Below, piece after piece: positions 1 to 64,000 of a stretch of 64,000 bases of DNA. A program made the translations under genes and the position numbers. The notes beneath the pieces were generated by a model, which was not told where the DNA came from, did not search any database, and worked only from the letters and a program-made list of their open reading frames with translations. Positions within the stretch are counted from its first letter, which is position 1. Each line of letters begins with the position of its first letter. This DNA is from Sphaerisporangium krabiense (GTDB lineage Bacteria; Actinomycetota; Actinomycetes; Streptosporangiales; Streptosporangiaceae), in the NCBI RefSeq assembly GCF_014200435.1, contig NZ_JACHBR010000003.1:124001-188000 (forward strand), read 5' to 3'.

Positions 1-794
1 GGGTGACCTACGCCACCTCCTCGGGGATCACGGCCAAGGTCTTGTCGGATCTGGGGTGGATCGGCAACCGGGAGACGCCGGTGGTGCTGTCGCTGCTGGT
101 GTTCGAGGACCTGACGATGGCGATGTACCTGCCGATCCTGACGGCGATCCTGGCGGGGGTGAGCCTGGCGGGCGGGGCGGTGACGGTGGCGATCGCGCTC
201 GGGGCGGTCAGCGTGGTGCTGGTGGCGGCGTTGCGGTTCGGGCGGTTCATCGAGGCGTTCGTGGCCAGTCCGAATTCCGAGGTGCTGCTGCTGAAGGTGG
301 TGGGGCTGGCGCTGGCGGTGGCCGGGGTGGCCCAGCAGTTGCAGGTGTCGGCGGCGGTGGGGGCGTTCCTGGTGGGGATCGCGCTGTCGGGTGAGCTGGC
401 CCATGAGGCGCGGGCGCTGCTGATGCCGCTGCGTGATCTGTTCGCGGCGGTGTTCTTCGTGTTCTTCGGGTTGCAGACCGATCCGGGGTCGATCCTGCCG
501 ATGGCGGGGATCGCGGCGGCGCTGGCGGTGGTGAGCATGGTGACCAAGCTGGCGACGGGGGCGTACGCGGCGCGGCGCGCGGGGGTGGCGCGGGCGGGGC
601 AGGCGCGGGCGGGCATCGCGTTGATCCCGCGCGGGGAGTTCAACATCGTGATCGCGGGGCTGGCGGTGGCGGCGGGGGCGCATCCGGATCTGGGGCCGCT
701 GGCGGCGGGGTATGTGCTGATCTTGGCGGCGTTCGGGCCGCTGGCGGCGCGGCTGGTGCAGCCGTTGATCACGCTGGTGGCGCGCCGCGCCTGA
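1..794 (+). CDS. CPA2-family cation/proton antiporter, C-terminal part
   Basis: This is the 3' part of a membrane antiporter that exchanges a monovalent cation (K+ or Na+) for protons. The reading frame is open at the left edge, so the start lies outside the window; about 264 codons are visible. The product is a run of roughly eight hydrophobic segments. It has the conserved 'VFEDL' stretch, the 'VGAFLVGIALS' helix and the late 'RGEFNIVI' helix typical of the CPA2/Kef-like fold. No C-terminal TrkA-N or RCK domain follows: the protein ends 'VARRA' right after the last helix. That favours a short antiporter that may use a separate regulatory subunit. Family assignment is firm; the ion is inferred. 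Confidence 0.85.
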   Translation, partial: VTYATSSGITAKVLSDLGWIGNRETPVVLSLLVFEDLTMAMYLPILTAILAGVSLAGGAVTVAIALGAVSVVLVAALRFGRFIEAFVASPNSEVLLLKVVGLALAVAGVAQQLQVSAAVGAFLVGIALSGELAHEARALLMPLRDLFAAVFFVFFGLQTDPGSILPMAGIAAALAVVSMVTKLATGAYAARRAGVARAGQARAGIALIPRGEFNIVIAGLAVAAGAHPDLGPLAAGYVLILAAFGPLAARLVQPLITLVARRA

Positions 795-848
795 CCCGAG
801 TCGGACATTCTGCGCATTTCCGGCGTCGGGCCGGGGTACACCGACGGC

Positions 849-1406
849 ATGGCGGAGTTTCTCACCGACATCCAGACCCTGCGCGACCGCGCCCGGGCCG
901 AGATGGACAAGGGGCCGGTCACCCAGGCCTACGGCGCCGACCTGCCCCGGGTGGTGCAGGTGTGCAACGAGGCGCTGGCCACCGAGATCGTGTGCGTCCT
1001 GCGCTACAAGCGGCACTACTACACCGCCACCGGCATCCACGCCGAGCCGGTCGCGGCGGAGTTCGCCGAGCACGCCGCCGACGAGCAGCGGCACGCCGAC
1101 CTGCTGGCCGAGCGCATATCGCAGCTCGGCGGCGAGCCGGACTTCGACCCGGCGCGGCTGAGCACCCGGGCGCACACCCACTACGACCAGTCGCTGGACC
1201 TCATCGAGATGATCAGGGAGGACCTGGTCGCCGAGCGGGTGGCCATCGCCTCCTACACCGAGATCGCCCAGTGGATCGGCGACGGCGATCCCACCACCCG
1301 GCGGCTGTTCGAGGTGCTGCTGGCCGATGAGGAGGACCACGCCGACGACCTGGCCGACCTGCTGCAGCGGCTGCCCTCCGAGGCCGGCGGGCGCCGGGGG
1401 ATCTAG
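849..1406 (+). CDS. Bacterioferritin-like (ferritin-like superfamily) protein
   Basis: This 185-residue, all-helical protein belongs to the ferritin-like superfamily and probably binds a di-iron centre for iron oxidation, storage or oxidative-stress protection. Ligand-type motifs are visible: 'NEALATEIVCVLRYKRHYY' near residue 40, 'EHAADEQRHAD' near 75 (an E..H helix), and 'EDLVAERVAIASY' plus 'LLADEEDHADDL' in the second half. This is the two-helix-pair arrangement of bacterioferritin and Dps relatives. There is no signal peptide, so it is cytoplasmic. It stands alone between the antiporter and a VOC gene. Whether it forms a 24-mer and binds haem cannot be told from the sequence. Confidence 0.8.
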   Translation: MAEFLTDIQTLRDRARAEMDKGPVTQAYGADLPRVVQVCNEALATEIVCVLRYKRHYYTATGIHAEPVAAEFAEHAADEQRHADLLAERISQLGGEPDFDPARLSTRAHTHYDQSLDLIEMIREDLVAERVAIASYTEIAQWIGDGDPTTRRLFEVLLADEEDHADDLADLLQRLPSEAGGRRGI

Positions 1407-1538
1407 AGCGCCTCTCCCCCGGCGGCGCGGTCTATAGTCGGAAAGGAGAAGGCACATCGGGGGGGACGGGGCGCCCGCGCGCGCCGTCTCCAGGCCCGCG
1501 CGCGGGGCGCGGGCGCGCCGCGGAAGGGGCTCGGGGCC

Positions 1539-1925
1539 GTGTCCGTGCAGCTCAACCACACCATCGTCCACTCCAGCGACAAGCGCGCCTCGGCGGAGTT
1601 CCTGGCCCGCATCATGGGCCTTGAGGTGGGGCCGCCCTACGGGCCGTTCCTGCCGGTGCAGACCTCCAACGCGGTGACGCTGGACTACGCCGACTCCCTC
1701 ACCGAGACGATCATCCCCCAGCACTACGCGTTCCTGGTGAGCGAGCGGGAGTTCGACGAGATCTTCGGCCGGGTGCGCGCGGCCGGGCTGCCCTACTGGG
1801 CCGGGCCCCTGCACCACGGCCCCGGGGAGATCAACCACAACGACGGCGGCCGCGGGGTGTACTTCGACGACCCCGACGGGCACGCGCTGGAGATCATCAC
1901 CCGGCCCTACGGCAGCGGCGGCTGA
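1539..1925 (+). CDS. VOC superfamily (glyoxalase/bleomycin-resistance fold) protein
   Basis: This 128-residue protein has one paired beta-alpha-beta-beta-beta unit. It opens with 'LNHTIVHSSDKRASAEFLA', the first metal-ligand strand, and ends with 'GRGVYFDDPDGHALEIIT', the usual C-terminal VOC signature with its E ligand. A GTG start is chosen because a purine-rich GGAAGGGG sits about nine bases upstream. Substrate cannot be read from sequence; relatives include dioxygenases, lyases and resistance proteins. The preceding 130 bases hold a TATAGT-like -10 and very GC-rich inverted repeats. Confidence 0.85.
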   Translation: MSVQLNHTIVHSSDKRASAEFLARIMGLEVGPPYGPFLPVQTSNAVTLDYADSLTETIIPQHYAFLVSEREFDEIFGRVRAAGLPYWAGPLHHGPGEINHNDGGRGVYFDDPDGHALEIITRPYGSGG

Positions 1926-1932
1926 CCCCCGC

Positions 1933-1959
1933 CTCCCGGCCCCGGGCGGGGGCCGGGAG
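1933..1959. terminator. Bidirectional stem-loop between convergent genes
   Basis: An 11-bp perfect inverted repeat, CTCCCGGCCCC and GGGGCCGGGAG, has a 5-base loop. It lies between the stop of the VOC gene and the stop of the phosphoketolase gene, which converge. No U-tract follows, as is common in high-GC actinomycetes. Function as a two-way terminator is inferred from structure and place. Confidence 0.6.
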
Positions 1960-1963
1960 TGCT

Positions 1964-4279
1964 TCAGTAGGGCCAGGTCCAGTCGCGGATCTGCGGCGGG
2001 TCCTCGCCGTGCTCGCGGGTGTGGGTGCGGGCGGCGAGGCGGGCGTCCACCATCTGCTGGCGCAGCAGCGCGCAGCGCTCCCCCAGGCCCGGCACGCGGT
2101 CGATGACGTCCATGACCAGGTGGTAGCGGTCGATGTCGTTGAGCATGGCCATGTCGAAGGGGGTGGTGGTGGTCCCCTCCTCCTTGTAGCCGCGCACGTG
2201 CAGGTGGGGGTGGCCGGTGCGCCGGTAGGTGAGGCGGTGGATCAGCCACGGGTAGCCGTGGAAGTTGAAGATCACCGGGCGGGTGGTGGTGAACAGGGCG
2301 TCGTACTCGGCGTCGGGCATGCCGTGGGGGTGCTCGCCGGGCGGCTGCAGGCGCATCAGGTCCACCACGTTGATCACGCGGACCTTCAGCTCGGGCAGGT
2401 GGCGGCGCAGCAGCGCGGCGGCGGCCAGGGTCTCCAGGGTGGGCACGTCCCCGGCGCAGACCAGCACCACGTCGGGTTCGGCGCCGTCGTCGGTGCCGGC
2501 CCACGGCAGCACGCCAAGGCCCCGGGCGCAGTGGGCGACGGCCTCGGGCATGGTCATCAGGTCCAGTACCGGCTGCTTGCCGGCGATGACGACGTTGACG
2601 TAGTCGCGGGAGCGCAGGCAGTGGTCGGCCACCGACAGCAGGCAGTTGGCGTCCGGGGGCAGGTAGACCCGCACCACGGTGGACTTCTTGTTCACCACCA
2701 CGTCCAGGAAGCCGGGATCCTGGTGGCTGAAGCCGTTGTGGTCCTGCCGCCACACGTGGGAGGACAGCAGGTAGTTCAGCGAGGCGACCGGGCGGCGCCA
2801 GGGGATCTTGCGGGAGGCCTCCAGCCATTTGGCGTGCTGGTTGAACATCGAATCGACGATGTGGATGAACGCCTCGTAGGAGGTGAACAGGCCGTGGCGG
2901 CCGGTGAGCAGGTAGCCCTCCAGCCAGCCCTGGCACAGGTGCTCGCTGAGCACCTCCATGGCCCGGCCGTCCGGGGAGAGGGCCTCGTCGGTGGGCAGGC
3001 GGCCGGCGTCCCAGGCGCGGCCGGTCACCTCGAACACCGCCGACAGCCGGTTGGAGGCGATCTCGTCGGGGCCCATCAGGCGGAAGGTGGCGGGATTGGC
3101 GGCGATCACCTCGCGCAGGAAGGCGCCGAGCAGGCGGGTGGGCTCGCTGGTGGCGGCGGCCGGGGCCTTGACCTCGGCGGCGTGGTCGCGGAAGTCGGGC
3201 AGGCGCAGCGGGCGCAGCAGCTCGCCGCCGTTGGCGTGGGGGTTGGCGCTCATGCGGCGGTTGCCGCGCGGGGCGACCCGCCGCACGGGGGCGAGGGGGC
3301 GGCCGTCGGCGTCGAACAGTTCCCCGGGGCGGTAGGACAGCATCCACTCCCGCAGGGCGGCCAGGTGCTCGGGGTTGTCGCGGACGGCGGACAGCGGGAC
3401 CTGGTGGGCGCGCCAGGTGCCCTCCACGGGCAGGCCGTCCACCTCGCGCGGCCCGGTCCAGCCTTTGGGGGTGCGCAGCACGATCATGGGCCATCGGGCT
3501 CCGGTGCCCGCCTTGACCTCGGCGATCTGGTCGAACACCGTGTCCAGCGTGGCGGCCATGAGCGCGTGGACCTCGGCGGGGTCCTCGCCGGCGACCACGT
3601 GCGGGCGGTAGCCGTAGCCTTCCATCAGGCGCAGCAGCTCGGGTTCGGGGATGCGGGCCAGCACCGTCGGATTGGCGATCTTGTAGCCGTTGAGGTGCAG
3701 GATGGGCAGCACCGCGCCGTCCCGCGCCGCGTTGAGGAACTTGTTGGAGTGCCAGCTTGTGGCGAGGGGGCCGGTCTCGGCCTCGCCGTCCCCGATCACG
3801 CAGGCCACCACCAGGTCGGGGTTGTCGAAGGCGGCGCCGAAGGCGTGGGCCAGGGAGTAGCCGAGCTCGCCGCCCTCGTTGATCGACCCGGGGGTCTCGG
3901 GGGCGGCGTGGCTGGGGATGCCGCCGGGGAAGGAGAACTGGCGGAACAGCCGCCGCATCCCCTCGGCGTCCTGGGAGACCTCGGGGTACACCTGCGAGTA
4001 GGTGCCCTCCAGCCAGGCGTTGGCCACCACCGCCGGGCCGCCGTGCCCCGGCCCGCACACGAAGATCATGTCCTGGTCGCGTTCGGTGATGATCCGGTTC
4101 AGGTGGGCCAGGCAGAAGTTCAGGCCCGGCGTGGTGCCCCAGTGGCCGAGCAGCCGCGGTTTGACGTCCTCCGGGCGCAGCGGCTCGCGCAGCAGCGGGT
4201 TGTCCAGCAGGTAGATCTGGCCGACCGACAGGTAGTTGGCCGCACGCCAGTAGGCGTCGATGCGTTCCAGCTCGCTCAT
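1964..4279 (-). CDS. xfp: Phosphoketolase (xylulose-5-P/fructose-6-P)
   Basis: This thiamine-diphosphate enzyme cleaves xylulose 5-phosphate or fructose 6-phosphate with phosphate, giving acetyl phosphate plus glyceraldehyde 3-phosphate or erythrose 4-phosphate. About 771 residues match the usual length of nearly 800. Visible family hallmarks are '[10 protein letters not shown]' near the N-terminus, 'GPGHGGPA', the ThDP-binding '[19 protein letters not shown]', 'GYKIANPT', and the C-terminal 'INVVDLMRL' and '[10 protein letters not shown]'. The start at 4279 has a GGGAA ribosome site about 11 bases upstream; an in-frame ATG at 4297 is the alternative, and anything further upstream is non-conserved. 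It gives a bypass to acetyl phosphate and acetyl-CoA. No acetate kinase or phosphotransacetylase gene is adjacent. Confidence 0.95.
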
Positions 4280-4469
4280 GTCTACGAGCGTTCCCATTCG
4301 CGCGCGGTTATGCCTGCCCGCTCCCCCGCCGGGTGGTGCGTGCGGACGCCGGGAGGAAGGCCCGGCCCCTGGCGGCCCCCTGGCGGGCGGGCCCTCACCC
4401 CGCCTGCGGGCGGGCCGCGGGCGAAATCGGCTGGGAAAATGTCGGACCTGTTGGCTAGGGTTTTCCTCC

Positions 4470-5399
4470 GTGTCCGAGCAACCTCTCATCCACGCGCGTG
4501 GCCTGGTCAAACGCTTCGGCGACTTCACCGCGGTGGACGGCATCGACCTGGCGGTGGCGCCCGGGGAGGCGTTCGGCTTCCTCGGCCCCAACGGCGCCGG
4601 CAAGTCCTCCACCATGCGCATGATCGGCTGTGTGTCCCTGCCCACCGCCGGCGAGCTGCGCATCCTCGGCATGGACCCGGTGCGCCAGGGCACGGCCATC
4701 CGCGCCCGGCTCGGGGTGTGCCCCCAGCTGGACAATCTCGACGTCGACCTCAACGTCCGCGAGAACCTGCTCACCTACGCCCGCTACTTCGGCATCCCCC
4801 GCGCCGAGGCGCGCCGCCGCGCCGAGGAGCTGCTTCGGTTCGTGCAGCTGGCCGACCGTGCCGGCAGCAAGGTCGAGCCGTTGTCGGGCGGCATGAAACG
4901 CCGGCTCACCATCGCCCGCGCCATGGTCAACGACCCCGACATCGTGCTGCTGGACGAGCCCACCACCGGGCTGGACCCCCAGGCCCGCCACCTTTTGTGG
5001 GAGCGGTTGTTCCAGCTCAAGCGCCGCGGCACCACCCTGGTGCTCACCACCCACTACATGGACGAGGCCGAGCAGCTGTGCGACCGGCTGGTGGTCATGG
5101 ACGGCGGGCGCATCGTCGCCGAGGGCTCCCCCCGGCAGCTGATCACCACCTACTCCACCCCCGAGGTGGTCGAGCTGCGCTTCGGCGACGAACGCCCCGC
5201 CGACCTGGCCGGCAAGCTCGCCGGCGTCGGCCGGCGCGTCGACCCGCTGCCCGACCGGCTGCTGGTGTACGCCGAGGACGGCGACGTCGCCACCGCCGAG
5301 GTGCACCGCCGCGGCCTGACCCCTTCCAGCGTGCTGGTGCGCCGCTCCACGCTGGAGGACGTCTTCCTGCACCTCACCGGCCGCACCCTGGTGGACTGA
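4470..5399 (+). CDS. ABC exporter ATP-binding protein (NodI/DrrA type)
   Basis: This cytoplasmic ATPase subunit of an ABC-2 type exporter has about 309 residues. Walker A 'GPNGAGKS' is near residue 40, Q-loop 'CPQLDNLD' near 85, signature 'LSGGMKRR' near 140, Walker B '[13 protein letters not shown]' near 160 and H-loop '[10 protein letters not shown]' near 195. A C-terminal DrrA/NodI-type extension follows. A GTG start at 4470 is used because conserved sequence ('[12 protein letters not shown]') begins just after it. The stop overlaps the ATG of the next gene by one base (TGATG), so it is translationally coupled to two permease genes. Substrate is unknown; relatives export lipo-oligosaccharides and antibiotics. 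Confidence 0.92.
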
Positions 5400-6181
5400 T
5401 GGCCGCGCCCTCCTTTGGTCTCAGCGCCCGCTCCACCCTGGCCGTGCTGGAGCGCGGGCTCACCCTGTACCGCCGGTTGTGGCGGGCGTCGGTGTTCGGC
5501 TCCTTCGTGCTGCCGGTGCTGTTCCTGGTCAGCATCGGCATCGGGGTCGGCGGCCACATCGGCCAGGTCGGCGGGGTGTCCTACCTGGCGTGGATCGTGC
5601 CGGGGGTGATGGCCTCCACCGCCTTCCAGATGGCCGTCGGCGAGTGCACCTACCCCATCCTGGGCGACTTCAAGTGGACGCGCGGCTTCCACGCCATGCG
5701 CGCCACCCCCGTCGGGGTCGGCGACATGGTCTGCGGCCACCTGCTGTACATCCTGATCCGCGTCGAGATCGCCGTGGTGGTGTTCCTCGGCGTCACCGCC
5801 CTGTTTGGCACGCTGCACTCGCCGTGGGCGCTGGTCACCCCGCTGGTGTGCGCTCTGGTGACGCTGGCGGTGGCCGCCCCCACCATGGCCTTCGCCGCCT
5901 CCATCGACCACGACAGCTACTTCGCGCTGCTGTTCCGCTTCGTGATGATCCCCGCCACGCTGTTCTCCGGGGTGTTCTTCCCCGTCGGCCAGCTCCCCGG
6001 CCCGGTGCGGCCGCTGGCCTATGTCTCCCCGCTGTGGCACGGCGTCGAGCTGAACCGCGCCGCCACCCTCGGCGCCGCCCCGCCCTGGCCGGCCGCCGCC
6101 CACCTCGGCTACCTGCTGGCGTTCACCGCCGCGGGCATGGCCTGGGCCCTTCACGCCTTCGGCCGACGACTCCAGGACTGA
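5399..6181 (+). CDS. ABC-2 type exporter permease (NodJ-like), first of two
   Basis: This integral membrane subunit has about 260 residues and six predicted helices. After a short cytoplasmic N-terminus comes the first helix with 'GSFVLPVLFLVSIGIGVGG'. The segment 'DFKWTRGFHAMRATPV' is the conserved cytoplasmic coupling helix of ABC-2/NodJ permeases, and 'LFSGVFFPVGQLPGPVRPLAY' is the late membrane-re-entrant motif. It starts inside the stop codon of the ATPase gene and is followed six bases later by a second, different permease. The exporter is therefore probably a heterodimer of permeases plus an ATPase dimer. Confidence 0.9.
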   Translation: MAAPSFGLSARSTLAVLERGLTLYRRLWRASVFGSFVLPVLFLVSIGIGVGGHIGQVGGVSYLAWIVPGVMASTAFQMAVGECTYPILGDFKWTRGFHAMRATPVGVGDMVCGHLLYILIRVEIAVVVFLGVTALFGTLHSPWALVTPLVCALVTLAVAAPTMAFAASIDHDSYFALLFRFVMIPATLFSGVFFPVGQLPGPVRPLAYVSPLWHGVELNRAATLGAAPPWPAAAHLGYLLAFTAAGMAWALHAFGRRLQD

Positions 6182-6187
6182 GAACAC

Positions 6188-6988
6188 ATGGTGACCACGT
6201 GGATCGCCGCCCGGATCTCCCCCGGCCGGGTCGGCGCGGTGATCGGCCGCAACGTCGGGGCGCTGCGCTCGGGCCCGGCGTACTGGCTGGTGCTGGTGTC
6301 GGGCTTCTTCGAGCCGCTGTTGTACCTTCTGTCGATCGGGGTGGGGGTCGGCGCCCTGGTGGGCGAGCTGCCCGTGGGCGGCCGCAGCCTGGACTACGCC
6401 ACCTTCGTCGCCCCCGCCATGCTCGCGGTCTCCGCCATGTCCGGCGCGCTGGCCGAGACCACCTACAACTTCTTCTTCAAGATGAAGTACTCCAAGACCT
6501 TCGAGGCCGTGCTCGCCACACCGGTGCGGCCCTTGGAGGTCGCCCTCGGGGAGCTCGGCTGGGCCATGGTGCGCGGCTCGGTGTACACCGCGCTGTTCCT
6601 GGTGGTCATGGTGGCGCTCGGGCTGACCTCCCCGCTCGGCGCGCTGGCCGCCTTCCCCGCCACGGTGCTGGTGGGGCTGGCCTTCGGCGCGATCGGCATG
6701 GCCGTCAGCACGCTGATGCGCGGCTGGCAGGACTTCGATCTGATGTCCACCGGCCAGTTCGCCCTGTTCCTGTTCTCGGGCACCTTCTCCCCCGTCACCG
6801 ACTACCCCGCCCCGCTGCAGGTCCTGGTCCAGCTGACCCCGCTGTACCACGCGGTGGAGCTGGTGCGCGCGCCGGCCATCGGGCAGGCCGGCTGGGGCCT
6901 GCTGCCCCACATCCTGTACCTGCTCGCCATGATGGCGGTGGGCCTGCTGTTCGCCGCCCGCCGCCTGCGGCGCACCCTCACGGTCTGA
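6188..6988 (+). CDS. ABC-2 type exporter permease (NodJ-like), second of two
   Basis: This 266-residue integral membrane protein is paralogous to the preceding permease but clearly diverged. It has 'FEPLLYLLSIGVGVGALVG' in the first helix, the coupling segment 'KMKYSKTFEAVLATPVRPLE', and 'LFLFSGTFSPVTDYPAPLQ' near the end. About six membrane helices are visible. It is the last gene of the three-gene exporter operon. The next gene lies on the opposite strand with only a few bases between the two stops, so the operon ends here. Substrate is unknown. Confidence 0.9.
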   Translation: MVTTWIAARISPGRVGAVIGRNVGALRSGPAYWLVLVSGFFEPLLYLLSIGVGVGALVGELPVGGRSLDYATFVAPAMLAVSAMSGALAETTYNFFFKMKYSKTFEAVLATPVRPLEVALGELGWAMVRGSVYTALFLVVMVALGLTSPLGALAAFPATVLVGLAFGAIGMAVSTLMRGWQDFDLMSTGQFALFLFSGTFSPVTDYPAPLQVLVQLTPLYHAVELVRAPAIGQAGWGLLPHILYLLAMMAVGLLFAARRLRRTLTV

Positions 6989-6994
6989 AGGGGG

Positions 6995-7315
6995 TCAGGG
7001 GGTGAAGGGGGTCACCTCGACCACGGCGCTCACCGGCAGCGGGCCGTAGATGTGGGGGAAGGCCTCGCCCGCTCCGGCCGGCACCTCCAGGACCACCGGG
7101 CACTCCAGCCGCTGCTCGTCGATGGCCAGCACCACCAGCGGCTCGGCCACCTGGCCGTAGTAGCGCCCGGCCACCCCGCGCAACTGCTCCAGATCGGCGC
7201 AGGCGTGGATGTACCCCTCCTGCGCCAGCGTCCGCCCCAGGGTGGACACGCGGTACTCCCCCGCCCGCACCGCCGCCGTCCAGTCACCGGCCAGCGCCAG
7301 ATGAAGAATCGTCAC
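6995..7315 (-). CDS. DUF952 family protein
   Basis: This small cytoplasmic protein of 106 residues matches DUF952. It starts with 'ILHLALAGDWTAA', has the typical 'GYIHACADLEQL' motif near residue 35, 'VVLAIDEQRL' near 62, and ends with 'FPHIYGPLPVSAVVEV'. DUF952 members have an alpha/beta fold with a conserved histidine; biochemical function is not established. It converges on the ABC operon and appears monocistronic. Confidence 0.85.
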   Translation of the reverse strand: MTILHLALAGDWTAAVRAGEYRVSTLGRTLAQEGYIHACADLEQLRGVAGRYYGQVAEPLVVLAIDEQRLECPVVLEVPAGAGEAFPHIYGPLPVSAVVEVTPFTP

Positions 7316-7369
7316 CGGCGACAGCGTAGATCACCGCTGTGCGCGGGGGAATCGGCGGGGCGTGCGGGG

Positions 7370-8326
7370 TCAGCGGCGGCTGAAGGTGCGGCGGTAGGCG
7401 CGCGGGGAGACCCCGCGCCGTTTGACGATCTGCTCGCGCAGCACGGTGACCGAGCCGAACCCGACGTCGCGGGCGATCTCCTCGATGCGCAGGTCGGTGG
7501 TCTCCAGCAGTTCCTCGGCCACCAGCAGGCGCTGGCCGCGTATCCACGCCTGCGGGGTGGTGCCGGTGGCGGCCTTGAAACGGCGGGCGAAGGTGCGCGG
7601 GCTCATCAGCGCCTGGGCGGCGAGGTCGCTCACCGACAGCGGCTTGCTGAGGTTGGCGCGCACCCATTCCAGGACTTCGGCCAGCCGCTCGTCCTCGCCC
7701 GCCGCGGGCACCGGCGCGGGGATGTACTGGGCCTGTCCGCCGTCGCGGTGCGGCGCGGTCACCGTCTCGCGGGCGATCGCGTTGGCCACCGCCCCGCCGT
7801 GCTCGCGGCGCAGCAGGTGCAGGCTCATGTCGATCCCGGCCGCGTCGCCGGCGCCGGTCACCAGGCGGCCCTCGTCGACGTACAGGGCCTCGGGCACGAC
7901 CGTGACCCGCGGGTAGCGGGCCGCCAGGTCGGCGGCCAGGCTCCAGTGCGTGGTGGCGCGGCGGCCGTCCAGCAGGCCGGTGGCCGCCAGCAGGTAGGAG
8001 CCGGTGCAGAAGCTCGCCAGGATCGCCCCGGCCCGGTGGGCGGCGCGCACGGCCGCCACCACCTCCGGCGACAGCGCCGGCGGGCGACGCTCGTTGGGCA
8101 GCAGCACCACCAGGTCGGCCCCGGCCATCAGCTCCAGCCCGTGCGGGACCTCCAGCCGCAGCCCGAGATCGGTGTACACCGGGCCCGGTTCGTCGGTGCA
8201 CACCTGGAAGGAGAAGGAAGGGAGACCGAGATGGGTGCGGTCGGCGAAGACTTTGCTGATCACGCCCAAGCCGAAGGCGCTGACTTCCTGCCCGGCGTAG
8301 GCGACCACGGATCGGAACGGAGTCAC
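7370..8326 (-). CDS. GlxA-family regulator (DJ-1/PfpI-like domain + AraC HTH)
   Basis: This transcription factor of about 318 residues has two parts. Residues ~1-170 form a DJ-1/PfpI-like fold with 'ILASFCTGSYLLAATGLLDGR', where the cysteine sits at the nucleophile elbow. Residues ~205-318 form an AraC-type double helix-turn-helix with 'MSPRTFARRFKAATGTTPQAW' and 'IARDVGFGSVTVLREQI'. In the known family the N-terminal domain is usually a ligand sensor with no enzymatic role. The GTG start places conserved sequence from residue 2. No ribosome site is visible, but an 18-bp palindrome containing a TATATC-like -10 lies just upstream, so the message may have a very short leader and be autoregulated. 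Confidence 0.85.
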   Translation of the reverse strand: MTPFRSVVAYAGQEVSAFGLGVISKVFADRTHLGLPSFSFQVCTDEPGPVYTDLGLRLEVPHGLELMAGADLVVLLPNERRPPALSPEVVAAVRAAHRAGAILASFCTGSYLLAATGLLDGRRATTHWSLAADLAARYPRVTVVPEALYVDEGRLVTGAGDAAGIDMSLHLLRREHGGAVANAIARETVTAPHRDGGQAQYIPAPVPAAGEDERLAEVLEWVRANLSKPLSVSDLAAQALMSPRTFARRFKAATGTTPQAWIRGQRLLVAEELLETTDLRIEEIARDVGFGSVTVLREQIVKRRGVSPRAYRRTFSRR

Positions 8327-8346
8327 CGCCCAAGAATCGCACGCGG

Positions 8347-8364
8347 AAGTTGATATATCAACTT
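8347..8364. promoter_or_regulatory. 18-bp perfect palindrome, operator candidate
   Basis: AAGTTGATATATCAACTT is a perfect palindrome 20 bases upstream of the GlxA-type regulator start. It is strikingly AT-rich in this GC-rich genome. Its centre contains a TATATC/GATATA sequence that could be the -10 of that gene, so a bound protein would block transcription. Which protein binds is unknown; autoregulation is the simplest guess. Confidence 0.6.
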
Positions 8365-8691
8365 TTGCACCCGCATATTTTGTGGACGCTTCAAACCGCG
8401 GCCCGCCGCCATTCCCGGCCTCCCCCGGCAGGCGTCCCGCCGCCGCATTTCGGGAGGTCGCACGGGTGGGCGGACGGCAAAGGCGCGGGTGAATCGGTCG
8501 GTAATAAATGGCCGCCAATGCCGTTCCTAAACGGGGGCCGCCGGCGCGGTATTCGGTACCGCCGCGGGTTACGCCAATGGAACGGCCGAAATGGGCCGCG
8601 TGCGCGCGCAAAGACCGTTCCGGCCGTGAGGGAAGGGGCCGACCCGGGGGCAGGCCACGCGACATCCCGGGCCGGGGGGCCATGGAAGGCG
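8365..8691. other. Intergenic region, no gene seen
   Basis: This region of 327 bases lies between the regulator promoter and the stop of the SMR gene. Short open frames here have no ribosome site, family match or actinomycete-like codon bias. AT-richer patches near 8375-8385 and 8505-8545 may belong to promoters. I see no convincing terminator or repeat. Confidence 0.5.
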
Positions 8692-9015
8692 TCAATGGGA
8701 GCCTGCCAGGTTCAGCAGGACCACTCCGGCGATGATCAGCACGATCCCGGCCACCTTGGCCGGGCTGAGCGCCTCGCCGAGGAACAGCGCCCCGATCACG
8801 GCGATGGCCGCCGTCCCCACCCCCGACCACACCGCGTAGGCCACGCCGATCTCCATCTGGAGCTTCAGCGCCCGCCCCAGCATGGCGAAGGAGGTCAGGT
8901 AACCGATCACCACCACCACCGCCCAGCCCTTGTGGGCGAACCCGTCGCTCAGCTTCAGCGCCGTGGTGGCCAGCACCTCCGAGACGATCGCGGCGGCGAG
9001 CAGCACCCACGCCAT
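8692..9015 (-). CDS. Small multidrug resistance (SMR) efflux protein
   Basis: This 107-residue integral membrane protein has four helices. It opens 'MAWVLLAAAIVSEVLATTALKLSDGF', carrying the essential membrane glutamate of helix 1 near residue 13, as in EmrE and QacE. 'AYAVWSGVGTAAIAVIGALFLGE' is the helix 3 signature with its conserved W and G. It acts as a dimer, exchanging protons for cationic drugs, or for guanidinium in the Gdx subtype. I cannot assign the subtype with certainty. The start has a GGGAGG ribosome site seven bases upstream. Nothing else is in the operon. Confidence 0.92.
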   Translation of the reverse strand: MAWVLLAAAIVSEVLATTALKLSDGFAHKGWAVVVVIGYLTSFAMLGRALKLQMEIGVAYAVWSGVGTAAIAVIGALFLGEALSPAKVAGIVLIIAGVVLLNLAGSH

Positions 9016-9049
9016 GGCTCCGGCCTCCCCATGCTCGGACCGGCTCCGG

Positions 9050-9059
9050 GTACCGGTAC
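9050..9059. promoter_or_regulatory. GTACCGGTAC palindrome upstream of SMR gene
   Basis: A 10-bp perfect palindrome lies about 35 bases upstream of the SMR start. A second small dyad (ACTT-TACG-AAGT) sits 10-20 bases further away. The place suits an operator of a TetR- or PadR-like repressor. I see neither a guanidine riboswitch nor a repressor gene next to it. Confidence 0.4.
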
Positions 9060-9250
9060 ACCTGCACCACTTTACGAAGTTCGCGCATCGGCCATGGGGG
9101 GCGTCTTTGACGCGCGCGGCGGGTCCATGAGGTGCGGACGGCGGGTCTGCGGGAAACCGCCCAGGTGACGTGCGGGGAGTTGTGGCGGCGGCGGGCCGGG
9201 GTGGCGGGTTCGCTTGCCACGGGTATCGAATGCGTGTTCCACTATTGGTC

Positions 9251-10237
9251 ATGCGTTTCGACGCCCTTCCCCTCGTCGAGGAGAGCCCCGCGGCGCGCCC
9301 GCGGATCGAACGGCGGGCGGTGCGCCGTGCCGTGGGGGCCACGACCTTCTACGAGGTGCCGGCGCGCACGGTGATCGAACGGGTGCCCGAGACCGCCGGC
9401 CTCGGGGTTTCCTGGGCGGTCAGCCCCTACCGCGGCTGCGCCCACGCCTGCCTGTACTGCGCCGCCCGCGGCGGCCACCGCCAGCTCGGCCTGGACGGCG
9501 AGCGCGACTTCGGCTCGGCGATCGTGGTGAAGACCGACGCCGCCCGGCGGCTGCGCGCCGAGCTGGCCGCGCCGCGCTGGGCGGGCGAGCCGGTGGGCAT
9601 CGGCTTCAACGGCGACTGCTACCAGGAGGCCGAGCAGACCTACCAGCTGATGCCCGGCATCGTGGCCGCGCTGCGCGACGCCGGCAACCCCTTCCGGGTG
9701 ATGACCAAGAGCGCGCTGGTCCTGCGGGACGCCGAGCTGCTGGCCGAGGCCGCCCAGGTCGCCGAGGTCGAGGTGCGGGTGTCGATCGGCTTCGTGGACG
9801 ACCGGCTGCGCCGCGCCGTCGAGCCCGCCGCCCCGAGCGCGCAAAAGCGGCTGGAGCTGTGCGCGGAGCTCGGCGAGCGGGGCGTGCCGTGCGGGGTGCT
9901 GATGGGGCCGATCCTGCCCTGCCTGACCGATTCGGAGGACCAGCTGCGGGCGGTGGTGCGCCGCGTGGCCGAGGCGGGCGCCGTGAGCCTCACCCCCATG
10001 GTGCTGCAACTGCCGCCCGGCGCCCGCGAGTGGTACCTGCGGTGGCTGGCCGAGGAGCACCCGCGCCTGCTCCCCCGGTACGAGGAGCTGTACGCCGGCG
10101 GGCCGCCGGCCGGGGAGGACTACCGGCGCCGCGTCGTCGCGCAGGTGTCGGAGCTGGCGCGCCTGTACGGCATCGGCGCCCGCCGCGCCCCGTGGAGCCC
10201 TCGCCGCCTGGCCGACCGCCAGCTCGCCCTGCTGTGA
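9251..10237 (+). CDS. Rv2578c-family radical SAM protein
   Basis: This putative [4Fe-4S] radical S-adenosylmethionine enzyme has about 328 residues. The cluster motif 'CAHACLYC' (C-x3-C-x2-C) lies near residue 65, preceded by 'NPYRGC'-like 'SPYRGC'. 'GFNGDCYQEAEQTY' and 'TPMVLQLPPGAREW' are conserved in the Rv2578c group and the broader SplB-like group. The start 'MRFDALPL' matches the family's usual N-terminus; no ribosome site is obvious, so the message may be leaderless. No substrate is established for the family. The gene stands alone and is followed by a palindromic hairpin. Confidence 0.88.
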   Translation: MRFDALPLVEESPAARPRIERRAVRRAVGATTFYEVPARTVIERVPETAGLGVSWAVSPYRGCAHACLYCAARGGHRQLGLDGERDFGSAIVVKTDAARRLRAELAAPRWAGEPVGIGFNGDCYQEAEQTYQLMPGIVAALRDAGNPFRVMTKSALVLRDAELLAEAAQVAEVEVRVSIGFVDDRLRRAVEPAAPSAQKRLELCAELGERGVPCGVLMGPILPCLTDSEDQLRAVVRRVAEAGAVSLTPMVLQLPPGAREWYLRWLAEEHPRLLPRYEELYAGGPPAGEDYRRRVVAQVSELARLYGIGARRAPWSPRRLADRQLALL

Positions 10238-10239
10238 AC

Positions 10240-10256
10240 CCCGCCGGTCCGGCGGG
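10240..10256. terminator. Hairpin after the radical SAM gene
   Basis: CCCGCCGG-T-CCGGCGGG is a fully self-complementary 17-base element beginning three bases after the stop codon. Another GC-rich inverted segment follows at about 10260-10290. There is no U-tract. A terminator role is inferred. Confidence 0.5.
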
Positions 10257-10303
10257 TCCGCGCGCGGCGCCCTGGCGGGGGCGCGCGGGCATATGTTGGG
10301 GTC

Positions 10304-10539
10304 ATGGACGGCCACAACGCGCTCGGACGGTTCCTGCGCGCCCGTCGTGAGCTGCTGCGGTCGCGAGCCACGAGACCAAGCGCTTCCGCCATCCGCTGGT
10401 GGGTGAGCTGACGCTGCACTACGAGACGTTCACCGTCAACAGCGCCCCGGGCCGGCAACTGGTGGTCTACCAGGCCGATCCGGGCAGCCTCTCGCAGGAG
10501 GCGCTGACCCGGCTGGGCGGCCTGACCGCCTGCGGGTGA
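10304..10539 (+). pseudogene. MmyB-like XRE regulator, internally deleted remnant
   Basis: Only the two ends of a roughly 280-residue regulator remain. The ATG at 10304 opens 'MDGHNALGRFLRARRELL', the typical N-terminus of actinobacterial XRE/MmyB-like regulators, then goes out of frame and stops near 10411. From about 10369, in another frame, the C-terminal hallmark appears: 'ETKRFRHPLVGELTLHYE', then 'VVYQADPGSLSQEAL' and a stop at 10539. The helix-turn-helix and most of the ligand domain are gone, so a deletion of some 600 bases joined the ends near 10355-10370. It overlaps the 3' end of the convergent MFS gene. Confidence 0.75.
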
Positions 10540-11686
10540 GAGCCTGCGGCGCGGCCCAGACGACCAGGGCGCAGGCCGCGAAGGCCGCGCCGAGGACGCT
10601 GGAGCCGGTCCATCCGGCGCCGGCGAACACGGTGGTCGTGGCGGTGGCGCCGAGCGCGGAGCCGAGGGAGTAGAAGACCATGTAGCCGCCGATGACGCTG
10701 CTGGTGCGGTGCGGGTGGGCCATGGTGAGCAGGTGCTGGTTGCTCACGTGCACGGCTTGCACGGCGAAGTCGAGCACGACCACGCCGGCGGCGACGAGCC
10801 ACAGCGACCACGACGCCTGCCCCACGGCCGGCCACGAGGCGGCGAGGATGACGAGCGCTCCGCCGGTGACGGCGTTCGCTGATCCGGCGTCGGCCATGCG
10901 TCCCGCCCGGGCGGCGCCCAGAGCGCCGGCCAGGCCGGCGACGCCGAACAGGCCGATCTGCGCCGTGCTCAGATGCCACGGGGCGGCGGCCAGCGGGAGC
11001 GCCAGGCCGCTCCACAGCGTGCCGAAGGAGGCGAACAGGAAGAAGGCGATCAGCCCGCGCGAGAGGAACAGGCGGTCACGGAACAGCGCGCCCAGCGACG
11101 CCTGCACCTGCCGATACCGCGCACGGCCGGCGCGGGTGTCCGGGGGCAGGGTCGCGTGGAGCAGGCACGCCAGCGTCACCAGGAGCACGGCGAGCGCGAG
11201 GTACACGCTCCGCCACCCCCACACCGCGGCCGAGGCGCCGGCCACCACGCGTGCCCCGAGGATGCCGATGACGACACCGGAGGTCACCACGCCGAGGTCG
11301 CGGCCGCGTTCCCCCGGGGCCGACAGGGCGGCGGCGTAGGCGACCGTCGTCTGCACGACGACCGCGAACAGGCCCGCGACCGCCAGGGCGGCGAGCAGCA
11401 CCCAGGCCCGGGTGGCCGTCGCGGCCAGCACCGCGCCGAGCGCGGTGAGCGCAAGATGCCCCGCGATGAGCCTGCGCCGGTCGATCATGTCGCCGAGCGG
11501 GACGAGGACGGCCAGTCCTGCCAGGTAGCCGAGCTGCCCGGCGGCGACGACCCATCCCAGGCGCGCCTCGGGTACGCCCAGGTCTCTTCCGATCAGGGGG
11601 AGAAGCGGCTGCGCGGCGTAGATGCTCGCGACGGCGACCGCGCAGATCGCGGCGAACAACGTCCTTCGGCCGGTGGTCAGACCCAT
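10436..11686 (-). CDS. MFS transporter
   Basis: This major facilitator of 416 residues has about twelve membrane helices. The loop 2-3 motif is 'GDMIDRRRLIAGH' near residue 65, with the paired 'GRMADAGSANAV' in the second half. The product is similar to drug and sugar-efflux permeases. Its last ~35 residues (from 'ALTRRRSGRP') are non-conserved and are read antisense to the MmyB remnant. The original stop may therefore have been lost in the deletion that destroyed that gene. It is divergent from an HxlR regulator, with shared inverted repeats between them, so it is probably repressed by HxlR and induced by an unknown electrophile or drug. Confidence 0.88.
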   Translation of the reverse strand: MGLTTGRRTLFAAICAVAVASIYAAQPLLPLIGRDLGVPEARLGWVVAAGQLGYLAGLAVLVPLGDMIDRRRLIAGHLALTALGAVLAATATRAWVLLAALAVAGLFAVVVQTTVAYAAALSAPGERGRDLGVVTSGVVIGILGARVVAGASAAVWGWRSVYLALAVLLVTLACLLHATLPPDTRAGRARYRQVQASLGALFRDRLFLSRGLIAFFLFASFGTLWSGLALPLAAAPWHLSTAQIGLFGVAGLAGALGAARAGRMADAGSANAVTGGALVILAASWPAVGQASWSLWLVAAGVVVLDFAVQAVHVSNQHLLTMAHPHRTSSVIGGYMVFYSLGSALGATATTTVFAGAGWTGSSVLGAAFAACALVVWAAPQALTRRRSGRPAGSAPPARGCPDRPGRPPVAGPGRC

Positions 11687-11694
11687 CCGCCCCC

Positions 11695-11748
11695 CAATCA
11701 GTAGCAGATTGCAACTGATTGACCGTACGGCAGAATGGTTTCAATCAG
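11695..11748. promoter_or_regulatory. HxlR/MFS divergent operator region
   Basis: CAATCAGT (11695-11702) and ACTGATTG (11714-11721) form an 8-bp perfect inverted repeat with an 11-base spacer. A third half-site, CAATCAG, is at 11742-11748. A possible promoter for the HxlR gene overlaps them (TTGCAA at 11709, CAGAAT about 16 bases later). HxlR dimers commonly bind such sites between divergent genes, so autoregulation plus control of the MFS gene is likely. Confidence 0.6.
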
Positions 11749-11767
11749 CAACTCTTCGGGAGGCGTG

Positions 11768-12223
11768 ATGGCCGACGCGATCGGCGCCGAGGATGTGACC
11801 TGGACCGACCCGGCCTGCCCCGTGGCGCGGACCCTCGATGTGATCGGCGACCGCTGGAGCCTGCTCATCGTCCGCGACGCCATGGACGGCGCGCGGGCGT
11901 TCACCGACTTCCAGCAGCGCACCGGCATCGCCCGCAACATCCTCACCGACCGGCTGCGCCGGCTGGTCGAACGAGGCATCCTCGACCGGCAGGCCGCGCC
12001 CTCGGGCAGGCGGCGGCTCTACACGCTCACCCCTGCCGGGCGCGACCTGTTCACCGTCATCGTGGCCCTGCGCCAGTGGGGCGAACGTCACGCCTTCGCC
12101 CCCGGGGAGACCCATTCCGTCCTGGTCGACGGCCTCGGCCTCCCGCTCGCGCAGCTTCGGCCGATCGGCGCGAGCGGCGACCCCGCCGGCGTCGACACGA
12201 CCTTCGTGCGAAAGGACGGCTGA
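11768..12223 (+). CDS. HxlR-family winged-helix regulator
   Basis: This 151-residue DNA-binding protein of the HxlR family has the signature 'CPVARTLDVIGDRWSLLIVRD' at residues ~17-37, where the cysteine is the redox- or electrophile-sensing residue in characterised members. 'FQQRTGIARNILTDRLRRLVE' is the recognition helix, and 'YTLTPAGRDL' is the wing and linker. A C-terminal extension of ~45 residues is unusual but occurs in actinobacteria. The ATG at 11768 follows GGGAGG by four bases; an ATG at 11735 would add a poorly conserved leader. It is divergent from the MFS gene. Confidence 0.88.
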   Translation: MADAIGAEDVTWTDPACPVARTLDVIGDRWSLLIVRDAMDGARAFTDFQQRTGIARNILTDRLRRLVERGILDRQAAPSGRRRLYTLTPAGRDLFTVIVALRQWGERHAFAPGETHSVLVDGLGLPLAQLRPIGASGDPAGVDTTFVRKDG

Positions 12224-12310
12224 CGTCGCCGGCGCCGATCCCGGCGGCCAGGACGCCGTGCCGCGTGCCCCGTCCCGCCCCGAGAGCCGTGTCGGCGGGT
12301 GTCGTGACGG

Positions 12311-14032
12311 TCAGGCCGGGGGCGACCAGGCCCAGATCGTCGCGCGGGCGGCCAGCAGGCGGGTCAGGTCGGCGGGGAGGATCGCCACCACCAGGCGGTC
12401 GCCGGAGCCGTGGTCGAGTACGAGCACGTCGCGGGCGGTGACCTGGGCGCCCTTGCCCGGGGTGGCCACCAGCGCGACGCGGGAGCCCCGCGCGAAGAGC
12501 GCGGCCGCGCCCGGCTGGGCGCGCAGTGTCGTGACCGCGCGGCCGGTGAGGATCCCGGCGGGCAGCCGGGGGCCGAGGGCTTCGGGGTCGGGGACCTCGT
12601 GGTCCTTCAGCGGGCGCAGGGTGTAGCGGCCGGTCAGGGCCGGGTCTGCGGGGGTCAGGTCGGCGGCGGTCAGCACGTGGTAGGCGGGAAGCGTGCGCCC
12701 GGCCGCGGGCTGGGCCGTGTCCGGCCGTGCCAGCGCCAGCACGGCCGCGGCCCCGCCGGTGGCCGCGATGGCGGTCCCGGCGACCACCGGCACCGACGCC
12801 GCCCGCCACCACCCCCGCACCCCGCCCCGCGCGGCCTCCGCTCCCGCGACCGTTCCCGCCACCGTGGCCGTCCCGGTCGCCGCCGTCCCCTGCGCCGAGC
12901 CGTCCCCGGAACCCGCCGTAGACGGCCGCGGCTGCGGGGAAGGCCCTCCAGAGGTCCCTTCGGCCGGCGCGCCCGCCGCCGTGGGAGCTACGGGCTCGGT
13001 GGGTGTCTCGGTGGATGTCACGACCTGTCCCACGCCGGATCCCGTCACGGCGGAGGGCCGCACCGGGGCCCTGCGCGACCCGGAGGAACCGGGAGGGGCC
13101 GGCACGTCCTTGCGACGCGCCCGGCGGGCGGGGCGGGGGTGCCCGGTGTCGTCGGCGGGGGCGGGCGGCTGGGGGTAGCCCATCAGGAGGGAGGCGCCGG
13201 AGTCGATGGCGCCGCGCCGCCACAGCTTGTCCAGCAGGCCCCACTGGCGCAGCTCGGCCTCGAAGGTCGAGGGAAGCTCCAGGCCCATCGCCTCCAGCAA
13301 CTGCCAGCGGTGCACGTCGAAGGCCGTGCGGATCAGCTCGGCGTAGGGCAGCGCGGTGCGGACCAGGCCCCGGTAGCCCAGCCAGGCCACCGCCGCCCCC
13401 GCCCACACGCACAGCGCCACCGCGTACCACGGCAGCACCGCCAGCGCCAGGACCCCGCCCGCCAGCGCGAACGCCGCGCCGAGGACGCTGATGGCGACCA
13501 TCGTCTCCACGTTCACCGCCGCCGCGGTGAAGGCCTGGGTGAACGGCTCGGGCAGCACCACGTACAGGCGGGGCCAGGCGGTGACCGCGTCGATGCCGTA
13601 GCGGCGGGCGTGCTCCTCGGCCGCGCGCAGGATGTTGCCGACGCCGGTGGGCATCACGCGGGCCGCCGACAGCGGGTACTCCGCCGCGCCGCGCCGCTCC
13701 CGCTGGCGGCGCAGGTGCCGCGCCCGTCCCCGCCCGGCCAGCGCCGCCCCGAACGGCAGCCCCTCCCAGTACCCCTCGTACAGGCGCATCAGCCGGGCCC
13801 GCGCCGAGGCCAGGATCTGGGCGAGCAGGATCGTCACGGCGGCCAGCGCGGCCACCGACAGCGCGCGCACGTCGGCGGGCAGGCCGCCCCACCACGCCCA
13901 GGACCGGGCCCAGCCCGCCCCGGTGGCGGCCAGCGCCAGCAGGGCGCCGGCGAAGGCCAGCACCGGCGCCCAGGTGGTGCGCAGCAGCCGCTGGTCTACC
14001 AGGCCCGTGGCCGTCTCCAGGAGCCCGCCCAC
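12311..14032 (-). CDS. Membrane protein with C-terminal SAF-like domain, partner of the TPR-CHAT module
   Basis: I do not recognise a named family for this 573-residue protein. Visible parts are two N-terminal membrane helices (~20-75), a cytoplasmic region with 'LYEGYWEGLPFG', another helical pair at ~180-230, and a soluble helical segment. Then come a low-complexity Pro/Ala/Gly/Thr linker (~290-385), one more helix, and a C-terminal domain. That domain begins 'LPAYHVLTAADLTPADP', resembling SAF/CpaB-type domains ('PAGHVLTAADL'). The GTG start lies five bases after the stop of the upstream 179-residue gene, so the two are coupled. Both are transcribed away from the giant TPR-CHAT gene, suggesting one functional module. 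Confidence 0.7.
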   Translation of the reverse strand: MGGLLETATGLVDQRLLRTTWAPVLAFAGALLALAATGAGWARSWAWWGGLPADVRALSVAALAAVTILLAQILASARARLMRLYEGYWEGLPFGAALAGRGRARHLRRQRERRGAAEYPLSAARVMPTGVGNILRAAEEHARRYGIDAVTAWPRLYVVLPEPFTQAFTAAAVNVETMVAISVLGAAFALAGGVLALAVLPWYAVALCVWAGAAVAWLGYRGLVRTALPYAELIRTAFDVHRWQLLEAMGLELPSTFEAELRQWGLLDKLWRRGAIDSGASLLMGYPQPPAPADDTGHPRPARRARRKDVPAPPGSSGSRRAPVRPSAVTGSGVGQVVTSTETPTEPVAPTAAGAPAEGTSGGPSPQPRPSTAGSGDGSAQGTAATGTATVAGTVAGAEAARGGVRGWWRAASVPVVAGTAIAATGGAAAVLALARPDTAQPAAGRTLPAYHVLTAADLTPADPALTGRYTLRPLKDHEVPDPEALGPRLPAGILTGRAVTTLRAQPGAAALFARGSRVALVATPGKGAQVTARDVLVLDHGSGDRLVVAILPADLTRLLAARATIWAWSPPA

Positions 14033-14037
14033 TCAGA

Positions 14038-14577
14038 TCACCGGCCCCACTCGGGCTGGAAAGGGTGCCCGGCGGCGCACGCCACCTGGTCGCCGGGCAG
14101 GTAGAAGTCGTAGAGGTTGACGCGCCCGCACCGGCAGCGGATCTCGATCGCGCCCGCGACGGGCTCGGGGTCGCCGTGCAGGGTGGTGTCCGGCCCGCCG
14201 CGGGTGCCGGTGTAGAGCAGTACGGGGGCCAGGGCGTCGGGGCTGATGATCCCGGCGATCGTGCCGTCCTCGGCGCGCACGAGCAGGGGCAGGCCGTCGT
14301 AGGCGGCGGCGACCAGGCGCGGGGTGGCGGCGATCGCGGTCAGCGAGGCGGTCGCGGGGACGATGAGCGCGGGTCCCGGGCCTTCGGGGCCGACGACGAA
14401 CCGGGCGGCGCCGTCCTCGCCGAGCACGACCGTCACCGGGTCGGAGCCGGCCGGGGGCACCACATCGCCCAGCGTCTTTATCACGAAATCGCCGGTCATC
14501 AAATCGGCGGCCGAATCACCGCCCGAATCGCGTCCGCGGGTCTCGCCCGAATCGGCGTCCACCCATTCGCCCGCCAT
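14038..14577 (-). CDS. CBS-like/zinc-ribbon-like small protein
   Basis: This 179-residue cytoplasmic protein is not assigned to a named family. The N-terminal ~30 residues are acidic and polar. The middle carries 'YDGLPLLVRAEDGTIAGIIS' (~93-112), which reads like half of a CBS motif. The C-terminus has 'CRCGRVNLYDF' followed by 'CAAGHPFQP', a C-x-C...C-x3-H array suggestive of a zinc ribbon. It is first in a two-gene operon with the membrane protein and divergent from the TPR-CHAT gene across an 81-base gap with a dyad. A sensor or adaptor role is inference only. Confidence 0.7.
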   Translation of the reverse strand: MAGEWVDADSGETRGRDSGGDSAADLMTGDFVIKTLGDVVPPAGSDPVTVVLGEDGAARFVVGPEGPGPALIVPATASLTAIAATPRLVAAAYDGLPLLVRAEDGTIAGIISPDALAPVLLYTGTRGGPDTTLHGDPEPVAGAIEIRCRCGRVNLYDFYLPGDQVACAAGHPFQPEWGR

Positions 14578-14597
14578 ATAAGCCTCCCATTCCCGGT

Positions 14598-14616
14598 AAT
14601 CGGCGCAGAGCCGATT
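14598..14616. promoter_or_regulatory. Inverted repeat between TPR-CHAT gene and divergent operon
   Basis: AATCGGC and GCCGATT form a 7-bp perfect inverted repeat with a 5-base spacer, midway in the 81-base divergent gap. TAGTAT at about 14621-14626 may be a -10 for the TPR-CHAT gene, whose ribosome site GGAAGGA is visible. The dyad could be a common operator. Confidence 0.45.
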
Positions 14617-14658
14617 CTCGTAGTATCGGGTTAAATCCGTCCACGGAAGGAATCACCG

Positions 14659-17600
14659 ATGGGCAACGATCCGGAATCACGGCTCCGGGAACGTCTGCGG
14701 CGATTCTCCGGAGGAGATCACGAGGCGTTGTCCGGCCAGGACGCGCTCGCCGACATCGCCGCCGCGCGACAGGCCTTGTCCCGCGGCGATCCGGCGGACG
14801 AGAGCCTGGCGGTGCTGGCGTACGCCCACCTGGCCCGCTACCAGGTGCTGCCGTTCGGCGAGGACGCGGCCGACCTGGAGCAGGCCGTCGCGCTGTTCAC
14901 GCGGCTGCGCTCCACCGCGCCGCACCTGGTCGGCGAAGAGGTCATGCCGATGCTGGAGTCAGACCCCCGGGTGGTGGTCCGCGACGACCCGCACGCCCTG
15001 ATCGAGGAGGCCGAGCGGACCGGTGACCTGGCGGTCGTGGACGCCGCGCTGGACCTGCTGGCCCGCACGCTGCCCCTGCAGGACCCCGGCGACCTTCAGG
15101 CCCAGGCCACGGTGATCGGCCGGGCCGCGCTGGTGCGGCGCAGGCGCCACCAGCTCACCGGCGACCCCGCCGACCTGGACGGCGCGATCGCGGGCCTGCG
15201 GCGCACGCTGGACTTCCCCGTCGTGGTGGGCGAGGGCCGCACGGCCGTGCTGTACTTCCTGGCCGAGCTGCTGGCCAGGCGTTTCGAGCTCGACGGCGAC
15301 CTCGCCGGTCTGGAGGCGGCGATCGAGGCGCAGCGCGAGGTGCGCGGCGCCTGGTCCGACGACGCGGGCACGGCGCTGGCCCTGGCGGCGATGCTCAGGA
15401 TCCGCTCCGAGCGCACCGGTGACGGGGCCGGCCTGCAGGAGGCGCTGGCCTTGGGGCGGCAGGTGCTGGCCGAGGGCGACCTGAGCGGCCAGGACGGTCA
15501 GGGCCGCCCGGCCGCGTTGATGGAGCTGGCCCAGAGCCTGCAGGCGTGGTCCCGGCACACCGGCGATCCCGCGCATCTGGAGGAGGCCATCGCCGTGCTG
15601 CGCGCGGCCGGGGAGCCGGCGCGGGTGGCGCTCGGGCAGGCCCTGACCGACCGTTACCGGCACGGCGGCCCGGCCCGCGACCTGGACGAGGCCGTCACCG
15701 TCCTCGGCGCGGCCGCCCCGGACCACACGACCGTCCTGGACGCCGGTGAGGGGCGGGAGGCGGGGGCCGTGCCCTCGCCGGAGGATCTGGCGGGTGTGCT
15801 GCTGCGCCGGTTCGAACGCGACGGCGACCCGGCCGACCTCGAGCGGGCCGTCGCGCTCCTGCAGGACGCCCTGCGAGAGGCCCGGCCCGGGAGCCCCGGG
15901 CACCTGGTCGTCCTGGTCAACCTCTCGGCCGCGCTGCACGCCCGCGCCGAGCTGGCCGGGACCCCGGAGGGTTTCACCGCCGTGGTGGACCTGCTGTCGC
16001 AGGCGCGGGCCGATCATCTCGCCGGCGGCCCGCACCTGGCCGATCTGCACGGCAACCTGGGCAACGCCCTGCACGCCCGCCACGACCTGACCGGGGACCC
16101 GGCCGACCTGGACGCGGCGGTCGCCGCGCACACCGCCGCGGTGGAGGCGATGGATCCCGCCGACCCCGCCCGCGCGTCCCGCCTGTCCAACCTCGGCCTG
16201 ATCGTGCAGTCGCGGTTCGAGCGCGCCCAGGACGACGCCGACCTGGAGGCGTCGCTGGTCCTGCACGCCGAGGCCGTCGCCGCCGTGCCGCCGGGGGACC
16301 GCGACCGTCCCCGTTACCTGTCCAACCAGGGGCTCGCCCTCAGGACGCGCTACGAGCGCTTCGGCGACCCGCGCGACCTGGACGCCGCCATCGCCGTGCT
16401 GCGCGAGGCGGCCTCATCCGAGCAGGCCGGGCGCGAGTCCTGGCGGTGGCCGGCCAACCTGGGCAACGCGCTGCGGCTGCGCTACCACCTTCAGGGCGCC
16501 TCGGCCGACATCGACGAGGCGATCGTCATGCTGCGCCGCGCCGTGGAGGCGATGCCGGCCGACCGCGCGGGCGAGGGGGCGCAGGTCAGCCTGGGCGAGG
16601 CGCTGGCCGTGCGTTACGGGGTCGGCGGGGCGCCCGGCGACATCGCCGAGGCCCTGCCGCTGCTGGGCGCCGCCGCGCAGGTCCCCGGCCCCGGCCAGGC
16701 GGCCCGGCTCAACGCCCACGGGATGGCGCTGGTCCACCGCTACGAGCACGGCCGGGACGAAGGCGACCTGGCCGCCGCCTTCGAGGTGCTGACGCGGGCG
16801 GTGGCGGCCACGCCCGAGGGGGATCCCCGCCTGGCCGTCCACCTGTCCAACCTCGCCGTCGCCGCGCGGATGCGGGCGGCGGCCGGCGCGCCCGAGCAGG
16901 ACCCGGACGCCGCCGTGGCACGGCTGCGCGCGGCGCTGGCCTCGGTGCCGGCCGGGCACGGGCTGCGCGCGGCGTTCCTGCTGAACCTGGCCTCGGTCAC
17001 CGAGGCCCGCTACCGCGACCACGGGGACGAACGCGACTACCAGGACGCCTTGGCCGCCGCGCGGGAGGCGGCGCTGGCCGAGGCCGGGACGATGGCCCAC
17101 CGGCTGCCCGCCGCGCGGCTGTGGGCGGACCTGGCCGCCGATCACGGGGACCACGCCGAGGCGTTGCGCGCCTACCGGCTGGCCATCGACCTGGTGCCCA
17201 CGGTCGCCTGGCACGGGCTGAGCTGGAGCGACCAGGAGATCCAGACCCGCAGGTCGCTCACCGGCCTGGGCGTGGACGCCTGCGCGTGCGCGATCGAGGC
17301 CGGCGAGGTGGAGACGGCCGTGGAGCTGGTGGAACGCGGCCGGGCGGTCATGTGGTCGAGCCTGCTGCACCGCCGCGGCGATCTGGACGCCTTGGCCGAG
17401 GCCGCCCCCGGCCTGGCCGGGGCGCTGCGGGAGGTCCGGGCCCGCCTGGACGCCGCCGCCGAGCGGGCCGGCGCCCCGGCGCGGGCCGTGGAGGACGCGC
17501 GGGGGTGGGACCGGCTGCTGGCCGAGGCCAGGCGGCTGCCCGGGTTCGAGGACTTCCTGCGGCCGGTCCGCTTCGCCCGGCTGCGCGAGGCCGCGCGCGA

Positions 17601-18648
17601 GGGCGCCGTGGTCGTGGTCAACCTGTCCGAGCGGCGCTGCGACGCGCTGGTGGTCACCTCCGGCGGCGTGGCCGCCGTCCCGCTGCCCGGCCTGACCTCG
17701 CGCGAGGCGGCCTTCCGCGCCGCCATGTACCTGGACGTGCTCGGCTCCATGGCGGTGCCCATGGCCATGGAGCCGGGTGAGCGGCGTTCGGGCCTGCTGC
17801 GGGGCAGCGAGGGCTTCCTGGGGGACGTGCTGGCCTGGCTGTGGACGGCGGTCGCCGAGCCCGTGCTCGCCCATCTGGGCCACACCCGCGCTCCGGCGGG
17901 GGGCGGGCCGTGGCCCCGGGTGTGGTGGTGCCCGACCGGCGCGCTCACGCTGCTGCCGTTGCACGCCGCCGGGACCGGGCAGGACGGGGACAGCGTCCTT
18001 GACCGGGTGGTGTCCTCCTACACCCCCACCCTGGGCGCGCTGGACCGGGCGCGGCAGGGCGAGCCCCGTCCGGGGGCGCCCGCCCTGGTGGTCACCGTGC
18101 CCGCCGCGCCGGGCGTCCGCACGCTGACCGGCCCCTACCAGGAGGCGGCGTTCCTGCGGCGCGTGCTGGATGTGCCGCCGGTGCGGCTGCACGGCGCGCA
18201 GGCCACCCGCGCGGCGGTGGCGGCGGCGCTGCCCGGCTGCGGGGCGCTGCACTTCAGCGGGCACGGCACCCAGGAGCTGACCGCGCCGTCGCGGGGCGGG
18301 CTGGTGCTGTACGACGGGGTGCTGGCGGTGCGGGACCTGACCGGGCTCGACGTGCGCGGGGAGCTGGCGTTCCTGTCGGCGTGCCAGACCGCCACGGGCG
18401 GGGCCGAGCTGCCCGACGAGGGCGTCCACCTGGCCTCGGCGTTGCAGATCGCCGGGTTCCGGCACGTCATCGCCACGCTGTGGAGCGTGTACGACCTGCC
18501 GAGCGTGGAGGTCACGCGCGCGGTGTACGGGGCGCTGGCGAAGGGGGTGGGGCCGGCGGTCGCGCTGCACGAGGCCGTGCGGGCTCTGCGCGCCGCGCAC
18601 CCGGCGGCCCCGAGCGTGTGGGCCTCCTACGTCCACACCGGGCCGTGA
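14659..18648 (+). CDS. TPR-repeat CHAT-domain (caspase-like) protein
   Basis: This 1329-residue cytoplasmic protein has two parts. Residues ~90-850 contain about fifteen TPR-like repeats with the recurring pattern 'R-[YF]-x4-GD-x-x-DL-[DE]-x-A-[IV]' at intervals of 45-55 residues, a protein-binding superhelix. Residues ~1000-1329 form a CHAT domain, with the catalytic dyad as His-1202 in 'FSGHGTQ' and Cys-1242 in 'FLSACQTA', both intact. CHAT domains are clan CD peptidases related to caspases and separases; some act in conflict or programmed-death systems. No CRISPR or gRAMP gene is nearby. It is divergent from a CBS/zinc-ribbon-like protein and a membrane protein, its likely partners. The target is unknown. 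Confidence 0.88.
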   Translation: MGNDPESRLRERLRRFSGGDHEALSGQDALADIAAARQALSRGDPADESLAVLAYAHLARYQVLPFGEDAADLEQAVALFTRLRSTAPHLVGEEVMPMLESDPRVVVRDDPHALIEEAERTGDLAVVDAALDLLARTLPLQDPGDLQAQATVIGRAALVRRRRHQLTGDPADLDGAIAGLRRTLDFPVVVGEGRTAVLYFLAELLARRFELDGDLAGLEAAIEAQREVRGAWSDDAGTALALAAMLRIRSERTGDGAGLQEALALGRQVLAEGDLSGQDGQGRPAALMELAQSLQAWSRHTGDPAHLEEAIAVLRAAGEPARVALGQALTDRYRHGGPARDLDEAVTVLGAAAPDHTTVLDAGEGREAGAVPSPEDLAGVLLRRFERDGDPADLERAVALLQDALREARPGSPGHLVVLVNLSAALHARAELAGTPEGFTAVVDLLSQARADHLAGGPHLADLHGNLGNALHARHDLTGDPADLDAAVAAHTAAVEAMDPADPARASRLSNLGLIVQSRFERAQDDADLEASLVLHAEAVAAVPPGDRDRPRYLSNQGLALRTRYERFGDPRDLDAAIAVLREAASSEQAGRESWRWPANLGNALRLRYHLQGASADIDEAIVMLRRAVEAMPADRAGEGAQVSLGEALAVRYGVGGAPGDIAEALPLLGAAAQVPGPGQAARLNAHGMALVHRYEHGRDEGDLAAAFEVLTRAVAATPEGDPRLAVHLSNLAVAARMRAAAGAPEQDPDAAVARLRAALASVPAGHGLRAAFLLNLASVTEARYRDHGDERDYQDALAAAREAALAEAGTMAHRLPAARLWADLAADHGDHAEALRAYRLAIDLVPTVAWHGLSWSDQEIQTRRSLTGLGVDACACAIEAGEVETAVELVERGRAVMWSSLLHRRGDLDALAEAAPGLAGALREVRARLDAAAERAGAPARAVEDARGWDRLLAEARRLPGFEDFLRPVRFARLREAAREGAVVVVNLSERRCDALVVTSGGVAAVPLPGLTSREAAFRAAMYLDVLGSMAVPMAMEPGERRSGLLRGSEGFLGDVLAWLWTAVAEPVLAHLGHTRAPAGGGPWPRVWWCPTGALTLLPLHAAGTGQDGDSVLDRVVSSYTPTLGALDRARQGEPRPGAPALVVTVPAAPGVRTLTGPYQEAAFLRRVLDVPPVRLHGAQATRAAVAAALPGCGALHFSGHGTQELTAPSRGGLVLYDGVLAVRDLTGLDVRGELAFLSACQTATGGAELPDEGVHLASALQIAGFRHVIATLWSVYDLPSVEVTRAVYGALAKGVGPAVALHEAVRALRAAHPAAPSVWASYVHTGP

Positions 18649-18688
18649 GACCGGCGGGGCCGGCTCGCAGGCCCGGGTGCGGGGCCGC

Positions 18689-19903
18689 TCAGCCGTTCAG
18701 GGCGCTGCCCTTCTTCCACTGCTTGAAGGACATCTGCCAGTAGCCCCAGCCGTTGTTCCACTCCAGCGCCCGGTTGGTGCCGACGATCTTGACGACGTCG
18801 CCGCGGTGGAAGTTCTCATAGAACCACTTGGCCTGGTCGGGGCGGGCGTTGACGCAGCCGTGGCTGACGTTGGCGCGGCCCTGGGAGCCGACCGACCAGG
18901 GGGCGCTGTGGACGTACTCGCCGCTGTTGGAGATGCGGACCGCGTGGTCGACGACCTCCTTGTAGTAGCCGGGGTCGCCTTCCTTCTTGCCCGGGGAGAT
19001 CATGGTGACCGGGCTGCCACGTTCCATGGTCAGGTGGACGCCGTTGGTGGTGGTGTACTCGCGGGTGGTGGCCTTGCCGGCGCTGATCGCCATCCGCTGG
19101 ACGACCTTGCCGTCCTTGCGGACCACCATCTGGTGGGTGCGGGTGTCGACGCTGCTGATCCACGCGGCGCCCACCCGCATGGTGGTGGCGTAGTTCTTCA
19201 CGCCGTACATGTTCTTGCCGGCGCGCACGCCCTCCAGCTCGGCGGTGAAGCGGATCTTCTGGTGGGCGGGCCAGAACTTGGCGGGCCGGTAGATGGCGAA
19301 CTTGTCGTCGATCCAGCGCCAGGCCCCCTGGACGGGCTTTTCCGCGGTGACCTGCAGCGCCTTCTCGATGGTCTTCTTGTCGGCGACCGGCTGGTCGAAG
19401 CGCACCATGATGGGCATGCCGACGCCGACGGTCTCGCCCTTGACGTTGGGGGTGATGTCGGCGATGCGCAGTTCCTGCGCGGGCTTGAGGGTGGTGAAGC
19501 TGGAGGTGACGGTGGCCGGGCCGCCCTTGCCGGTGGCACGGGCCGAGACGGTGTAGTCGCTGGCGGGCTTGAGCGGGCCCTTGGAGACCCACTTGGTGCG
19601 CCCGGCGTCGAACTCGCCCTCCAGCACCTTGCCGCCCGCGCCCTCGGCCTGCACGGTGACCTCCTCCAGCTCCCCGTTGCTGGCGGTGACCACGACGTTC
19701 TTCTCGGGGCGGACCTTGCTGGCGCCCTTGACGGGGCTGATCTGGATGACGGGCAGCGGCGTGGGCGCCGCCGAGGCGCCCTTGCCGGTGGATCCCGGGC
19801 CCGCCCCCGGTGTCCCGTTCGAACATGACGCGGTCAGCACGCCGGCCGTCACCACGGCGAGCACGGAGAGCGGAGCTCTCAGACGCTGACTAAAGTCCCG
19901 CAC
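18689..19903 (-). CDS. L,D-transpeptidase lipoprotein (Ig-like + YkuD)
   Basis: This cell-wall enzyme makes 3-3 cross-links in peptidoglycan. A short basic N-terminus and hydrophobic stretch lead to lipobox 'LTASC', so it is a membrane-anchored lipoprotein. Two Ig-like domains follow (~45-230), then a YkuD catalytic domain with 'SHGCVN', the active-site cysteine near residue 350, and a C-terminal 'WNNGWGYWQ' segment as in mycobacterial Ldt proteins. The GTG at 19903 is preferred because GGGGGAG lies six bases upstream. ATG at 19918 would add five residues. It is monocistronic; the AT-rich promoter area lies at 19925-19975. Confidence 0.93.
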   Translation of the reverse strand: MRDFSQRLRAPLSVLAVVTAGVLTASCSNGTPGAGPGSTGKGASAAPTPLPVIQISPVKGASKVRPEKNVVVTASNGELEEVTVQAEGAGGKVLEGEFDAGRTKWVSKGPLKPASDYTVSARATGKGGPATVTSSFTTLKPAQELRIADITPNVKGETVGVGMPIMVRFDQPVADKKTIEKALQVTAEKPVQGAWRWIDDKFAIYRPAKFWPAHQKIRFTAELEGVRAGKNMYGVKNYATTMRVGAAWISSVDTRTHQMVVRKDGKVVQRMAISAGKATTREYTTTNGVHLTMERGSPVTMISPGKKEGDPGYYKEVVDHAVRISNSGEYVHSAPWSVGSQGRANVSHGCVNARPDQAKWFYENFHRGDVVKIVGTNRALEWNNGWGYWQMSFKQWKKGSALNG

Positions 19904-20137
19904 AGACCTCTCCCCCATAGCGGCAAAGTCCCTTTAAAAAACCCTAATGGGGATTCATACCTGGACGCACATCTTTTGGGCTACTTAGATCACATTTCGG
20001 TCACTGTGTGTGTGGAATGTGGTTCCGTAGATCACCGTGTGCGGTCAGGAAGATCTCCGCGCGGGGTCAGGAAACGCCCGTCCGGCGGGGTGATGAAGAT
20101 CATTACGCGGGCGCCCGCCGCCGGGCGCCGGCGGGGG

Positions 20138-22354
20138 TCAGTCCTGGCGGAGCCGGTGGGTGAGCCCGGTGTGACGGCGCCCGGCGCCGCGCGTGCGCAC
20201 CGCCTGCCCGAGCGCGCGGCGCGAGCCGACCAGCACCACCAGCTTCTTGGCGCGGGTGATGGCGGTGTAGAGCAGGTTGCGCTGCAGCATCATCCACGCG
20301 CTGGTCGACAGGGGGATCACCACGGCCGGGTACTCGCTGCCCTGCGAGCGGTGGATGGAGACCGCGTAGGCGTGGGCCAGCTCGTCCAGCTCGTCGAAGC
20401 CGTACTCCACGCTCTCGTCCTCGTCGGTCAGGACGGTGAGCTTGCCGTCCTCCGGGCGCAGGTCGGTGACCACGCCGACGGTGCCGTTGAACACCCCGGC
20501 CGCGCCCTTGTCGTAGTTGTTGCGCAGCTGGGTGACCTTGTCGCCGATCCGGAACACCCGCCCGCCCGAGCGCCGCTCCGGCAGGCCGTCCCGGGCGGGG
20601 GTGAGCGACTCCTGCAGGACGGTGTTGAGGTTGGCCGCCCCGGCCGGGCCCCGGTGCATCGGCGCGAGCACCTGCACGTCGCGGCGCGCGTTCAGGCCGA
20701 ACCTGCGCGGGATGCGCCGGGCGACCACATCGACGGTCAGCGCCGCGATCTCCTCCGGCTCCTCGCACGGGAACAGGAAGAAGTCGGTCATCCCCTCCAG
20801 CACCGGGGCCAGGCCGGTGTTGACCCGGTGGGCGTTGACCACGACCCCGGACTGCTGGGCCTGGCGGAAGATCTGGGTCAGCCGCACCCGCGGGACGGCG
20901 TCGGCGGCCAGCAGGTCGCGCAGCACCTCCCCCGCGCCGACCGAGGGCAGCTGGTCGACGTCCCCCACGAACAGCAGGTGCGCGCCGGAGGGCACGGCCT
21001 TGACCAGCTTGTTGGCCAGCAGCAGGTCCAGCATGGAGGCCTCGTCGACCACCAGCAGGTCGGCGTCCAGGGGGTTGTCGCGGTCGAAGGTGGCCTCGCC
21101 GCCGGGGCGCAGCTGCAGAAGGCGGTGCACGGTGGTGGCCTCGTGCCCGGTCAGCTCGGCCAGGCGCTTGGCCGCCCTGCCGGTGGGGGCGGCGAGGATC
21201 ACCCGGGCCTTCTTGGCGCGGGCCAGGGCGACGATGGAGCGCACGGTGAAGCTCTTGCCGCACCCGGGGCCGCCGGTCAGCACGGCCATCTTGGAGGTCA
21301 GCGCCAGGCGCACCGCGTCGGCCTGCTCGGGGGCGAGCTCGGCGCCGGTGCGCCCGCGCAGCCAGCCGAAGGCCGCCTCCCAGTCCACCGTGGCGAACGC
21401 GGCCAGCCGGTCGTGCCCGGAGTCCAGCAGGCGGCGCAACCCCCCGGCCAGCGCCTGCTCGGCGCGGTGGAAGGGCGGCAGGTAGACCGCCGGGACCGGG
21501 CCCTCGGCGGCGGGGACCTCCTCGCGCACCACGCCCTCGGAGGCCACCAGTTCCTCAAGGCAGCTCGCCACCAGCTCGGCGGGCACCTCCAGGATCTTCA
21601 CCGCGTCGCCGACCAGGTTGGGCGCCGGCAGGAAGCAGTGGCCGGCGTCGGCGCCCTGCGACAGGGTGTAGCGCAGGCCGGCCTTGACGCGCTCGGGGCT
21701 GTCGTGCGGGATGCCCACGGCCTGGGCGATGGTGTCGGCGGTCTTGAATCCGATGCCCCACACGTCGTCGGCCAGCCGGTAGGGCTCGGACTTGACCACG
21801 GTGATGGAGGAGTCGCCGTACTGCTTGAAGATGCGCACCGCGATCGAGGTGGACACCCCGACCCCCTGCAGGAAGATCATCACCTCTTTGATGATCTTCT
21901 GTTCCTCCCACGCCGCCGCGATCATCTTGGTGCGCTTGGGCCCCAGGCCCGGCACCTCCACCAGCCGCTCGGGCGCGGACTCGATCACCTCCAGGGTGTC
22001 GGTGCCGAAGTGGCCGACGATGCGCTCGGCCATCTTCGGGCCGATGCCCTTGATCAGCCCCGACCCCAGGTAACGCTGGATGCCCTGCACGGTGGCCGGC
22101 AGCACGGTGGTGTAGGACCACACCTCGAACTGCCTGCCGTACTTGGGATGGGAGCCCCAGCGGCCGCGCAGCCGCAGGCTCTCGCCCACCTGCGCGCCGA
22201 GCAGCGGGCCGACCGCCGTGACCAGATCGGCCCCGCCCCGCTCGGGGGCCACCCGGGCGATGGTGTACCCGGTCTCCTCGTTGGCGTAGGTGATGCGCTC
22301 CAGCACGCCTTGCAAGGTCACACCAGGGGGAGCGTCCGATCCGGCCGTCGTCAC
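20138..22354 (-). CDS. recD2: RecD2-type DNA helicase
   Basis: This superfamily 1B 5'-3' helicase of 738 residues is the stand-alone RecD2 form, not the RecBCD subunit. The N-terminal OB-like part ('ERITYANEETGYTIARV') is followed by helix-hairpin-helix repeats ('GIGPKMAERI', 'VPGLGPKRTKMI'). Walker A 'GGPGCGKSFT' is near residue 360, 'VVDEASMLD' is motif II, 'GDVDQLPSVGAG' motif III, and the C-terminal 'SIHRSQGSEYPAVV' and 'LLYTAITRAKK' are motifs V-VI. It likely acts in repair or fork processing. The gene is transcribed alone. Confidence 0.95.
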   Translation of the reverse strand: MTTAGSDAPPGVTLQGVLERITYANEETGYTIARVAPERGGADLVTAVGPLLGAQVGESLRLRGRWGSHPKYGRQFEVWSYTTVLPATVQGIQRYLGSGLIKGIGPKMAERIVGHFGTDTLEVIESAPERLVEVPGLGPKRTKMIAAAWEEQKIIKEVMIFLQGVGVSTSIAVRIFKQYGDSSITVVKSEPYRLADDVWGIGFKTADTIAQAVGIPHDSPERVKAGLRYTLSQGADAGHCFLPAPNLVGDAVKILEVPAELVASCLEELVASEGVVREEVPAAEGPVPAVYLPPFHRAEQALAGGLRRLLDSGHDRLAAFATVDWEAAFGWLRGRTGAELAPEQADAVRLALTSKMAVLTGGPGCGKSFTVRSIVALARAKKARVILAAPTGRAAKRLAELTGHEATTVHRLLQLRPGGEATFDRDNPLDADLLVVDEASMLDLLLANKLVKAVPSGAHLLFVGDVDQLPSVGAGEVLRDLLAADAVPRVRLTQIFRQAQQSGVVVNAHRVNTGLAPVLEGMTDFFLFPCEEPEEIAALTVDVVARRIPRRFGLNARRDVQVLAPMHRGPAGAANLNTVLQESLTPARDGLPERRSGGRVFRIGDKVTQLRNNYDKGAAGVFNGTVGVVTDLRPEDGKLTVLTDEDESVEYGFDELDELAHAYAVSIHRSQGSEYPAVVIPLSTSAWMMLQRNLLYTAITRAKKLVVLVGSRRALGQAVRTRGAGRRHTGLTHRLRQD

Positions 22355-22471
22355 CGAAGCCCCCTCCCCCCAGCGCTTTCGCCAAGAGTAGAGCAGCCGG
22401 GCCCTGTCCGAGAGATCGCCGGATTCGCCGGCGATGAGCCCGATCGGCCCGGCGGGCGCCGCCGGAGCGGC

Positions 22472-22720
22472 TCAGGCGGCCATGCCGAGGTGGCCGAGGC
22501 GCGGGCCGACCGGTCCGGCGCCGCACTCGCCGGTGATGGTGCGCGAGGAGACAAGGGCGCCCGAATTCACATCGCAGAAGTCGAAAGCGGCCCGGGTATC
22601 GGGACGCACGCCGCCGAAATGGCTCACATAACGAAGCGCCGGCCGGCTGTAGTGAGGCTCGAGGGTGCCGCCCGGGTCGATCGAACAGACGAAAGCCCGG
22701 CGACTCCCCTCGAGGGTCAC
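22472..22720 (-). CDS. Possible small hypothetical protein
   Basis: This weak candidate of 82 codons starts at a GTG with GGGTGGA three bases upstream. The product contains 'AFVCSIDPGGTLEPHYS' and 'AFDFCDVNSGALVSSRT', is not low-complexity and has three or four cysteines, but I know no family. The 375-base gap between recD2 and the VOC gene holds nothing else that I can support. It could equally be non-coding. Confidence 0.25.
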   Translation of the reverse strand: MTLEGSRRAFVCSIDPGGTLEPHYSRPALRYVSHFGGVRPDTRAAFDFCDVNSGALVSSRTITGECGAGPVGPRLGHLGMAA

Positions 22721-22734
22721 TGGTCCACCCGCGT

Positions 22735-23031
22735 TCACGCCGTCACGGTCACGGCCACGGTCCGCCCGTCGGGATCGGTCAGCGTGTGACGTCCCGGCGG
22801 CAGGGGGCACGGCGGCCCGGCGGACAGGGTGAGGCCCAGGCGCAGCCGGCCGGTGGGCGGGCGCTCCCCCGCCGGGTACAGCTCCAGGACGGTGGAGCCG
22901 AGCACGGCGGCGTGATGCGCCGGCCCCTGGCCGTGCCGTTCGCCGGTGAACTCCAGGCCCAGCCCGGCGTAGAAGGCGCGGACCTCCTCCAGCCGGTCGG
23001 TGTAGACGACGACCAGGTCGAGGGTGATCAT
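22735..23031 (-). CDS. VOC superfamily protein
   Basis: This short 98-residue glyoxalase-fold protein begins 'MITLDLVVVYTDRLEEVRAFY', the typical first strand and helix, and ends 'LPPGRHTLTDPDGRTVAVTV' with the usual DPDG turn. A GGAGG ribosome site six bases before the ATG fixes the start. It lacks the full length of most VOC proteins (about 120), mainly in the central part. Function is unknown. It is divergent from the serine hydrolase gene. Confidence 0.8.
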   Translation of the reverse strand: MITLDLVVVYTDRLEEVRAFYAGLGLEFTGERHGQGPAHHAAVLGSTVLELYPAGERPPTGRLRLGLTLSAGPPCPLPPGRHTLTDPDGRTVAVTVTA

Positions 23032-23217
23032 GACAAGCCTCCAGGCCGTGAGCGGGGCGGGGACGCGCCCGGGGGGCTCGCGCGTCCGGTCGCGTGGCGG
23101 TGGGGCGATCACGCGGTCATGGCCGCAGGCGGGGATCCGCGGCCGGGCGGGCGAAGATCCCCGCTAGTGTGGCAGGGTTGCCGGCGAGCGGCGTACGGAT
23201 GACGGGGAGGCGACCCG

Positions 23218-24573
23218 ATGACGGCGGTTCTGGAGGTCACGGCGCGGGCGCTGCTACGGCGCGTGGCGATCGAGCAGTCCGAGGCGCGCGTGCCCTCGCT
23301 GGCCGTCACGGTGGTCCGCGACGGGGCGCCGGCCTGGTTCGCCGCCCGCGGCGCCGTCGAGGGCGCCGCCCCCACCCGCGACACCCAGTACCGCATCGGC
23401 TCCATCACCAAGACCATGGTCGCCACGATGGTGATGCGCCTGCGCGACGAGGGCGCGCTCGATCTCAACGACCCGATCGGCAAGCACGTCCCGGCGACCC
23501 CGGTCGGCGAGGTCACCGTCGCCCAGTTGCTGTCCCACACCGGCGGCCTGACCGCCGAGCCCCCCGGCCCGTGGTGGGAGCGCACCCCCGGCGTGACCGC
23601 CGAGGCGTTGACCGGCTCGCTGGACGCCGAGACCGCCCGCCACCGCCCCGGCCGCAGGTTCCACTACTCCAACGTCGGCTTCGCGCTGCTCGGCGAGCTG
23701 GTCGCCCGCCACCGCGGCGTCGGCTGGGACGAGGCGGTGACCGAGGAGGTCCTGCGCCCGCTCGGCATGAACGACACCACCCCCCGGCCCCGTGAGCCGC
23801 ACGCCCGCGGCTACGCCGTGCACCCCTTCGCCGACGTGCTGCTGCCCGAGCCCGAGCACGACGCCGGAGCCATGGCCCCCGCGGGCCAGATGTGGTCCAC
23901 CCCGGCCGACCTGGCCCGCTGGGCGGCGTTCCTGGCCGCGGGCGACGCGCGCGTGCTGCCGGCCGCGACGCTCGCCGAGATGCGCGAGCCCGCCGCCGTC
24001 GTCGAGGACGGCGAGGTCTGGAGCGCCGGTTTCGGGCTCGGCGTGCAACTGCTGCGCCACCGGGGGCGGCGCCTGGCCGGGCACGGCGGGTCGATGCCCG
24101 GGTTCCTGGCGGTGGTGTGGGTCGACCCCGCCGACCGCACCGGCGTGGTGTGCATGGCCAACACCACCTCGGGGCTGCGCGGCTCGATCGCCACCGACCT
24201 TCTGGACATCCTGGACACCCACGAGCCGGCCATCCCCGCCGAGTGGTCGCCCGCGGCCGCCGACCCGGAGCTGCTGGAGCTCACCGGCCCCTGGTACTGG
24301 GGCCCGGCCGCCTACCTGCTGCGGCTGCTGCCCGGCCGCGACCTGCAGCTCACCCCGCTCGGCCCGCACGGCCGCGCCTCCCGGTTCGCCGCCCGCGCCG
24401 ACGGCACCTGGCTGGGTCTGGACGGCTACTACGCCGGCGAGGTCCTGCGCGTGGTGCGCCGCCCCGACGGCACCGCCAGCCACATCGACCTCAACACCTT
24501 CATCTTCACCCGCCGGCCCTACGACCCCGCCGCGCCCGTGCCCGGCGGGGTGGAGGAGGGCGGCTGGCGCTGA
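23218..24573 (+). CDS. Class C beta-lactamase-fold serine hydrolase
   Basis: This serine hydrolase of the beta-lactamase/DD-peptidase fold has 451 residues. The nucleophile motif S-x-x-K is 'SITK' near residue 61, the second motif Y-x-N is 'YSN' near 150, and the third is 'HGG' near 290. There is no signal peptide, so it is probably cytoplasmic. Many such proteins are esterases or D-amino peptidases, not lactamases. The last ~115 residues form a separate C-terminal beta domain common in this group. It stands upstream of an ECF42 sigma factor gene in the same direction, about 120 bases apart. Confidence 0.88.
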   Translation: MTAVLEVTARALLRRVAIEQSEARVPSLAVTVVRDGAPAWFAARGAVEGAAPTRDTQYRIGSITKTMVATMVMRLRDEGALDLNDPIGKHVPATPVGEVTVAQLLSHTGGLTAEPPGPWWERTPGVTAEALTGSLDAETARHRPGRRFHYSNVGFALLGELVARHRGVGWDEAVTEEVLRPLGMNDTTPRPREPHARGYAVHPFADVLLPEPEHDAGAMAPAGQMWSTPADLARWAAFLAAGDARVLPAATLAEMREPAAVVEDGEVWSAGFGLGVQLLRHRGRRLAGHGGSMPGFLAVVWVDPADRTGVVCMANTTSGLRGSIATDLLDILDTHEPAIPAEWSPAAADPELLELTGPWYWGPAAYLLRLLPGRDLQLTPLGPHGRASRFAARADGTWLGLDGYYAGEVLRVVRRPDGTASHIDLNTFIFTRRPYDPAAPVPGGVEEGGWR

Positions 24574-24692
24574 TCCCGCCGCCGGCCCCCGCGATCGGCG
24601 CTCCCGCCGGCGCGGCGTGGGGTACATTCTGATGTCCTGAAAAGGGGCACCTCAGGGGGCCGTCGCGGGGCGGGGAAGGGCCGATCGGGAGC

Positions 24693-25934
24693 ATGGCGGG
24701 AACCGCGGGCGTGGAGGAGCTGCTGCGCGAGCTGGCGCCGCAGGTCCTGGGCGCGCTGATCCGCCGCCACGGCCACTTCGACACCGCCGAGGACGCCGTG
24801 CAGGAGGCGCTGCTGGCCGCCGCCCTGCAGTGGCCCGGTGAGGGCGTGCCCGGCAACCCCAAGGCGTGGCTGATCACCGTCGCCTCCCGCAGGCTCACCG
24901 ACCAGTGGCGCAGCGACCACGCTCGCCGCGCCCGCGAGGTCACCCTGGCGGCGATGACCCCGGCGAAGGACGCCGCGCCGCCCGAGCCCGGCGAGTGGAC
25001 TCCCGACCAGGACGACACCCTCACCCTGCTGTTCCTGTGCTGCCACCCGGCGCTGACGGCCGCCTCGCAGATCGCGCTCACCCTGCGCGCCGTCGGCGGC
25101 CTGACCACCGCCCAGATCGCCCGCGCGTTCCTGGTGCCCGAGGCGACCATGGCCCAGCGCATCAGCAGGGCCAAACAGCGCGTCAAGGCCACCGGCATCC
25201 CCTTCGCCCCGCCCCCGGCCGCCGAGCGGGCCGCCCGGCTGGCCGCCGTGCTGCACGTGCTGTACCTGATCTTCAACGAGGGGTACACCGCCAGCTCGGG
25301 CCCCGACCTGCACCGGGCGGAGCTGACCGGCGAGGCGCTGCGCCTGACCCGGGCGGTGCGCCGCCTGCTGCCCGAGGACGGCGAGGTCTCCGGGCTGCTG
25401 GCGCTCATGCTGCTCACCGAGGCCCGCCGCCCGGCCCGCACCGGCCCCGACGGCGCGCTGATCCCCCTGGCCGAGCAGGACCGCGCGCTGTGGAACCGTG
25501 GCCACATCGCCGAGGGCGTGGCGTTGATCACCGAGGCGCTGTCGCGGGCGCCGCTCGGCCCCTACCAGCTCCAGGCGGCCATCGCCGCGGTGCACGCCGA
25601 GGCGCCGGAGGCCGCGCTGACCGACTGGGCGCAGATCGTCGAGCTGTACGGGCTGCTCGGCCGGATCGACCCCAACCCGGTGGTCACCCTCAACCACGCG
25701 GTCGCCGTGGCCATGGTCAAGGGCCCACGGGCCGGGCTGGACCTGCTGGCCGATCTCGACGGCGACGAGCGCATGGCGGGCTCGCACCGGCCGGACGCCG
25801 TGCGCGCCCACCTGCTGGAGATGGACGGCGACCTGGACGGCGCCCGCGCCGCCTATCGCGCCGCCGCCCGCCGCACCACCAGCCTGCCCGAACAGCGCTA
25901 CCTGGACTCCCGCGCCGCCCGCCTGACCCACTGA
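24693..25934 (+). CDS. ECF42-type RNA polymerase sigma factor with C-terminal TPR-like domain
   Basis: This 413-residue group IV sigma factor starts with sigma region 2 ('TAEDAVQEALLAA' and 'GNPKAWLITVASRRLTDQWR'). Region 4 follows near residue 135-165 with 'LTTAQIARAFLVPEATMAQRISRAKQ'. The long C-terminal extension with 'LYLIFNEGYTAS' is the conserved ECF42 (DUF6596) domain. ECF42 factors normally sit next to a DGPF (YCII-related) protein gene and have no anti-sigma factor. No DGPF gene is seen here. The neighbours are a serine hydrolase and a hemerythrin pseudogene, so the target may lie elsewhere. Confidence 0.92.
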   Translation: MAGTAGVEELLRELAPQVLGALIRRHGHFDTAEDAVQEALLAAALQWPGEGVPGNPKAWLITVASRRLTDQWRSDHARRAREVTLAAMTPAKDAAPPEPGEWTPDQDDTLTLLFLCCHPALTAASQIALTLRAVGGLTTAQIARAFLVPEATMAQRISRAKQRVKATGIPFAPPPAAERAARLAAVLHVLYLIFNEGYTASSGPDLHRAELTGEALRLTRAVRRLLPEDGEVSGLLALMLLTEARRPARTGPDGALIPLAEQDRALWNRGHIAEGVALITEALSRAPLGPYQLQAAIAAVHAEAPEAALTDWAQIVELYGLLGRIDPNPVVTLNHAVAVAMVKGPRAGLDLLADLDGDERMAGSHRPDAVRAHLLEMDGDLDGARAAYRAAARRTTSLPEQRYLDSRAARLTH

Positions 25935-26207
25935 GACCGACCGAGCCCCCGCCGGCCGTGCCCGCCGTCCGGGGGGCTGCCCCGCTGCGCGCGACCGGTG
26001 CGGAGGTGGTCCTCACGGTCGGGGCGCGACTCCGTGCCCGCGATCCGCCCAGGCGAGCGAGCTCACCGCCGACCTCGGCCGCGAACGAGCCCAGCACCCG
26101 GCGAAGACCATGACCCACGTCCTGCACCACTCCAAGCCGCCTCCAAATCCCCTCCAAACACCCAGGAGCAGCCTGAACACGTCGCAATCGATGAAGGGCA
26201 GGAACAG

Positions 26208-26534
26208 ATGGGCGTCAACACCCAGGAGGACGAACGCGACATCCTCCTGGCCGCCCTCGCCGAACACCGCGCGGTCCCGCTGGAACACCTCGACGACGAG
26301 GAGGCCACCCTCCTCCCGCTCGCGGCCGAGCACAGCACCGAGCGGGAGGGGGCCTCCCTGGGCGATCACCTGGTGAAGAACACGCCCGAGCGCACCCTGC
26401 TCACGGTCTTCGGCGCCGTCCTGGAAGACGCGAACCCGGCCGAGCGCGCCCTGGTCCTCAGCGGCCCCGCGCCGGTCCGTGTCATCTGACACGTCATCGG
26501 CCGCCCCCGCCACATCCGCCGCGTCCGCGGCTGA
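26208..26534 (+). pseudogene. Hemerythrin-domain protein remnant with nonsense codon
   Basis: The C-terminal half of a hemerythrin-like protein is visible: 'EHLDDEEATLLPLAAEH', then 'TVFGAVLEDANPAERALVLS'. A TGA at 26487 interrupts '...PVRVI*HVIGRPRHIRRVRG', and the frame continues homologously to a second stop at 26534. Related proteins have a tryptophan there, so TGG to TGA is the simplest change. The N-terminal helices with the first iron ligands are also missing: the segment upstream of 'LLAALAEHRAVPLEHL' is too short. An ATG at 26208 could still give a 93-residue fragment. The 270 bases upstream hold no recognisable gene. Confidence 0.7.
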
Positions 26535-26576
26535 ACCCTGCCCCGCCCCTGGTTCGCACGTCGAAGGAGAAGATTC

Positions 26577-26999
26577 ATGTCGCTGAGGACCCTCAACACC
26601 TTCCTGGCCACCGCCGGAGTCCTGTTCATCCTCTACATCGGGGTGTCCTACGTTCTGACCCCCGAGACGACCGCCCCGGGCTTCGGCCTGCCGAACCGGC
26701 CCTCCGGCGACGGCGACGGCTTCCTGATCCTGAAGGGCATCCGCGATATCACCTCAGGCCTGGTCCTGGGCATCCTGCTGCTGACGGGCCACCGCCGGGC
26801 CCTGGGCTGGGTCCTGCTGATGGAGGCCGTCACCCCGTTCGGCGACATGATCGACGTGCTGGCCCACCACGGCTCCACGGCAGCCGCGTTCGGCGTCCAC
26901 GGCCTGACGTCGGCGCTGATCGTGGTCACCGGCCTGCTGACCCTCCGCGAGACCGGCAAGGCCCGCAAAGCCGGCGAGGCCGTCGCGCGGCCCGCCTGA
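26577..26999 (+). CDS. DUF4267 small membrane protein
   Basis: This integral membrane protein of 140 residues has four predicted helices. It starts 'TLNTFLATAGVLFILYIGVSY', contains 'GFGLPNRPSGDGDGFLILKG' near residue 36, 'RDITSGLVLGILLL' in helix 2, and 'VTPFGDMIDVLAHHGS' in helix 3; these are hallmarks of DUF4267. Function is unknown. A strong AAGGAGA ribosome site precedes the ATG. It directly follows the hemerythrin pseudogene and may once have been co-transcribed with it. Confidence 0.85.
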   Translation: MSLRTLNTFLATAGVLFILYIGVSYVLTPETTAPGFGLPNRPSGDGDGFLILKGIRDITSGLVLGILLLTGHRRALGWVLLMEAVTPFGDMIDVLAHHGSTAAAFGVHGLTSALIVVTGLLTLRETGKARKAGEAVARPA

Positions 27000-27084
27000 C
27001 TCGCAGTCCCGCTACGGGCGGCGACACCCTCCACCGGTCCCTTTTCGCCGCGAGGCTTCCCCGGGCGGGACGTGCTCGCCGGGT

Positions 27085-28041
27085 TCACGGGGCGGCGAAG
27101 GCGTCCAGGGCGGTGCGGATCTCGCGGCGCATCGTGTCGCTGCCCATGTGGCCGGCGTCGTCGACGACGACCAGCCGGGCGTCCGGCCAGGTGCGCGCCA
27201 GGCGCCAGGCGGTGTCCAGGGGGCTGCTCAGGTCCAGGCGGCCGTGGATCAGCACGCCGGGGATCCCGGCCAGCCGGCCCGCCTCGCGCAGCAGCACCCC
27301 CTCCTCCAGCCAGGCGCCGTGCGCGAAGTAGTGCGCGGCCAGGCGCACCAGCGCCAGCCGGTCGGCCGAGGGCTTGGAGCCGTAGGGGGCGGGCGGCGCG
27401 CCGGGCTCCATGGAGACCACCGCGTCCTCCCAGGCGCACCAGTCGGCCGCCGCCCGGGCCCGCACGGCCGGGTCGGGATCCTCCAGCAGGCGGGAGTAGG
27501 CCGCGATCAGGTCGCCGTCCCCGGACAGGCCGGAGGCGGCCCGGAACCGCTCCCACTGCTCGGGGAAGAACCTGCCGACCCCCCGGTACAGCCAGTCGAT
27601 CTCCGAGCGGCGGGTGGTGGTGACGTCGAAGATGACGATCCCGCCGACCCGCTCGGGGTGGCGTTGGGCGTAGGCCAGGATCAGCGTCGAGCCCCACGAG
27701 CCGCCGAACAGCACCCAGCGCTCCACGCCCAGGTGCTCGCGCAGGCGCTCCATGTCGGCGATCAGGTGGTCGGTGGTGTTGCGGCGCAGGGAGGTGGCGG
27801 GGTCGGCGGCGTGCGGGGTGCTGCGCCCGCAGCCGCGCTGGTCGAACAGCACGGCGCGGTAGCGGCCGGGGTCGAAGTAGCGCCGGTAGCCGCTCCCGGC
27901 TCCGCCGCCGGGGCCGCCGTGCACGACCAGTGCGGGCCTGCCGGCGGGATCGCCGCAGGTCTCCCAGTAGACGCGGTCGCCGTCGCCGGTGTCGAGCATG
28001 CCGTGCGCGTAGGGCTCCACAGGGGGGTACAGCGCGTCCAT
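27085..28041 (-). CDS. pip: Prolyl aminopeptidase (alpha/beta hydrolase)
   Basis: This enzyme releases N-terminal proline from peptides; it is cytoplasmic and 318 residues long. Family hallmarks are 'YPPVEPYAHGMLDTGDGDRVYWE' at the N-terminus, 'VVHGGPGGGAG' (oxyanion hole) near residue 40 and 'FDQRGCGRSTPH' near 68. The nucleophile elbow is 'GGSWGS' near 113, the aspartate is in 'GRLDLSSP' near 265, and the histidine in 'DAGHMGSD' near 295. It is divergent from a MarR regulator with an inverted repeat between them. The pairing suggests repression by MarR. Confidence 0.93.
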   Translation of the reverse strand: MDALYPPVEPYAHGMLDTGDGDRVYWETCGDPAGRPALVVHGGPGGGAGSGYRRYFDPGRYRAVLFDQRGCGRSTPHAADPATSLRRNTTDHLIADMERLREHLGVERWVLFGGSWGSTLILAYAQRHPERVGGIVIFDVTTTRRSEIDWLYRGVGRFFPEQWERFRAASGLSGDGDLIAAYSRLLEDPDPAVRARAAADWCAWEDAVVSMEPGAPPAPYGSKPSADRLALVRLAAHYFAHGAWLEEGVLLREAGRLAGIPGVLIHGRLDLSSPLDTAWRLARTWPDARLVVVDDAGHMGSDTMRREIRTALDAFAAP

Positions 28042-28065
28042 GGCGGGGGTTCCCTTCCTCGATAC

Positions 28066-28077
28066 AACAGTGCTGTT
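28066..28077. promoter_or_regulatory. MarR operator candidate between pip and marR
   Basis: AACAG-TG-CTGTT is a 5-bp inverted repeat with a 2-base centre, placed 24 bases upstream of pip and 6 bases upstream of the MarR start. The short leader implies that the MarR message starts within or next to the repeat, so binding would block both genes. Confidence 0.5.
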
Positions 28078-28082
28078 ACATT

Positions 28083-28616
28083 ATGGGGGTGTCCACTCCC
28101 GGCCCGGGCCCGCACGGCCCCGCGTTCCTCGGCACCCGCCTGCGCCACCTGATCGACCTGCTGGACGGCGAGGTCGCCGCCGTCTACGCCGGGCTCGGCC
28201 TGGCCGGGTTCCGCCCGCGCTACACCCCCATGCTGCGATCCCTGGCCGACTCGGGCCCCGCCTCCATCCGCGACCTGGCCCGCGCGGCCGGGGTGACCCA
28301 CTCGGCGGCCAGCCAGACCGTCGCCCAGATGGCCAAGGACGGCCTGGTCACGCTCACTCCCGGCGCCGACGCCCGCGAGCGCGTCGCCGGCCTGACCCCC
28401 AGGGCCGAGGAGCTGCTGCCCCTGCTGCGCGCCGAATGGGACGCCACCGCCGCCGCGGCGGCCGAGCTGGAGGCCGAGCTGCCCTACCCGCTCAGCCGGC
28501 TGATCGAGGACACCCTGCGGGCCCTGGACCGCCGTCCGCTGCGCACCCGCATCACCGACGCCGACCCGGCCCTGCTCCCCCGGGACCGGCCCGGCGGCAC
28601 GCCGCACCGGCGATGA
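28083..28616 (+). CDS. MarR-family regulator
   Basis: This 177-residue winged-helix regulator has 'ASIRDLARAAGVTHSAASQTVAQMAKDGL' (~58-86) as helix-turn-helix and recognition helix. 'VTLTPGADARERVAGLTP' is the wing with its D-x-R-x-R-like stretch. A C-terminal dimerisation helix and a basic, proline-rich tail follow. The ATG is only six bases from the operator-like repeat, suggesting a leaderless or near-leaderless transcript; a GTG two codons later is possible. It is divergent from prolyl aminopeptidase. Confidence 0.85.
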   Translation: MGVSTPGPGPHGPAFLGTRLRHLIDLLDGEVAAVYAGLGLAGFRPRYTPMLRSLADSGPASIRDLARAAGVTHSAASQTVAQMAKDGLVTLTPGADARERVAGLTPRAEELLPLLRAEWDATAAAAAELEAELPYPLSRLIEDTLRALDRRPLRTRITDADPALLPRDRPGGTPHRR

Positions 28617-29113
28617 CGCCCGCCGCGCGCCGCGATTCCCCCACGGTGGCATTCCCCGTGGAAAACGGCGCGCGGTGACGGAGCGGCGTCGAATCGTGAG
28701 CCGCGAAATTCTCCGCAGAACGCCGGTTGCCCCGGCGCGGCGGCCGCACTAGGGTTTTCTTCGTGACTGCCGGGTCGGCCATGGGCCAAAAGCGAGAGAG
28801 TCACCCGGCCTCCACGTGAGCGCCGGGCGGGCCAGAGCCCCGCCTCCCCCTCATCCGCGCATTTCCTCCCGCATTCCCCCGCCTCGCCGGCACCGCTTCC
28901 ACCTGCGGTTCCCATGCCACGACGCCGGTGGGACGGTCGCGGGCCGGAGGCGAATTCCCGCGCGATAGGACCGGAATTCGCGCGCGCGACCGCATTTACC
29001 ACCCCCATGGCGCGCGACGACGCCGTGAGGTAATCCCGACCGCCCGCCGGGCGGTTCTTCGCCATGCCCGCGAACGGTTCGCGGCGGCCCAGGAAACGGA
29101 GAACACCACCACA
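28617..29113. other. Long intergenic region with two inverted repeats
   Basis: This 497-base region before the nitroreductase-hemerythrin gene has no supported gene. GCGAATTCC (28950-28958) and GGAATTCGC (28973-28981) form a 9-bp perfect inverted repeat with a 14-base spacer, a likely operator. ACCGCCC-GCC-GGGCGGT (29039-29055) followed by TTCTTC resembles a terminator or attenuator in the leader. An AT-richer TAGGGTTTTCTTC tract lies near 28752. Confidence 0.5.
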
Positions 29114-29950
29114 ATGCCCATTGATTTCAACCAGCAGGTCATCGAGGAGTTCCGCGCCCGGCAAGGACAGGTCGGCGGGCCCTTCGCGGGCGGGCGGCTG
29201 CTGTTGCTGACCACCACGGGAGCGCGGTCAGGACGCCCGCACACCACGCCCCTCGCCTATCTGCCCGACGGCGTGGAGCGCACCCTGGTCATCGCCTCGG
29301 CCGGCGGCTCGCCCCGCCACCCCGACTGGTTCCACAACGTGCTCGCCGACCCCGAGGTCACGGTCGAGTTCGGCCTGTTCACCGTCAAGGCCCGCGCCGT
29401 GGTCCTGCAGGGCGAGGAACGCGACCGGCTGTTCGCCCGCGCCGCCGAGGCCGACCCCGGCTGGACCGGCTACGAGGCCAAGTCCGGGCGGGCGCTGCCC
29501 GTGGTCGCCCTGTACCAGATCATGGACGGGCCGCCCAGGGCCGGCTCGTTCGGCGCGACGCTCAAGCTCATCCACGAGTCCTTCCGCAGGGAGCTCGCCC
29601 TGATCCGCCAGGACGTCGCCCGCTCGGGCCCGGTGCTGGGCGCCCAGCTGCGGGTCAACTGCCTGACCGTCTGCCAGGGCCTGCACCACCACCACGTCGG
29701 CGAGGACACCGGCATCTTCCCCTACCTCGGCGAGCACCACCCCCACCTGGCCCCGGTCCTGGAGCGGCTGGGCCGCGAGCACGAGGCGATCGCGGCGCTG
29801 ATGGAGCAGCTCAAGGCCGTGCTGTCCGCCGCCGCCGCCGACCCCGCGCGCCTGTCGCAACAGGTCGAGCGGCTCACCGCCGAACTGGAGGCCCACCTGG
29901 ACTACGAGGAGGAACACCTGGTGCCGCTCCTGGACGCCCCGGCCCCCTGA
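29114..29950 (+). CDS. Deazaflavin-type nitroreductase fused to hemerythrin domain
   Basis: This is a two-domain protein of 278 residues. The N-terminal part (~1-140) matches the F420-dependent Ddn-like nitroreductase family: 'GGRLLLLTTTGARSGRPHTTPLAYL', 'GGSPRHPDWFHNVLADPEVTVE', then 'ERDRLFARAAEADPGW' and 'RALPVVAL'. The C-terminal part (~150-278) is a hemerythrin-like four-helix bundle with 'GLHHHHVGEDTGIFPYL' (ligand HxxxE-like), 'EHEAIAALMEQL' and 'EAHLDYEEEHLVPLL'. It may couple redox chemistry to a di-iron sensor or oxygen binder. The ATG follows a purine-rich GGAGAA. No operon partner is close. Confidence 0.85.
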   Translation: MPIDFNQQVIEEFRARQGQVGGPFAGGRLLLLTTTGARSGRPHTTPLAYLPDGVERTLVIASAGGSPRHPDWFHNVLADPEVTVEFGLFTVKARAVVLQGEERDRLFARAAEADPGWTGYEAKSGRALPVVALYQIMDGPPRAGSFGATLKLIHESFRRELALIRQDVARSGPVLGAQLRVNCLTVCQGLHHHHVGEDTGIFPYLGEHHPHLAPVLERLGREHEAIAALMEQLKAVLSAAAADPARLSQQVERLTAELEAHLDYEEEHLVPLLDAPAP

Positions 29951-30007
29951 CCGGCCGCCCCGATATTCGATGGCGCCGCCCGGACGCGGCTTGGTTGGGT
30001 TGCCCGC

Positions 30008-30742
30008 ATGAGCGGATTCGACGACCCGGCCTTCTTCGGCGAGCGCTACGCCCACGAGTACGACGAGCGTCATCCCCTGGACCCGGCCCCGGCCGTGGAG
30101 TTCCTGGCCGCTCTGGTCCCCGGCGGCGGCCGGGTGCTGGAGCTGGCCAGCGGCACCGGCCGCGTCGCGGTGCCGCTGGCCCGGCGCGGCCTCGCCGTCG
30201 AGGGCGTCGAGGCCTCCGAGGCCATGACCGAGCGGATGCGCGCCAAGCCCGGCGGCGCCGCCATCCCCGTGACCACCGGCGACATGGCCGACGTGCCCGT
30301 CCAGGGCCCCTTTCGGCTGGCCTACCTGGTGTACAACACGCTGTTCAACCTCACCAGCCAGGACCGGCAGGTCGACTGCTTCCGCAACGTGGCCAAGGTC
30401 CTGGCCCCGGGCGGCCTGTTCGTCGTCGAGGCCTTCGTCCAGGACCTGACCGGGTTCCGGGACGACCAGCTCGTCGCGACCCGGTCCCTGACCGACGACT
30501 CGGTGGACATGGAGTTCCAGCGGCACGACCCGGTGCGTCAGGTCATCACCTACCAGCGGGTCGCCTTCGAGGCGGGACGCACGACGCTGCGTCCCCTGCG
30601 GCTGCGCTACTGCTGGCCGAGCGAGCTGGACCTGATGGCCCGGCTGGCCGGGATGCGGCTGCGGGATCGGTACGCCGGCTGGGACCGCGCCCCGTTCACC
30701 GCGGCCGACCGGCAGCACGTCTCGGTGTACGAGCGGACCTGA
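30008..30742 (+). CDS. Class I SAM-dependent methyltransferase
   Basis: This 244-residue cytoplasmic methyltransferase has motif I 'VLELASGTGRVAVPLARRG' near residue 43, 'VEGVEASEAMTERM' (acidic loop binding the ribose) near 65, 'TGDMADVPVQGPFRLAYLV' near 95, and 'VLAPGGLFVVEAF' near 135. The C-terminal part has a beta-rich extension ending 'RDRYAGWDRAPFTAADRQHVSVYE', common in this uncharacterised subgroup. Substrate is unknown. It is followed at once by the crcB leader element in the same direction. Confidence 0.88.
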   Translation: MSGFDDPAFFGERYAHEYDERHPLDPAPAVEFLAALVPGGGRVLELASGTGRVAVPLARRGLAVEGVEASEAMTERMRAKPGGAAIPVTTGDMADVPVQGPFRLAYLVYNTLFNLTSQDRQVDCFRNVAKVLAPGGLFVVEAFVQDLTGFRDDQLVATRSLTDDSVDMEFQRHDPVRQVITYQRVAFEAGRTTLRPLRLRYCWPSELDLMARLAGMRLRDRYAGWDRAPFTAADRQHVSVYERT

Positions 30743-30752
30743 GGCGGGCGGT

Positions 30753-30899
30753 TGGTAGGGTGAGGGCACGCCCCGCGGGACGGGGCCACGGCGGTGGGGC
30801 CCGCCGTCCTCGCACCTCGCGAAGAGGCGGCGCAGGGAACCGCGACCGTCGCTCGCCAACGGTCCCTACCAGAGGTGATGTCGTGCTGCTGGTAGGAGG
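30753..30899 (+). promoter_or_regulatory. Structured leader of the crcB operon, candidate translational riboswitch
   Basis: TGGTAGGG (30753-30760) can pair with CCCTACCA (30864-30871), closing a multi-branched domain. That domain contains clear hairpins: GCCCCG/CGGGGC at about 30769-30785, ACGGCGG/CCGCCGT at about 30788-30807, and CCTC/GAGG at about 30815-30827. The same 3' strand, CCTACCAG (30865-30872), is a perfect 8-bp complement of CTGGTAGG (30889-30896). This second hairpin would bury the ribosome site AGGAGG (30894-30899) of crcB. The two pairings exclude each other, which is riboswitch architecture. The canonical fluoride motif is not evident to me. The ligand is inferred from the downstream genes. 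Confidence 0.6.
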
Positions 30900-30905
30900 A
30901 TTCAC

Positions 30906-31391
30906 ATGTCGCGTCACGACCCCGGCCGTCCCGTCGACTCCGACGTCGATCTTCACCAGCCCGCCCAGCGCGCCGAGCTCCGGCGCGCGCCGTGGGCCAC
31001 GCTGGGGGTCATCGCGGCGGGCGGCGCGGCCGGGTCCCTGGCCCGCTACGGCCTCGGCGTGGCCTTCCCGCAGCCGGCGGGGGTTTTCCCGTGGACCACT
31101 CTGGCCATCAACACCAGCGGGAGCCTGCTGATCGGGGTGCTGATGGTCGCGATCACCGAACTGTGGACCGCGCCCGGCTGGGTACGGCCCCTGCTGGGGG
31201 TCGGAGTGCTCGGGGGATTCACCACCTTCTCCACCTATGTCGTGGACATCGGGCGGCTGCTGGCCGGCGGGCAGGCCCGTGCGGCGATGGCGTACCTGCT
31301 GGTCACGCCGGTGTTGGCGCTGGCGGCGGTGTGGGCGGGCAGCGCGGCCACCCGGAAGGTCGGCGCCCGCGGGGAAGGAAGCGCGCGATGA
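30906..31391 (+). CDS. crcB: Fluoride exporter CrcB/Fluc, first subunit
   Basis: This four-helix membrane protein has 161 residues. '[13 protein letters not shown]' is in helix 1, '[19 protein letters not shown]' in helix 2 (the asparagine near residue 75 lines the fluoride path in Fluc), and '[12 protein letters not shown]' in helix 3 is the signature with stacked phenylalanines and threonine. It forms a dual-topology or heterodimeric fluoride channel. A hydrophilic N-terminal extension of ~30 residues precedes helix 1. Its stop overlaps the ATG of the DUF190 gene (ATGA). Translation is probably controlled by the leader. Confidence 0.93.
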
Positions 31392-31738
31392 GGCCGCACG
31401 GCGCCGCGCTGCGGCTGACGGTGCTGGTCGGCGAGACCGATCTGTGGCATCACCGGCCGCTGTACCACGAGATCGTGCACCGCGCGCACGCGGCGGGGCT
31501 GGCCGGGGCCAGCGTGTTCCGCGGCGTCGAGGGGTACGGCGCCTCCAGCCTCATCCACACCACCCGCATCCTGTCGCTGTCGCAGGACCTGCCGGTGGCG
31601 ATCGTCATCGTCGACGAACCCGAGCCGATCCGGGCCTTCCTCCCGCAACTGGACGAGCTGATCGGCGAAGGGCTGGTCATCCTGGACGAGGTCGAGGTGA
31701 TCCGCTACGCCGGCCGCTCCCCGGGAGGCCCGCGGTGA
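31388..31738 (+). CDS. DUF190 family protein in fluoride operon
   Basis: This 116-residue cytoplasmic protein of the DUF190 family has '[21 protein letters not shown]', '[13 protein letters not shown]' near residue 45, and '[20 protein letters not shown]' near 70. The fold is PII-like (ferredoxin-like), and members are frequently encoded between two crcB genes. A regulatory role on the fluoride channel is a reasonable inference but not proven. It is translationally coupled on both sides by 4-base overlaps. Confidence 0.9.
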
Positions 31739-32121
31739 GCGGCGCGCTCACCGGCCCGCTGGCCGTGCTGCTGGTCGCCGCCGGCGCGGCGATCGGCGCG
31801 CCGCTGCGCTACCTGACCGACCGCCTGGTCCAGGCCCGCCACGACACCGTGTTCCCGTGGGGCACCTTCGCGGTGAACATGGCCGGGTCGGCGGTGCTGG
31901 GCTTCCTGGCCGCCCTGCCGGCCGACCAGGTGGTGATGACCGGCGCCGGCATCGGCTTCTGCGGCGCGCTCACCACCTACTCGACCTTCAGCTACGAGAC
32001 GCTGCGGCTCATCGAGGACGGCGCCCGCTTCGCCGCCGTGGCCAACGTGGTGGCCGGCATCGCCGCCGGCCTCGGCGCGGGAGCCTTCGGCTTCGTCCTG
32101 GCCCGCGTCGTGACCGGCTGA
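31735..32121 (+). CDS. crcB: Fluoride exporter CrcB/Fluc, second subunit
   Basis: This second Fluc paralogue of 128 residues has four helices. '[13 protein letters not shown]' is in helix 1, '[19 protein letters not shown]' in helix 2, and '[17 protein letters not shown]' in helix 3. It differs enough from the first copy to suggest that the two form an obligate heterodimer with opposite topology, as in other split Fluc pairs. The GTG start overlaps the stop of the DUF190 gene (GTGA). Confidence 0.92.
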
Positions 32122-32214
32122 CCGCGCCCCTCACCCCTGGCAGCCCCAGCCGCCGTCACTCGGGCGCTCCCCACCACCTCACCACCCGTGCACGCCCCGC
32201 GGGCGGCCTGTTGG

Positions 32215-32709
32215 TCACGGTGCGGTTCGGCCGAGGAAGTCGAGCGCGCGGCGCATGAGCAGCGCGCTCGCCTGGGCGTCGAAGAAGGGCAGGCCGGCGT
32301 CGGCGAACAGGTGCCGGTCACCCGGATAGAGGCACAGCTCGCCGTGCTTCGCCGAGGCGACCAGCGTGCGGGCCGCGTCCAGGTCCCCCTCGCCGGCGAA
32401 GAACGGGTCGGCGTCCATGCCGTGGATCTGCACGGGCAGCTCCTGCGGCCACTCCGCGGCGGGTAGGCAGGCCTCCAGCAGCAGCGCCCCGCGGGCCCTC
32501 GGCCGGGTCTGTGCCAGCGTCTGGGCCGGTATGACGCCGAGCGACCAACCGGCGTACACCATCTCGTCCGGCAGGGTGTCGGCAGCGCGGACGCCCTGCT
32601 CGAGAAGGTCGTCTAAGCCGATCTTCTCGGCATGGGCCTGGCCGTCGTCCAGGCGGGCGAAGGGGTGCACGGCGAAGAGGTCCGGCGGGTGCACGGTGTG
32701 CCCGGCCAG
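32215..32709 (-). pseudogene. Dienelactone hydrolase family protein, 5'-truncated
   Basis: The frame codes for most of a small dienelactone-hydrolase-like alpha/beta hydrolase: 'VYAGWSLGVIPAQTLAQTRP' (nucleophile elbow), 'VQIHGMDADPFFAGEGDLDAA' and 'YPGDRHLFADAGLP' (catalytic histidine). Homology begins only at 'LAGHTVHPPDLF', so the first ~25-30 residues and the start are gone. A GTG at 32694 could start a shortened product of 159 residues. At about 32709-32715 the sequence switches to the truncated 3' end of a gene on the other strand. Probably inactive, because the first strand and oxyanion-hole region are lost. Confidence 0.65.
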
Positions 32710-32714
32710 GTGTG

Positions 32715-32841
32715 GGACGAGCTGGCCGCCGAGGCGCAGGCGCTGGCGGCACTGCTTGCCGACCGCGAGCCGGGGGTGTACCGCCGCTATGACCGCTGGT
32801 GGTCCGATCTACCCGGTGCGGAGGTACAGATCATCCGGTAG
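32715..32841 (+). pseudogene. C-terminal fragment of an unknown gene
   Basis: From about 32715 a frame with strong coding character reads 'VWDELAAEAQALAALLADRE' and continues to a stop at 32841, ending 'EVQIIR'. It has no start or ribosome site of its own, and upstream the frame becomes antisense to the dienelactone hydrolase remnant. It looks like the last ~42 residues of a gene whose 5' part was deleted together with the 5' end of its divergent neighbour. I do not recognise the family. Confidence 0.4.
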
Positions 32842-32951
32842 GCGGCCCGCTGGCGATCATCGCGGCACACGGCCCAGGCGAGTGGTGCCGCGACAGCTCA
32901 TGGCGCGCGCGAGCGTGCCACCCGCCGAGGCCCGGCTCGGTCCGGGGTCCC

Positions 32952-33323
32952 CTACAACTGGCGGCGGATCGCGTCGATCGTCGTCTCCGGCGAGGTGTTG
33001 AAGCAGAAGCGGATGCCGGGCGCCGCGGTGGCCAGCACGTTGATCAGTCGTTCGAAGAGCAGGGTGTGCTCGGGGATCGCCCGCACACCCGCTCCGATCA
33101 TGGCCACGCCGAAGGAGGGCCCGGACTCCAGGCATTCGCGAACGGTCTTCTCCGCCGCATCCGGGTCGGCTCCGACGAGACAGGTCGTCACGTCGAGTCC
33201 TGCCGCTCGCAGCGCCGCGTCGCCCTGCTCGATGCGGGCCGTGAGGGTCTGCTCGTCGAGGCCGGGAAGCCGGCTGTAGTCGATCGCGCTCGGGTGCAGG
33301 CCGATGGAGATAATCTTGGTCAT
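32952..33323 (-). CDS. Conserved hypothetical protein next to SDR remnant
   Basis: This 123-residue cytoplasmic alpha/beta protein begins 'TKIISIGLHPSAIDYSRLPG' and includes 'CLVGADPDAAEKTVRECLES' and 'IGAGVRAIPEHTLLFERLIN'. A good ribosome site (TAGGAGA) lies five bases upstream. It starts eight bases after the stop of the SDR remnant, so the two formed an operon. I know of no assigned function. It appears intact although its upstream partner, and so probably its promoter, is broken. Confidence 0.7.
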   Translation of the reverse strand: MTKIISIGLHPSAIDYSRLPGLDEQTLTARIEQGDAALRAAGLDVTTCLVGADPDAAEKTVRECLESGPSFGVAMIGAGVRAIPEHTLLFERLINVLATAAPGIRFCFNTSPETTIDAIRRQL

Positions 33324-33331
33324 GTCGTCTC

Positions 33332-33618
33332 CTACCAGGGGATCGGGCCGTCGCCGCCGAAGAAGCCGCCGGTCGGTCCGTCCTGGTCCAGCGTAGCCAA
33401 CCCGACGATCACCTCCGCGGCCTCGGCCACCGTGTGGATGCCCGTGTGATGGTTCATGTCGGTGGCGGGGTTGCCCGGGTCCGCGGCACTGATCTTGAAC
33501 GTGGGCAGCGCCCGGGCGTACTGGGACACGATCACGTTGAGCGCCGTCTTGGACGAGGCGTAGTCCAGGGCCAGGAAACCGTGCTCGGGGCGGGCGGGGT
33601 CGGCGGCGTTGGCCAGGG
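33332..33618 (-). pseudogene. SDR oxidoreductase, C-terminal fragment
   Basis: This is the last ~95 residues of a short-chain dehydrogenase: 'DYASSKTALNVIVSQYARAL' is the Y-x-x-x-K catalytic motif and following helix, then 'ISAADPGNPATDMNHHTG', and it ends 'GGFFGGDGPIPW'. The NAD(P)-binding half and the start are missing. The homologous frame ends near 33618, where the sequence switches to an MmyB-like gene fragment on the opposite strand that also lacks its 5' half. One deletion that removed both 5' ends and their shared promoter region explains this. Confidence 0.7.
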
Positions 33619-33661
33619 AGGCGGCTCGCCGGGCACGAGCCGCCGGTCCGGGCGCGTCCAG

Positions 33662-34195
33662 ATGGTCGTCCGGCCCAGCGTGCTGCGACTGCTGGACCGC
33701 ATGGCGGACCTGCCCGTGCTGGTGCTGTCGGCCAAGGGAGACGTACTGGCATGGAATCCGCTGGCGGCGGCGCTGCAGGGTGACATGTCCGCCTGGCCCC
33801 GCCACCGGCGCAATCTCATCTGGCAGCGCTTTCTCGGCAGCAGCCGCTGTCAGGTCGCTCTGGACGCGGGCGAGGACGCCGCCCGCGCCTCGGTCGGCAC
33901 CTTGCGCGCCGCCCAGGCCCGGGATCCCCGGGACCCCGACCTCGTCCGGCTGATCGATGAGCTGCGGCGTGGCAGTACGCGCTTCGACGAGCTCTGGAAG
34001 CGGCGGCGCTCTGCCGCGTGGCGCGCCGCGGCCAAGAGCGTCAACCATCCGGCGCTCGGGACGATCACCCTCGACTGCGACGTCCTCCTGCTCCCTGACG
34101 GCGACCAGACGGTGCTGATGTACTCCGCGGAACCGGGCTCCTCCGAAGCGGCGGCGCTCGATCTCCTGAGGGTGACCGGGCTACAGCGGTTCTGA
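33662..34195 (+). pseudogene. MmyB-like regulator lacking its DNA-binding half
   Basis: The frame codes for ~177 residues of the MmyB-like ligand-binding domain of XRE regulators: 'VRPSVLRLLDRMADLPVLVLS', 'DVLAWNPLAAALQGDMSAWP', 'RRNLIWQRFL', and the C-terminal 'KSVNHPALGTITLDCDVLLL' with 'MYSAEPGSSEAAAL'. The N-terminal helix-turn-helix (~85 residues) is absent and there is no ribosome site at the first ATG. Families of this type regulate a divergent SDR gene, and the SDR fragment next to it fits exactly. It may still be read by chance but cannot bind DNA. Confidence 0.7.
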
Positions 34196-34217
34196 GCCAC
34201 CGCACCCGCACCCATGA

Positions 34218-34243
34218 GCCTTCCTGGTCAGGAACCAGGAGGC
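34218..34243. terminator. Hairpin between MmyB fragment and TetR gene
   Basis: TCCTGGT and ACCAGGA form a 7-bp stem with loop CAGGA, extended by GCC/GGC with one bulge. It lies 22 bases after the MmyB-like stop and before the convergent TetR gene. No U-tract is seen. A terminator role is inferred. Confidence 0.45.
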
Positions 34244-34333
34244 CCTCAGGAAGTCATCATGCCCGTCGCAGCACCGCGATCCGGGCGTCGCGACGGCGTC
34301 GCGGGCCGGGCCGGCTTGGTCAATCTCGGGCGT

Positions 34334-35026
34334 TCACTCCGGCGGCTGGGTGAGTTTGGCGGCCACGGCGTCGAGGACCCAGTCCAGGCCGGTCGTGAAG
34401 GACGTCTCGGCTTCCACCTCCGTGCCGTCGTACACGGCCTTGGCCACCGCGGGGAAGCGGCCCGTGGCCAGCATCCTGCTCACATGTGGGCCGTGGGCGC
34501 GCTGCCAGTCGAGCTTGGACAGGCCCGTGGCGCGCTCGGCGCGCAGGTTCGTGATCTCGCGCCTGATCGCGCCGTTGATGTAGGCGCTGACGGTCTCCAC
34601 GGCGCGCATGACCGTGTCGAGGTCGGCGAGGCCGTCGAGGGCGGCCAGCGTGCCCTCTGCCACGGCGAAGGCGTTCGGGCCCAGGCTCGGGCGGCCGCCG
34701 AGCAGGTCGGCCAGCCATTCGTGACGGAGGGCCGCTCGCCTGGCGCGGTGGCCGTGGCCGCGCAGCGCCTCCCGCCAGTCGCCGGGCCGCTCCTCGGGGA
34801 GGATCTCGGCGTGGACCTCGTCCACCATGAGGTCGAACAGCTCTTCCTTGGTGGAGATGTAGCCGTACAACCGCATCGGGCCGACGTCGAGCCGGGCGGC
34901 GACCTTGCGCAACGACACCGCCTCCAGCCCGCCCTCGTCGGCCAGCGCGATGGCGGCGGCGACGATTCGCGCCCGGTCGAGCGGGGCGGGGCGAGTCGGC
35001 GGCTCCGGCCGGTCCCACACGGTCAT
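34334..35026 (-). CDS. TetR-family repressor
   Basis: This 230-residue regulator has a DNA-binding domain at ~20-65 with 'IVAAAIALADEGGLEAVSLRKVAARLDVGPMRLYGYI', the classical TetR helix-turn-helix. A TetR_C-type ligand domain follows with 'GHGHRARRAALRHEWLADLL' and 'YINGAIRREITNLRA'. It is divergent from a TetX-like FAD monooxygenase, and two similar palindromes lie in the 54-base gap, so it very likely represses itself and the monooxygenase. The inducer is unknown; a tetracycline-like aromatic is possible but unproven. Confidence 0.9.
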   Translation of the reverse strand: MTVWDRPEPPTRPAPLDRARIVAAAIALADEGGLEAVSLRKVAARLDVGPMRLYGYISTKEELFDLMVDEVHAEILPEERPGDWREALRGHGHRARRAALRHEWLADLLGGRPSLGPNAFAVAEGTLAALDGLADLDTVMRAVETVSAYINGAIRREITNLRAERATGLSKLDWQRAHGPHVSRMLATGRFPAVAKAVYDGTEVEAETSFTTGLDWVLDAVAAKLTQPPE

Positions 35027-35045
35027 GGGTTACATCGTACTGTTG

Positions 35046-35077
35046 CGATACGCCGTATCGACTAAATACAGTGTATC
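35046..35077. promoter_or_regulatory. Tandem TetR operators
   Basis: CGATACG-C-CGTATCG (35046-35060) and ATACA-G-TGTAT (35066-35076) both fit the pattern ATAC-N3-GTAT and are centred 18 bases apart, almost two helical turns. They fill the gap between the divergent TetR and monooxygenase genes. This is the typical two-dimer operator of TetR proteins. Confidence 0.65.
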
Positions 35078-35080
35078 GAC

Positions 35081-36205
35081 ATGAGACATCGTATCGCGGT
35101 CGTCGGGGGCGGCCCCGCCGGCCTGACCCTCGCCCGCGTCCTGCACCGGCACGATCACCCCGTCACCGTCCTCGAACGCGACCCCGCCCCCGACGCCCGT
35201 CCCCCGGGTGGCGCGCTGGACATGCACGAAGGGATGGGCCAGCTCGCGCTGGACAAGGCGGGGCTGCTGACGGAGTTCCAGGCGCTGTCCCGTCCCGAGG
35301 GGCAGGCCATGCGCATCCTTGATGCGGACGGGACCGTCCTGCGCGACTGGCGCCCCCGTCCGGGTGACCACGCCAACCCCGAGATCGACCGCGGGCAACT
35401 CCGTGACCTGCTGCTCGGCCCCCTGGACGTTCAGTGGGGCCGGGGCGTGACCGAGGTGGTGCCGGGGACCCCGGACGGCGTGCTGGTCCGTTTCGCCGAC
35501 GGGCGGCAGGAGACGTTCGACCTCGTGGCCGGTGCGGACGGCGCCTGGTCCCGGGTCCGCCCGGCCGTCTCGCCCGCGACGCCGCGCTACACCGGCGTCA
35601 CCTTCGTCGAAACCGCCCTGGACGACATCGACACCCGCCACCCCGGCCTCGCCCGGCTGGTCGGCGACGGTTCCATGGCCGTGTACGGCGTGAACCGCGC
35701 CCTCGTCGCCCAGCGCAACAGCGGCGGCCACGTCAAGGTGTACGCCCAGTTCCGCGCCCCGCTGGACTGGCACACGAACCTGAACCTGGCCGACGTCGAG
35801 GCCGTGCGATCCAGCCTGCTGGCTCTGTTCGACGGCTGGGCCGCTCCCCTGCTCGACCTCCTGCGCCACGGCACCGCTTTCGCCCACCGTCCCCTCCACG
35901 TCCTGCCCGTGTCCCACACCTGGGCCCACGTCCCCGGGGTGACGCTCCTGGGCGACGCCGCCCACCTGATGCCCCCCTTGGGGGTGGGCGCGAACCTCGC
36001 GATGCTGGAAGGCGCCGAGCTCGCCGAGTCCGTCGCCGCCGCCCCCGGCCCTGGCGAACTGGACGAGGCCGTCCGCGCCTTCGAGAAACAGATGTGGGCA
36101 CGGGCCGGCAAGTGGGCGAAGATCACGACCGCCGGCCTGGAACGCCTCGTGAGCCCGGACCCCGCCGAAGCCATCGCCTTCTTCGACCAAGTCCAGCCCT
36201 CCTGA
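35081..36205 (+). CDS. TetX-like FAD-dependent monooxygenase
   Basis: This 374-residue flavoprotein monooxygenase has the dinucleotide-binding motif 'VVGGGPAGLTLARVL' at residues ~6-20. Next come 'PGGALDMHEGMGQLAL' near 45, 'VAGADGAWSRVRPAV' (DG motif) near 155, and the second FAD motif 'VTLLGDAAHLMPPLGVGAN' near 285. These are the hallmarks of the group that includes TetX and aromatic hydroxylases. It would use NADPH and O2 to hydroxylate a small aromatic or antibiotic. It is divergent from its TetR repressor. Resistance function is inference only. Confidence 0.9.
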   Translation: MRHRIAVVGGGPAGLTLARVLHRHDHPVTVLERDPAPDARPPGGALDMHEGMGQLALDKAGLLTEFQALSRPEGQAMRILDADGTVLRDWRPRPGDHANPEIDRGQLRDLLLGPLDVQWGRGVTEVVPGTPDGVLVRFADGRQETFDLVAGADGAWSRVRPAVSPATPRYTGVTFVETALDDIDTRHPGLARLVGDGSMAVYGVNRALVAQRNSGGHVKVYAQFRAPLDWHTNLNLADVEAVRSSLLALFDGWAAPLLDLLRHGTAFAHRPLHVLPVSHTWAHVPGVTLLGDAAHLMPPLGVGANLAMLEGAELAESVAAAPGPGELDEAVRAFEKQMWARAGKWAKITTAGLERLVSPDPAEAIAFFDQVQPS

Positions 36206-36284
36206 CCGCCGAACGCCGCGGCACCGGCGGCTCGCCACGGCTTCACGGGACGGCACCGCCCAGACGCTGACGCCGCGACGCGGT

Positions 36285-37400
36285 TCAGGCGATGAGCAGG
36301 CGGAGGCCGAGGTCTGCCGCGTCGAGGTCGGCGAGATCGCCGTTGCGCACGGCCCACCGGCCGGAGTCGAGGTCGTCGCCGAGGCTTCGCACCGCCCGCT
36401 GCTCGGCCTCCGGCCCGACCCTCGTCCACACCGACATCGCACGGCGCACGCGATCCTCCAGATACGCCGCCGGCCGGCGCCAGTACGCCTCGAACAGGCC
36501 ATCGGCGCAGTCCCACGGGATGGGCACCGGCTCAGCCCGGGCGCCGATCGCGCCGGCCATCCCCGCAAGCGAGGGAAACTCCGCGAGGACGGCGGCGAAC
36601 TCGGGCAGATAGTCACGGGTAAGCCAGAACCGGTCCTGCCATCCGGGCTCGTCGGTGTCGAACGTGAGCACCACCACGCGGTGGGCCACACGCCGCATCT
36701 CGCGCAGCCCCGCTATCGGGTCCCCCCAGTGATGAACGGTGGAGACGGCCATCGCGACGTCGAAGGACCGGTCCTCGAACGGCAGGCTCTCCGCGGCGGC
36801 GGCCACGCACGGCGCCGCGCCGGCAGGCCGCTGCCCCCGCATGACCGCCGATGGCTCCACCGCGGTCACGTCACGATCGGCAGGCTCGTAGGAGCCGGTG
36901 CCGGCACCGACGTTCAGCACCGTCCGCGCGTCGCCGAGCGCGTCCCAGATCTGCGCGGCGATCCGCGGCTCGGTACGCCGTGTCGCGGGGTAAGCGCCGC
37001 CGATCGCGTCGTACAGCCGTGCACCGAGCATCTCCAGTTGCTCCTCCGGTGTCACCTTCAGTCCCCTCGCCCGTGCCTCGAGTTCCCTGTCGATGGCCGC
37101 CACCATGGCCTCAGCGCGATTCCGCCGCTCCAGCAGCAGGCCGCGCAGCCGGCGCAGGTGCGCGACCGCGTCGGTGGACGGGTCGCCGACCAGTTCAGCG
37201 ACCTCCCGCAGCCCGAAGCCCAGCCGCCGATAGGCCAGGACCTCCCGCAGCCGCTCCACGTCGCCCGCCGAATAGGCCCGGTACCCGGCCGCGGTTCGCG
37301 CCGACGGCCGAACGAGCCTGATCTCGTCATAGTGATGCAGCGTGCGGACGCTCACGCCGGCCAGCTCGGCCACATGTCCCACGGTCCAGTGATCCTCCAC
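36285..37400 (-). CDS. MerR regulator fused to SAM methyltransferase
   Basis: This is a 371-residue fusion. Residues ~1-120 form a MerR winged helix ('WTVGHVAELAGVSVRTLHHYDEI') with dimerisation coil and TipAS-like start ('KVTPEEQLEMLG'). Residues ~150-371 form a class I methyltransferase with motif I 'TVLNVGAGTGSYEP', 'VTAVEPSAVM', 'SLPFEDRSFDVAMAVSTVHHW' and 'RVVVLTFDT'. The GTG at 37400 is chosen because a MerR-type promoter ends seven bases upstream (leaderless). A GTG at 37427 would lie inside that promoter. It may sense or modify its own inducer. Confidence 0.82.
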   Translation of the reverse strand: MEDHWTVGHVAELAGVSVRTLHHYDEIRLVRPSARTAAGYRAYSAGDVERLREVLAYRRLGFGLREVAELVGDPSTDAVAHLRRLRGLLLERRNRAEAMVAAIDRELEARARGLKVTPEEQLEMLGARLYDAIGGAYPATRRTEPRIAAQIWDALGDARTVLNVGAGTGSYEPADRDVTAVEPSAVMRGQRPAGAAPCVAAAAESLPFEDRSFDVAMAVSTVHHWGDPIAGLREMRRVAHRVVVLTFDTDEPGWQDRFWLTRDYLPEFAAVLAEFPSLAGMAGAIGARAEPVPIPWDCADGLFEAYWRRPAAYLEDRVRRAMSVWTRVGPEAEQRAVRSLGDDLDSGRWAVRNGDLADLDAADLGLRLLIA

Positions 37401-37407
37401 GGCACCG

Positions 37408-37438
37408 AATATGCAGCCTGACGCCACGTGAGGGTCAA
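37408..37438 (-). promoter_or_regulatory. MerR-type promoter with 19-bp spacer
   Basis: On the minus strand, -35 TTGACC (37438-37433) and -10 CATATT (37413-37408) are separated by exactly 19 bp. The spacer region holds the dyad CCTCACG-TGG-CGTCAGG with six of seven pairs matching (37433-37417). The overlong spacer with central dyad is diagnostic of MerR-activated promoters and predicts autoregulation. Confidence 0.7.
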
Positions 37439-38538
37439 GAGCCGGGTTCGGTGGGCCCGGTGATGGTTTCGATCCCGTCGTCCCAGCGCCAGCGCGCGTG
37501 GTGGCCGCGCAGGTGGACGCCGCCGATCCAGCGGTCGAGGCCGTTGAGCGTGACGTGGTCGGCCTCGCCTGCGAGCACCCGTGCTCCGGTGTCGGTCAGG
37601 CGCAGGCGGGTGGCGCGGCCGACTCGATGGCCCGCCTGTGTGACGTCGAGGAGCGGGACCGGCGCGCGAGCCATTCGGTCGATCATCGCGAAGTACCAGA
37701 TGTCGCCGAGGTACGGGCGTGTTTCCCGCGCCGCCGCGCGGGCGAACGCAGTTCCGGCGTCGGGCGCGCCGTCGGCAACGGCGGCGAGCACCCGTCGTTC
37801 GGTCAGCGACAGCCCGTCGCGGGTGGCCGGGTACTCCCGGCTGAGCCGGTCGAACGCCTCGCCCAGGAACCGCAGCTCGGCCGAGCGGCTCGCGACGATG
37901 GTGCCGAGGCCGTCGGGCGTCGGCGCACGGAAGGCGGCCCAGGCGCGGCCGGCGAGCCGCAGCGCGGCCGGGGTCAGCCGGGCGCACGCCTTCGTCGCGG
38001 GCAGCTCGCGCAGCTGTTCTGCGGTCAACTGGCCGAGGCCGCCGAAGCGGGCGATGCCGGGGTGTTCGCCGATGCAGATCAAGGTGATGCGCCGCGCGGG
38101 CACGCCGAGGTCGGCGAGGCGGGCGAGGATCTGGATGATCTGCAACTGGTCGTACAGGTCGGCCTCGAACCACAGCACGTACTCGCCGTCTCGGTTGGCT
38201 TCCAGGATGCGGTCACGTTCGGCGAACATCGCCGCGGCCTCACCGCGCTCATCCGCGCCCGCCTCGACGAGGAAGGCGGCTCTGATACGGCGGAGCTCCT
38301 CGGCCCCCACCGCGGGCACCGGGCCATCGTGCAGGACGTCGCGCCAGAACACCACGCGCCGGGCGAGCCCGGTGCCCGGCAGGTCCGTGGCGTCGCCGTT
38401 GCCGACATGCAACGCCGCGACCATCCGGTCGTCGGCCGGCCGCCCGGCGAGGATCCGGCCGCGGGCGGTCGCGTACGACTCGCCGGTCTTGGCCATTCGG
38501 GCACGCACGCGCCGTTTGAAGTCGGGCCGCTTCGTCAT
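37435..38538 (-). CDS. DUF1835 domain-containing protein
   Basis: This cytoplasmic protein has about 367 residues. After a basic leader 'TKRPDFKRRVRARMAKTGESYATARGRIL' comes the DUF1835 core: 'ALHVGNGDATDLPGTGLARRVVFWRDVLHDGPVP' (~50-85) and 'LWFEADLYDQLQIIQILARL' (~120-140). A C-terminal winged-helix-like part follows ('LSLTERRVLAAVADG'). The function is uncharacterised. The start at 38538 has GGGAG seven bases upstream; ATG 38544 is the alternative. Its stop overlaps the -35 of the downstream MerR promoter. Confidence 0.82.
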   Translation of the reverse strand: MTKRPDFKRRVRARMAKTGESYATARGRILAGRPADDRMVAALHVGNGDATDLPGTGLARRVVFWRDVLHDGPVPAVGAEELRRIRAAFLVEAGADERGEAAAMFAERDRILEANRDGEYVLWFEADLYDQLQIIQILARLADLGVPARRITLICIGEHPGIARFGGLGQLTAEQLRELPATKACARLTPAALRLAGRAWAAFRAPTPDGLGTIVASRSAELRFLGEAFDRLSREYPATRDGLSLTERRVLAAVADGAPDAGTAFARAAARETRPYLGDIWYFAMIDRMARAPVPLLDVTQAGHRVGRATRLRLTDTGARVLAGEADHVTLNGLDRWIGGVHLRGHHARWRWDDGIETITGPTEPGS

Positions 38539-38700
38539 GGTCATCTCCCGCGCGGCCCATCCGCAGATCCCCCAGCGACCGGTGCGGCGGACGCGCGATC
38601 GGCAACGAAGCTCCGGCCGAGAGGTGGACCTCCCTTTGCCTTCGTGGGTGACCCGGCTGGGGCGGGTCGCCGAAGGTTCGGCGCGGACGGACGCCGTCCC

Positions 38701-38835
38701 GTCAAGATATCCCACCTCGACCACCGCCGTCTGGTCCCCCAGCTGCAGATCAGGCCGCTGATCGCCCGGCGCGGCACCGAGCAGGGCTCCGGCCTGGGCG
38801 AACAACGCCGGGTCGTCGAGCGGACCTTCGCCTCA
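38701..38835 (+). mobile_element. IS5-type transposase C-terminal remnant
   Basis: A 45-codon stretch reads 'HLDHRRLVPQLQIRPLIARR' followed by 'GTEQGSGLGEQRRVVERTFA'. This matches the conserved C-terminal region of IS5-superfamily (DDE) transposases ('...RGI.P.IARRG.E.GSGLG..RWVVERTFAWL'), with the usual W of RWVVER replaced by R and the sequence breaking off after TFA. No inverted repeats, target duplication or upstream transposase sequence are visible. It lies in the 320-base gap between the DUF1835 and NUDIX genes; the rest of the gap shows no gene. Confidence 0.65.
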
Positions 38836-38861
38836 AGATCGTTATCTGAGATGATGGTCGG

Positions 38862-39317
38862 ATGTCTCCTCCGCGGATTCGTGTCGCCGCCTACGTGATC
38901 CGTTACCGATCCACCCCGGAGCTCCTTGTCTTCGATCACATCGGCGCGCCCGAAGCCGGTACCCAAGTGCCGGCGGGAGGGGGACGGCCGGACGAAAGCC
39001 TGGAAGAGGCTGTCTTGCGGGAAGTCGCAGAGGAGACCGGCTTGACCGAAGTCTCCATCATCCGGCCCATCGCGGTGGACGACAGACCGCACCCCGAGAC
39101 CGGGCAGCCACGGCAGACCACGTTCTTCCAGCTCACAGCCCCTGCAGACAGTGATGACACATGGCATCACCATGTTCACGGCGATGGCGGGGATGCCGGT
39201 CTTTTGTTCGCGTGCCGCTTCGTCCCGATACCGCTGGCAGAGCGACTGGCCGACGCCCAGGACGCCTGGCTGGGTCGCATCGACCGACGAACGGGGAAGG
39301 CGGAGAGCCCGTCGTGA
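38862..39317 (+). CDS. NUDIX hydrolase
   Basis: This 151-residue pyrophosphohydrolase has the Nudix box G-x5-E-x7-REVxEETGL at residues ~38-60 ('GGGRPDESLEEAVLREVAEE' then 'TGL'), with the metal-binding glutamates intact. The N-terminal strand 'RVAAYVIRYRSTPELLVFDHIG' and C-terminal 'FVPIPLAERLADAQDAWLG' match a group of actinobacterial NUDIX proteins of unknown substrate. It starts a few dozen bases after the transposase remnant. Confidence 0.9.
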   Translation: MSPPRIRVAAYVIRYRSTPELLVFDHIGAPEAGTQVPAGGGRPDESLEEAVLREVAEETGLTEVSIIRPIAVDDRPHPETGQPRQTTFFQLTAPADSDDTWHHHVHGDGGDAGLLFACRFVPIPLAERLADAQDAWLGRIDRRTGKAESPS

Positions 39318-39360
39318 GCCTTACGTCGCGGCGGCGGCGGGCTCGCGTTAGGTTCGGTGG

Positions 39361-39813
39361 ATGAGCGCGCGTTTTCAGCTTGTCATCGACTGTGCCGACC
39401 CGGCGCGGCAGACCGCCTTCTGGGCCGCCGCGCTCGGCTACGTGCGGGAACCGGCGCCCGCGGGCCACGCGACCTGGAAGGCGTACTACCGCTCTCTCGG
39501 AGTCCCCGAGGAGGAGCTCGAAGAGATGGCCGACGATGACGCGGACTCCATCGTCGACCCTGACGGGGCCGGGCCACGGATCTGGTTCCAGCCGGTCCCC
39601 GAGACCAAGGCCGTCAAGAACCGGCTGCACCTGGACATCAAGGTCGCTGATCGAACGGCGGCACTCCAGACGCGCCGGGAGCAGGTCGACACCGAGGTCG
39701 AGCGGTTGACCGCGCTCGGCGCGACCGTGGTCCGCGTGCCGGAAGAGCCGGCCATCGATCATTACGCGGTGACCCTGCACGATCCCGAAGGCAACGAGTT
39801 CTGCGTGGGCTGA
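39361..39813 (+). CDS. VOC-family (glyoxalase-like domain) protein
   Basis: This 150-residue protein has the glyoxalase-like 'VIDCADPARQTAFWAAALGY' opening, 'PRIWFQPVPETKAVKNRLHLDI' in the centre (the H and D pair next to the metal site) and 'VTLHDPEGNEFCVG' at the end. This is the actinobacterial 'Glyoxalase_6' subtype. Substrate is unknown. It follows the NUDIX gene by 43 bases in the same direction. Confidence 0.9.
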   Translation: MSARFQLVIDCADPARQTAFWAAALGYVREPAPAGHATWKAYYRSLGVPEEELEEMADDDADSIVDPDGAGPRIWFQPVPETKAVKNRLHLDIKVADRTAALQTRREQVDTEVERLTALGATVVRVPEEPAIDHYAVTLHDPEGNEFCVG

Positions 39814-39838
39814 TCGCGCGCGGCCGGTGACAGGGTCG

Positions 39839-40126
39839 TCAACGGCGCTCGGAGTAGACCTGGCGCCAGTGCTCGGCGGCGGTGAGGGCGCCGCTGTCGG
39901 TCAGGTAAAGGAAGGTCAGCACCCCGGCCGTCATGCGTGACAGCCCTGACCTGGTGAGCAACGCGACGAACCGGTCTTCGAGCGCCCGCGTGAGGGCCGG
40001 GTCGCGCCCGTGCGGATCGGCGGCGACCCGGCGCAGCCGTGAGGCGATCTGGGTGTAGGTGAGCCCCTCGGCCAGCCCGGCGGCGATCGTCCGGCGGTCC
40101 TCCTGGGTGAGCCTGCCTCCCGGCAT
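39839..40126 (-). pseudogene. GbsR/MarR-like regulator with internal deletion and lost C-terminus
   Basis: The frame of 95 codons joins two pieces of a longer regulator. The N-terminal piece is 'MPGGRLTQEDRRTIAAGLAE' with 'GLTYTQIASRLRR', the start of an IS30-like helix-turn-helix. The second piece, 'RDPALTRALEDRFVALLTRS' with 'GLSRMTAGVLTFLYLTDSGA', is the beginning of a GbsR/MarR winged helix. Between them the rest of the first helix-turn-helix and a basic linker are missing (~35-45 residues). After 'LTAAE' homology stops and the frame ends within ten codons. Intact homologues are over 200 residues. A small expressed protein cannot be excluded. Confidence 0.6.
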
Positions 40127-40181
40127 CGGCCCTCACCTCCTGCCGGAAAGTGTAGAAAGAACGGCGTCCCAGAGAACAGGG

Positions 40182-41117
40182 TCAGCGGCGCAGGGTGGTC
40201 TCCCGCTCGACACGTGACAGCTTCTCGGGGTTGCGCACGGCGTACAGGCCGGTGATGAGGCCGCCGTCGACGCGCACCGCGATGACGGTGTCGATCTCGC
40301 CGTCGAGCCGGAGGATCAGTGCGGGATAGCCGTTGACCTGTGCGGGCCGCAGCGATGCCGTGGCGCTGAACCTGCGCAGGCTTACGGCCAGAGGGGCCAC
40401 TCGATCGGCCCCCACGATGGGTGCCGGCGCGGCCTCCTTGATTCCGCCGCCGTCACCGAGGAAGACGACGTCCGGCGCGAGGATGTCGAGCATGCTTTGC
40501 AGATCGCCCGTCGCGATCGCTCGCTGGAACGCCTCGAGCGCTTCTCGGGTCTCGGTCGCGGAAACGACTCCGCGTGGCCGGCGCGCGGCGACGTGCGCCC
40601 GTGCCCGGTGGGCGATCTGGCGGACCGCGGCCGGGGTCTTGCCGATGGCCTCGGCGATCTCATCGTACTCCAGATCGAACACCTCACGCAGCACGAACAC
40701 CGCCCGCTCGGTCGGCGCCAGCGTCTCCAGCACCAGCAGCATGGCCATCGAGACGCTGTCGGCCAGTTCGACGTCCTCGGCCACGTCGGGCGCGGTCAGC
40801 AACGGCTCGGGCAACCAGGGGCCGACGTAGGACTCCTTGCGGCGGCCGAGCGTGCGCAGCCGGCTCAGCGCCTGGCGGGTGGTGATCCGGACCAGGTACG
40901 CACGCGGCTCTCGCACGGTGGCCAGATCGACGTCCGCCCACCGCAGCCAGGTCTCCTGCAAGACGTCCTCGGCGTCGGCGGCCGAGCCGAGCATCTCGTA
41001 GGCGACGGTGAACAGCAGGTTGCGGTGGGTCACGAAGGTCTCGGTCGCGGAGTCCATCCCGCCGCCGTCAGCGAGTGGCCCTGCCGTGTCCCCGGTCGGC
41101 TCGCCGTGTTCGCTCAT
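40182..41117 (-). CDS. sigJ: ECF41-family RNA polymerase sigma factor (SigJ-like)
   Basis: This 311-residue sigma factor has region 2 at ~25-95 ('NLLFTVAYEMLGSAADAEDVLQETWLRW') and region 4 at ~130-180 ('LEYDEIAEAIGKTPAAVRQIAHRARAHV'). A C-terminal SnoaL-like NTF2 domain of ~100 residues starts at 'ALEAFQRAIATGDLQSMLDI' and includes 'VNGYPALIL', which in ECF41 factors replaces an anti-sigma factor. AGGAG eight bases upstream fixes the ATG at 41117. It is divergent from a carboxymuconolactone decarboxylase-like gene, the usual ECF41 target. Both have matching promoters. Confidence 0.92.
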   Translation of the reverse strand: MSEHGEPTGDTAGPLADGGGMDSATETFVTHRNLLFTVAYEMLGSAADAEDVLQETWLRWADVDLATVREPRAYLVRITTRQALSRLRTLGRRKESYVGPWLPEPLLTAPDVAEDVELADSVSMAMLLVLETLAPTERAVFVLREVFDLEYDEIAEAIGKTPAAVRQIAHRARAHVAARRPRGVVSATETREALEAFQRAIATGDLQSMLDILAPDVVFLGDGGGIKEAAPAPIVGADRVAPLAVSLRRFSATASLRPAQVNGYPALILRLDGEIDTVIAVRVDGGLITGLYAVRNPEKLSRVERETTLRR

Positions 41118-41163
41118 CGCCGGCTCCTCTGCCTGTTCGCTCTCGATCGTGCCACGCACACAG

Positions 41164-41190
41164 GACGCCGGCCCCTGCCGCCGTGTGACA
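41164..41190 (-). promoter_or_regulatory. ECF41 promoter of sigJ
   Basis: On the minus strand TGTCACA (41190-41184) and CGTC (41167-41164) are separated by exactly 16 bases. This matches the reported ECF41 recognition sequence perfectly. It lies about 47 bases before the sigJ start, so sigJ is autoregulated. Confidence 0.75.
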
Positions 41191-41224
41191 TCCGTGCCCG
41201 GTGGCGTAGGTCACACGGCCGAGC

Positions 41225-41251
41225 TGTCACAAGGATCGGGTCGCCGGCATC
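41225..41251 (+). promoter_or_regulatory. ECF41 promoter of the CMD-like gene
   Basis: TGTCACA (41225-41231), a 16-base spacer and CATC (41248-41251) match the ECF41 consensus except for one base in the -10. It lies 52 bases before the CMD-like ATG. Together with the divergent sigJ promoter it forms a back-to-back pair. Confidence 0.65.
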
Positions 41252-41303
41252 TCTTGTCCGACCGGCTACACCAGCAGATTCCCACCAGAGTGAGGACCCC
41301 GTC

Positions 41304-41789
41304 ATGGAACCCCGTTTCGACCTGATGACCAACGAGCTCGGCGCCAAGATCGCCAAGCGGATCTACAACGTCGCCCTGGCCATCGTCCGGTCGCCGCTGC
41401 CCGAGGCCACCCAGAACCTGGTGATGCTGCGCGCCAGCCAGATCAACGGCTGCGGCTTCTGCGTCGACTACCACACCAAGGACGCCACCGCCGCCGGAGA
41501 GGACCAGACCCGGCTGAACCTGGTCGCCGCCTGGCGCGAGTCCACCGTGTTCACCGACGCCGAGCGCGCCGCGCTGGCGCTCACCGAGGAGGGCACCCGG
41601 ATCGCCGACGCCCACCACGGCGTGTCGGATGAGACCTGGGCGAAGGCGCGTGAGCACTACGACGACGACCAGATCGCCGCGCTGGTCTCCCTGATCGCCA
41701 TGATCAACGCCAACAACCGCCTCAACGTGATCGTGCGCAACCCCGGCGGCTCCTACCGGTCCGGCCAGTTCACCGACATGGCCAACTGA
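41304..41789 (+). CDS. Carboxymuconolactone decarboxylase/AhpD-like protein
   Basis: This 161-residue all-helical protein of the CMD superfamily has the active-site pair in 'QINGCGFCVDYHTKDA' (C-x-x-C-x3-H) near residue 52, as in AhpD peroxidase-type proteins. The helix 'FTDAERAALALTEEGTRIA' is also conserved. It likely acts as a thiol-dependent peroxidase or hydroperoxide-reducing protein. ECF41 sigma factors are typically linked to such 'COE' genes (carboxymuconolactone decarboxylase, oxidoreductase, epimerase), and it has a fitting promoter. Confidence 0.9.
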   Translation: MEPRFDLMTNELGAKIAKRIYNVALAIVRSPLPEATQNLVMLRASQINGCGFCVDYHTKDATAAGEDQTRLNLVAAWRESTVFTDAERAALALTEEGTRIADAHHGVSDETWAKAREHYDDDQIAALVSLIAMINANNRLNVIVRNPGGSYRSGQFTDMAN

Positions 41790-41846
41790 CCGGCAGGCCG
41801 ATCCCACCCCGGCCGAGGACCATCCGATCTGGGCCGGGTCCCGCGC

Positions 41847-42075
41847 ATGCGGCGCGGCTCCGGGGACCCGGTCCGCAGATTCGAGGTCTCACCGGCGGGC
41901 AGCATCGCGGTGCGCGACCGCGCGGGGGTCTGGTTCGGCTCGGCGGGTGTGTCCGACATCGAGGCCGTGGATTCCCGGCACCCGCTACGGCCTCGGCGTC
42001 TTCTCCCAGAGGCTGCCCTGCGGCGTGACGGTCTGGGGCAACGGCGGCGCCACCTACGGCCGGCCGGGTCCTGAC
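41847..42075 (+). pseudogene. Beta-lactamase-fold serine hydrolase remnant
   Basis: Two non-contiguous pieces of a DD-peptidase/class C-like hydrolase are fused. In one frame 'SIAVRDRAGVWFGSAGVSDI' (about 41900-41960) matches the N-terminal strands before the S-x-x-K motif. About ten bases later, in another frame, 'TRYGLGVFSQRLPCGVTVWG' and 'NGGATYG' match the region around the third motif, normally H-G-G, here N-G-G. The S-x-x-K and Y-x-N motifs between them are gone. A deletion of several hundred bases is the simplest cause. No signal peptide remains. Confidence 0.6.
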
Positions 42076-42158
42076 CGGCGGGCGCCGCAGGCCGGGGGTT
42101 TGCGGGCTCCCAGCAGGGCAATCGGTCCTGACGGGGAGCGCGACGGAGAGGGGCCGGC

Positions 42159-42383
42159 GTGGAGGAGCAGGACGGCGAGGTCACCGTGACGCCGTGCCGG
42201 GACGGGCCCCTGCTGGTCCGGGGCCGGTTCACGATCACGACTCAGGACGGCCGCGTCATCGACCCCGGCCGGGCGACGGTCGCGCTGTGCCGGTGCGGCC
42301 GGTCGGCGACCAAGCCGTTCTGCGACGGCTCGCACAAGGTGGTCGGCTTCCGGGCGCCCAGCGAGCCCGAGACGCCGCCCTGA
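42159..42383 (+). CDS. CDGSH iron-sulfur domain protein
   Basis: This small protein of 74 residues binds a [2Fe-2S] cluster through the C-x-C-x2-S-x3-P-x-C-D-G-x2-H motif, here 'CRCGRSATKPFCDGSHK' at ~44-60, all three Cys and the His intact. The N-terminal half is a beta strand platform ('PLLVRGRFTITTQDGR'). Its 3' part (42242-42383) is read antisense by the end of the glycosyltransferase frame. It converges on a glycosyltransferase and heme-oxygenase-like enzyme pair and may serve that enzyme as electron donor or cluster carrier. Confidence 0.9.
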   Translation: MEEQDGEVTVTPCRDGPLLVRGRFTITTQDGRVIDPGRATVALCRCGRSATKPFCDGSHKVVGFRAPSEPETPP

Positions 42384-43324
42384 CGGCGGGCCCTGAGCTC
42401 GCGGGCCGAGTGCGCCGCCACGCGGATGGTCCGGCCCGCGTAGCGGACGCCGCCCCGCCCGCGCCGGTACAGGGCCAGCCAGCTGCACACCCCGCGTTCC
42501 AGCACCCAGACCGGCGCGAACAGCACGCAGGACGCGGGGAACACCCGGCGCCCGCCGGCCCTGCGCCGTCCGGCCTCGGCCACAGCGGCGGTGAGCGCGG
42601 CGCACCCGAGCACGCTCGCCAGGCGCCCGCGCGCCAGCAGGTACCCCAGCCCGGGGACGACCGCGAGGAAGACCGCCATCCGCGCGGGTTGCGCGAGGTC
42701 GTCGTAGGCCTGCCGGACGCGCTGCGCCCAGAACCGCCGCGCGTCGGGCGGCAGGCGGCGCACGTACAGGCCGGGCGCGTGGCGCTCACGCCCGCCGTGC
42801 GCCAGGACGGTGCGGACCAGCTCCAGGTTCTCGAACAGCACTTCGCCGTCGTAGCCGCCCATGCGTTCGAAGAACGATCTGCGCACGCCGAGGGTGCCGG
42901 GATGGTCGGCGCCGAAGGCGCGGTTGACCAGCGTGCGGGCGGTGTCCCAGCGGGCGTGCCAGGGCAGCGGGTCGAAGTGGTTCTGCGGCCGGACCACCTC
43001 GGCCTCCTCCAGCAGCGCCCGCAGCGCGGCCAGCCCGGCCGCGTCGTAGCGGACGTCGTCGTCGGCGATGACCACGTAGTCCGAGCGTGCCAGCCGCACG
43101 CCGGTGAGCACCCCGCCGACCTTGCCGTTGGCGGTCACCGCCCGCGGCGGCACGTGGCGCACGATCCCCTCCCACGCCCGGGCGTGCCGCCGGTACTGCC
43201 GCGGGGGTGAGCCGTCCACCACGATGACGCGGACCTGCCCGGCCAGGCGGCGCAGGTAACCGGTCAGCTCCGCCGGATCGGCGTCGTCGTCCCAGCGCAG
43301 CGGCAGGACGTAGTCCAGGTCCAT
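42242..43324 (-). CDS. Family 2-like glycosyltransferase with C-terminal membrane segments
   Basis: This 360-residue enzyme has a GT-A fold. 'YVLPLRWDDDADPAELTGYLRRL' opens the nucleotide-binding part, 'VIVVDGSPP' is near residue 35, 'TANGKVGGVLTGVRLARSDYVVIADDDVRYD' carries the D-x-D metal site near 90-100, and 'GGYDGEVLFENLELVRTV' is the acceptor side. Two hydrophobic stretches follow (~225-300). The last ~50 residues are antisense to the CDGSH gene and non-conserved, so the natural stop may have been lost. The ATG overlaps the stop of the upstream heme-oxygenase-like gene by one base. Confidence 0.82.
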   Translation of the reverse strand: MDLDYVLPLRWDDDADPAELTGYLRRLAGQVRVIVVDGSPPRQYRRHARAWEGIVRHVPPRAVTANGKVGGVLTGVRLARSDYVVIADDDVRYDAAGLAALRALLEEAEVVRPQNHFDPLPWHARWDTARTLVNRAFGADHPGTLGVRRSFFERMGGYDGEVLFENLELVRTVLAHGGRERHAPGLYVRRLPPDARRFWAQRVRQAYDDLAQPARMAVFLAVVPGLGYLLARGRLASVLGCAALTAAVAEAGRRRAGGRRVFPASCVLFAPVWVLERGVCSWLALYRRGRGGVRYAGRTIRVAAHSARELRARRQGGVSGSLGARKPTTLCEPSQNGLVADRPHRHSATVARPGSMTRPS

Positions 43325-44331
43325 CACCGGCGTGCCCCGGCGTGGTCGCGCAGGGACGTGCGGCCGGCGCACCAGTGGCGCATCACGTGCTCGCCGAAGA
43401 GCCGGTCCAGCGTCACCGCGCAGGCCGCGCCGTACAGCACGTCCCCGGCCAGGCCGGGGTGCTCGGCGGCGAACGCGCCGCACATGTCGTTGGCGGCGAT
43501 CTGCTCGTGGACGGCGTCGGCCTGGACGTGCTCGTCGAAGAAGCGCCGCGCCGTCGCGCCGGCGCGGAGCCTGCGCAGGCCCTGGCTGTAGCGGTGGTTG
43601 GGCAGCGAGGAGGTCATCTCCAGGGCCGCCAGGTGGCCGAGGATCGCGCCCCGGTGCCGCCGGTGCAGGCCGAACATCGACATGGTGTTGCCGATCGCCA
43701 GCGTGATCGCGGGCACCCGGTCGGCGTAGGCGCCGTAGGAGTCGTCCAGGCCCATCTCCCGCAGGGTGGCGCGGAACAGCTCCGAGTGCATCCGGTGCGG
43801 GCGACCGCCCCCGTACTCGTCGGCCTGGATCTCCACCAGCGCCGCCTTGGCCGGTCCGCGCAGCCGGGGGATCGCCCAGGTGTGCGGGTCGGCCTCCTTG
43901 AGGTGGTACAGCGACCGGTGGATCAGGAACTCGCGGAACTGCTCGGCGTCCGCGGCGCGGTGCAGGAAGATCGCCATGGCGGCTCCCTCCTCCTGGGAGG
44001 CGATGAGCTCGGCCAGGGCCTGCGGGATCTCCCCGGCCGCCGCGGGCGGCGGCGCCGGCACGGCCGCGGCCAGGTCCGCCGCGTGCCGTTCCTCCAGCCG
44101 TGCTCGCAGCTCCAGAAGCGAGGGGTTCCACTCCCACCGGTCGTCCACGCCGTCCAAACCGCCGTAGTGCAGCTCGTAGCAGGCGAACAGCGCGAGCTGG
44201 ATGTCCTCGTCGGTCAGCGCGCAGGCGCCGGACGGAACCGGGCAGGGCCCCAGCTCGTGCGGGGGGCGGGCAAGGGCCTCCAGGAGCCACCAGGTGAGAG
44301 GGCCGCGTGGCGAGGGCACCTGCACATCCAC
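43324..44331 (-). CDS. Iron-containing redox enzyme (heme-oxygenase-like diiron fold)
   Basis: This 335-residue all-helical protein belongs to the heme-oxygenase-like diiron oxidase (HDO) group. Likely iron ligands are in 'FREFLIHRSLYHLKEADPHTW' near residue 140, 'ALVEIQADEYGGGRPHRMHSELF' near 165-185 (E...D-E-Y-G), and 'FFDEHVQADAVHEQIAANDM' near 265-285 (E-H...H-E). HDOs perform O2-dependent C-C cleavage or N-oxygenation on small molecules. It is coupled to the glycosyltransferase and convergent with the CDGSH gene. Substrate is unknown. Confidence 0.85.
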   Translation of the reverse strand: MDVQVPSPRGPLTWWLLEALARPPHELGPCPVPSGACALTDEDIQLALFACYELHYGGLDGVDDRWEWNPSLLELRARLEERHAADLAAAVPAPPPAAAGEIPQALAELIASQEEGAAMAIFLHRAADAEQFREFLIHRSLYHLKEADPHTWAIPRLRGPAKAALVEIQADEYGGGRPHRMHSELFRATLREMGLDDSYGAYADRVPAITLAIGNTMSMFGLHRRHRGAILGHLAALEMTSSLPNHRYSQGLRRLRAGATARRFFDEHVQADAVHEQIAANDMCGAFAAEHPGLAGDVLYGAACAVTLDRLFGEHVMRHWCAGRTSLRDHAGARR

Positions 44332-44448
44332 ACCCCGATCTGTCGTGGTTTGGAGGGATTTGCACCTTTATCACCTCCTACCCGCGCCGCCCCCTCTCAT
44401 GCGCGACCGCGGTCCCGGCCCGCGTCTTCCGCTAATCGGTATTGCTGA

Positions 44449-44485
44449 GTACCGGTAGTCAGTGTTACTTTGTACCGGTAGTCAG
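44449..44485. promoter_or_regulatory. PadR operator: two direct repeats
   Basis: GTACCGGTAGTCAG occurs twice, at 44449-44462 and 44472-44485, 23 bases apart. Each copy contains the palindrome TACCGGTA. The repeats lie 31-67 bases upstream of the padR start with a TACTTT-like -10 between them. PadR proteins bind such sites to repress their own operon. Confidence 0.6.
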
Positions 44486-44515
44486 CGTCACCAAGTAGCC
44501 AAGAGGGAGTGATCC

Positions 44516-44845
44516 GTGGGCAAGCAGGTGACGGAAATGCTCAAGGGAACGCTGGAGGGCATCGTCCTGGCGATCCTGTCCGGCCGGTCCGCGTACGGCT
44601 ACGAGATCACGGCGTGGCTGCGGGATCAGGGCTTCACCGACATCGCGGAAGGCACCATCTACGCGCTGCTGGTCCGGGTCGAGCAGCGCGGCCTGGTCGA
44701 CGTGGAGAAGGTCCCGTCCGAGAAGGGGCCGCCGCGCAAGGTGTACTCCCTGAACGCCCAGGGGCGGGAGTACCTCGAAGAGTTCTGGAGAACCTGGAGC
44801 TTCCTTGCCGAAAGGCTCGAACAGCTCCGCGAAGGAGGCGAGTGA
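44516..44845 (+). CDS. PadR-family repressor
   Basis: This 109-residue winged-helix regulator has 'GTLEGIVLAILSGRSAYGYEI' at the start, 'IAEGTIYALLVRVEQRGLV' as recognition helix (~43-61), and 'PPRKVYSLNAQGREYLEEF' as wing and dimerisation helix. GTG start with AGAGGGAG upstream. It is the first gene of an operon with a DUF1048 protein, an ABC ATPase, a permease and a P450, and it presumably represses that operon until a drug binds. Confidence 0.92.
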   Translation: MGKQVTEMLKGTLEGIVLAILSGRSAYGYEITAWLRDQGFTDIAEGTIYALLVRVEQRGLVDVEKVPSEKGPPRKVYSLNAQGREYLEEFWRTWSFLAERLEQLREGGE

Positions 44846-44847
44846 AC

Positions 44848-45261
44848 ATGGCCGCAGGGCCGAACGAACCCAAGAGCCGCTACCTGCAGTACCTGGAGGT
44901 CGTCACGGGGTCGCTGGAGGAAAAGCGGCGCTACCGGCAGTACAAGGCGCGCGTCAAGCGGCTTCCCGAGAACTATCGCACGGCGGTCGAAGCGCTGGAG
45001 CGGTATCTGATGCACTTCGGACCGGCCGACGGCGCCGGAGCGATGTCGATGTACGAGGACCTCGCCGACCTGTTCGAACAGAGCGTCGCGGACGGCACCC
45101 CGATTCGCGACATCTTCGGGGCGGACCCGGTGGAGTTCGTCGAGGCGTTCATGGCCAACTACCCGGCCGGTCAGTACAGAGCCCGGGAGCGCAACCGCTT
45201 CACCAGCGCCATCCAGCGCGCCGCGGGCGAAGACACCGGACAGGACGGGACGGACCGATGA
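44848..45261 (+). CDS. DUF1048 family protein
   Basis: This 137-residue helical protein of the DUF1048 group is almost always encoded right after a PadR repressor. Visible motifs are 'GSLEEKRRYRQYKARVKRLPENYRTAVEALERYL' and 'MYEDLADLFEQSVADG', then 'DPVEFVEAFMANYP'. The biochemical role is unknown; a link to PadR function or to the following transporter is inferred. AAGGAGG nine bases upstream supports the ATG at 44848; a GTG at 44842 would overlap the padR stop. Confidence 0.88.
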   Translation: MAAGPNEPKSRYLQYLEVVTGSLEEKRRYRQYKARVKRLPENYRTAVEALERYLMHFGPADGAGAMSMYEDLADLFEQSVADGTPIRDIFGADPVEFVEAFMANYPAGQYRARERNRFTSAIQRAAGEDTGQDGTDR

Positions 45262-46070
45262 CGACATCCGAGGCGATCCAGGTGCGGGGCCTGGAGAAGT
45301 CGTACAAGACACTGCGGGTGCTGCGCGGCGTGGACTTCGCCGTGGCGCGGGGCGGCATCTTCGCCCTGCTCGGCTCCAACGGCGCGGGCAAGACCACGGT
45401 CGTGAAGATCCTCTCCACGCTGCTCAAGGCCGACGCGGGGACCGCCACCGTCAACGGGTCGGACGTCGCCACGCAGGCCGCGGACGTGCGAGAGTCCATC
45501 AGCCTCACAGGACAGTTCGCCGCCGTCGACGAGATCCTCAGCGGGCGCGAGAACCTCGTGCTGGTCGCCCGCCTGCGACATCTCAAGGATCCGGGCAGGA
45601 TCGCCGATGACCTGCTCGAACGCTTCGCGCTGACCGACGCGGCGGCGCGGAAGGTGGCGACGTACTCGGGGGGCATGCGCCGCCGCCTCGACATCGCGAT
45701 GAGCCTCATCGGGAATCCGCCGGTCGTCTTCCTCGACGAGCCGACGACCGGGCTCGACCCCCAGGCGCGCATCGAGGTGTGGCAGGCCGTCAGGGAACTC
45801 GCCGAGCACGGCACGACGGTGCTGCTCACGACGCAGTATCTGGACGAGGCCGAACACCTCGCCGACCGGATCGCGATCCTCCACGAGGGCCGGATCATCG
45901 TCAACGGCACCCTCGACGAGCTCAAGCGGCTGCTCCCGCCCGCCGAGGTCCGGTACGTCGAGAAGCAGCCGACCCTGGAGGACGTCTTCCTCGCGCTCGT
46001 CGGCGGGGGCAAGGACGGCGACGCCGGCGATGACCGCACGACGGCACCGGCGAGTGAGGACCGACGATGA
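45258..46070 (+). CDS. DrrA-like ABC exporter ATP-binding protein
   Basis: This 270-residue ATPase has Walker A 'GSNGAGKTT' near residue 40 (S in place of the more common P), 'LTGQFAAVDEILSGRENL' Q-loop, signature 'YSGGMRRRLDIAMSL', Walker B '[13 protein letters not shown]' and 'TTQYLDEAEHLADRI' (Q in place of the usual H in the H-loop, as in DrrA itself). The C-terminus with 'LEDVFLALVGGG' matches daunorubicin-resistance-type ATPases. It overlaps both neighbours by four bases. With the next gene it forms a drug efflux pump. Confidence 0.93.
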   Translation: MTTSEAIQVRGLEKSYKTLRVLRGVDFAVARGGIFALLGSNGAGKTTVVKILSTLLKADAGTATVNGSDVATQAADVRESISLTGQFAAVDEILSGRENLVLVARLRHLKDPGRIADDLLERFALTDAAARKVATYSGGMRRRLDIAMSLIGNPPVVFLDEPTTGLDPQARIEVWQAVRELAEHGTTVLLTTQYLDEAEHLADRIAILHEGRIIVNGTLDELKRLLPPAEVRYVEKQPTLEDVFLALVGGGKDGDAGDDRTTAPASEDRR

Positions 46071-46828
46071 CCAAGCACTTTTTCGGCGACACCATCACCC
46101 TGCTCGGACGATCCCTGCGCCACATCACGCGCAGCCTGGACACCATCATCACGACCGCGGTCATGCCGATCGCCATGATGCTGCTGTTCGTCTACGTGTT
46201 CGGCGGCGCGATCAGAACGGGGTCGGACTCGTATGTGAACTACCTGCTGCCCGGCATCCTGCTCATCACCATCGCCTCGGGCATCTCCTATACGGCGTTC
46301 CGGCTCTTCCTGGACATGAAGGGGGGCATCTTCGAGCGGTTCCAGTCGATGCCGATCGCGCGGTCGTCGGTCCTGTGGGCGCACGTGCTGACCTCGCTGG
46401 TCGCCAATCTGATCTCCCTCGTGGTCGTCGTGCTCGTCGCCCTGCTGATGGGCTTCCGGTCCGGGGCGGGAGTACTGGCCTGGCTCGCGGTCGCCGGCAT
46501 CCTGCTCCTGTTCACCCTGGCGCTGACCTGGATCGCCGTCATCCCCGGTCTGTCCGCCAAGTCCGCGGACGGCGCGAGCGCGTTCTCCTACCCGCTCGTC
46601 TTCCTGCCGTTCGTCAGCTCGGCGTTCGTGCCCGCCGACACCATGCCCGGCCCGGTGCGCGCCTTCGCCGAGCACCAGCCGGTGACCGCCATCGTCAACG
46701 CCATCCGCGGCCTGTTCACCCAGCAGCCGGTCGGCACCGACATCTGGATCGCCCTCGCCTGGTGCGCCGGCATCCTCGTCGTCGCGTACCTCTTCGCCAT
46801 GAACACCTACCGCCGCAAGATCTCCTAG
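46067..46828 (+). CDS. DrrB-like ABC exporter permease
   Basis: This 253-residue ABC-2 permease has six helices. 'PIAMMLLFVYVFGGAI' is helix 1, 'FLDMKGGIFERFQSMPIARSS' is the coupling helix typical of DrrB, and 'FLPFVSSAFVPADTMPGPVRAFAEHQPVTAIVNAIRGL' is the conserved C-terminal loop. It pairs with the preceding ATPase for efflux of a hydrophobic drug. The downstream gene is a P450. Confidence 0.93.
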   Translation: MTKHFFGDTITLLGRSLRHITRSLDTIITTAVMPIAMMLLFVYVFGGAIRTGSDSYVNYLLPGILLITIASGISYTAFRLFLDMKGGIFERFQSMPIARSSVLWAHVLTSLVANLISLVVVVLVALLMGFRSGAGVLAWLAVAGILLLFTLALTWIAVIPGLSAKSADGASAFSYPLVFLPFVSSAFVPADTMPGPVRAFAEHQPVTAIVNAIRGLFTQQPVGTDIWIALAWCAGILVVAYLFAMNTYRRKIS

Positions 46829-46850
46829 GTCCTGGCAGCAAGGAAGAATC

Positions 46851-48052
46851 ATGACCGAGTCCGTCCACACCGTCCCGGCGATGCCGGCGGCGCGTCCGCC
46901 CGGCTGTCCCTTCGACCCTCCCGCGGAGCTGCTCCAGGCCCGTGAGCACGGCCCGATCAGCCGCTTCCCCTTCCCCGACGGACACCAGGGCCGGCTGATC
47001 ACCGGCTACGACCTGGTCCGGTCCGTCCTGGCCGATCCGCGGTTCAGCGCCCGCAAGGAGCTCATGCGCCACCACCCGCTGATCGACTACGGCGACATCG
47101 AGGTCCCCCCGGCGCCGCCCGGCGAGTTCCTGCTCATGGACGAGCCGCGGCACGGCCGCTACCGCAAACCGCTCATCGGAAAGTTCACCGTACGGCGGAT
47201 GCGAGCGCTCACCGAGCGCGTCGAGCAGATCACCGCCGACCATCTGGACGCCATGGAGAAGGCCGGGCCTCCGGTGGACCTGGTGACCGCGTTCGCCAAG
47301 CCCGTCCCCGCCATCGTGATCTGCTGGGGGTGCCGTACGAGGACCGGGGCTTCTTCCAGGAGCACATCGACAAGTTCCTCGGCGGAGAGGTCGGCGACGA
47401 GGAGCTGATCGCGTCCTACACCGCGGTCCAGCACTACCTCGCCGAGCTGGTGGCCGCCAAGCGCGCCGACCCCACCGACGACGTGCTCAGCGACCTCACC
47501 GACGGCGACCTGACCGACGAGGAGCTGAGGGGCATGGCCCTGATCCTGCTGTCGGCCGGGTTCGACACCACCGCCAACATGCTGGCGCTCGGCACCTTCG
47601 CGCTGCTGCGGAACCCGGAGCAGCTCGCCGCGCTGCGCGCCGACCCCGCGCTCGCCGAGCAGGCCGTGGAGGAGCTGCTGCGGTACCTGAGCGTCGCCAA
47701 GCAGTTCTTCAGGGTCGCGCTGGAGGACGTCGAGCTGGGCGGCCACACCATCCCGGCCGGCACGACCGTCATCCTGTCCCTGAACACCGCCAACCGCGAT
47801 CCCGAGCGCTTCCCCGACCCCCACACGCTCGACCTCCGGCGGCAGGACGGCGGACACCTGGCCTTCGGTCACGGCATCCACCAGTGCCTGGGCCAGCAGC
47901 TCGCCCGCGTCGAGATGCGGGTCGCCTTCCCCGCGCTGCTCACCCGCTTCCCCACCCTGCGGCTGGCCGTACCGGCCGAAGAGGTCGCCCTGCGCCCGGA
48001 GACCGCCGACATCTACGGCGTCAAGAGCCTCCCGGTCACCTGGGACGTGTGA
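46851..48052 (+). pseudogene. Cytochrome P450, frameshifted
   Basis: The first 157 codons read a normal bacterial P450 N-terminus ('LITGYDLVRSVLADPRFSAR', 'FLLMDEPRHGRYRKPLIGKF' with the C-helix, 'LVTAFAKPVPAIVIC'). At about 47319-47326 the frame shifts; the rest continues in another frame with 'GVPYEDRGFFQ', I-helix 'LLSAGFDTTANML', E-x-x-R 'EELLRYL' and heme-binding 'FGHGIHQCLGQQLA'. Homologues have '...VICELLGVPYED'; loss of 7 bases fits the gap exactly. All catalytic motifs are otherwise intact, so the lesion is recent or a sequencing error. It follows the exporter genes by 22 bases and probably modified the exported drug or its own substrate. Confidence 0.85.
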
Positions 48053-48115
48053 CCGCGACGCGGGCGGTGCCGGGGAGTCCGGCGACCGGAATCCCGGCCG
48101 CCGCCGCACCTCGGT

Positions 48116-48568
48116 TCAGCTCACCGCCCGCTTCACCAGCGCGCCGATCCGCTCCTCCACCTCGGGCGTCACCTCGGTCAGGGCGAACGCGGCCGGCCAC
48201 ATCGCGTCCTCGTCCAGGTTCGCCTGGTCGCTGAACCCGAGCGTCGCGTAGCGGGTCTTGAACTTCTCCGCGGGCTGGAAGTGACAGACGACCTTGCCGT
48301 CCAGCGTGTAGGCGGGCATCCCGTACCAGAGCTTCGGCGCCAGGGCCGGGGCGCTGGCCATGATGACGGCGTGGACCCGCTCGGCCATGATGCGATCCGG
48401 GTCGTTCATCTCGGCGATCTTCGCGAGCACGTCCTGGGCCGCCTCGGCCGCCTTGTCCGCGCGCGAGCCGCGTCGCGCCGCCTTCTTCTGCTCCTTGGCG
48501 TGCTCCTTCATCGCGGCACGTTCCTCGGCCGTGAATCCCTCGTACGCGCCGCTTTCGGTGCTGCTCAT
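48116..48568 (-). CDS. DUF1801/YdhG-like protein
   Basis: This 150-residue cytoplasmic protein has a helical, lysine-rich N-terminal part ('TAEERAAMKEHAKEQKKAARR'), then a DUF1801-like core with 'RVHAVIMASAPALAPKLWYGMPAYTLDGKVVCHFQP' and 'KFKTRYATLGFSDQANLD'. The family is known from frataxin-like YdhG, but this subgroup is uncharacterised. ATG at 48568 is chosen because upstream sequence is not conserved. Convergent with the P450 pseudogene. Confidence 0.8.
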   Translation of the reverse strand: MSSTESGAYEGFTAEERAAMKEHAKEQKKAARRGSRADKAAEAAQDVLAKIAEMNDPDRIMAERVHAVIMASAPALAPKLWYGMPAYTLDGKVVCHFQPAEKFKTRYATLGFSDQANLDEDAMWPAAFALTEVTPEVEERIGALVKRAVS

Positions 48569-48677
48569 GATGAGACTTACCCCTTGAGGATCTTGGCAAT
48601 GGAGTACAGAGAGGATACGACAAACTTGGACAATGGCGACATGAGTGGACATATCCCGCCCGCCGGAGGCCGCCCGC

Positions 48678-49406
48678 TCAGGCAAGCCACTCCCGCAGCC
48701 CGGGCAGTTGGCCGAGCTCCGACTCCACGTGCCGCCGGTCGGCGGGGGTGAGTTCCAGGCCGCGCAGCTCGGCGGCCCACGGGTCGGCGGGCTCGCCGAG
48801 GACCGTGGCCAGATCGACGAGATGGCCCAAGGCCAGGGCGCGCTCGACCGGCGCGGCGTCCGCGCCGTGCCTGCGCATCGCGGACTTCAGCGCGCGGAAC
48901 GCCTGCAGGTCGTCGTTCTTGAACTCGCGCAGGATGCGGGCGTTGTCGAGCGCCTTGGCCAGGCCGGTCAGCCGCTTGGAGCCGCCGTACTCCAGCTCGG
49001 CGGGCTCGTCGCGCTGGATGAAAATGATCGAGTTCCCGGACGGATCGACCAGGGTGAACCGGGAGGCGCCCGGCCGGTAGCGGGTGATCCGCGGACGGCC
49101 GGAGCTCAGCGCCTTTCCGTAGGCCCGGCGCATCGCCGCGACGAACGCCGCGTGGTACGGCGCCACCGCGTCGACCAGGACCAGGCAGCCCCCGGCCTGC
49201 TCCTGGGCCGGGTCCAGATCCTTGGGCGCCGGGCCGAAGTGCAGGTCGAAGCCGCTCCACCGCAGGGCCAGATACACATAGGGTCTGGTCTGCCGGTAGG
49301 TCGCCTCGAACCCCAGCGCCGTGTAGAAGGCCAAAGTCTCCTCCACCGACGCACACGGCATCAACGGCACCGTCGTCTCGTTCGGCCGGACCGCGGGCTC
49401 ACTCAC
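48678..49406 (-). CDS. VOC-family protein with C-terminal extension
   Basis: This 242-residue protein starts with a bleomycin-resistance-like VOC domain at ~10-125: 'VPLMPCASVEETLAFYTALGF', 'LHFGPAP', and 'RFTLVDPSGNSIIFIQRDEP'. An extra helical domain of ~110 residues follows, with 'RLTGLAKALDNARILREFKNDD' and 'ALALGHLVDLATVLGEP', whose function I do not know. GTG at 49406 follows GGAGGGGG by seven bases. It is divergent from the MerR-PP2C gene. Confidence 0.85.
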   Translation of the reverse strand: MSEPAVRPNETTVPLMPCASVEETLAFYTALGFEATYRQTRPYVYLALRWSGFDLHFGPAPKDLDPAQEQAGGCLVLVDAVAPYHAAFVAAMRRAYGKALSSGRPRITRYRPGASRFTLVDPSGNSIIFIQRDEPAELEYGGSKRLTGLAKALDNARILREFKNDDLQAFRALKSAMRRHGADAAPVERALALGHLVDLATVLGEPADPWAAELRGLELTPADRRHVESELGQLPGLREWLA

Positions 49407-49611
49407 GTCAATCCCCCTCCAGATAGGTCCGGCGATACTCCCAGCTTCCCGGGAACCCGGCATATGGATCGCTCCACCGGACCGAGCCTCGCCCCCTACG
49501 GCCGGTTCCGCCTCGACGTGGACAGCCGTCTCGATCTCGGGGTCGGCGCGCAGCGATCGCCAGGGAGCTCGGAGCGGTCCTGCCAAGGCGCGTGGAAGGG
49601 TGGTGATGTCG

Positions 49612-49642
49612 TTGACCTTCCCCTTGGGTGAAGCCCCAGCAT
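49612..49642 (+). promoter_or_regulatory. MerR-type promoter with 19-bp spacer
   Basis: TTGACC (49612-49617) and CAGCAT (49637-49642) are separated by 19 bases. The 17-base dyad CTTCCCCTTGGGTGAAG (49617-49633) is centred in the spacer, with six of eight pairs matching. This is the standard MerR-activated promoter geometry and lies 37 bases before the MerR-PP2C gene, predicting autoregulation. Confidence 0.7.
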
Positions 49643-49678
49643 CGTTGACACCGGTCGTCGTGGCCGGGACGAGGAGGA

Positions 49679-50794
49679 GTGGTGCGGGAGCTGCTGACGA
49701 TCGGAGCGTTCGCTCGGGCGGCTCGGCTGTCACCGAAGGCCCTGCGGCTCTACGACGAACTCGGGCTCCTGCCGCCGGCCGCCGTCGATGGCGATTCGGG
49801 ATACCGGTTCTACGGTCCGGAGCAGTTGGAGCGAGCCCGGTTGATCGCCTGGCTGCGGCGTCTGGGCATGCCCTTGGCGCGTATCCGGCATGTGTGCGAT
49901 CTACCTGCCGAGACGGCGGCCGAGGAGATCGCCGGCTACTGGGAGCGGTTCCTGGCCGAGACCGCCGCTCGCGGCCGGTTGGCGAACTTCCTCGTCGACT
50001 ACCTGACGGGAAGAGGCAGCTCTATGGACGATTCCGCGACCATGCTCGGCATCCGTTACGTCGCCCGCTCGGAGTCGGGACTGGTGCGGACGAGCAACGA
50101 GGACACCGCCTATGCGGGCCCCCGCTTGCTGGCGGTGGCCGACGGCGTCCGCGGCGGAGCCGGAGACCTCGCGAGCGCGACCGTCATCGAGGCGCTCAAA
50201 CCGCTGGAGGCTCTCGCCATGCCCGCCGAAGACCTCCTCGGCGCGCTGGCCGACGCGGTCGGCGATGCCGACGCCGAGATCGGGACGATCGCCGCGGCGT
50301 CATCGGATGGTGAGGCCGTCACCACCCTGACCGCACTGCTGTGGTCCGGCTCCCACCTGGGACTGGTGCACATCGGCGACACCCGCGCCTACCGCCTGCG
50401 AGACGGTGAGCTCTCCCAGATCACCCATGACCACACCTTCGTGCAGTCCCTGATCGACGAAGGACGGCTGACCCCCGACGAAGCGGCCTCGCACCCGCAG
50501 CGCTCACTGCTGGTGCGAGCACTGACCGGCACGGGCGGGACGCGGCCGGACCTGTCACTTCACCAGGCCGCCGCCGGTGACCGCTACCTCTTGTGCTCCG
50601 ACGGATTGTCGGCCGTCATCTCGGCCGAGTCCCTGCGGAAGGTGCTGACCGAGGAGGACGGCCCGCAGCGGGCACTCGACGAACTGATCGCGCGAGCGTA
50701 CGCCGCAGGTGCTCCCGACAACATCGCCTGTGTCGTCGCCGACGTCGTACCGCTGGACGCCGCGGACGCCGTCCGGAACGTCGCCGGCCGGTGA
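49679..50794 (+). CDS. MerR regulator fused to PP2C Ser/Thr phosphatase
   Basis: This is a 371-residue fusion. The N-terminal MerR domain (~1-110) has 'LTIGAFARAARLSPKALRLYDELGLLPPA' and a second wing with 'YRFYGPEQLERARLIAWLRRLGMPL'. From ~125 a PP2C domain follows: 'YVARSESGLVRTSNEDTAYA' (motif 1), 'LLAVADGVRGGAGDL' (usual metal-binding DGxGG), 'LLWSGSHLGLVHIGDTRAYRLRDG', 'YLLCSDGLSAVI' and 'GAPDNIACVVADV' (last metal aspartate). All metal aspartates are present. GTG start after GAGGAGGA. It overlaps the MFS gene by four bases. Confidence 0.88.
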   Translation: MVRELLTIGAFARAARLSPKALRLYDELGLLPPAAVDGDSGYRFYGPEQLERARLIAWLRRLGMPLARIRHVCDLPAETAAEEIAGYWERFLAETAARGRLANFLVDYLTGRGSSMDDSATMLGIRYVARSESGLVRTSNEDTAYAGPRLLAVADGVRGGAGDLASATVIEALKPLEALAMPAEDLLGALADAVGDADAEIGTIAAASSDGEAVTTLTALLWSGSHLGLVHIGDTRAYRLRDGELSQITHDHTFVQSLIDEGRLTPDEAASHPQRSLLVRALTGTGGTRPDLSLHQAAAGDRYLLCSDGLSAVISAESLRKVLTEEDGPQRALDELIARAYAAGAPDNIACVVADVVPLDAADAVRNVAGR

Positions 50795-52113
50795 CGCGCG
50801 CCCCCACGCTCAAGGCGGGGCGCGGCATCATCGTCGATCGTCGGCCGCTGGGGGTCGGCGCATTCCGGCGGTTGTGGGTGGCGTCGGCGGTGTGCGCGGT
50901 CGGCGGGTCGTTCAGCCTGGCCGCGATCCCGACGCAGTTGTTCACCATGACCGGTTCATCGGCGGCCGTGGGCGCCTCGGCCGTCGTGTCGTTCGTCGCG
51001 CTGGTGGTGGCGGCTCTGGGGACAGGTGCTCTCGCCGACGTCAGAGACCGGCGAACGATACTCTTGGCGGCGCACTGCGGCCTGACGGTGACCTACGCGG
51101 CCTTGTGGGCTCAGTCTGTGCTGGACGCCCGATCCGTCCCGATCCTGATGATGCTGGTGGCGTGCCAGGGACTGACCTTCGGATCGATCATGACGACGAT
51201 GGGCGCCGTGCTGCCCCGCCTCGTCCCGGTCGACCTGCTCCCAGCGGCCAACGGCCTCAGCTCGCTGGTCCGCTACGCCGGGTCGATTCTGGGCCCCGTG
51301 CTCGCCGGCCTTCTGATCCCGCTCGTCGGGCTCGGCACCCTGTACCTGTTCGACGCGCTCGCGCTGCCGGCCGTCGTGTGGGCCGTCGCCAAGTTGCCCC
51401 GCTTGGAGCCGGCCCGAGCGCCGAACGTTCCGGCCGGACCGCACCGCGGGGATCATCCGGCCCTGGCCCAGATCCTGGCCGGGTTCCGGTACCTGGCAGC
51501 CAGCCGACTGCTCGTGGCAGTGCTGGCGGTCGACCTCTCGGCGATGGTCTTCGGCATGCCGGTCGCACTCTTCCCCGAACTGGCCCAGCGGACCTACGGC
51601 GGCCCGAGCGGCGGCGGTCCGGCACTGGGACTGCTCTACGCCGCCTACCCGGCCGGGGTGTTCGCGATCGGTCTCCTCTCGGGCACCTTCACCCGCGCCC
51701 GCCGCCAAGGCGCTCTCATGGCGGCAGCCGCCGCCGCGTGGGGCATCACCGTGGTCGTACTCGGCGTGGCGGCACAGCTGTGGATCGCGCTGACCGCACT
51801 CGTCCTCGGCGGAGCCGTGAACTTCGTGCTCAGCACCTTCCGCAACGCCATCTCCCAAGCCCTTACCGACGACGCCATGCGCGGCCGGATCCAAGGAGCG
51901 CTCACCGTTGTTCTCATCGGTGGACCACAGCTCGCGAACTTGCTGCACGGGACCACCGCGTCGCTCCTCGGGCCCCGAACAGCGATCTGCGCCGGAGGTC
52001 TCCTGACCACCGTGGCCGTCGCCGCGATCGCATGGCGAGTTCCCGAACTGCGTTCCTACTCGATGTCCACCTCCGATCGTGACCCGGACCACTCCCCAGA
52101 AAACCCCAGGTAG
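50791..52113 (+). CDS. MFS transporter (enterobactin-exporter-like)
   Basis: This 440-residue major facilitator of the drug/siderophore exporter type has about ten to twelve helices. 'FRRLWVASAVCAVGGSFSLAAIPTQLF' is helix 1, 'GALADVRDRRTILLAAHCGLTV' is the loop 2-3 motif, and 'LFPELAQRTYGG' with 'LLYAAYPAGVFAIGLLSG' marks the second half. It is translationally coupled to the MerR-PP2C gene, so export is probably switched on by that regulator. The last ~20 residues are hydrophilic and overlap the convergent MerR gene by 58 bases. Confidence 0.9.
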   Translation: MTRAPTLKAGRGIIVDRRPLGVGAFRRLWVASAVCAVGGSFSLAAIPTQLFTMTGSSAAVGASAVVSFVALVVAALGTGALADVRDRRTILLAAHCGLTVTYAALWAQSVLDARSVPILMMLVACQGLTFGSIMTTMGAVLPRLVPVDLLPAANGLSSLVRYAGSILGPVLAGLLIPLVGLGTLYLFDALALPAVVWAVAKLPRLEPARAPNVPAGPHRGDHPALAQILAGFRYLAASRLLVAVLAVDLSAMVFGMPVALFPELAQRTYGGPSGGGPALGLLYAAYPAGVFAIGLLSGTFTRARRQGALMAAAAAAWGITVVVLGVAAQLWIALTALVLGGAVNFVLSTFRNAISQALTDDAMRGRIQGALTVVLIGGPQLANLLHGTTASLLGPRTAICAGGLLTTVAVAAIAWRVPELRSYSMSTSDRDPDHSPENPR

Positions 52114-52916
52114 AACGCGGGATCGCCGCCCACTCCGCCCCTCGCCGCGGCCATGGGAGTTCTGGGCCGCCAGGGACCGGCGCCGGGCGAGGCGGTGCGC
52201 TCGTGCAGGGTGGCCAGGTAGGCGTGCAGGCGGCCGGCGGCCTCCAGCATCGCCGCGGCCCGGCGGGTCAGTTCGGCCTGCCGTTCGGCCAGGGCCGTGC
52301 GCAGTGCGTCGGTGCTCCCGGTCCGGCGCAGGCCGTCCAGCACGGCCCGCACCTGCGGCAGCGGGTAGCGGCCGCGCCGCAGCATGTCGACCATCCGCGC
52401 GTCCCGCACGTCGGCGGGGCCGTAGCGGCGGTATCCGGTCATCGGCTCGCGCGCGGGCGTCAGCAGGCCGCACGACTCCCACACGCGCAGCGCCGAGGTG
52501 CGCACGCCGAGCAGCGCGGCCACCTCCCCGATGCGCAGTCCCGCCCGCGGCGCGGCCGTGGAGTTCGGGGTCTGCCCGGCGACCGCCTCCAGCGCCTCGC
52601 CCGCCGCCCGCAACGAGAGCCTGCGCTCGTGCGAGGCGGCGTGCACGGCGTCCACCAGCGCCAGCGCCTCCGCCTCCTGCCCGGCGTGCACGGCCTTCAT
52701 GATCTGCCGCGCGGGCTCCCAGCCGTACCCCGCGCCGAGCGCCCGGTAGGTGATCAGGGCCAGGCGGTGGCGGGCGTCGAACCTGCGGTAACCGGACGGG
52801 GTGCGCGGGGTGGGCGGCAGCACGCCGGCGTCGGCGTAGTTGCGGATCTGCTGCGCCGAGACACCGGCCAGCCGCGCCAGATCGATGGGCCGGAGCCCCG
52901 GATCCTCACGCCCCAC
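52056..52916 (-). CDS. Regulator with two MerR domains
   Basis: This 286-residue protein carries two MerR winged helices in tandem: 'LRPIDLARLAGVSAQQIRNYADAGVLPPTPRTPSGYRRFD' at ~7-46 and 'LRIGEVAALLGVRTSALRVWESCGLLTPAREPMTGYRRYG' at ~127-167. A helical segment between them and a C-terminal coiled region follow. Double-MerR proteins can bind both half-sites as a monomer. It is divergent from an ABC exporter; the gap contains a CTTCAA/TTGAAG repeat. Start is a GTG. Confidence 0.85.
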   Translation of the reverse strand: MGREDPGLRPIDLARLAGVSAQQIRNYADAGVLPPTPRTPSGYRRFDARHRLALITYRALGAGYGWEPARQIMKAVHAGQEAEALALVDAVHAASHERRLSLRAAGEALEAVAGQTPNSTAAPRAGLRIGEVAALLGVRTSALRVWESCGLLTPAREPMTGYRRYGPADVRDARMVDMLRRGRYPLPQVRAVLDGLRRTGSTDALRTALAERQAELTRRAAAMLEAAGRLHAYLATLHERTASPGAGPWRPRTPMAAARGGVGGDPAFYLGFSGEWSGSRSEVDIE

Positions 52917-53018
52917 GACCCCGGCCCCTTCACATCAGACTTTCCTCTACTGGTTGAAGGTTACCGGTGCTCACTCCCAGAACAGCAGCCGATTCACGGG
53001 GAAAAGCCTCCACAGGTG

Positions 53019-53038
53019 CTTCAATGAGAGACTTGAAG
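53019..53038. promoter_or_regulatory. CTTCAA-N8-TTGAAG dyad upstream of ABC exporter
   Basis: CTTCAA (53019-53024) and TTGAAG (53033-53038) form a 6-bp perfect inverted repeat ending two bases before the ATG of the ABC ATPase gene. Another TTGAAGG lies near 52959. The divergent double-MerR regulator is the likely binder. It sits at the start codon, so it may act as an operator or as a weak ribosome site (TTGAAGG). Confidence 0.45.
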
Positions 53039-53040
53039 GC

Positions 53041-54039
53041 ATGGATTCCCGCGAACCAGATGTCGCGACGACGGATCCCGTTCGTCACATATCACCGGGC
53101 CGGCTCCCTGACCAGAGCGACGGCGACCCGGTCATCGAGACCCGCGGCCTGCGGATGCGCTACGGGAACACCGACGTGCTGCACGGGGTGGACCTGCGCG
53201 TCCACCGCGGCGAGGTGCTCGCCCTGCTCGGCCCGAACGGCGCCGGCAAGACGACCACCATCGAGATCCTCGAAGGCTTCCGCGGCCGCTCGGCCGGGGA
53301 GGCGCGCGTCCTCGGCACCGACCCGGGCCACGGCGACGAGGCCTGGCGCGCCCGCCTGGGCATCGTGCTGCAGTCCTGGCGCGACCACGGACGCTGGCGC
53401 GTGCGCGAGCTGCTGGCCCACCTCGGCCGCTACTACACCCCCTACGGCACGCCCGGCCGTCCCCGCCCCTACGACACCGGCGAGCTGCTGGGCCTGGTCG
53501 GGCTGACCGAGCAGGCCGAGACGATGGTCGCCCGGCTGTCGGGCGGCCAGCGGCGCAGGCTCGACGTGGCCGTCGGCTTGGTCGGCCGGCCCGACCTGCT
53601 GTTCCTGGACGAGCCCACCGTCGGCTTCGACCCGGTGGCCCGCCAGGACTTCCACGACCTGGTGCGCCGTCTCTCGGACCTGGAGGACACCACGATCCTG
53701 CTCACCACCCACGACCTGGACGAGGCCGAACGCCTCGCCGACCGCATCGCGCTGCTGGCCGGCGGCCGGATCGTCGCCGAGGGAAGCGCGGCGGAGCTGG
53801 CCGCGCGGGTCTCGGCCAAGGCCGAGGTCCGCTACAGCAAGGACGGCGAGCACCACGCCGTCTCGGTCGAGGACGCCACCGGGTACGTGCGCGAGCTGTT
53901 CGCCCGGCACGGCGCGGCGATCGGCGACCTGGAGGTGCGCCGGCCGAGCCTGGCGGAGGTCTACCTGGCCATGGTGCGCGAGTTCGAGTCGGGACGGCCC
54001 GCCACGGCGCCCGGCGAGCTGACGGGGGTGGACGCGTGA
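53041..54039 (+). CDS. ABC-2 exporter ATP-binding protein
   Basis: This 332-residue ATPase has a hydrophilic N-terminal leader of ~30 residues. Then come Walker A 'GPNGAGKTT' near residue 69, 'IVLQSWRDHGRWRVRELL' Q-loop region, signature 'LSGGQRRRLDVAVGL', Walker B 'LLFLDEPTVGFDP' and 'TTHDLDEAERLADRI' H-loop. The C-terminal part of ~80 residues ends with 'LEVRRPSLAEVYLAMV', typical of this exporter group. It is coupled by a 4-base overlap to the permease. Substrate is unknown. Confidence 0.92.
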   Translation: MDSREPDVATTDPVRHISPGRLPDQSDGDPVIETRGLRMRYGNTDVLHGVDLRVHRGEVLALLGPNGAGKTTTIEILEGFRGRSAGEARVLGTDPGHGDEAWRARLGIVLQSWRDHGRWRVRELLAHLGRYYTPYGTPGRPRPYDTGELLGLVGLTEQAETMVARLSGGQRRRLDVAVGLVGRPDLLFLDEPTVGFDPVARQDFHDLVRRLSDLEDTTILLTTHDLDEAERLADRIALLAGGRIVAEGSAAELAARVSAKAEVRYSKDGEHHAVSVEDATGYVRELFARHGAAIGDLEVRRPSLAEVYLAMVREFESGRPATAPGELTGVDA

Positions 54040-54887
54040 ACCCCACCGCCGTCGCCGTGCGCGCCGGGCTGGAGCGCGGGCGCATCGAGTTCCGCCAGAG
54101 CGTCACCAGCGCCCAGGACCTGTGGGGCGCGCTGTTCTTCCCTCTCATCGCGCTGGTCGTGATGTTCCTGCTGCGGGGCAACACCGTCCCGGGCACCGGC
54201 TTCTCGGTCGGGTCGCACTCGGTGCCGGGCATCCTGGCGATGAACGTCGTGTTCAACGGGCTGACCGCCGTCGCCGTGGTGCTCACCATGGACCGCGAGG
54301 ACGGCACGCTGCTGCGTGCCAAGGCCATCCCGGGCGGCATGCTCGGCTACCTGGTCGGCAAGGTGACCGGCCGGTCGGGCGTGGTCGTGCTGAGTGTGCT
54401 GGTCCCCCTGGTCCCCGCCGCGCTGCTGTTCGACGGCCTGCGGCTGGCCTCGGTGTCCTCGTGGCTCACCGTGGCGTGGGTGCTGGCGCTCGGCCTGGCC
54501 GCCGTCCTGCCGCTCGGCGCCGTCATCGGCTCCCTGACGGCGAGCACCCAGAGCCTGAGCGTGGTCAGCCTGCCCATCATGGTGCTGCTGGCCGTCTCGG
54601 GGGTGTTCTACCCGATCACCGCCCTGCCCGGCTGGGTGCAGGTCGTCGCGCAGGTCTTCCCTCTGTACTGGATGGGGCTCGGGCTGCGCTCGGCGCTGCT
54701 GCCGGACGGGATGGCCGCCGCCGAGATCGGCGCCTCCTGGCGGCACCTGGAGACGGCCGGAGTCCTCGGCGCCTGGGCCGTGGCCGGGCTCGTGCTCGCG
54801 CCCATCGTGCTGCGCCGGATGGCGCGCCGCGAGTCGGGTTCCAGCGTGGCGGCGAAACGGGAAAAGGCCATGCGACGCCCGATGTAG
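54036..54887 (+). CDS. ABC-2 exporter permease
   Basis: This 283-residue permease has six helices. 'LWGALFFPLIALVVMFLLRG' is helix 1, 'DREDGTLLRAKAIPGGMLGYLVGKVTGRSG' is the coupling segment, and 'LLAVSGVFYPITALPGWVQVVAQVFPLYWMGLGLRSALL' is the conserved late loop. It forms a full exporter with the preceding ATPase. The GTG start overlaps the ATPase stop. Confidence 0.92.
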   Translation: MNPTAVAVRAGLERGRIEFRQSVTSAQDLWGALFFPLIALVVMFLLRGNTVPGTGFSVGSHSVPGILAMNVVFNGLTAVAVVLTMDREDGTLLRAKAIPGGMLGYLVGKVTGRSGVVVLSVLVPLVPAALLFDGLRLASVSSWLTVAWVLALGLAAVLPLGAVIGSLTASTQSLSVVSLPIMVLLAVSGVFYPITALPGWVQVVAQVFPLYWMGLGLRSALLPDGMAAAEIGASWRHLETAGVLGAWAVAGLVLAPIVLRRMARRESGSSVAAKREKAMRRPM

Positions 54888-55021
54888 GCTGTCCGGATCC
54901 CCCTCCCCCAAGGCCGGCAGCACCCTTGTCACGCCCGCGAACGCGGGCGGCTCCCCCACCGGCGACCACGGCCGTTGCCGTGATCGCCGGCCGAATCGAC
55001 CATTGACGATGGAAGGGTTCC

Positions 55022-57370
55022 GTGGTCTCCAGCGACCAGCCAAGCACCGCCCGATTTGACGCCACGCCATATGACACGGCCGGATATGACACCGGCCGCC
55101 GATCCGACCACGCGGCCGCCGACGGCCACGACTCCATCGAGGTCCGTGGCGCCCGGGAGAACAACCTCACCGGGGTGTCCCTGGACATCCCAAAACGGCG
55201 CCTCAGCGTCTTCACCGGGGTCTCGGGATCGGGGAAGTCCTCCCTGGTCTTCGACACCATCGCCGCCGAGTCCCGGCGGCTGATCAACGAGACCTACACC
55301 GCGTTCGTCCAGGGCTTCATGCCGAGCCTCAGCCGTCCGGACGTCGACGCGCTGCGCAACCTGAGCGCGGCGATCATCGTCGACCAGGAGCGGATGGGCG
55401 CCAACGCCCGTTCCACCGTGGGCACCGCCACCGACGCCTACACCATGCTGCGCATCGTGTTCAGCCGGATCGCCACCCCCTTCGTCGGCTCGGCCGGCGC
55501 CTTCAGCTTCAACCTGGCCGAAGGCATGTGCCCGGAGTGCGAGGGGCTCGGCAAGGTCTCCGACATGGACGTCGACGCGCTCGTCGACCGGGAGCTGTCG
55601 CTGAACGAGGGCGCCATCAAGGTGCCCGGGTTCGGCGTGGACACCTGGTACTGGCAGGTGATGGCCCACTCCGGGTTCTTCGACCCCGCCGTCAAGCTCA
55701 AGGACTACACCTCCGCCCAGTGGGAGGACTTCCTCCACAAGCCCGCCACCAAGGTCAAGGTCGGGTCCAACAACCTCACCTACGAGGGCCTGGCCGTCAA
55801 GGTCCGCCGGATCTACCTGGCCAAGGACCGCGAGTCGATGCAGCCCTCGGCCCGCGCCTTCGCCGACCGCGCCATCAAGCTCTCCCCGTGCCCGGCCTGT
55901 GAGGGGGCCCGGCTCAACCAGGCCGCTCTGGCGGCCAGGATCGACGGCCGCAACATCGCCGAGTGCGCGGCCATGCAGATCGACGACCTGGCCGCGTTCG
56001 TGCGCGGGATCGGCGACGCCTCGGTCGGGCCGATGCTGGACAGCCTGCGCGACACCCTCGATTCCCTGGTCGCCATCGGCCTCGGCTACCTCAGCCTGGA
56101 CCGGGAGTCGGCGACGCTGTCGGGCGGCGAGGCGCAGCGGGTGAAGATGGTCCGCCACCTCAACTCCAGCCTCTCCGACGTCACCTACGTCTTCGACGAG
56201 CCCACCGCCGGGCTGCACCCGCACGACATCCAGCGGATGAACGGGCTGCTGCTGCAGCTCCGCGACAAGGGCAACACCGTCCTGGTCGTGGAGCACAAAC
56301 CGGAGACGATCGCCATCGCCGACCACGTCGTCGACCTCGGCCCCGGCGCGGGCACGGCCGGCGGGCGGCTCTGCTACGCCGGCGACCTGGCGGGCCTGCG
56401 CGCCTCCGGCACCCTGACCGGCCGCTACCTGGACCACCGCGTCCACCTGCGCGAGAAGCCGCGGCAGCCGAGCGGCCACCTGTCCATCACCGGCGCCACC
56501 CTGCACAACCTCAAGGACGTCGCCGTCGACATCCCCCTCGGCGTGCTCACCGTCGTCACCGGCGTGGCCGGGTCGGGCAAGAGCTCGCTGATCCACGGGT
56601 ACGTCGCCGGGCGTGAGGGCGTGGTGGTGGCCGACCAGTCGCCGATCCGCGGCTCGCGCCGCAGCAACCCCGCCACCTACACCGGGGTGCTGGACCCGAT
56701 CCGCACCGCGTTCGCCAAGGCCAACGGCGTCAAGGCCGCCCTGTTCAGCGCCAACTCCGAGGGCGCCTGCCCGGCCTGCAAGGGCGCGGGCGTCATCTAC
56801 ACCGACCTGGTGATGATGGCCGGTGTCGCCACGGTGTGCGAGAAGTGCGAAGGCAGGCGCTTCACCCCCGAGGTGCTGTCCTACACGCTGCGCGGCAAGA
56901 ACATCAGCGAGGTCCTGGCCATGCCGGTCGCCGAGGCGTGCGCGTTCTTCCCGACCGGCCAGGCCCACGTGATCCTGGACCGCCTGGCCGCCGTGGGGCT
57001 CGGCTACCTCGGCCTCGGCCAGCCGCTCACCACGCTGTCCGGCGGCGAGCGCCAGCGCCTGAAACTGGCCATCCACATGGCCAAGAACGGCACCACCTAC
57101 GTCCTGGACGAGCCGACCACCGGGCTGCACCTGGCCGACGTCGACCAGCTCCTGGAACTGCTCGACCGGCTCGTCGACGACGGCAACACCGTCATCGTCA
57201 TCGAGCACCACCAGGCCGTGATGGCCCACGCCGACTGGATCATCGACCTGGGCCCGGGCGCCGGCCACGACGGCGGCCAGGTCGTCTTCTCCGGCACCCC
57301 GGCCGACCTGGTCGACACCGGCACCTCCCTCACCGCCCTCCACCTGCGCGAGTACGTCGACCGCGCCTGA
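55022..57370 (+). CDS. UvrA-like ABC protein (UvrA2/DrrC type)
   Basis: This 782-residue soluble protein has two ABC cassettes. Walker A motifs are 'GVSGSGKSS' near residue 70 and 'GVAGSGKSS' near 520, and signatures are 'LSGGEAQRVKM' and 'LSGGERQRLKL'. Zinc-finger cysteines are in 'CPECEGLGK', 'CPACEGARL', 'CPACKGAG' and 'CEKCEG'. It is shorter than UvrA (~950) and lacks part of the UvrB-binding region, as in UvrA2 and daunorubicin-resistance DrrC proteins that release DNA-intercalating drugs. A hydrophilic N-terminal leader of ~35 residues is extra. GTG start after GAAGGG. Confidence 0.92.
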   Translation: MVSSDQPSTARFDATPYDTAGYDTGRRSDHAAADGHDSIEVRGARENNLTGVSLDIPKRRLSVFTGVSGSGKSSLVFDTIAAESRRLINETYTAFVQGFMPSLSRPDVDALRNLSAAIIVDQERMGANARSTVGTATDAYTMLRIVFSRIATPFVGSAGAFSFNLAEGMCPECEGLGKVSDMDVDALVDRELSLNEGAIKVPGFGVDTWYWQVMAHSGFFDPAVKLKDYTSAQWEDFLHKPATKVKVGSNNLTYEGLAVKVRRIYLAKDRESMQPSARAFADRAIKLSPCPACEGARLNQAALAARIDGRNIAECAAMQIDDLAAFVRGIGDASVGPMLDSLRDTLDSLVAIGLGYLSLDRESATLSGGEAQRVKMVRHLNSSLSDVTYVFDEPTAGLHPHDIQRMNGLLLQLRDKGNTVLVVEHKPETIAIADHVVDLGPGAGTAGGRLCYAGDLAGLRASGTLTGRYLDHRVHLREKPRQPSGHLSITGATLHNLKDVAVDIPLGVLTVVTGVAGSGKSSLIHGYVAGREGVVVADQSPIRGSRRSNPATYTGVLDPIRTAFAKANGVKAALFSANSEGACPACKGAGVIYTDLVMMAGVATVCEKCEGRRFTPEVLSYTLRGKNISEVLAMPVAEACAFFPTGQAHVILDRLAAVGLGYLGLGQPLTTLSGGERQRLKLAIHMAKNGTTYVLDEPTTGLHLADVDQLLELLDRLVDDGNTVIVIEHHQAVMAHADWIIDLGPGAGHDGGQVVFSGTPADLVDTGTSLTALHLREYVDRA

Positions 57371-57512
57371 CGAGCAGGACGACCGCGGCGGCCACGCCCA
57401 GCACCACGATGGCCGCCGCGGACACCTGCGACGTCCGCGCCCCGCTGAGCGCCCCGGCCGGCGGGCCGCCCAACGCGGTACCCAGCGGTGCCGGCAACTA
57501 CCGCGCCGACCC

Positions 57513-57635
57513 CCACGCCGAGGGAGACATCCACCCCAAGACGGTGACGCTCACCCCAAGACGGTGACGCTCACGCCTAGGCCATGACGCTCACGCCGAG
57601 GGAGACATCTACGCCGATACGGTGACGCTCACGCC
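57513..57635. repeat. Degenerate ~20-bp repeats at the 3' end of the response regulator gene
   Basis: ACGGTGACGCTCAC followed by CCC/GCC occurs at 57541, 57561 and 57619, with a partial copy ATGACGCTCACGCC at 57584. ACGCCGAGGGAGACATC (57516-57532) recurs in part at 57594-57609. The last copy is the 3' coding end of the response regulator. The repeats look like successive slippage or duplication of that gene end. Function is unknown; a terminator effect is possible. The wider 57371-57628 gap has no gene. Confidence 0.6.
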
Positions 57636-58282
57636 GAGGCGGACACCAGGCCGGCCTCGTAGGCGGCGATGACGAGTTGGACGCGGTCGCGGGCGCCGAG
57701 TTTAGCCAGGAGGCGCGCCACGTGGGCCTTGACCGTGGCCACGCTGATGAACAGTCGTGTGGCGATCTCACCGTTGGTCAGGCCCCGGGCGATCAGCCTC
57801 AGCACCTCGCGTTCCCGCTCGGTGACGCCCTCGGGCAGGAGCCGGGGCGGTGCCGGGTCGGGACGGCCGGTGAAGCGGGCGATCAGGCGGCGGGTGACGC
57901 TCGGGGCGATCAGGGCGTCCCCGGCGGCGACCACGCGGACGGCCGCGAGGATGTCGTCCAGCGCCATGTCCTTGACCAGGAACCCGCTCGCGCCCGCGCG
58001 CAGGGCGCCGTAGACGTACTCGTCGTCGTCGAAGGTGGTCAGCACCAGCACACGGGTGTGCCCGGGGCCGGTCATGATCCTGCGGGTGGCCTCGATGCCG
58101 TCCATGCCCGGCATGCGGACGTCCATGAGCACCACGTCCGGCCCGAGCTCCCTGACGATCCGGACGGCCTCCGCTCCGGTGCCGGCCTCGCCGGCCACCT
58201 CGATGTCAGCGGTATCGGTGATGAGCACACGCAGCCCCGCCCGCACCAACGGCTGATCATCAGCCAACACGACCCGAACCAT
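57629..58282 (-). CDS. NarL/LuxR-family response regulator
   Basis: This 217-residue regulator has a receiver domain with 'VVLADDQPLVRAGLRVL', phosphorylation site 'VVLMDVRMPGMDGIEAT' near residue 52, and 'VLVLTTFDDDEYVYGALRAGASGFLVKD' with the conserved T and K. The C-terminal LuxR helix-turn-helix is 'GVTEREREVLRLIARGLTNGEIATRLFISVATVKAHV'. Its start overlaps the 3' end of the cognate kinase gene by 23 bases. Target genes are unknown; the neighbouring UvrA-like gene or acyltransferase are candidates. Confidence 0.93.
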   Translation of the reverse strand: MVRVVLADDQPLVRAGLRVLITDTADIEVAGEAGTGAEAVRIVRELGPDVVLMDVRMPGMDGIEATRRIMTGPGHTRVLVLTTFDDDEYVYGALRAGASGFLVKDMALDDILAAVRVVAAGDALIAPSVTRRLIARFTGRPDPAPPRLLPEGVTEREREVLRLIARGLTNGEIATRLFISVATVKAHVARLLAKLGARDRVQLVIAAYEAGLVSASA

Positions 58283-59765
58283 CACCGCCCCTCCCCCCAC
58301 CTGCGACCGCCTCCGCCTCCACCTCTGCGGCTGTTCGCGTGCCCGGCCCCGCACCCGAATGTGCGTCCCTGCCCGCCCCCACCTCCACGCCGGCCCACGC
58401 ACCCGTCCTCGCACCCGAGGGTCCGCCCGTCTCCGCCCCCACCTCCACGCCGGCCCGCGCACCCGTCTTTGCACCCGAGGGTCCGCCCGTCTCCACCCCT
58501 ACCTCCGCGCCGGCCCGCGCACCCGTCCTCGCGGCCGAGGGTGTGTCCGGCCCCGCGCTCAGCTTCGTGGCGGGCTTTGCGGGCATCGCCGTGCCGGCGG
58601 CCGGGGTGACTTCCATGGCCGCCGGCACGGGGAGCCGGGCCTGCACGCGGAAGCCGCCCTCAGGTCGTGGGGCCGCGGTGAGGTGGCCGTTCAGGAGGGC
58701 TACTCGCTCGCGCATGCCGACGAGGCCGAATCCAATGGCGTGTCCGTCGCGTCCGCCGCCGCCACGGCCGTCGTCGAGGACCTCGATGGTGAGCTCGTCC
58801 TCGCCGAGATCGACGGTCACCCGGGCGTCGCGGGCGCCGGAATGGCGTACGACGTTGGTCAGGGACTCCTGGACGATGCGGAACGCGGCCAGCTCGACGT
58901 CCGGGGGAAGCGCGCGCCGCCGCCCGTGCCACACCACCCGCACGCGGACCCCGGCCTCGGTGGTGGCCGCGGCCAGCCGCTCGAGGTCGCCCAGCCCGGG
59001 CGCGGGCTCCCCCGGCCCGCTGCCCAGGTCGCCGTGCCGCAGCGCCACCAGCGTGCGCCGCAGCCCCGCCAGGGTCTCGCGGCTGGTGGCCTCGATGGTC
59101 ATGAGCGCGTTGCGCGCCTCGCCGGGCTGGGTGTTCATGACCCGGCTGCCCACCCCGGCCTGGATGGCGATGAGGCCGATGCTGTGGGCGATCATGTCGT
59201 GCAGCTCGCGGGCGATGCGCAGCCGCTCGGCGGTCACCGCCTGCGCCGTGGCCCGCTCGCGCAGCGCCGTGGCGTGCTCACGCCGCTCGCGCACCGAGTG
59301 GCCGGCCATCCAGCTCGTGGCCACCCCCAGGACCAGCAGCGCGACGGTCGAGGTGAAGACGCCCCCGCCGTTGGTGAAGAAGAGGGCGCAGGCGATCTGC
59401 GCGCCCAGCGCCATCAGCGCCCCGCACACCGCGACCGGGCGCCTCCGGGTGGCCGCGATGTACGCGACGGCGGCGTCCCCCGCCGCGACCAGCGGATAGG
59501 TGATCAGCCAGGAGTGGGCGGTCGTCGCCACGATGAGCGTCCCGGCCAGGATGATCGCCAGGGCGGGCAGTGGCCTGCGCCGCAGCAGCCAGACCGGCAT
59601 CGCCGTGACCAGCAGCGTGAGCAGCAGGCTCAGCGCCAGCGGGTCGCGGGGCCAGCTCCTCGACTCGGCGGCGACCACCACGAGGAACACCAGCGCCCCG
59701 CACCAGGCCGGCGCCGAGCGCACCACCTTCCGGGGGCGCGAGAGGGCGAGCGGTGCGGCGGACAT
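58260..59765 (-). CDS. HisKA_3 sensor histidine kinase with repetitive C-terminal tail
   Basis: This 501-residue kinase of the DesK/NarX type starts with about five membrane helices (~20-155, e.g. 'GGVFTSTVALLVLGVATSWMAG') with little extracytoplasmic sequence. The H-box is 'ERLRIARELHDMIAHSIGLIA' with the phospho-histidine near residue 193. The ATPase domain has 'VQESLTNVVRHSGA' (N-box), 'VLDDGRGGG' and 'GFGLVGMRERVALLNG'. After ~385 a low-complexity tail of over 110 residues follows, with 20-residue repeats such as 'GARAGVEVGAETGGPSGA'. The tail is encoded by a 60-bp minisatellite. Confidence 0.9.
   Translation of the reverse strand: MSAAPLALSRPRKVVRSAPAWCGALVFLVVVAAESRSWPRDPLALSLLLTLLVTAMPVWLLRRRPLPALAIILAGTLIVATTAHSWLITYPLVAAGDAAVAYIAATRRRPVAVCGALMALGAQIACALFFTNGGGVFTSTVALLVLGVATSWMAGHSVRERREHATALRERATAQAVTAERLRIARELHDMIAHSIGLIAIQAGVGSRVMNTQPGEARNALMTIEATSRETLAGLRRTLVALRHGDLGSGPGEPAPGLGDLERLAAATTEAGVRVRVVWHGRRRALPPDVELAAFRIVQESLTNVVRHSGARDARVTVDLGEDELTIEVLDDGRGGGGRDGHAIGFGLVGMRERVALLNGHLTAAPRPEGGFRVQARLPVPAAMEVTPAAGTAMPAKPATKLSAGPDTPSAARTGARAGAEVGVETGGPSGAKTGARAGVEVGAETGGPSGARTGAWAGVEVGAGRDAHSGAGPGTRTAAEVEAEAVAGGGRGGDGSGRVG
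58321..58560. repeat. 60-bp tandem repeat, four copies, inside the kinase gene
   Basis: Four head-to-tail units of exactly 60 bases start at 58321, 58381, 58441 and 58501. Units two and three differ at only four positions; the outer units are more diverged. As 60 is a multiple of three, copy changes would keep the kinase frame and alter the tail by 20 residues per unit. Recent expansion by slippage or unequal exchange is likely. Confidence 0.85.
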
Positions 59766-60018
59766 GCGTCGATCGTAGCCAGCGCCCGCACGGCCGGGCA
59801 TCGGCCCGCGGACGTACTCCCGTGGGTGACCTGGGCCCGCGTGGAAGTGGCCGGCGGTCCGATGCCGCCTCACCCCGCGACCCGCCACGGTTACCCCGTG
59901 ATCCGAACACCACCCCGGCCGTCCCCTCACGACCATCCCCTCGCGAGCAGCGGGTTCAGGGCTCCGTCCGTCCTCTCCCCCGTGACCGTCGTCCCGGCGC
60001 CATCCACGGGGGGACGCG

Positions 60019-61173
60019 ATGGGTGACCTCGTCAGCCGGATCAGCGCGCGGACGCCGCCCGGCCGCGACCGCGCCGCCGACGCCCTGCGCGCGCTGGCCA
60101 TCCTCGGTGTGGTGCTCGGCCACTGGCTCGTCACGGCCCTGGTCGCCGACAGCGGGACCCTGCGGACTACCAGCCCGCTCAAGTACATGCCCGGCCTGGC
60201 CGCCGCGTCGTGGCTGCTGCAGACCATGGCGGTGTTCTTCCTGGTCGGCGGGCAGATGGCCGCCCAGAGTCACGCCCGTGCCCGGGCCGAGGGCATCAGG
60301 TACGGGCGGTGGCTGCGCGTCCGCACGGCGCGGCTGGCACGGCCGGTGGTGGCCGTGGCCGCGGTGTGGAGCGTGGTGGTGTCCGGCTCGCTGGCCGCGG
60401 GGGCCGACCCCGACACCGTGCGGGCGCTGGCCAAGCTGGTCTGGGGGCCGCTGTGGTTCCTGCCGGTGTTCGCGGCGCTGACGGCGGTCACTCCACTGGC
60501 CGCCCGGCTGCACCCGGCGTGGCCGCTGGCCGTCGTCGCGCTCACCGACCTGGTCAGGTTCGGCCTCGGCGGCCCCGCCTGGCCCGCGTGGGCGAACGTG
60601 ATGGCCGGCTGGATGGTCCCGTACTGCCTCGGCGCGGCCTGGGCACGCGGCCGGTCGCGCGGTCGCGCGACCGGGTGGGGGCTGCTGGCGGGCGGGGCCG
60701 CCGCGACCGCCGTGCTCGTGGTGTGGGGCGGCTACCCGGCCGCCATGGTCGGCGTGCCGGGGGCGGCCGTCTCCAACCAGGCCCCGCCCACGTTGGCGGC
60801 CGTCGCCTTCGGCCTGGCCCAGTGCGGGGCGGCCTCGCTGCTGCTCGGCCCGCTGCGGCGGCTGCTGGGACGGAGTCCCGCCGCGTGGGCGGCCGTGGCG
60901 CTGCTCAACCTGTCCGCGATGACGGTGTTCCTGTGGCACCAGACCGCCATGATCGCCGTCACCGCGCTGGGCATGCTGAGCGGCGCCGCGCTGCCCGGCC
61001 TGCACACCGTGCCCGACTCGCCCGCCTGGGTGCTCGCCCGTCTGGCCTGGCACCCGGCGTTCGCCCTGGCCTTGCTGGTGTGCTGGGCCGCCTTCCGTCT
61101 CTTCGACCGCCCCCGCGCCGCCACCTCGCCCGCCCGGACACCTCTCACCCCGAGCTCCCCGTCGGAGGCCTGA
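60019..61173 (+). CDS. Acyltransferase 3 family membrane protein
   Basis: This 384-residue integral membrane acyltransferase has ten or so helices. 'RDRAADALRALAILGVVLGHWLV' carries the conserved R..A-x-x-x-V-x-x-H pattern of the acyltransferase 3 family near residue 40. Then come 'VFFLVGGQMAAQSHARARAEG' and 'VWGPLWFLPVFAALTAVTPLA'; the C-terminus is proline- and serine-rich. Such enzymes O-acylate cell-surface sugars, antibiotics or lipids. It is divergent from the two-component system. The 253-base gap between them shows no clear operator. Confidence 0.88.
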   Translation: MGDLVSRISARTPPGRDRAADALRALAILGVVLGHWLVTALVADSGTLRTTSPLKYMPGLAAASWLLQTMAVFFLVGGQMAAQSHARARAEGIRYGRWLRVRTARLARPVVAVAAVWSVVVSGSLAAGADPDTVRALAKLVWGPLWFLPVFAALTAVTPLAARLHPAWPLAVVALTDLVRFGLGGPAWPAWANVMAGWMVPYCLGAAWARGRSRGRATGWGLLAGGAAATAVLVVWGGYPAAMVGVPGAAVSNQAPPTLAAVAFGLAQCGAASLLLGPLRRLLGRSPAAWAAVALLNLSAMTVFLWHQTAMIAVTALGMLSGAALPGLHTVPDSPAWVLARLAWHPAFALALLVCWAAFRLFDRPRAATSPARTPLTPSSPSEA

Positions 61174-61223
61174 GTCCGGCGGCGAGACCGGCCCTTCGCG
61201 CCGCCGGGACCATGCGCCACGGC

Positions 61224-61412
61224 TCAGTCGTCCAGGTGGATGGCCTGGACGGGGCAGGCGCGGGCGGCCTCCTCGATGGACGGCGCGAGCGCGTCGTCCG
61301 GCGCGGCGTCGTACATCAGTTCGTCGTCGTCGTTGAGCGCGAACACCTCCGGGGCGGCGAACACGCACTGGGCGTGGATCTGGCACAGGGTCATGTCGAC
61401 ACGGACGCGCAT
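61224..61412 (-). CDS. [3Fe-4S]/[4Fe-4S] ferredoxin
   Basis: This 62-residue electron carrier of the type that serves P450s and other oxygenases in actinomycetes has Cys in 'CQIHAQC' near residue 10-16 and 'CPVQAI' near 53. That is the three-cysteine pattern of 3Fe-4S ferredoxins, the middle position of the first motif being non-cysteine. A GAGGGAG ribosome site is clear. It is the last gene of a three-gene operon after the PNPOx-like gene, 23 bases away, and may supply electrons to that enzyme. Confidence 0.9.
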   Translation of the reverse strand: MRVRVDMTLCQIHAQCVFAAPEVFALNDDDELMYDAAPDDALAPSIEEAARACPVQAIHLDD

Positions 61413-61435
61413 GGCTCCCTCGTCTCCGGGCGTGT

Positions 61436-62320
61436 TCAGGCGGGGTTGAAGCGGGAGTAGCCGCCGAAGGACCAGCGCTGGGGGACGCCGCCGGCGATCT
61501 CGACGGCCTTGTCGACGTCGAAGTCCACCAGTCGCTGGGCGCCGGGGACCGCGGCCGCCCGCTCGGGGTCCCAGTCGACGCGGGCGCGGCCGGTGAGCTG
61601 CAGGGTGCGGCCGTTGTCCCAGTCCAGGAACAGCAGCCCGCAGCGCGGGTCGACCTCCAGGTTGCCCAGCGTCATGTACATGGAGTTGCCGGCGTAGTCG
61701 GGCCAGGTCAGCCGGGCGCGGCCGGTCACCGTGACGAAGCCGGGGTTGCCGCCGCGGTGGGATGCGTCGGCGCCGAGCCCGGCCGCGTAGGTGCCGACGA
61801 AGAAGGTGTCGGCCGCGGCGATCCACCGCCGTTGGGCGTCGGTCAGGTCGCCGGTGACGGCCGCGGTCCTGTCAGGCGCGGGCGCGTCCTCGGCGGGGGT
61901 GCGGGTCTGGATGTACTTGGGGCAGTTGGCGTACACCTGGTCGGTGCGGACGACCAGGGCGTCGCCGTGCCGGTGTGCCCGGCCGTTGACGCGCATCCGC
62001 CTGCGGGTGGCGGGCTCGATCACGATCATGCCGACCTGCCGTTCGGTGTCGAAGCGGCCCGCCAGCGGGTCGCCGGGGCCGGGCAGCCGGTCGGCCAGGA
62101 CGGTGCGCTCGTCGGGGGCGGTGATGAACCCGGGCGGACCGGTCAGCGCGCCGGCCCACACCGCGCCGGTCTCGTCGGGGGCCGCGATCACGGCCAGCCG
62201 CTGCGCGCCGAGGAACTCGGCGGCGACCGGCGGGATGGTCGCGCCGACGCCGGCCGATCCGAGGCCGGCGGCCGTCACGCCGGCGCGGCGCTGGACCGCT
62301 TGTTCGCCGTGGTGGAGCAT
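61436..62320 (-). CDS. Pyridoxamine 5'-phosphate oxidase-like flavoprotein
   Basis: This 294-residue protein has two split-barrel parts of the PNPOx-like fold. The first contains 'AEFLGAQRLAVIAAPDETGAVWAGALTG' and 'VGMIVIEPATRRRMRVNG'. The second contains 'FFVGTYAAGLGADASHRGGNPGFV' and 'GNSMYMTLGNLEVDPRCGLLFLDW'. Family members bind FMN or F420; 'SHRGGNPGFV' is typical of a group of redox enzymes often linked to ferredoxins. It lies between a VOC gene and a ferredoxin gene in one operon. Substrate is unknown. Confidence 0.88.
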   Translation of the reverse strand: MLHHGEQAVQRRAGVTAAGLGSAGVGATIPPVAAEFLGAQRLAVIAAPDETGAVWAGALTGPPGFITAPDERTVLADRLPGPGDPLAGRFDTERQVGMIVIEPATRRRMRVNGRAHRHGDALVVRTDQVYANCPKYIQTRTPAEDAPAPDRTAAVTGDLTDAQRRWIAAADTFFVGTYAAGLGADASHRGGNPGFVTVTGRARLTWPDYAGNSMYMTLGNLEVDPRCGLLFLDWDNGRTLQLTGRARVDWDPERAAAVPGAQRLVDFDVDKAVEIAGGVPQRWSFGGYSRFNPA

Positions 62321-62399
62321 GGGCGGATCCCTTCTCGTCGCCTGCCCGGACCGGCGGCACGCGGTCCGGGCGCACGTGCGTTCCGTTCGGAGGGAGCCG

Positions 62400-62852
62400 T
62401 CAGAAGAAGCCGCAGGTGGGCGCGTCCTTGACGGGCGCGGGCGCGATGTCGGCGCCGGTGGGGGCGTAGATCTCCAGGCGGATGCCGTCGGGGTCGGTGA
62501 AGAAGACGCCGCCCGAGGAGGCGCCTTCGCCGTGCGGGACGATGCCGTCGTGCAGGGGCTGCACCCCGAGGTCGCGCAGGGCGGCCTCGGCGCGGCGGAC
62601 GGCCTCGATGTCGGGCACCTGGAACGCCAGGTGGTGCAGTCCGGGGCGGTCGGCGGCGAACGCGCCGCCGCTCTGCTGCCACAGGGTGACCAGCAGGCTG
62701 CCGTCCCGGCCGAGGAAGGCGAACCTGCGGTCGCCGTCGGCGCGCTCCGCGAGGAGCTCGAAGTCGAAGACCCGGCGGTAGAAGGCGGTGGAACGGCCGA
62801 GGTCGGTCACGTTGAGGCCGACGTGCCCGGTCCGCAGGGCGGGTGTGCTCAT
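62400..62852 (-). CDS. VOC-family (glyoxalase/dioxygenase-like) protein
   Basis: This 150-residue protein has a complete VOC domain: 'TGHVGLNVTDLGRSTAFYRRVF' with the first His ligand, 'GLHHLAFQVPDIEAVRRAEAAL' with the second, and 'GVFFTDPDGIRLEIYAP' with the Glu ligand. Metal ligands are intact, so it may be an active dioxygenase or lyase. It is the first gene of the operon with PNPOx and ferredoxin. GGGGGATCCC before the ATG provides the ribosome site. Promoter and operators lie in the gap to the CGNR gene. Confidence 0.9.
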   Translation of the reverse strand: MSTPALRTGHVGLNVTDLGRSTAFYRRVFDFELLAERADGDRRFAFLGRDGSLLVTLWQQSGGAFAADRPGLHHLAFQVPDIEAVRRAEAALRDLGVQPLHDGIVPHGEGASSGGVFFTDPDGIRLEIYAPTGADIAPAPVKDAPTCGFF

Positions 62853-62932
62853 GGGATCCCCCGATATGGACGCGCGTGGACGTGTGAGCGGGCCCTTCGG
62901 CGGACAAGGGCGCTCACCAGGGACGACACCAT

Positions 62933-63014
62933 TTCTAATGGTTGGACGGCCCTGCTGCCATTAGAATATGCCGTGCGGCTTCTAACGGTGTCAACCGGGC
63001 GGTAGCGTTAGAAG
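62933..63014. promoter_or_regulatory. Divergent promoter with four CGNR half-sites
   Basis: TTCTAATGG (62933-62941) pairs with CCATTAGAA (62958-62966), and CTTCTAACG (62979-62987) pairs with CGTTAGAAG (63006-63014). These are two 9-bp perfect inverted repeats of one motif, TTCTAAYGG. On the minus strand TTGACA (62994-62989) and CATATT (62970-62965) with an 18-base spacer form a strong promoter for the VOC-PNPOx-ferredoxin operon. Operator half-sites overlap the -10 and the spacer. The last half-site abuts the CGNR start, so both directions are probably repressed. Confidence 0.7.
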
Positions 63015-63015
63015 C

Positions 63016-63618
63016 GTGGACGTCGCGAACCTTGAGGGCGGCGGCGCGCCCATCCTCGGCGAGCCGCCGCCCATCGAACTGGGCAACACCGCCTACGCGG
63101 TCAGGGGCCGTCCCCAGGACGGCCTGGAAACCGTCGAACACCTGGCCGCGTGGCTGCGCGACGTGCGCCCGCGCCTGGCCGTCGCGCTCACCGACGCCGA
63201 CCTGGGGGGCGTGACCGGCGACGACCTGCGCGCCGCCCGGGAGATCCGGGAAGCCGTCCGCGCCCTGGCCGCCGCGGCCATCGCGGGCCGCGACGCCGAC
63301 CCCGGCGCGGTCGCCACCCTCAACCGGCACGCCCGCCTGACCCCGCGGTGGCGCGAGCTGCGCACCGCCCCCGAGCCGCACGCGACGGTGTGCGCGGCGG
63401 GACGCCCGGTCTCGGCGGTCCTCGCCGCCATGGCCGAGGAGGCCGTGGACCTGTTCGCCGGAGCGGCGCGTCACGAACTGCGCGCCTGCCACGGCCCCGG
63501 CTGCGTGCTCTACTTCCGCTGCGAGACCGGGCGGCGGGAATGGTGCTCGGCCGGCTGCGGCAACCGGGCCAGGGCCGCCCGCCACTACGCCAAGGCCCGC
63601 CAGGACCCCGCGACCTGA
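63016..63618 (+). CDS. CGNR zinc-finger (ABATE-domain) regulator
   Basis: This 200-residue transcription factor has an N-terminal ABATE domain (~15-140), which begins 'ELGNTAYAVRGRPQDGLETVEHLAAWL' and is a proposed stress-ligand sensor. The C-terminal CGNR zinc finger has 'CHGPGCVLYFRC' and 'REWCSAGCGNRARAARHYAK' (~155-192), with the four cysteines present. GTG start directly next to an operator half-site implies a leaderless transcript and autoregulation. Divergent from the VOC-PNPOx-ferredoxin operon, its likely target. Confidence 0.9.
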   Translation: MDVANLEGGGAPILGEPPPIELGNTAYAVRGRPQDGLETVEHLAAWLRDVRPRLAVALTDADLGGVTGDDLRAAREIREAVRALAAAAIAGRDADPGAVATLNRHARLTPRWRELRTAPEPHATVCAAGRPVSAVLAAMAEEAVDLFAGAARHELRACHGPGCVLYFRCETGRREWCSAGCGNRARAARHYAKARQDPAT

Positions 63619-63729
63619 GCGCACCCGACCCCTTCCTCCGCGCACCGGCGTCCATCGCGGAAACGACCATGAACGGCGCTCGAACGGTCGTCGAAATCGA
63701 GGGCCGCGCCGTATTCGGGCGCCCCTGAA

Positions 63730-63790
63730 GGAAACGGACCCCATAACCACCCCTATCGTTCCGGGGGTCTTTATGGGGTCCGCTATTTCC
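63730..63790. terminator. Long stem-loop after the CGNR gene
   Basis: CGGACCCCATAA (63735-63746) and TTATGGGGTCCG (63771-63782) form a 12-bp perfect stem. It can be extended outward by GGAAA/TTTCC with a 3-base bulge and inward by an ACCCC/GGGGT hairpin. It is placed 112 bases after the CGNR stop and 120 bases before the next gene. A strong terminator is likely, though no U-tract follows. Confidence 0.55.
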
Positions 63791-63908
63791 CGGCACGGGG
63801 CGGCGGTAGCGTGCCCACTGGCAGCTCGATTCGACGCACGGGAACGACGCGACCCCGGTCGAGTCCTCCGGTTCTCACCGGCCGTGCCGGAAAGGACAGA
63901 GAAGCAGG

Positions 63909-64000
63909 GTGACGCGCGCCGGCCGTACTCGCAGGGTCGTCATTGTCGGGGCGGGCCTGGCAGGTACCGCCACCGCGATCCGTCTTCTTCGTTTCGCCAG
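63909..64000 (+). CDS. FAD/NAD(P)-binding oxidoreductase, N-terminal part
   Basis: A GTG at 63909 begins a frame that runs off the window. The ~30 visible residues include 'RRVVIVGAGLAGTATAIRLL', a perfect G-x-G-x-x-G dinucleotide-binding motif near residue 14. A purine-rich GAAAGGACAGAGAAGCAGG upstream may hold the ribosome site. The protein is a flavin- or NAD(P)-dependent oxidoreductase; subfamily cannot be told. Confidence 0.7.
   Translation, partial: MTRAGRTRRVVIVGAGLAGTATAIRLLRFA

Follow-up and report, generated by a model that had tools for sequence, protein, structure and literature searches.

A probable fluoride riboswitch of a diverged branch in the leader of the crcB-DUF190-crcB operon of Sphaerisporangium krabiense

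Positions 30789-30899 of the window, by which we mean the whole 64,000-nucleotide stretch of Sphaerisporangium krabiense DNA analysed here, very probably form a translational ON riboswitch from a diverged branch of the fluoride (crcB) riboswitch, in which G6.C38 replaces A6.U38 (we put this reading at about 0.87). The data behind it are comparative: the leader is homologous to the fluoride aptamer and in register with it; P1, P2, P3, the pseudoknot, pair 6.38 and the anti-Shine-Dalgarno (anti-SD) helix covary; the strands of the pseudoknot and of the anti-SD helix overlap; and the motif is associated with particular downstream genes. The variant is outside RF01734 as Rfam draws that family, yet it is homologous to RF01734 and most likely works like the RF01734 fluoride riboswitch. 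A preliminary description of this DNA had proposed a new riboswitch class, which is contradicted by the presence, in register, of the core elements of the fluoride aptamer; its fallback, an unrecognised, diverged version of that aptamer, is supported by the register, the covariation and sub-threshold RF01734 matches.

All the features described in the window lie on the forward strand. The leader precedes three fluoride-resistance genes, the gene context of RF01734: crcB1 (30906-31391), which encodes a CrcB/Fluc fluoride channel subunit (PF02537, Pfam E 9.1e-25), a DUF190 gene (31388-31738; PF02641, E 3.8e-37) whose start overlaps the crcB1 stop, and crcB2 (31735-32121; PF02537, E 1.7e-26). The Shine-Dalgarno sequence of crcB1, AGGAGG, occupies 30894-30899. 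That this operon has a riboswitch-type leader with an SD-sequestering helix was correctly recognised in the preliminary description, and the leader is conserved across homologous leaders. Its minimum-energy fold is no better than that of shuffled sequences (z -0.87 and -0.49) and P1 is not predicted by minimum-energy folding of the leader. Because folding alone is not unusual for such a GC-rich sequence, the case for the leader is one of comparison.

Architecture and covariation of the aptamer

The conserved part of the RNA (30789-30872) follows the layout of the fluoride aptamer in register, with P1, AACC, P3, a 6-bp pseudoknot and the A40/U48 letters. Aligned leaders read CGGYG-GU-GGGGCC-CRCCG, a variable hairpin, AACC, the P3 hairpin, CAAC, GGUCCC, UAC and then the SD-pairing arm. 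A 5' hairpin, P0 (GCCCCG/CGGGGC, 30770-30786; -12.2 kcal/mol for the fold of 30768-30788), is variable and optional; three loci (L017, L140 and L067; loci are cited by number) have no room for it because a TAnnnT hexamer lies only 7-11 nt before their core. P1 (30789-30806) is the hairpin CGGCG(GU GGGGCC)CGCCG, 100% paired in 38 sequences with compensatory C-G to U-A changes in two of its five pairs, and its loop holds position 6 (G30794), position 7 (U30795) and the 5' pseudoknot strand (30796-30801). An extra hairpin, P2 (30807-30837, -14.9 kcal/mol), is inserted in the P1-P3 junction; its stem covaries, with 88% of cells paired. This junction measures at least 14 nt in 54 of 99 parsed rows, 53 of which fold into a hairpin there, and is short in 45, the named Actinacidiphila and Streptomyces copies included.

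The alignments then place AACC (30838-30841), shared with the canonical fluoride aptamer consensus AACCGC, and the P3 hairpin GCGA/UCGC (30842-30856), which covaries with both-sided changes in five of six pairs and 88% of cells paired. Next come C38, A39, A40 and C41 (30857-30860; canonical U38, G39, A40 and U41), C38 being predicted to pair with G6 (30794), and the 3' pseudoknot strand GGUCCC (30861-30866), which pairs with GGGGCC at 30796-30801. U48 (30867), the linchpin partner of A40 (30859), is also the U of the anti-SD arm.

In 48 distinct rows, preselected for pseudoknot pairing at 5 or 6 of 6 positions and not for 6.38, 100% of the pseudoknot cells are paired and four of the six pairs show both-sided changes. 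Within the variant the pseudoknot is near-invariant (64 of 85 rows identical), so that its covariation stems mainly from setting the variant against canonical and island copies. The whole structure is 98.7% paired over the 48 distinct compact rows, with both-sided change in 8 of 13 pairs, these cells being counts of sequences beneath which few evolutionary events may lie; on either measure, none of 500 shuffles reached the observed value, and slid controls were 40-56% paired. The RNAalifold consensus offered a nested GGUGGGG/CCCUACC helix instead of P1 and the pseudoknot, a candidate that we rejected as it shows no both-sided change. For that reason the search model R2 was given a hand-set P1/P2/P3 structure, and model R1, with the RNAalifold structure, was left out of the searches.

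The tertiary contacts reported for the T. petrophila aptamer include a reversed Watson-Crick pair A6.U38 and a reversed Hoogsteen pair A40.U48 (PMC11586693, PMC10687018). In the window A30859 and U30867 match the second by letters alone; G30794 and C30857 do not literally reproduce the first, and are kept here as a covarying pair. Across 121 rows, positions 6 and 38 are G/C in 106, A/U in 13, C/C in one and G/A in one, the last being misregistered by one base through the fixed-offset parse of L169:9605. Of these rows 120 keep A40, the exception being the misregistered one, and U48 is present in 121 of 121. On the 48 distinct compact rows the pair is G-C in 30, A-U in 17 and other in one, and 16 rows carry the canonical letters A6/U38/G39/U41. 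Canonical UGAU is usually CAAC in the variant, positions 39 and 41 being A and C in 72 of 85 rows. Two intermediates, both in L169, keep G39: one combines A/U with C41, the other G/C with U41. We take the backbone of U41 to be a Mg2+ ligand in the fluoride aptamer; the window has C there. One further copy (L169:7435-7506) has C at both 6 and 38 together with a perfect GGAGCC/GGCUCC pseudoknot, and scores 23.3 bits with RF01734.

The 121 rows are the 134 aligned model matches (92 + 42) minus 13 that lack a pairing P1 or pseudoknot, six of which come from the set of 92; the canonical control loci (L107-L126) supply ten of the 121. This count was made without forcing A40 and U48, which were forced in the 85-row letter count and in the gene-association parse. 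Some of the matches dropped (L173, L160, L170:3710, L041, L049, L052, L199:150, two in L185, L177:2888, L195:1478, L179:864 and L178:2068) may be degenerate real copies, namely L173, upstream of an MFS gene, and L170:3710; others look like chance.

The anti-SD helix and the proposed switch

The 8-bp pairing of CCTACCAG (30865) with CTGGTAGG (30889-30896) that the preliminary description had drawn is borne out as a conserved, covarying anti-SD hairpin. Its arms are CCUACCAG (30865-30872), which overlaps the pseudoknot by CC and uses U48-A49-C50, and, on the SD side, CUGGUAGG (30889-30896); the hairpin is worth -14.8 kcal/mol and the pseudoknot duplex -9.8 kcal/mol. The SD partner is present in 85 of 88 leaders (92 variant-model matches minus four weak ones). 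Over 40 distinct combinations of arm and partner, 86.9% of positions are paired, against 79.9% (sd 1.3) when partners are re-dealt, and none of 2000 re-dealings reached as high. A cruder scan, which misses hairpins with very short loops and gave at most 4 bp in 12 of 85 leaders, found an uninterrupted helix of at least 8 bp in 53 of the 85 (mean 7.5, against 4.5 for shuffled partners). The pairing survives changes in both arms, as in CCTACTTGC/GCGAGTAGG and CCTGTCAGC/GCTGATGGG.

Positions 30865-30867 (CC-U) are common to the pseudoknot/linchpin and to the anti-SD arm, which makes the two structures mutually exclusive. The competition had been imagined as one between two TGGTAGG copies; it is better drawn between the docked pseudoknot, with U30867, and the anti-SD hairpin. 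In B. cereus, the fluoride-locked state is reported to be lost on a U48A change (PMC8752731). Since the pseudoknot and anti-SD strands overlap, the switch would work in the ON direction. We propose the following mechanism: without fluoride, the 3' strand CCUACCAG would pair with CUGGUAGG and mask the first bases of crcB's AGGAGG ribosome site; fluoride and Mg2+ would dock the pseudoknot and U48, thereby withdrawing CC and U from the anti-SD strand; the anti-SD hairpin would then open, crcB-DUF190-crcB would be translated and fluoride exported. The aptamer in this scheme would comprise P1, the inserted P2, P3, the GGGGCC/GGUCCC loop-3' pseudoknot, the A40.U48 linchpin and a Levitt-type G6.C38 pair. 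As in the Levitt pair of tRNAs (PMC3902895), this would be a tertiary G.C contact of the trans Watson-Crick kind that joins distant strands and is sensitive to divalent metal; here it is proposed in a riboswitch pocket from covariation alone.

Relation to RF01734, distribution and downstream genes

In the window, every Rfam family stays below its cut-off. RF01734, whose gathering cut-off is 34 bits, is absent from the window at E<=10 and from its genome at E<=0.01; scanned with permissive settings, 30650-30960 gives two families, both at chance level. A strong match to a known family, which the preliminary description would have taken as a refutation, is lacking, RF01734 appearing below threshold in some relatives only. 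These sub-threshold matches cover the motif in full-length register in L047 (21.5 bits), L062 (19.3 bits, aligned end to end) and L050 (16.0 bits), three of the seven motif loci among 12 sources scanned; L105 (22.9 bits) and L103 (19.8 bits) follow, two of six motif sources besides L169, and then seven of 15 motif sources, with up to 27.4 bits. Variant copies matched by RF01734 thus score 16-27 bits, under the 34-bit cut-off, and in most motif-bearing sources scanned with it the variant copy either went unmatched or stayed below cut-off. In the reverse search, the variant model finds the canonical members L122 and L125 at 32.5 bits.

The conserved bases of the fluoride aptamer, which the preliminary description could not find, are for the most part present in register, with a few coordinated changes. 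Compared with the RF01734 fluoride riboswitch (T. petrophila 4ENC, B. cereus crcB), P1, P3, the loop-3' pseudoknot, AACCGC, the A40/U48 letters, the spacing and the crcB/enolase/Usp/CLC neighbourhood are the same. The differences are G6.C38 for A6.U38, usually C-A-A-C for U38-G39-A40-U41, the presence of P2 in the window and in 53 of 99 parsed rows, and the failure of RF01734 to match the window. Moreover, the platform here is an anti-SD helix, whereas the two best-studied RF01734 members end transcription; canonical fluoride riboswitches of both the transcriptional and the translational kind are known. The variant is missed by Rfam because the contact pair and its neighbours changed together and because P2 is inserted in many copies. 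The G/C swap at 6.38 does not by itself hide a switch from Rfam, as a planctomycete fluoride switch with G6/C38 (L205:1498-1563, reverse strand, upstream of a CLC-family gene) scores 44.4 bits. This copy shares G6/C38/A39 with the variant but keeps U41, is without P2 and lies above the RF01734 cut-off; the G/C swap at pair 6.38 therefore occurs outside actinomycetes. The A.U to G.C switch may thus have arisen independently two or more times, in actinomycetes and in planctomycetes. Among the papers listed from the open-licence literature, no title or abstract opening describes the variant.

The variant model matches 115 of 297 genomes in the window's order, 46 of 246 in the class and 8 of 396 in the phylum, with one match in 149 genomes from the phylum of the planctomycete locus; these figures are lower bounds because scans of more than 40 genomes use stricter filters that lose weak matches. 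RF01734 is above cut-off in 4 of 200 genomes of the order (16 of 200 at E<=0.01), a draw of different size from the 297 used for the variant model, and, across the phylum, in 68 of 396 (99 at E<=0.01). Blast with the leader in the window's family gave 192 of 297 at E<=0.01, a number swollen by many chance matches and not used to estimate prevalence; of its best 30 loci, 29 have a crcB1-like protein beside the leader, and L031 has DUF190 instead. Presence of the leader in orthologous operons, on which the preliminary description had hung its proposal, holds in part: the strict motif is found in 13 of 66 crcB loci from named genomes and not in the remaining 53, which include the Mycolicibacter loci and all Streptomyces loci but one. 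Among the named genomes, the motif is carried by Thermocatellispora, Acrocarpospora, Nonomuraea, Sinosporangium, Herbidospora, Sphaerisporangium, Actinomadura, Actinacidiphila, Streptomyces and Nocardiopsis.

Outside the canonical control loci 109 rows were parsed, a few of them canonical in letters, the Usp one included. The gene downstream is crcB in 85 of these rows, a dynamin-like GTPase in six, DUF190 in four, enolase in two, a PAS/SpoIIE phosphatase in two, and an MFS, an HTH and a Usp gene in one each, seven rows having none assigned. Queries for the non-crcB genes were taken from the same loci, and their identities rest on Pfam for representatives. The 85 of 109 are not a random sample, because the loci of seven rows (L044, L045, L047, L050, L056, L062 and L067) were selected by their similarity to crcB, and L157-L176, with the opposite bias, were taken in as extra or unusual copies. 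Dynamin-like GTPases recur downstream of variant switches (L164, L166, L167, L168, L169 and L171), and L119 has one behind a canonical switch. Some variant switches form divergent pairs about 100-130 nt apart, with DUF190 and crcB in L161:3082-3361, and with a PAS/GAF/SpoIIE phosphatase and crcB in L176:3777-4004. Variant switches also stand upstream of enolase genes assigned by Pfam (L164:3818-3871 and L106:1501-1573), enolase being a fluoride-inhibited enzyme.

The locus L169 (G105:C431:16000-30000) is an island where canonical and variant switches of the fluoride type together give at least seven matches, among MutS-domain, dynamin-like, Usp, PAP2, Gpr1/Fun34/YaaH and NADH-dehydrogenase-type genes. 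Of the RF01734 matches above cut-off here, one (42.9 bits) precedes Usp and one (39.7 bits) lies at the 5' end of the MutS-domain ORF, which as called overlaps the switch, and these canonical switches are interspersed with variant copies that precede a dynamin-like gene and an HTH gene.

Ligand, alternative readings and significance

The genes downstream, mostly crcB but also dynamin-like, DUF190, enolase and Usp genes, point to fluoride as the ligand. The best evidence for it is the occurrence of canonical and variant switches in one island and of fluoride-resistance genes behind the variant. In Enterobacter cloacae, a fluoride-riboswitch operon is reported to include enolase and Usp, with enolase transcripts up 176-fold with fluoride (PMC5533749).

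It is tempting to go further and speculate that the variant is a second subclass of fluoride aptamer, its pocket rebuilt around a metal-dependent G.C Levitt-type pair with changed affinity, metal dependence or even ligand, and that Streptosporangiales-type and some other actinomycetes have it as their usual fluoride switch; we hold this extended proposal to be rather doubtful.

Less likely again, though it is the strongest competitor of the fluoride reading, is that the fold was kept while the ligand changed, perhaps to another small anion. The coordinated changes at 6, 38, 39 and 41 do surround the known Mg3F site, and reversed G.C pairs are described as unstable alone and stabilised by a divalent metal on the guanine (PMC3902895). 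However, crcB follows 85 of 109 copies, a CLC gene follows one with G6/C38, and enolase and Usp, which belong to the Enterobacter fluoride operon (PMC5533749), are found behind model matches.

A class unrelated to the fluoride aptamer, closed by a stem between TGGTAGGG (30753-30760) and CCCTACCA (30864-30871), is very improbable. Both strings are present where the preliminary description placed them, as is CTGGTAGG, and no Rfam family reaches cut-off in the window. Yet only 2 of 88 leaders, that of the window and one more, have an upstream partner that matches at 8/8 positions, and no covariation was detected in this 5' stem; covariation is found in the aptamer helices and in the anti-SD stem. 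The 5' arm, moreover, falls on a -10-like hexamer (TAGGGT, 30756-30761). Of the 88 leaders, 61 carry a TAnnnT hexamer 20-60 nt before the core, where shuffled letters would give 11%; it is probably a promoter -10 box, although no clear -35 box was seen with it. The 5' arm overlaps this hexamer and would therefore probably lie at or before the transcription start, which the hexamer would place near 30768. The fluoride-aptamer core elements in register, and the canonical and variant copies in the same island, equally argue against an unrelated class.

Finally, that the conserved leader is a protein-binding site or a thermosensor instead of a ligand-binding riboswitch can hardly be entertained: the anti-SD hairpin alone could serve such a role, but the unpaired letters that are conserved agree with those of the fluoride pocket and linchpin, which a bare hairpin or a thermosensor would presumably not need.

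A 2024 review gives about 15% of Fluc genes as riboswitch-controlled (PMC11139923), a figure that may be too low for actinomycetes. In a 2026 study of 1901 fluoride switches, whose aptamers were taken from RF01734, nearly no transcriptional variants are reported in Actinomycetota (PMC13273304); such scarcity fits the translational platform described here. The variant also provides a natural compensatory change at a tertiary pair that adjoins the Mg3F site, which opens the role of this pair to direct test.
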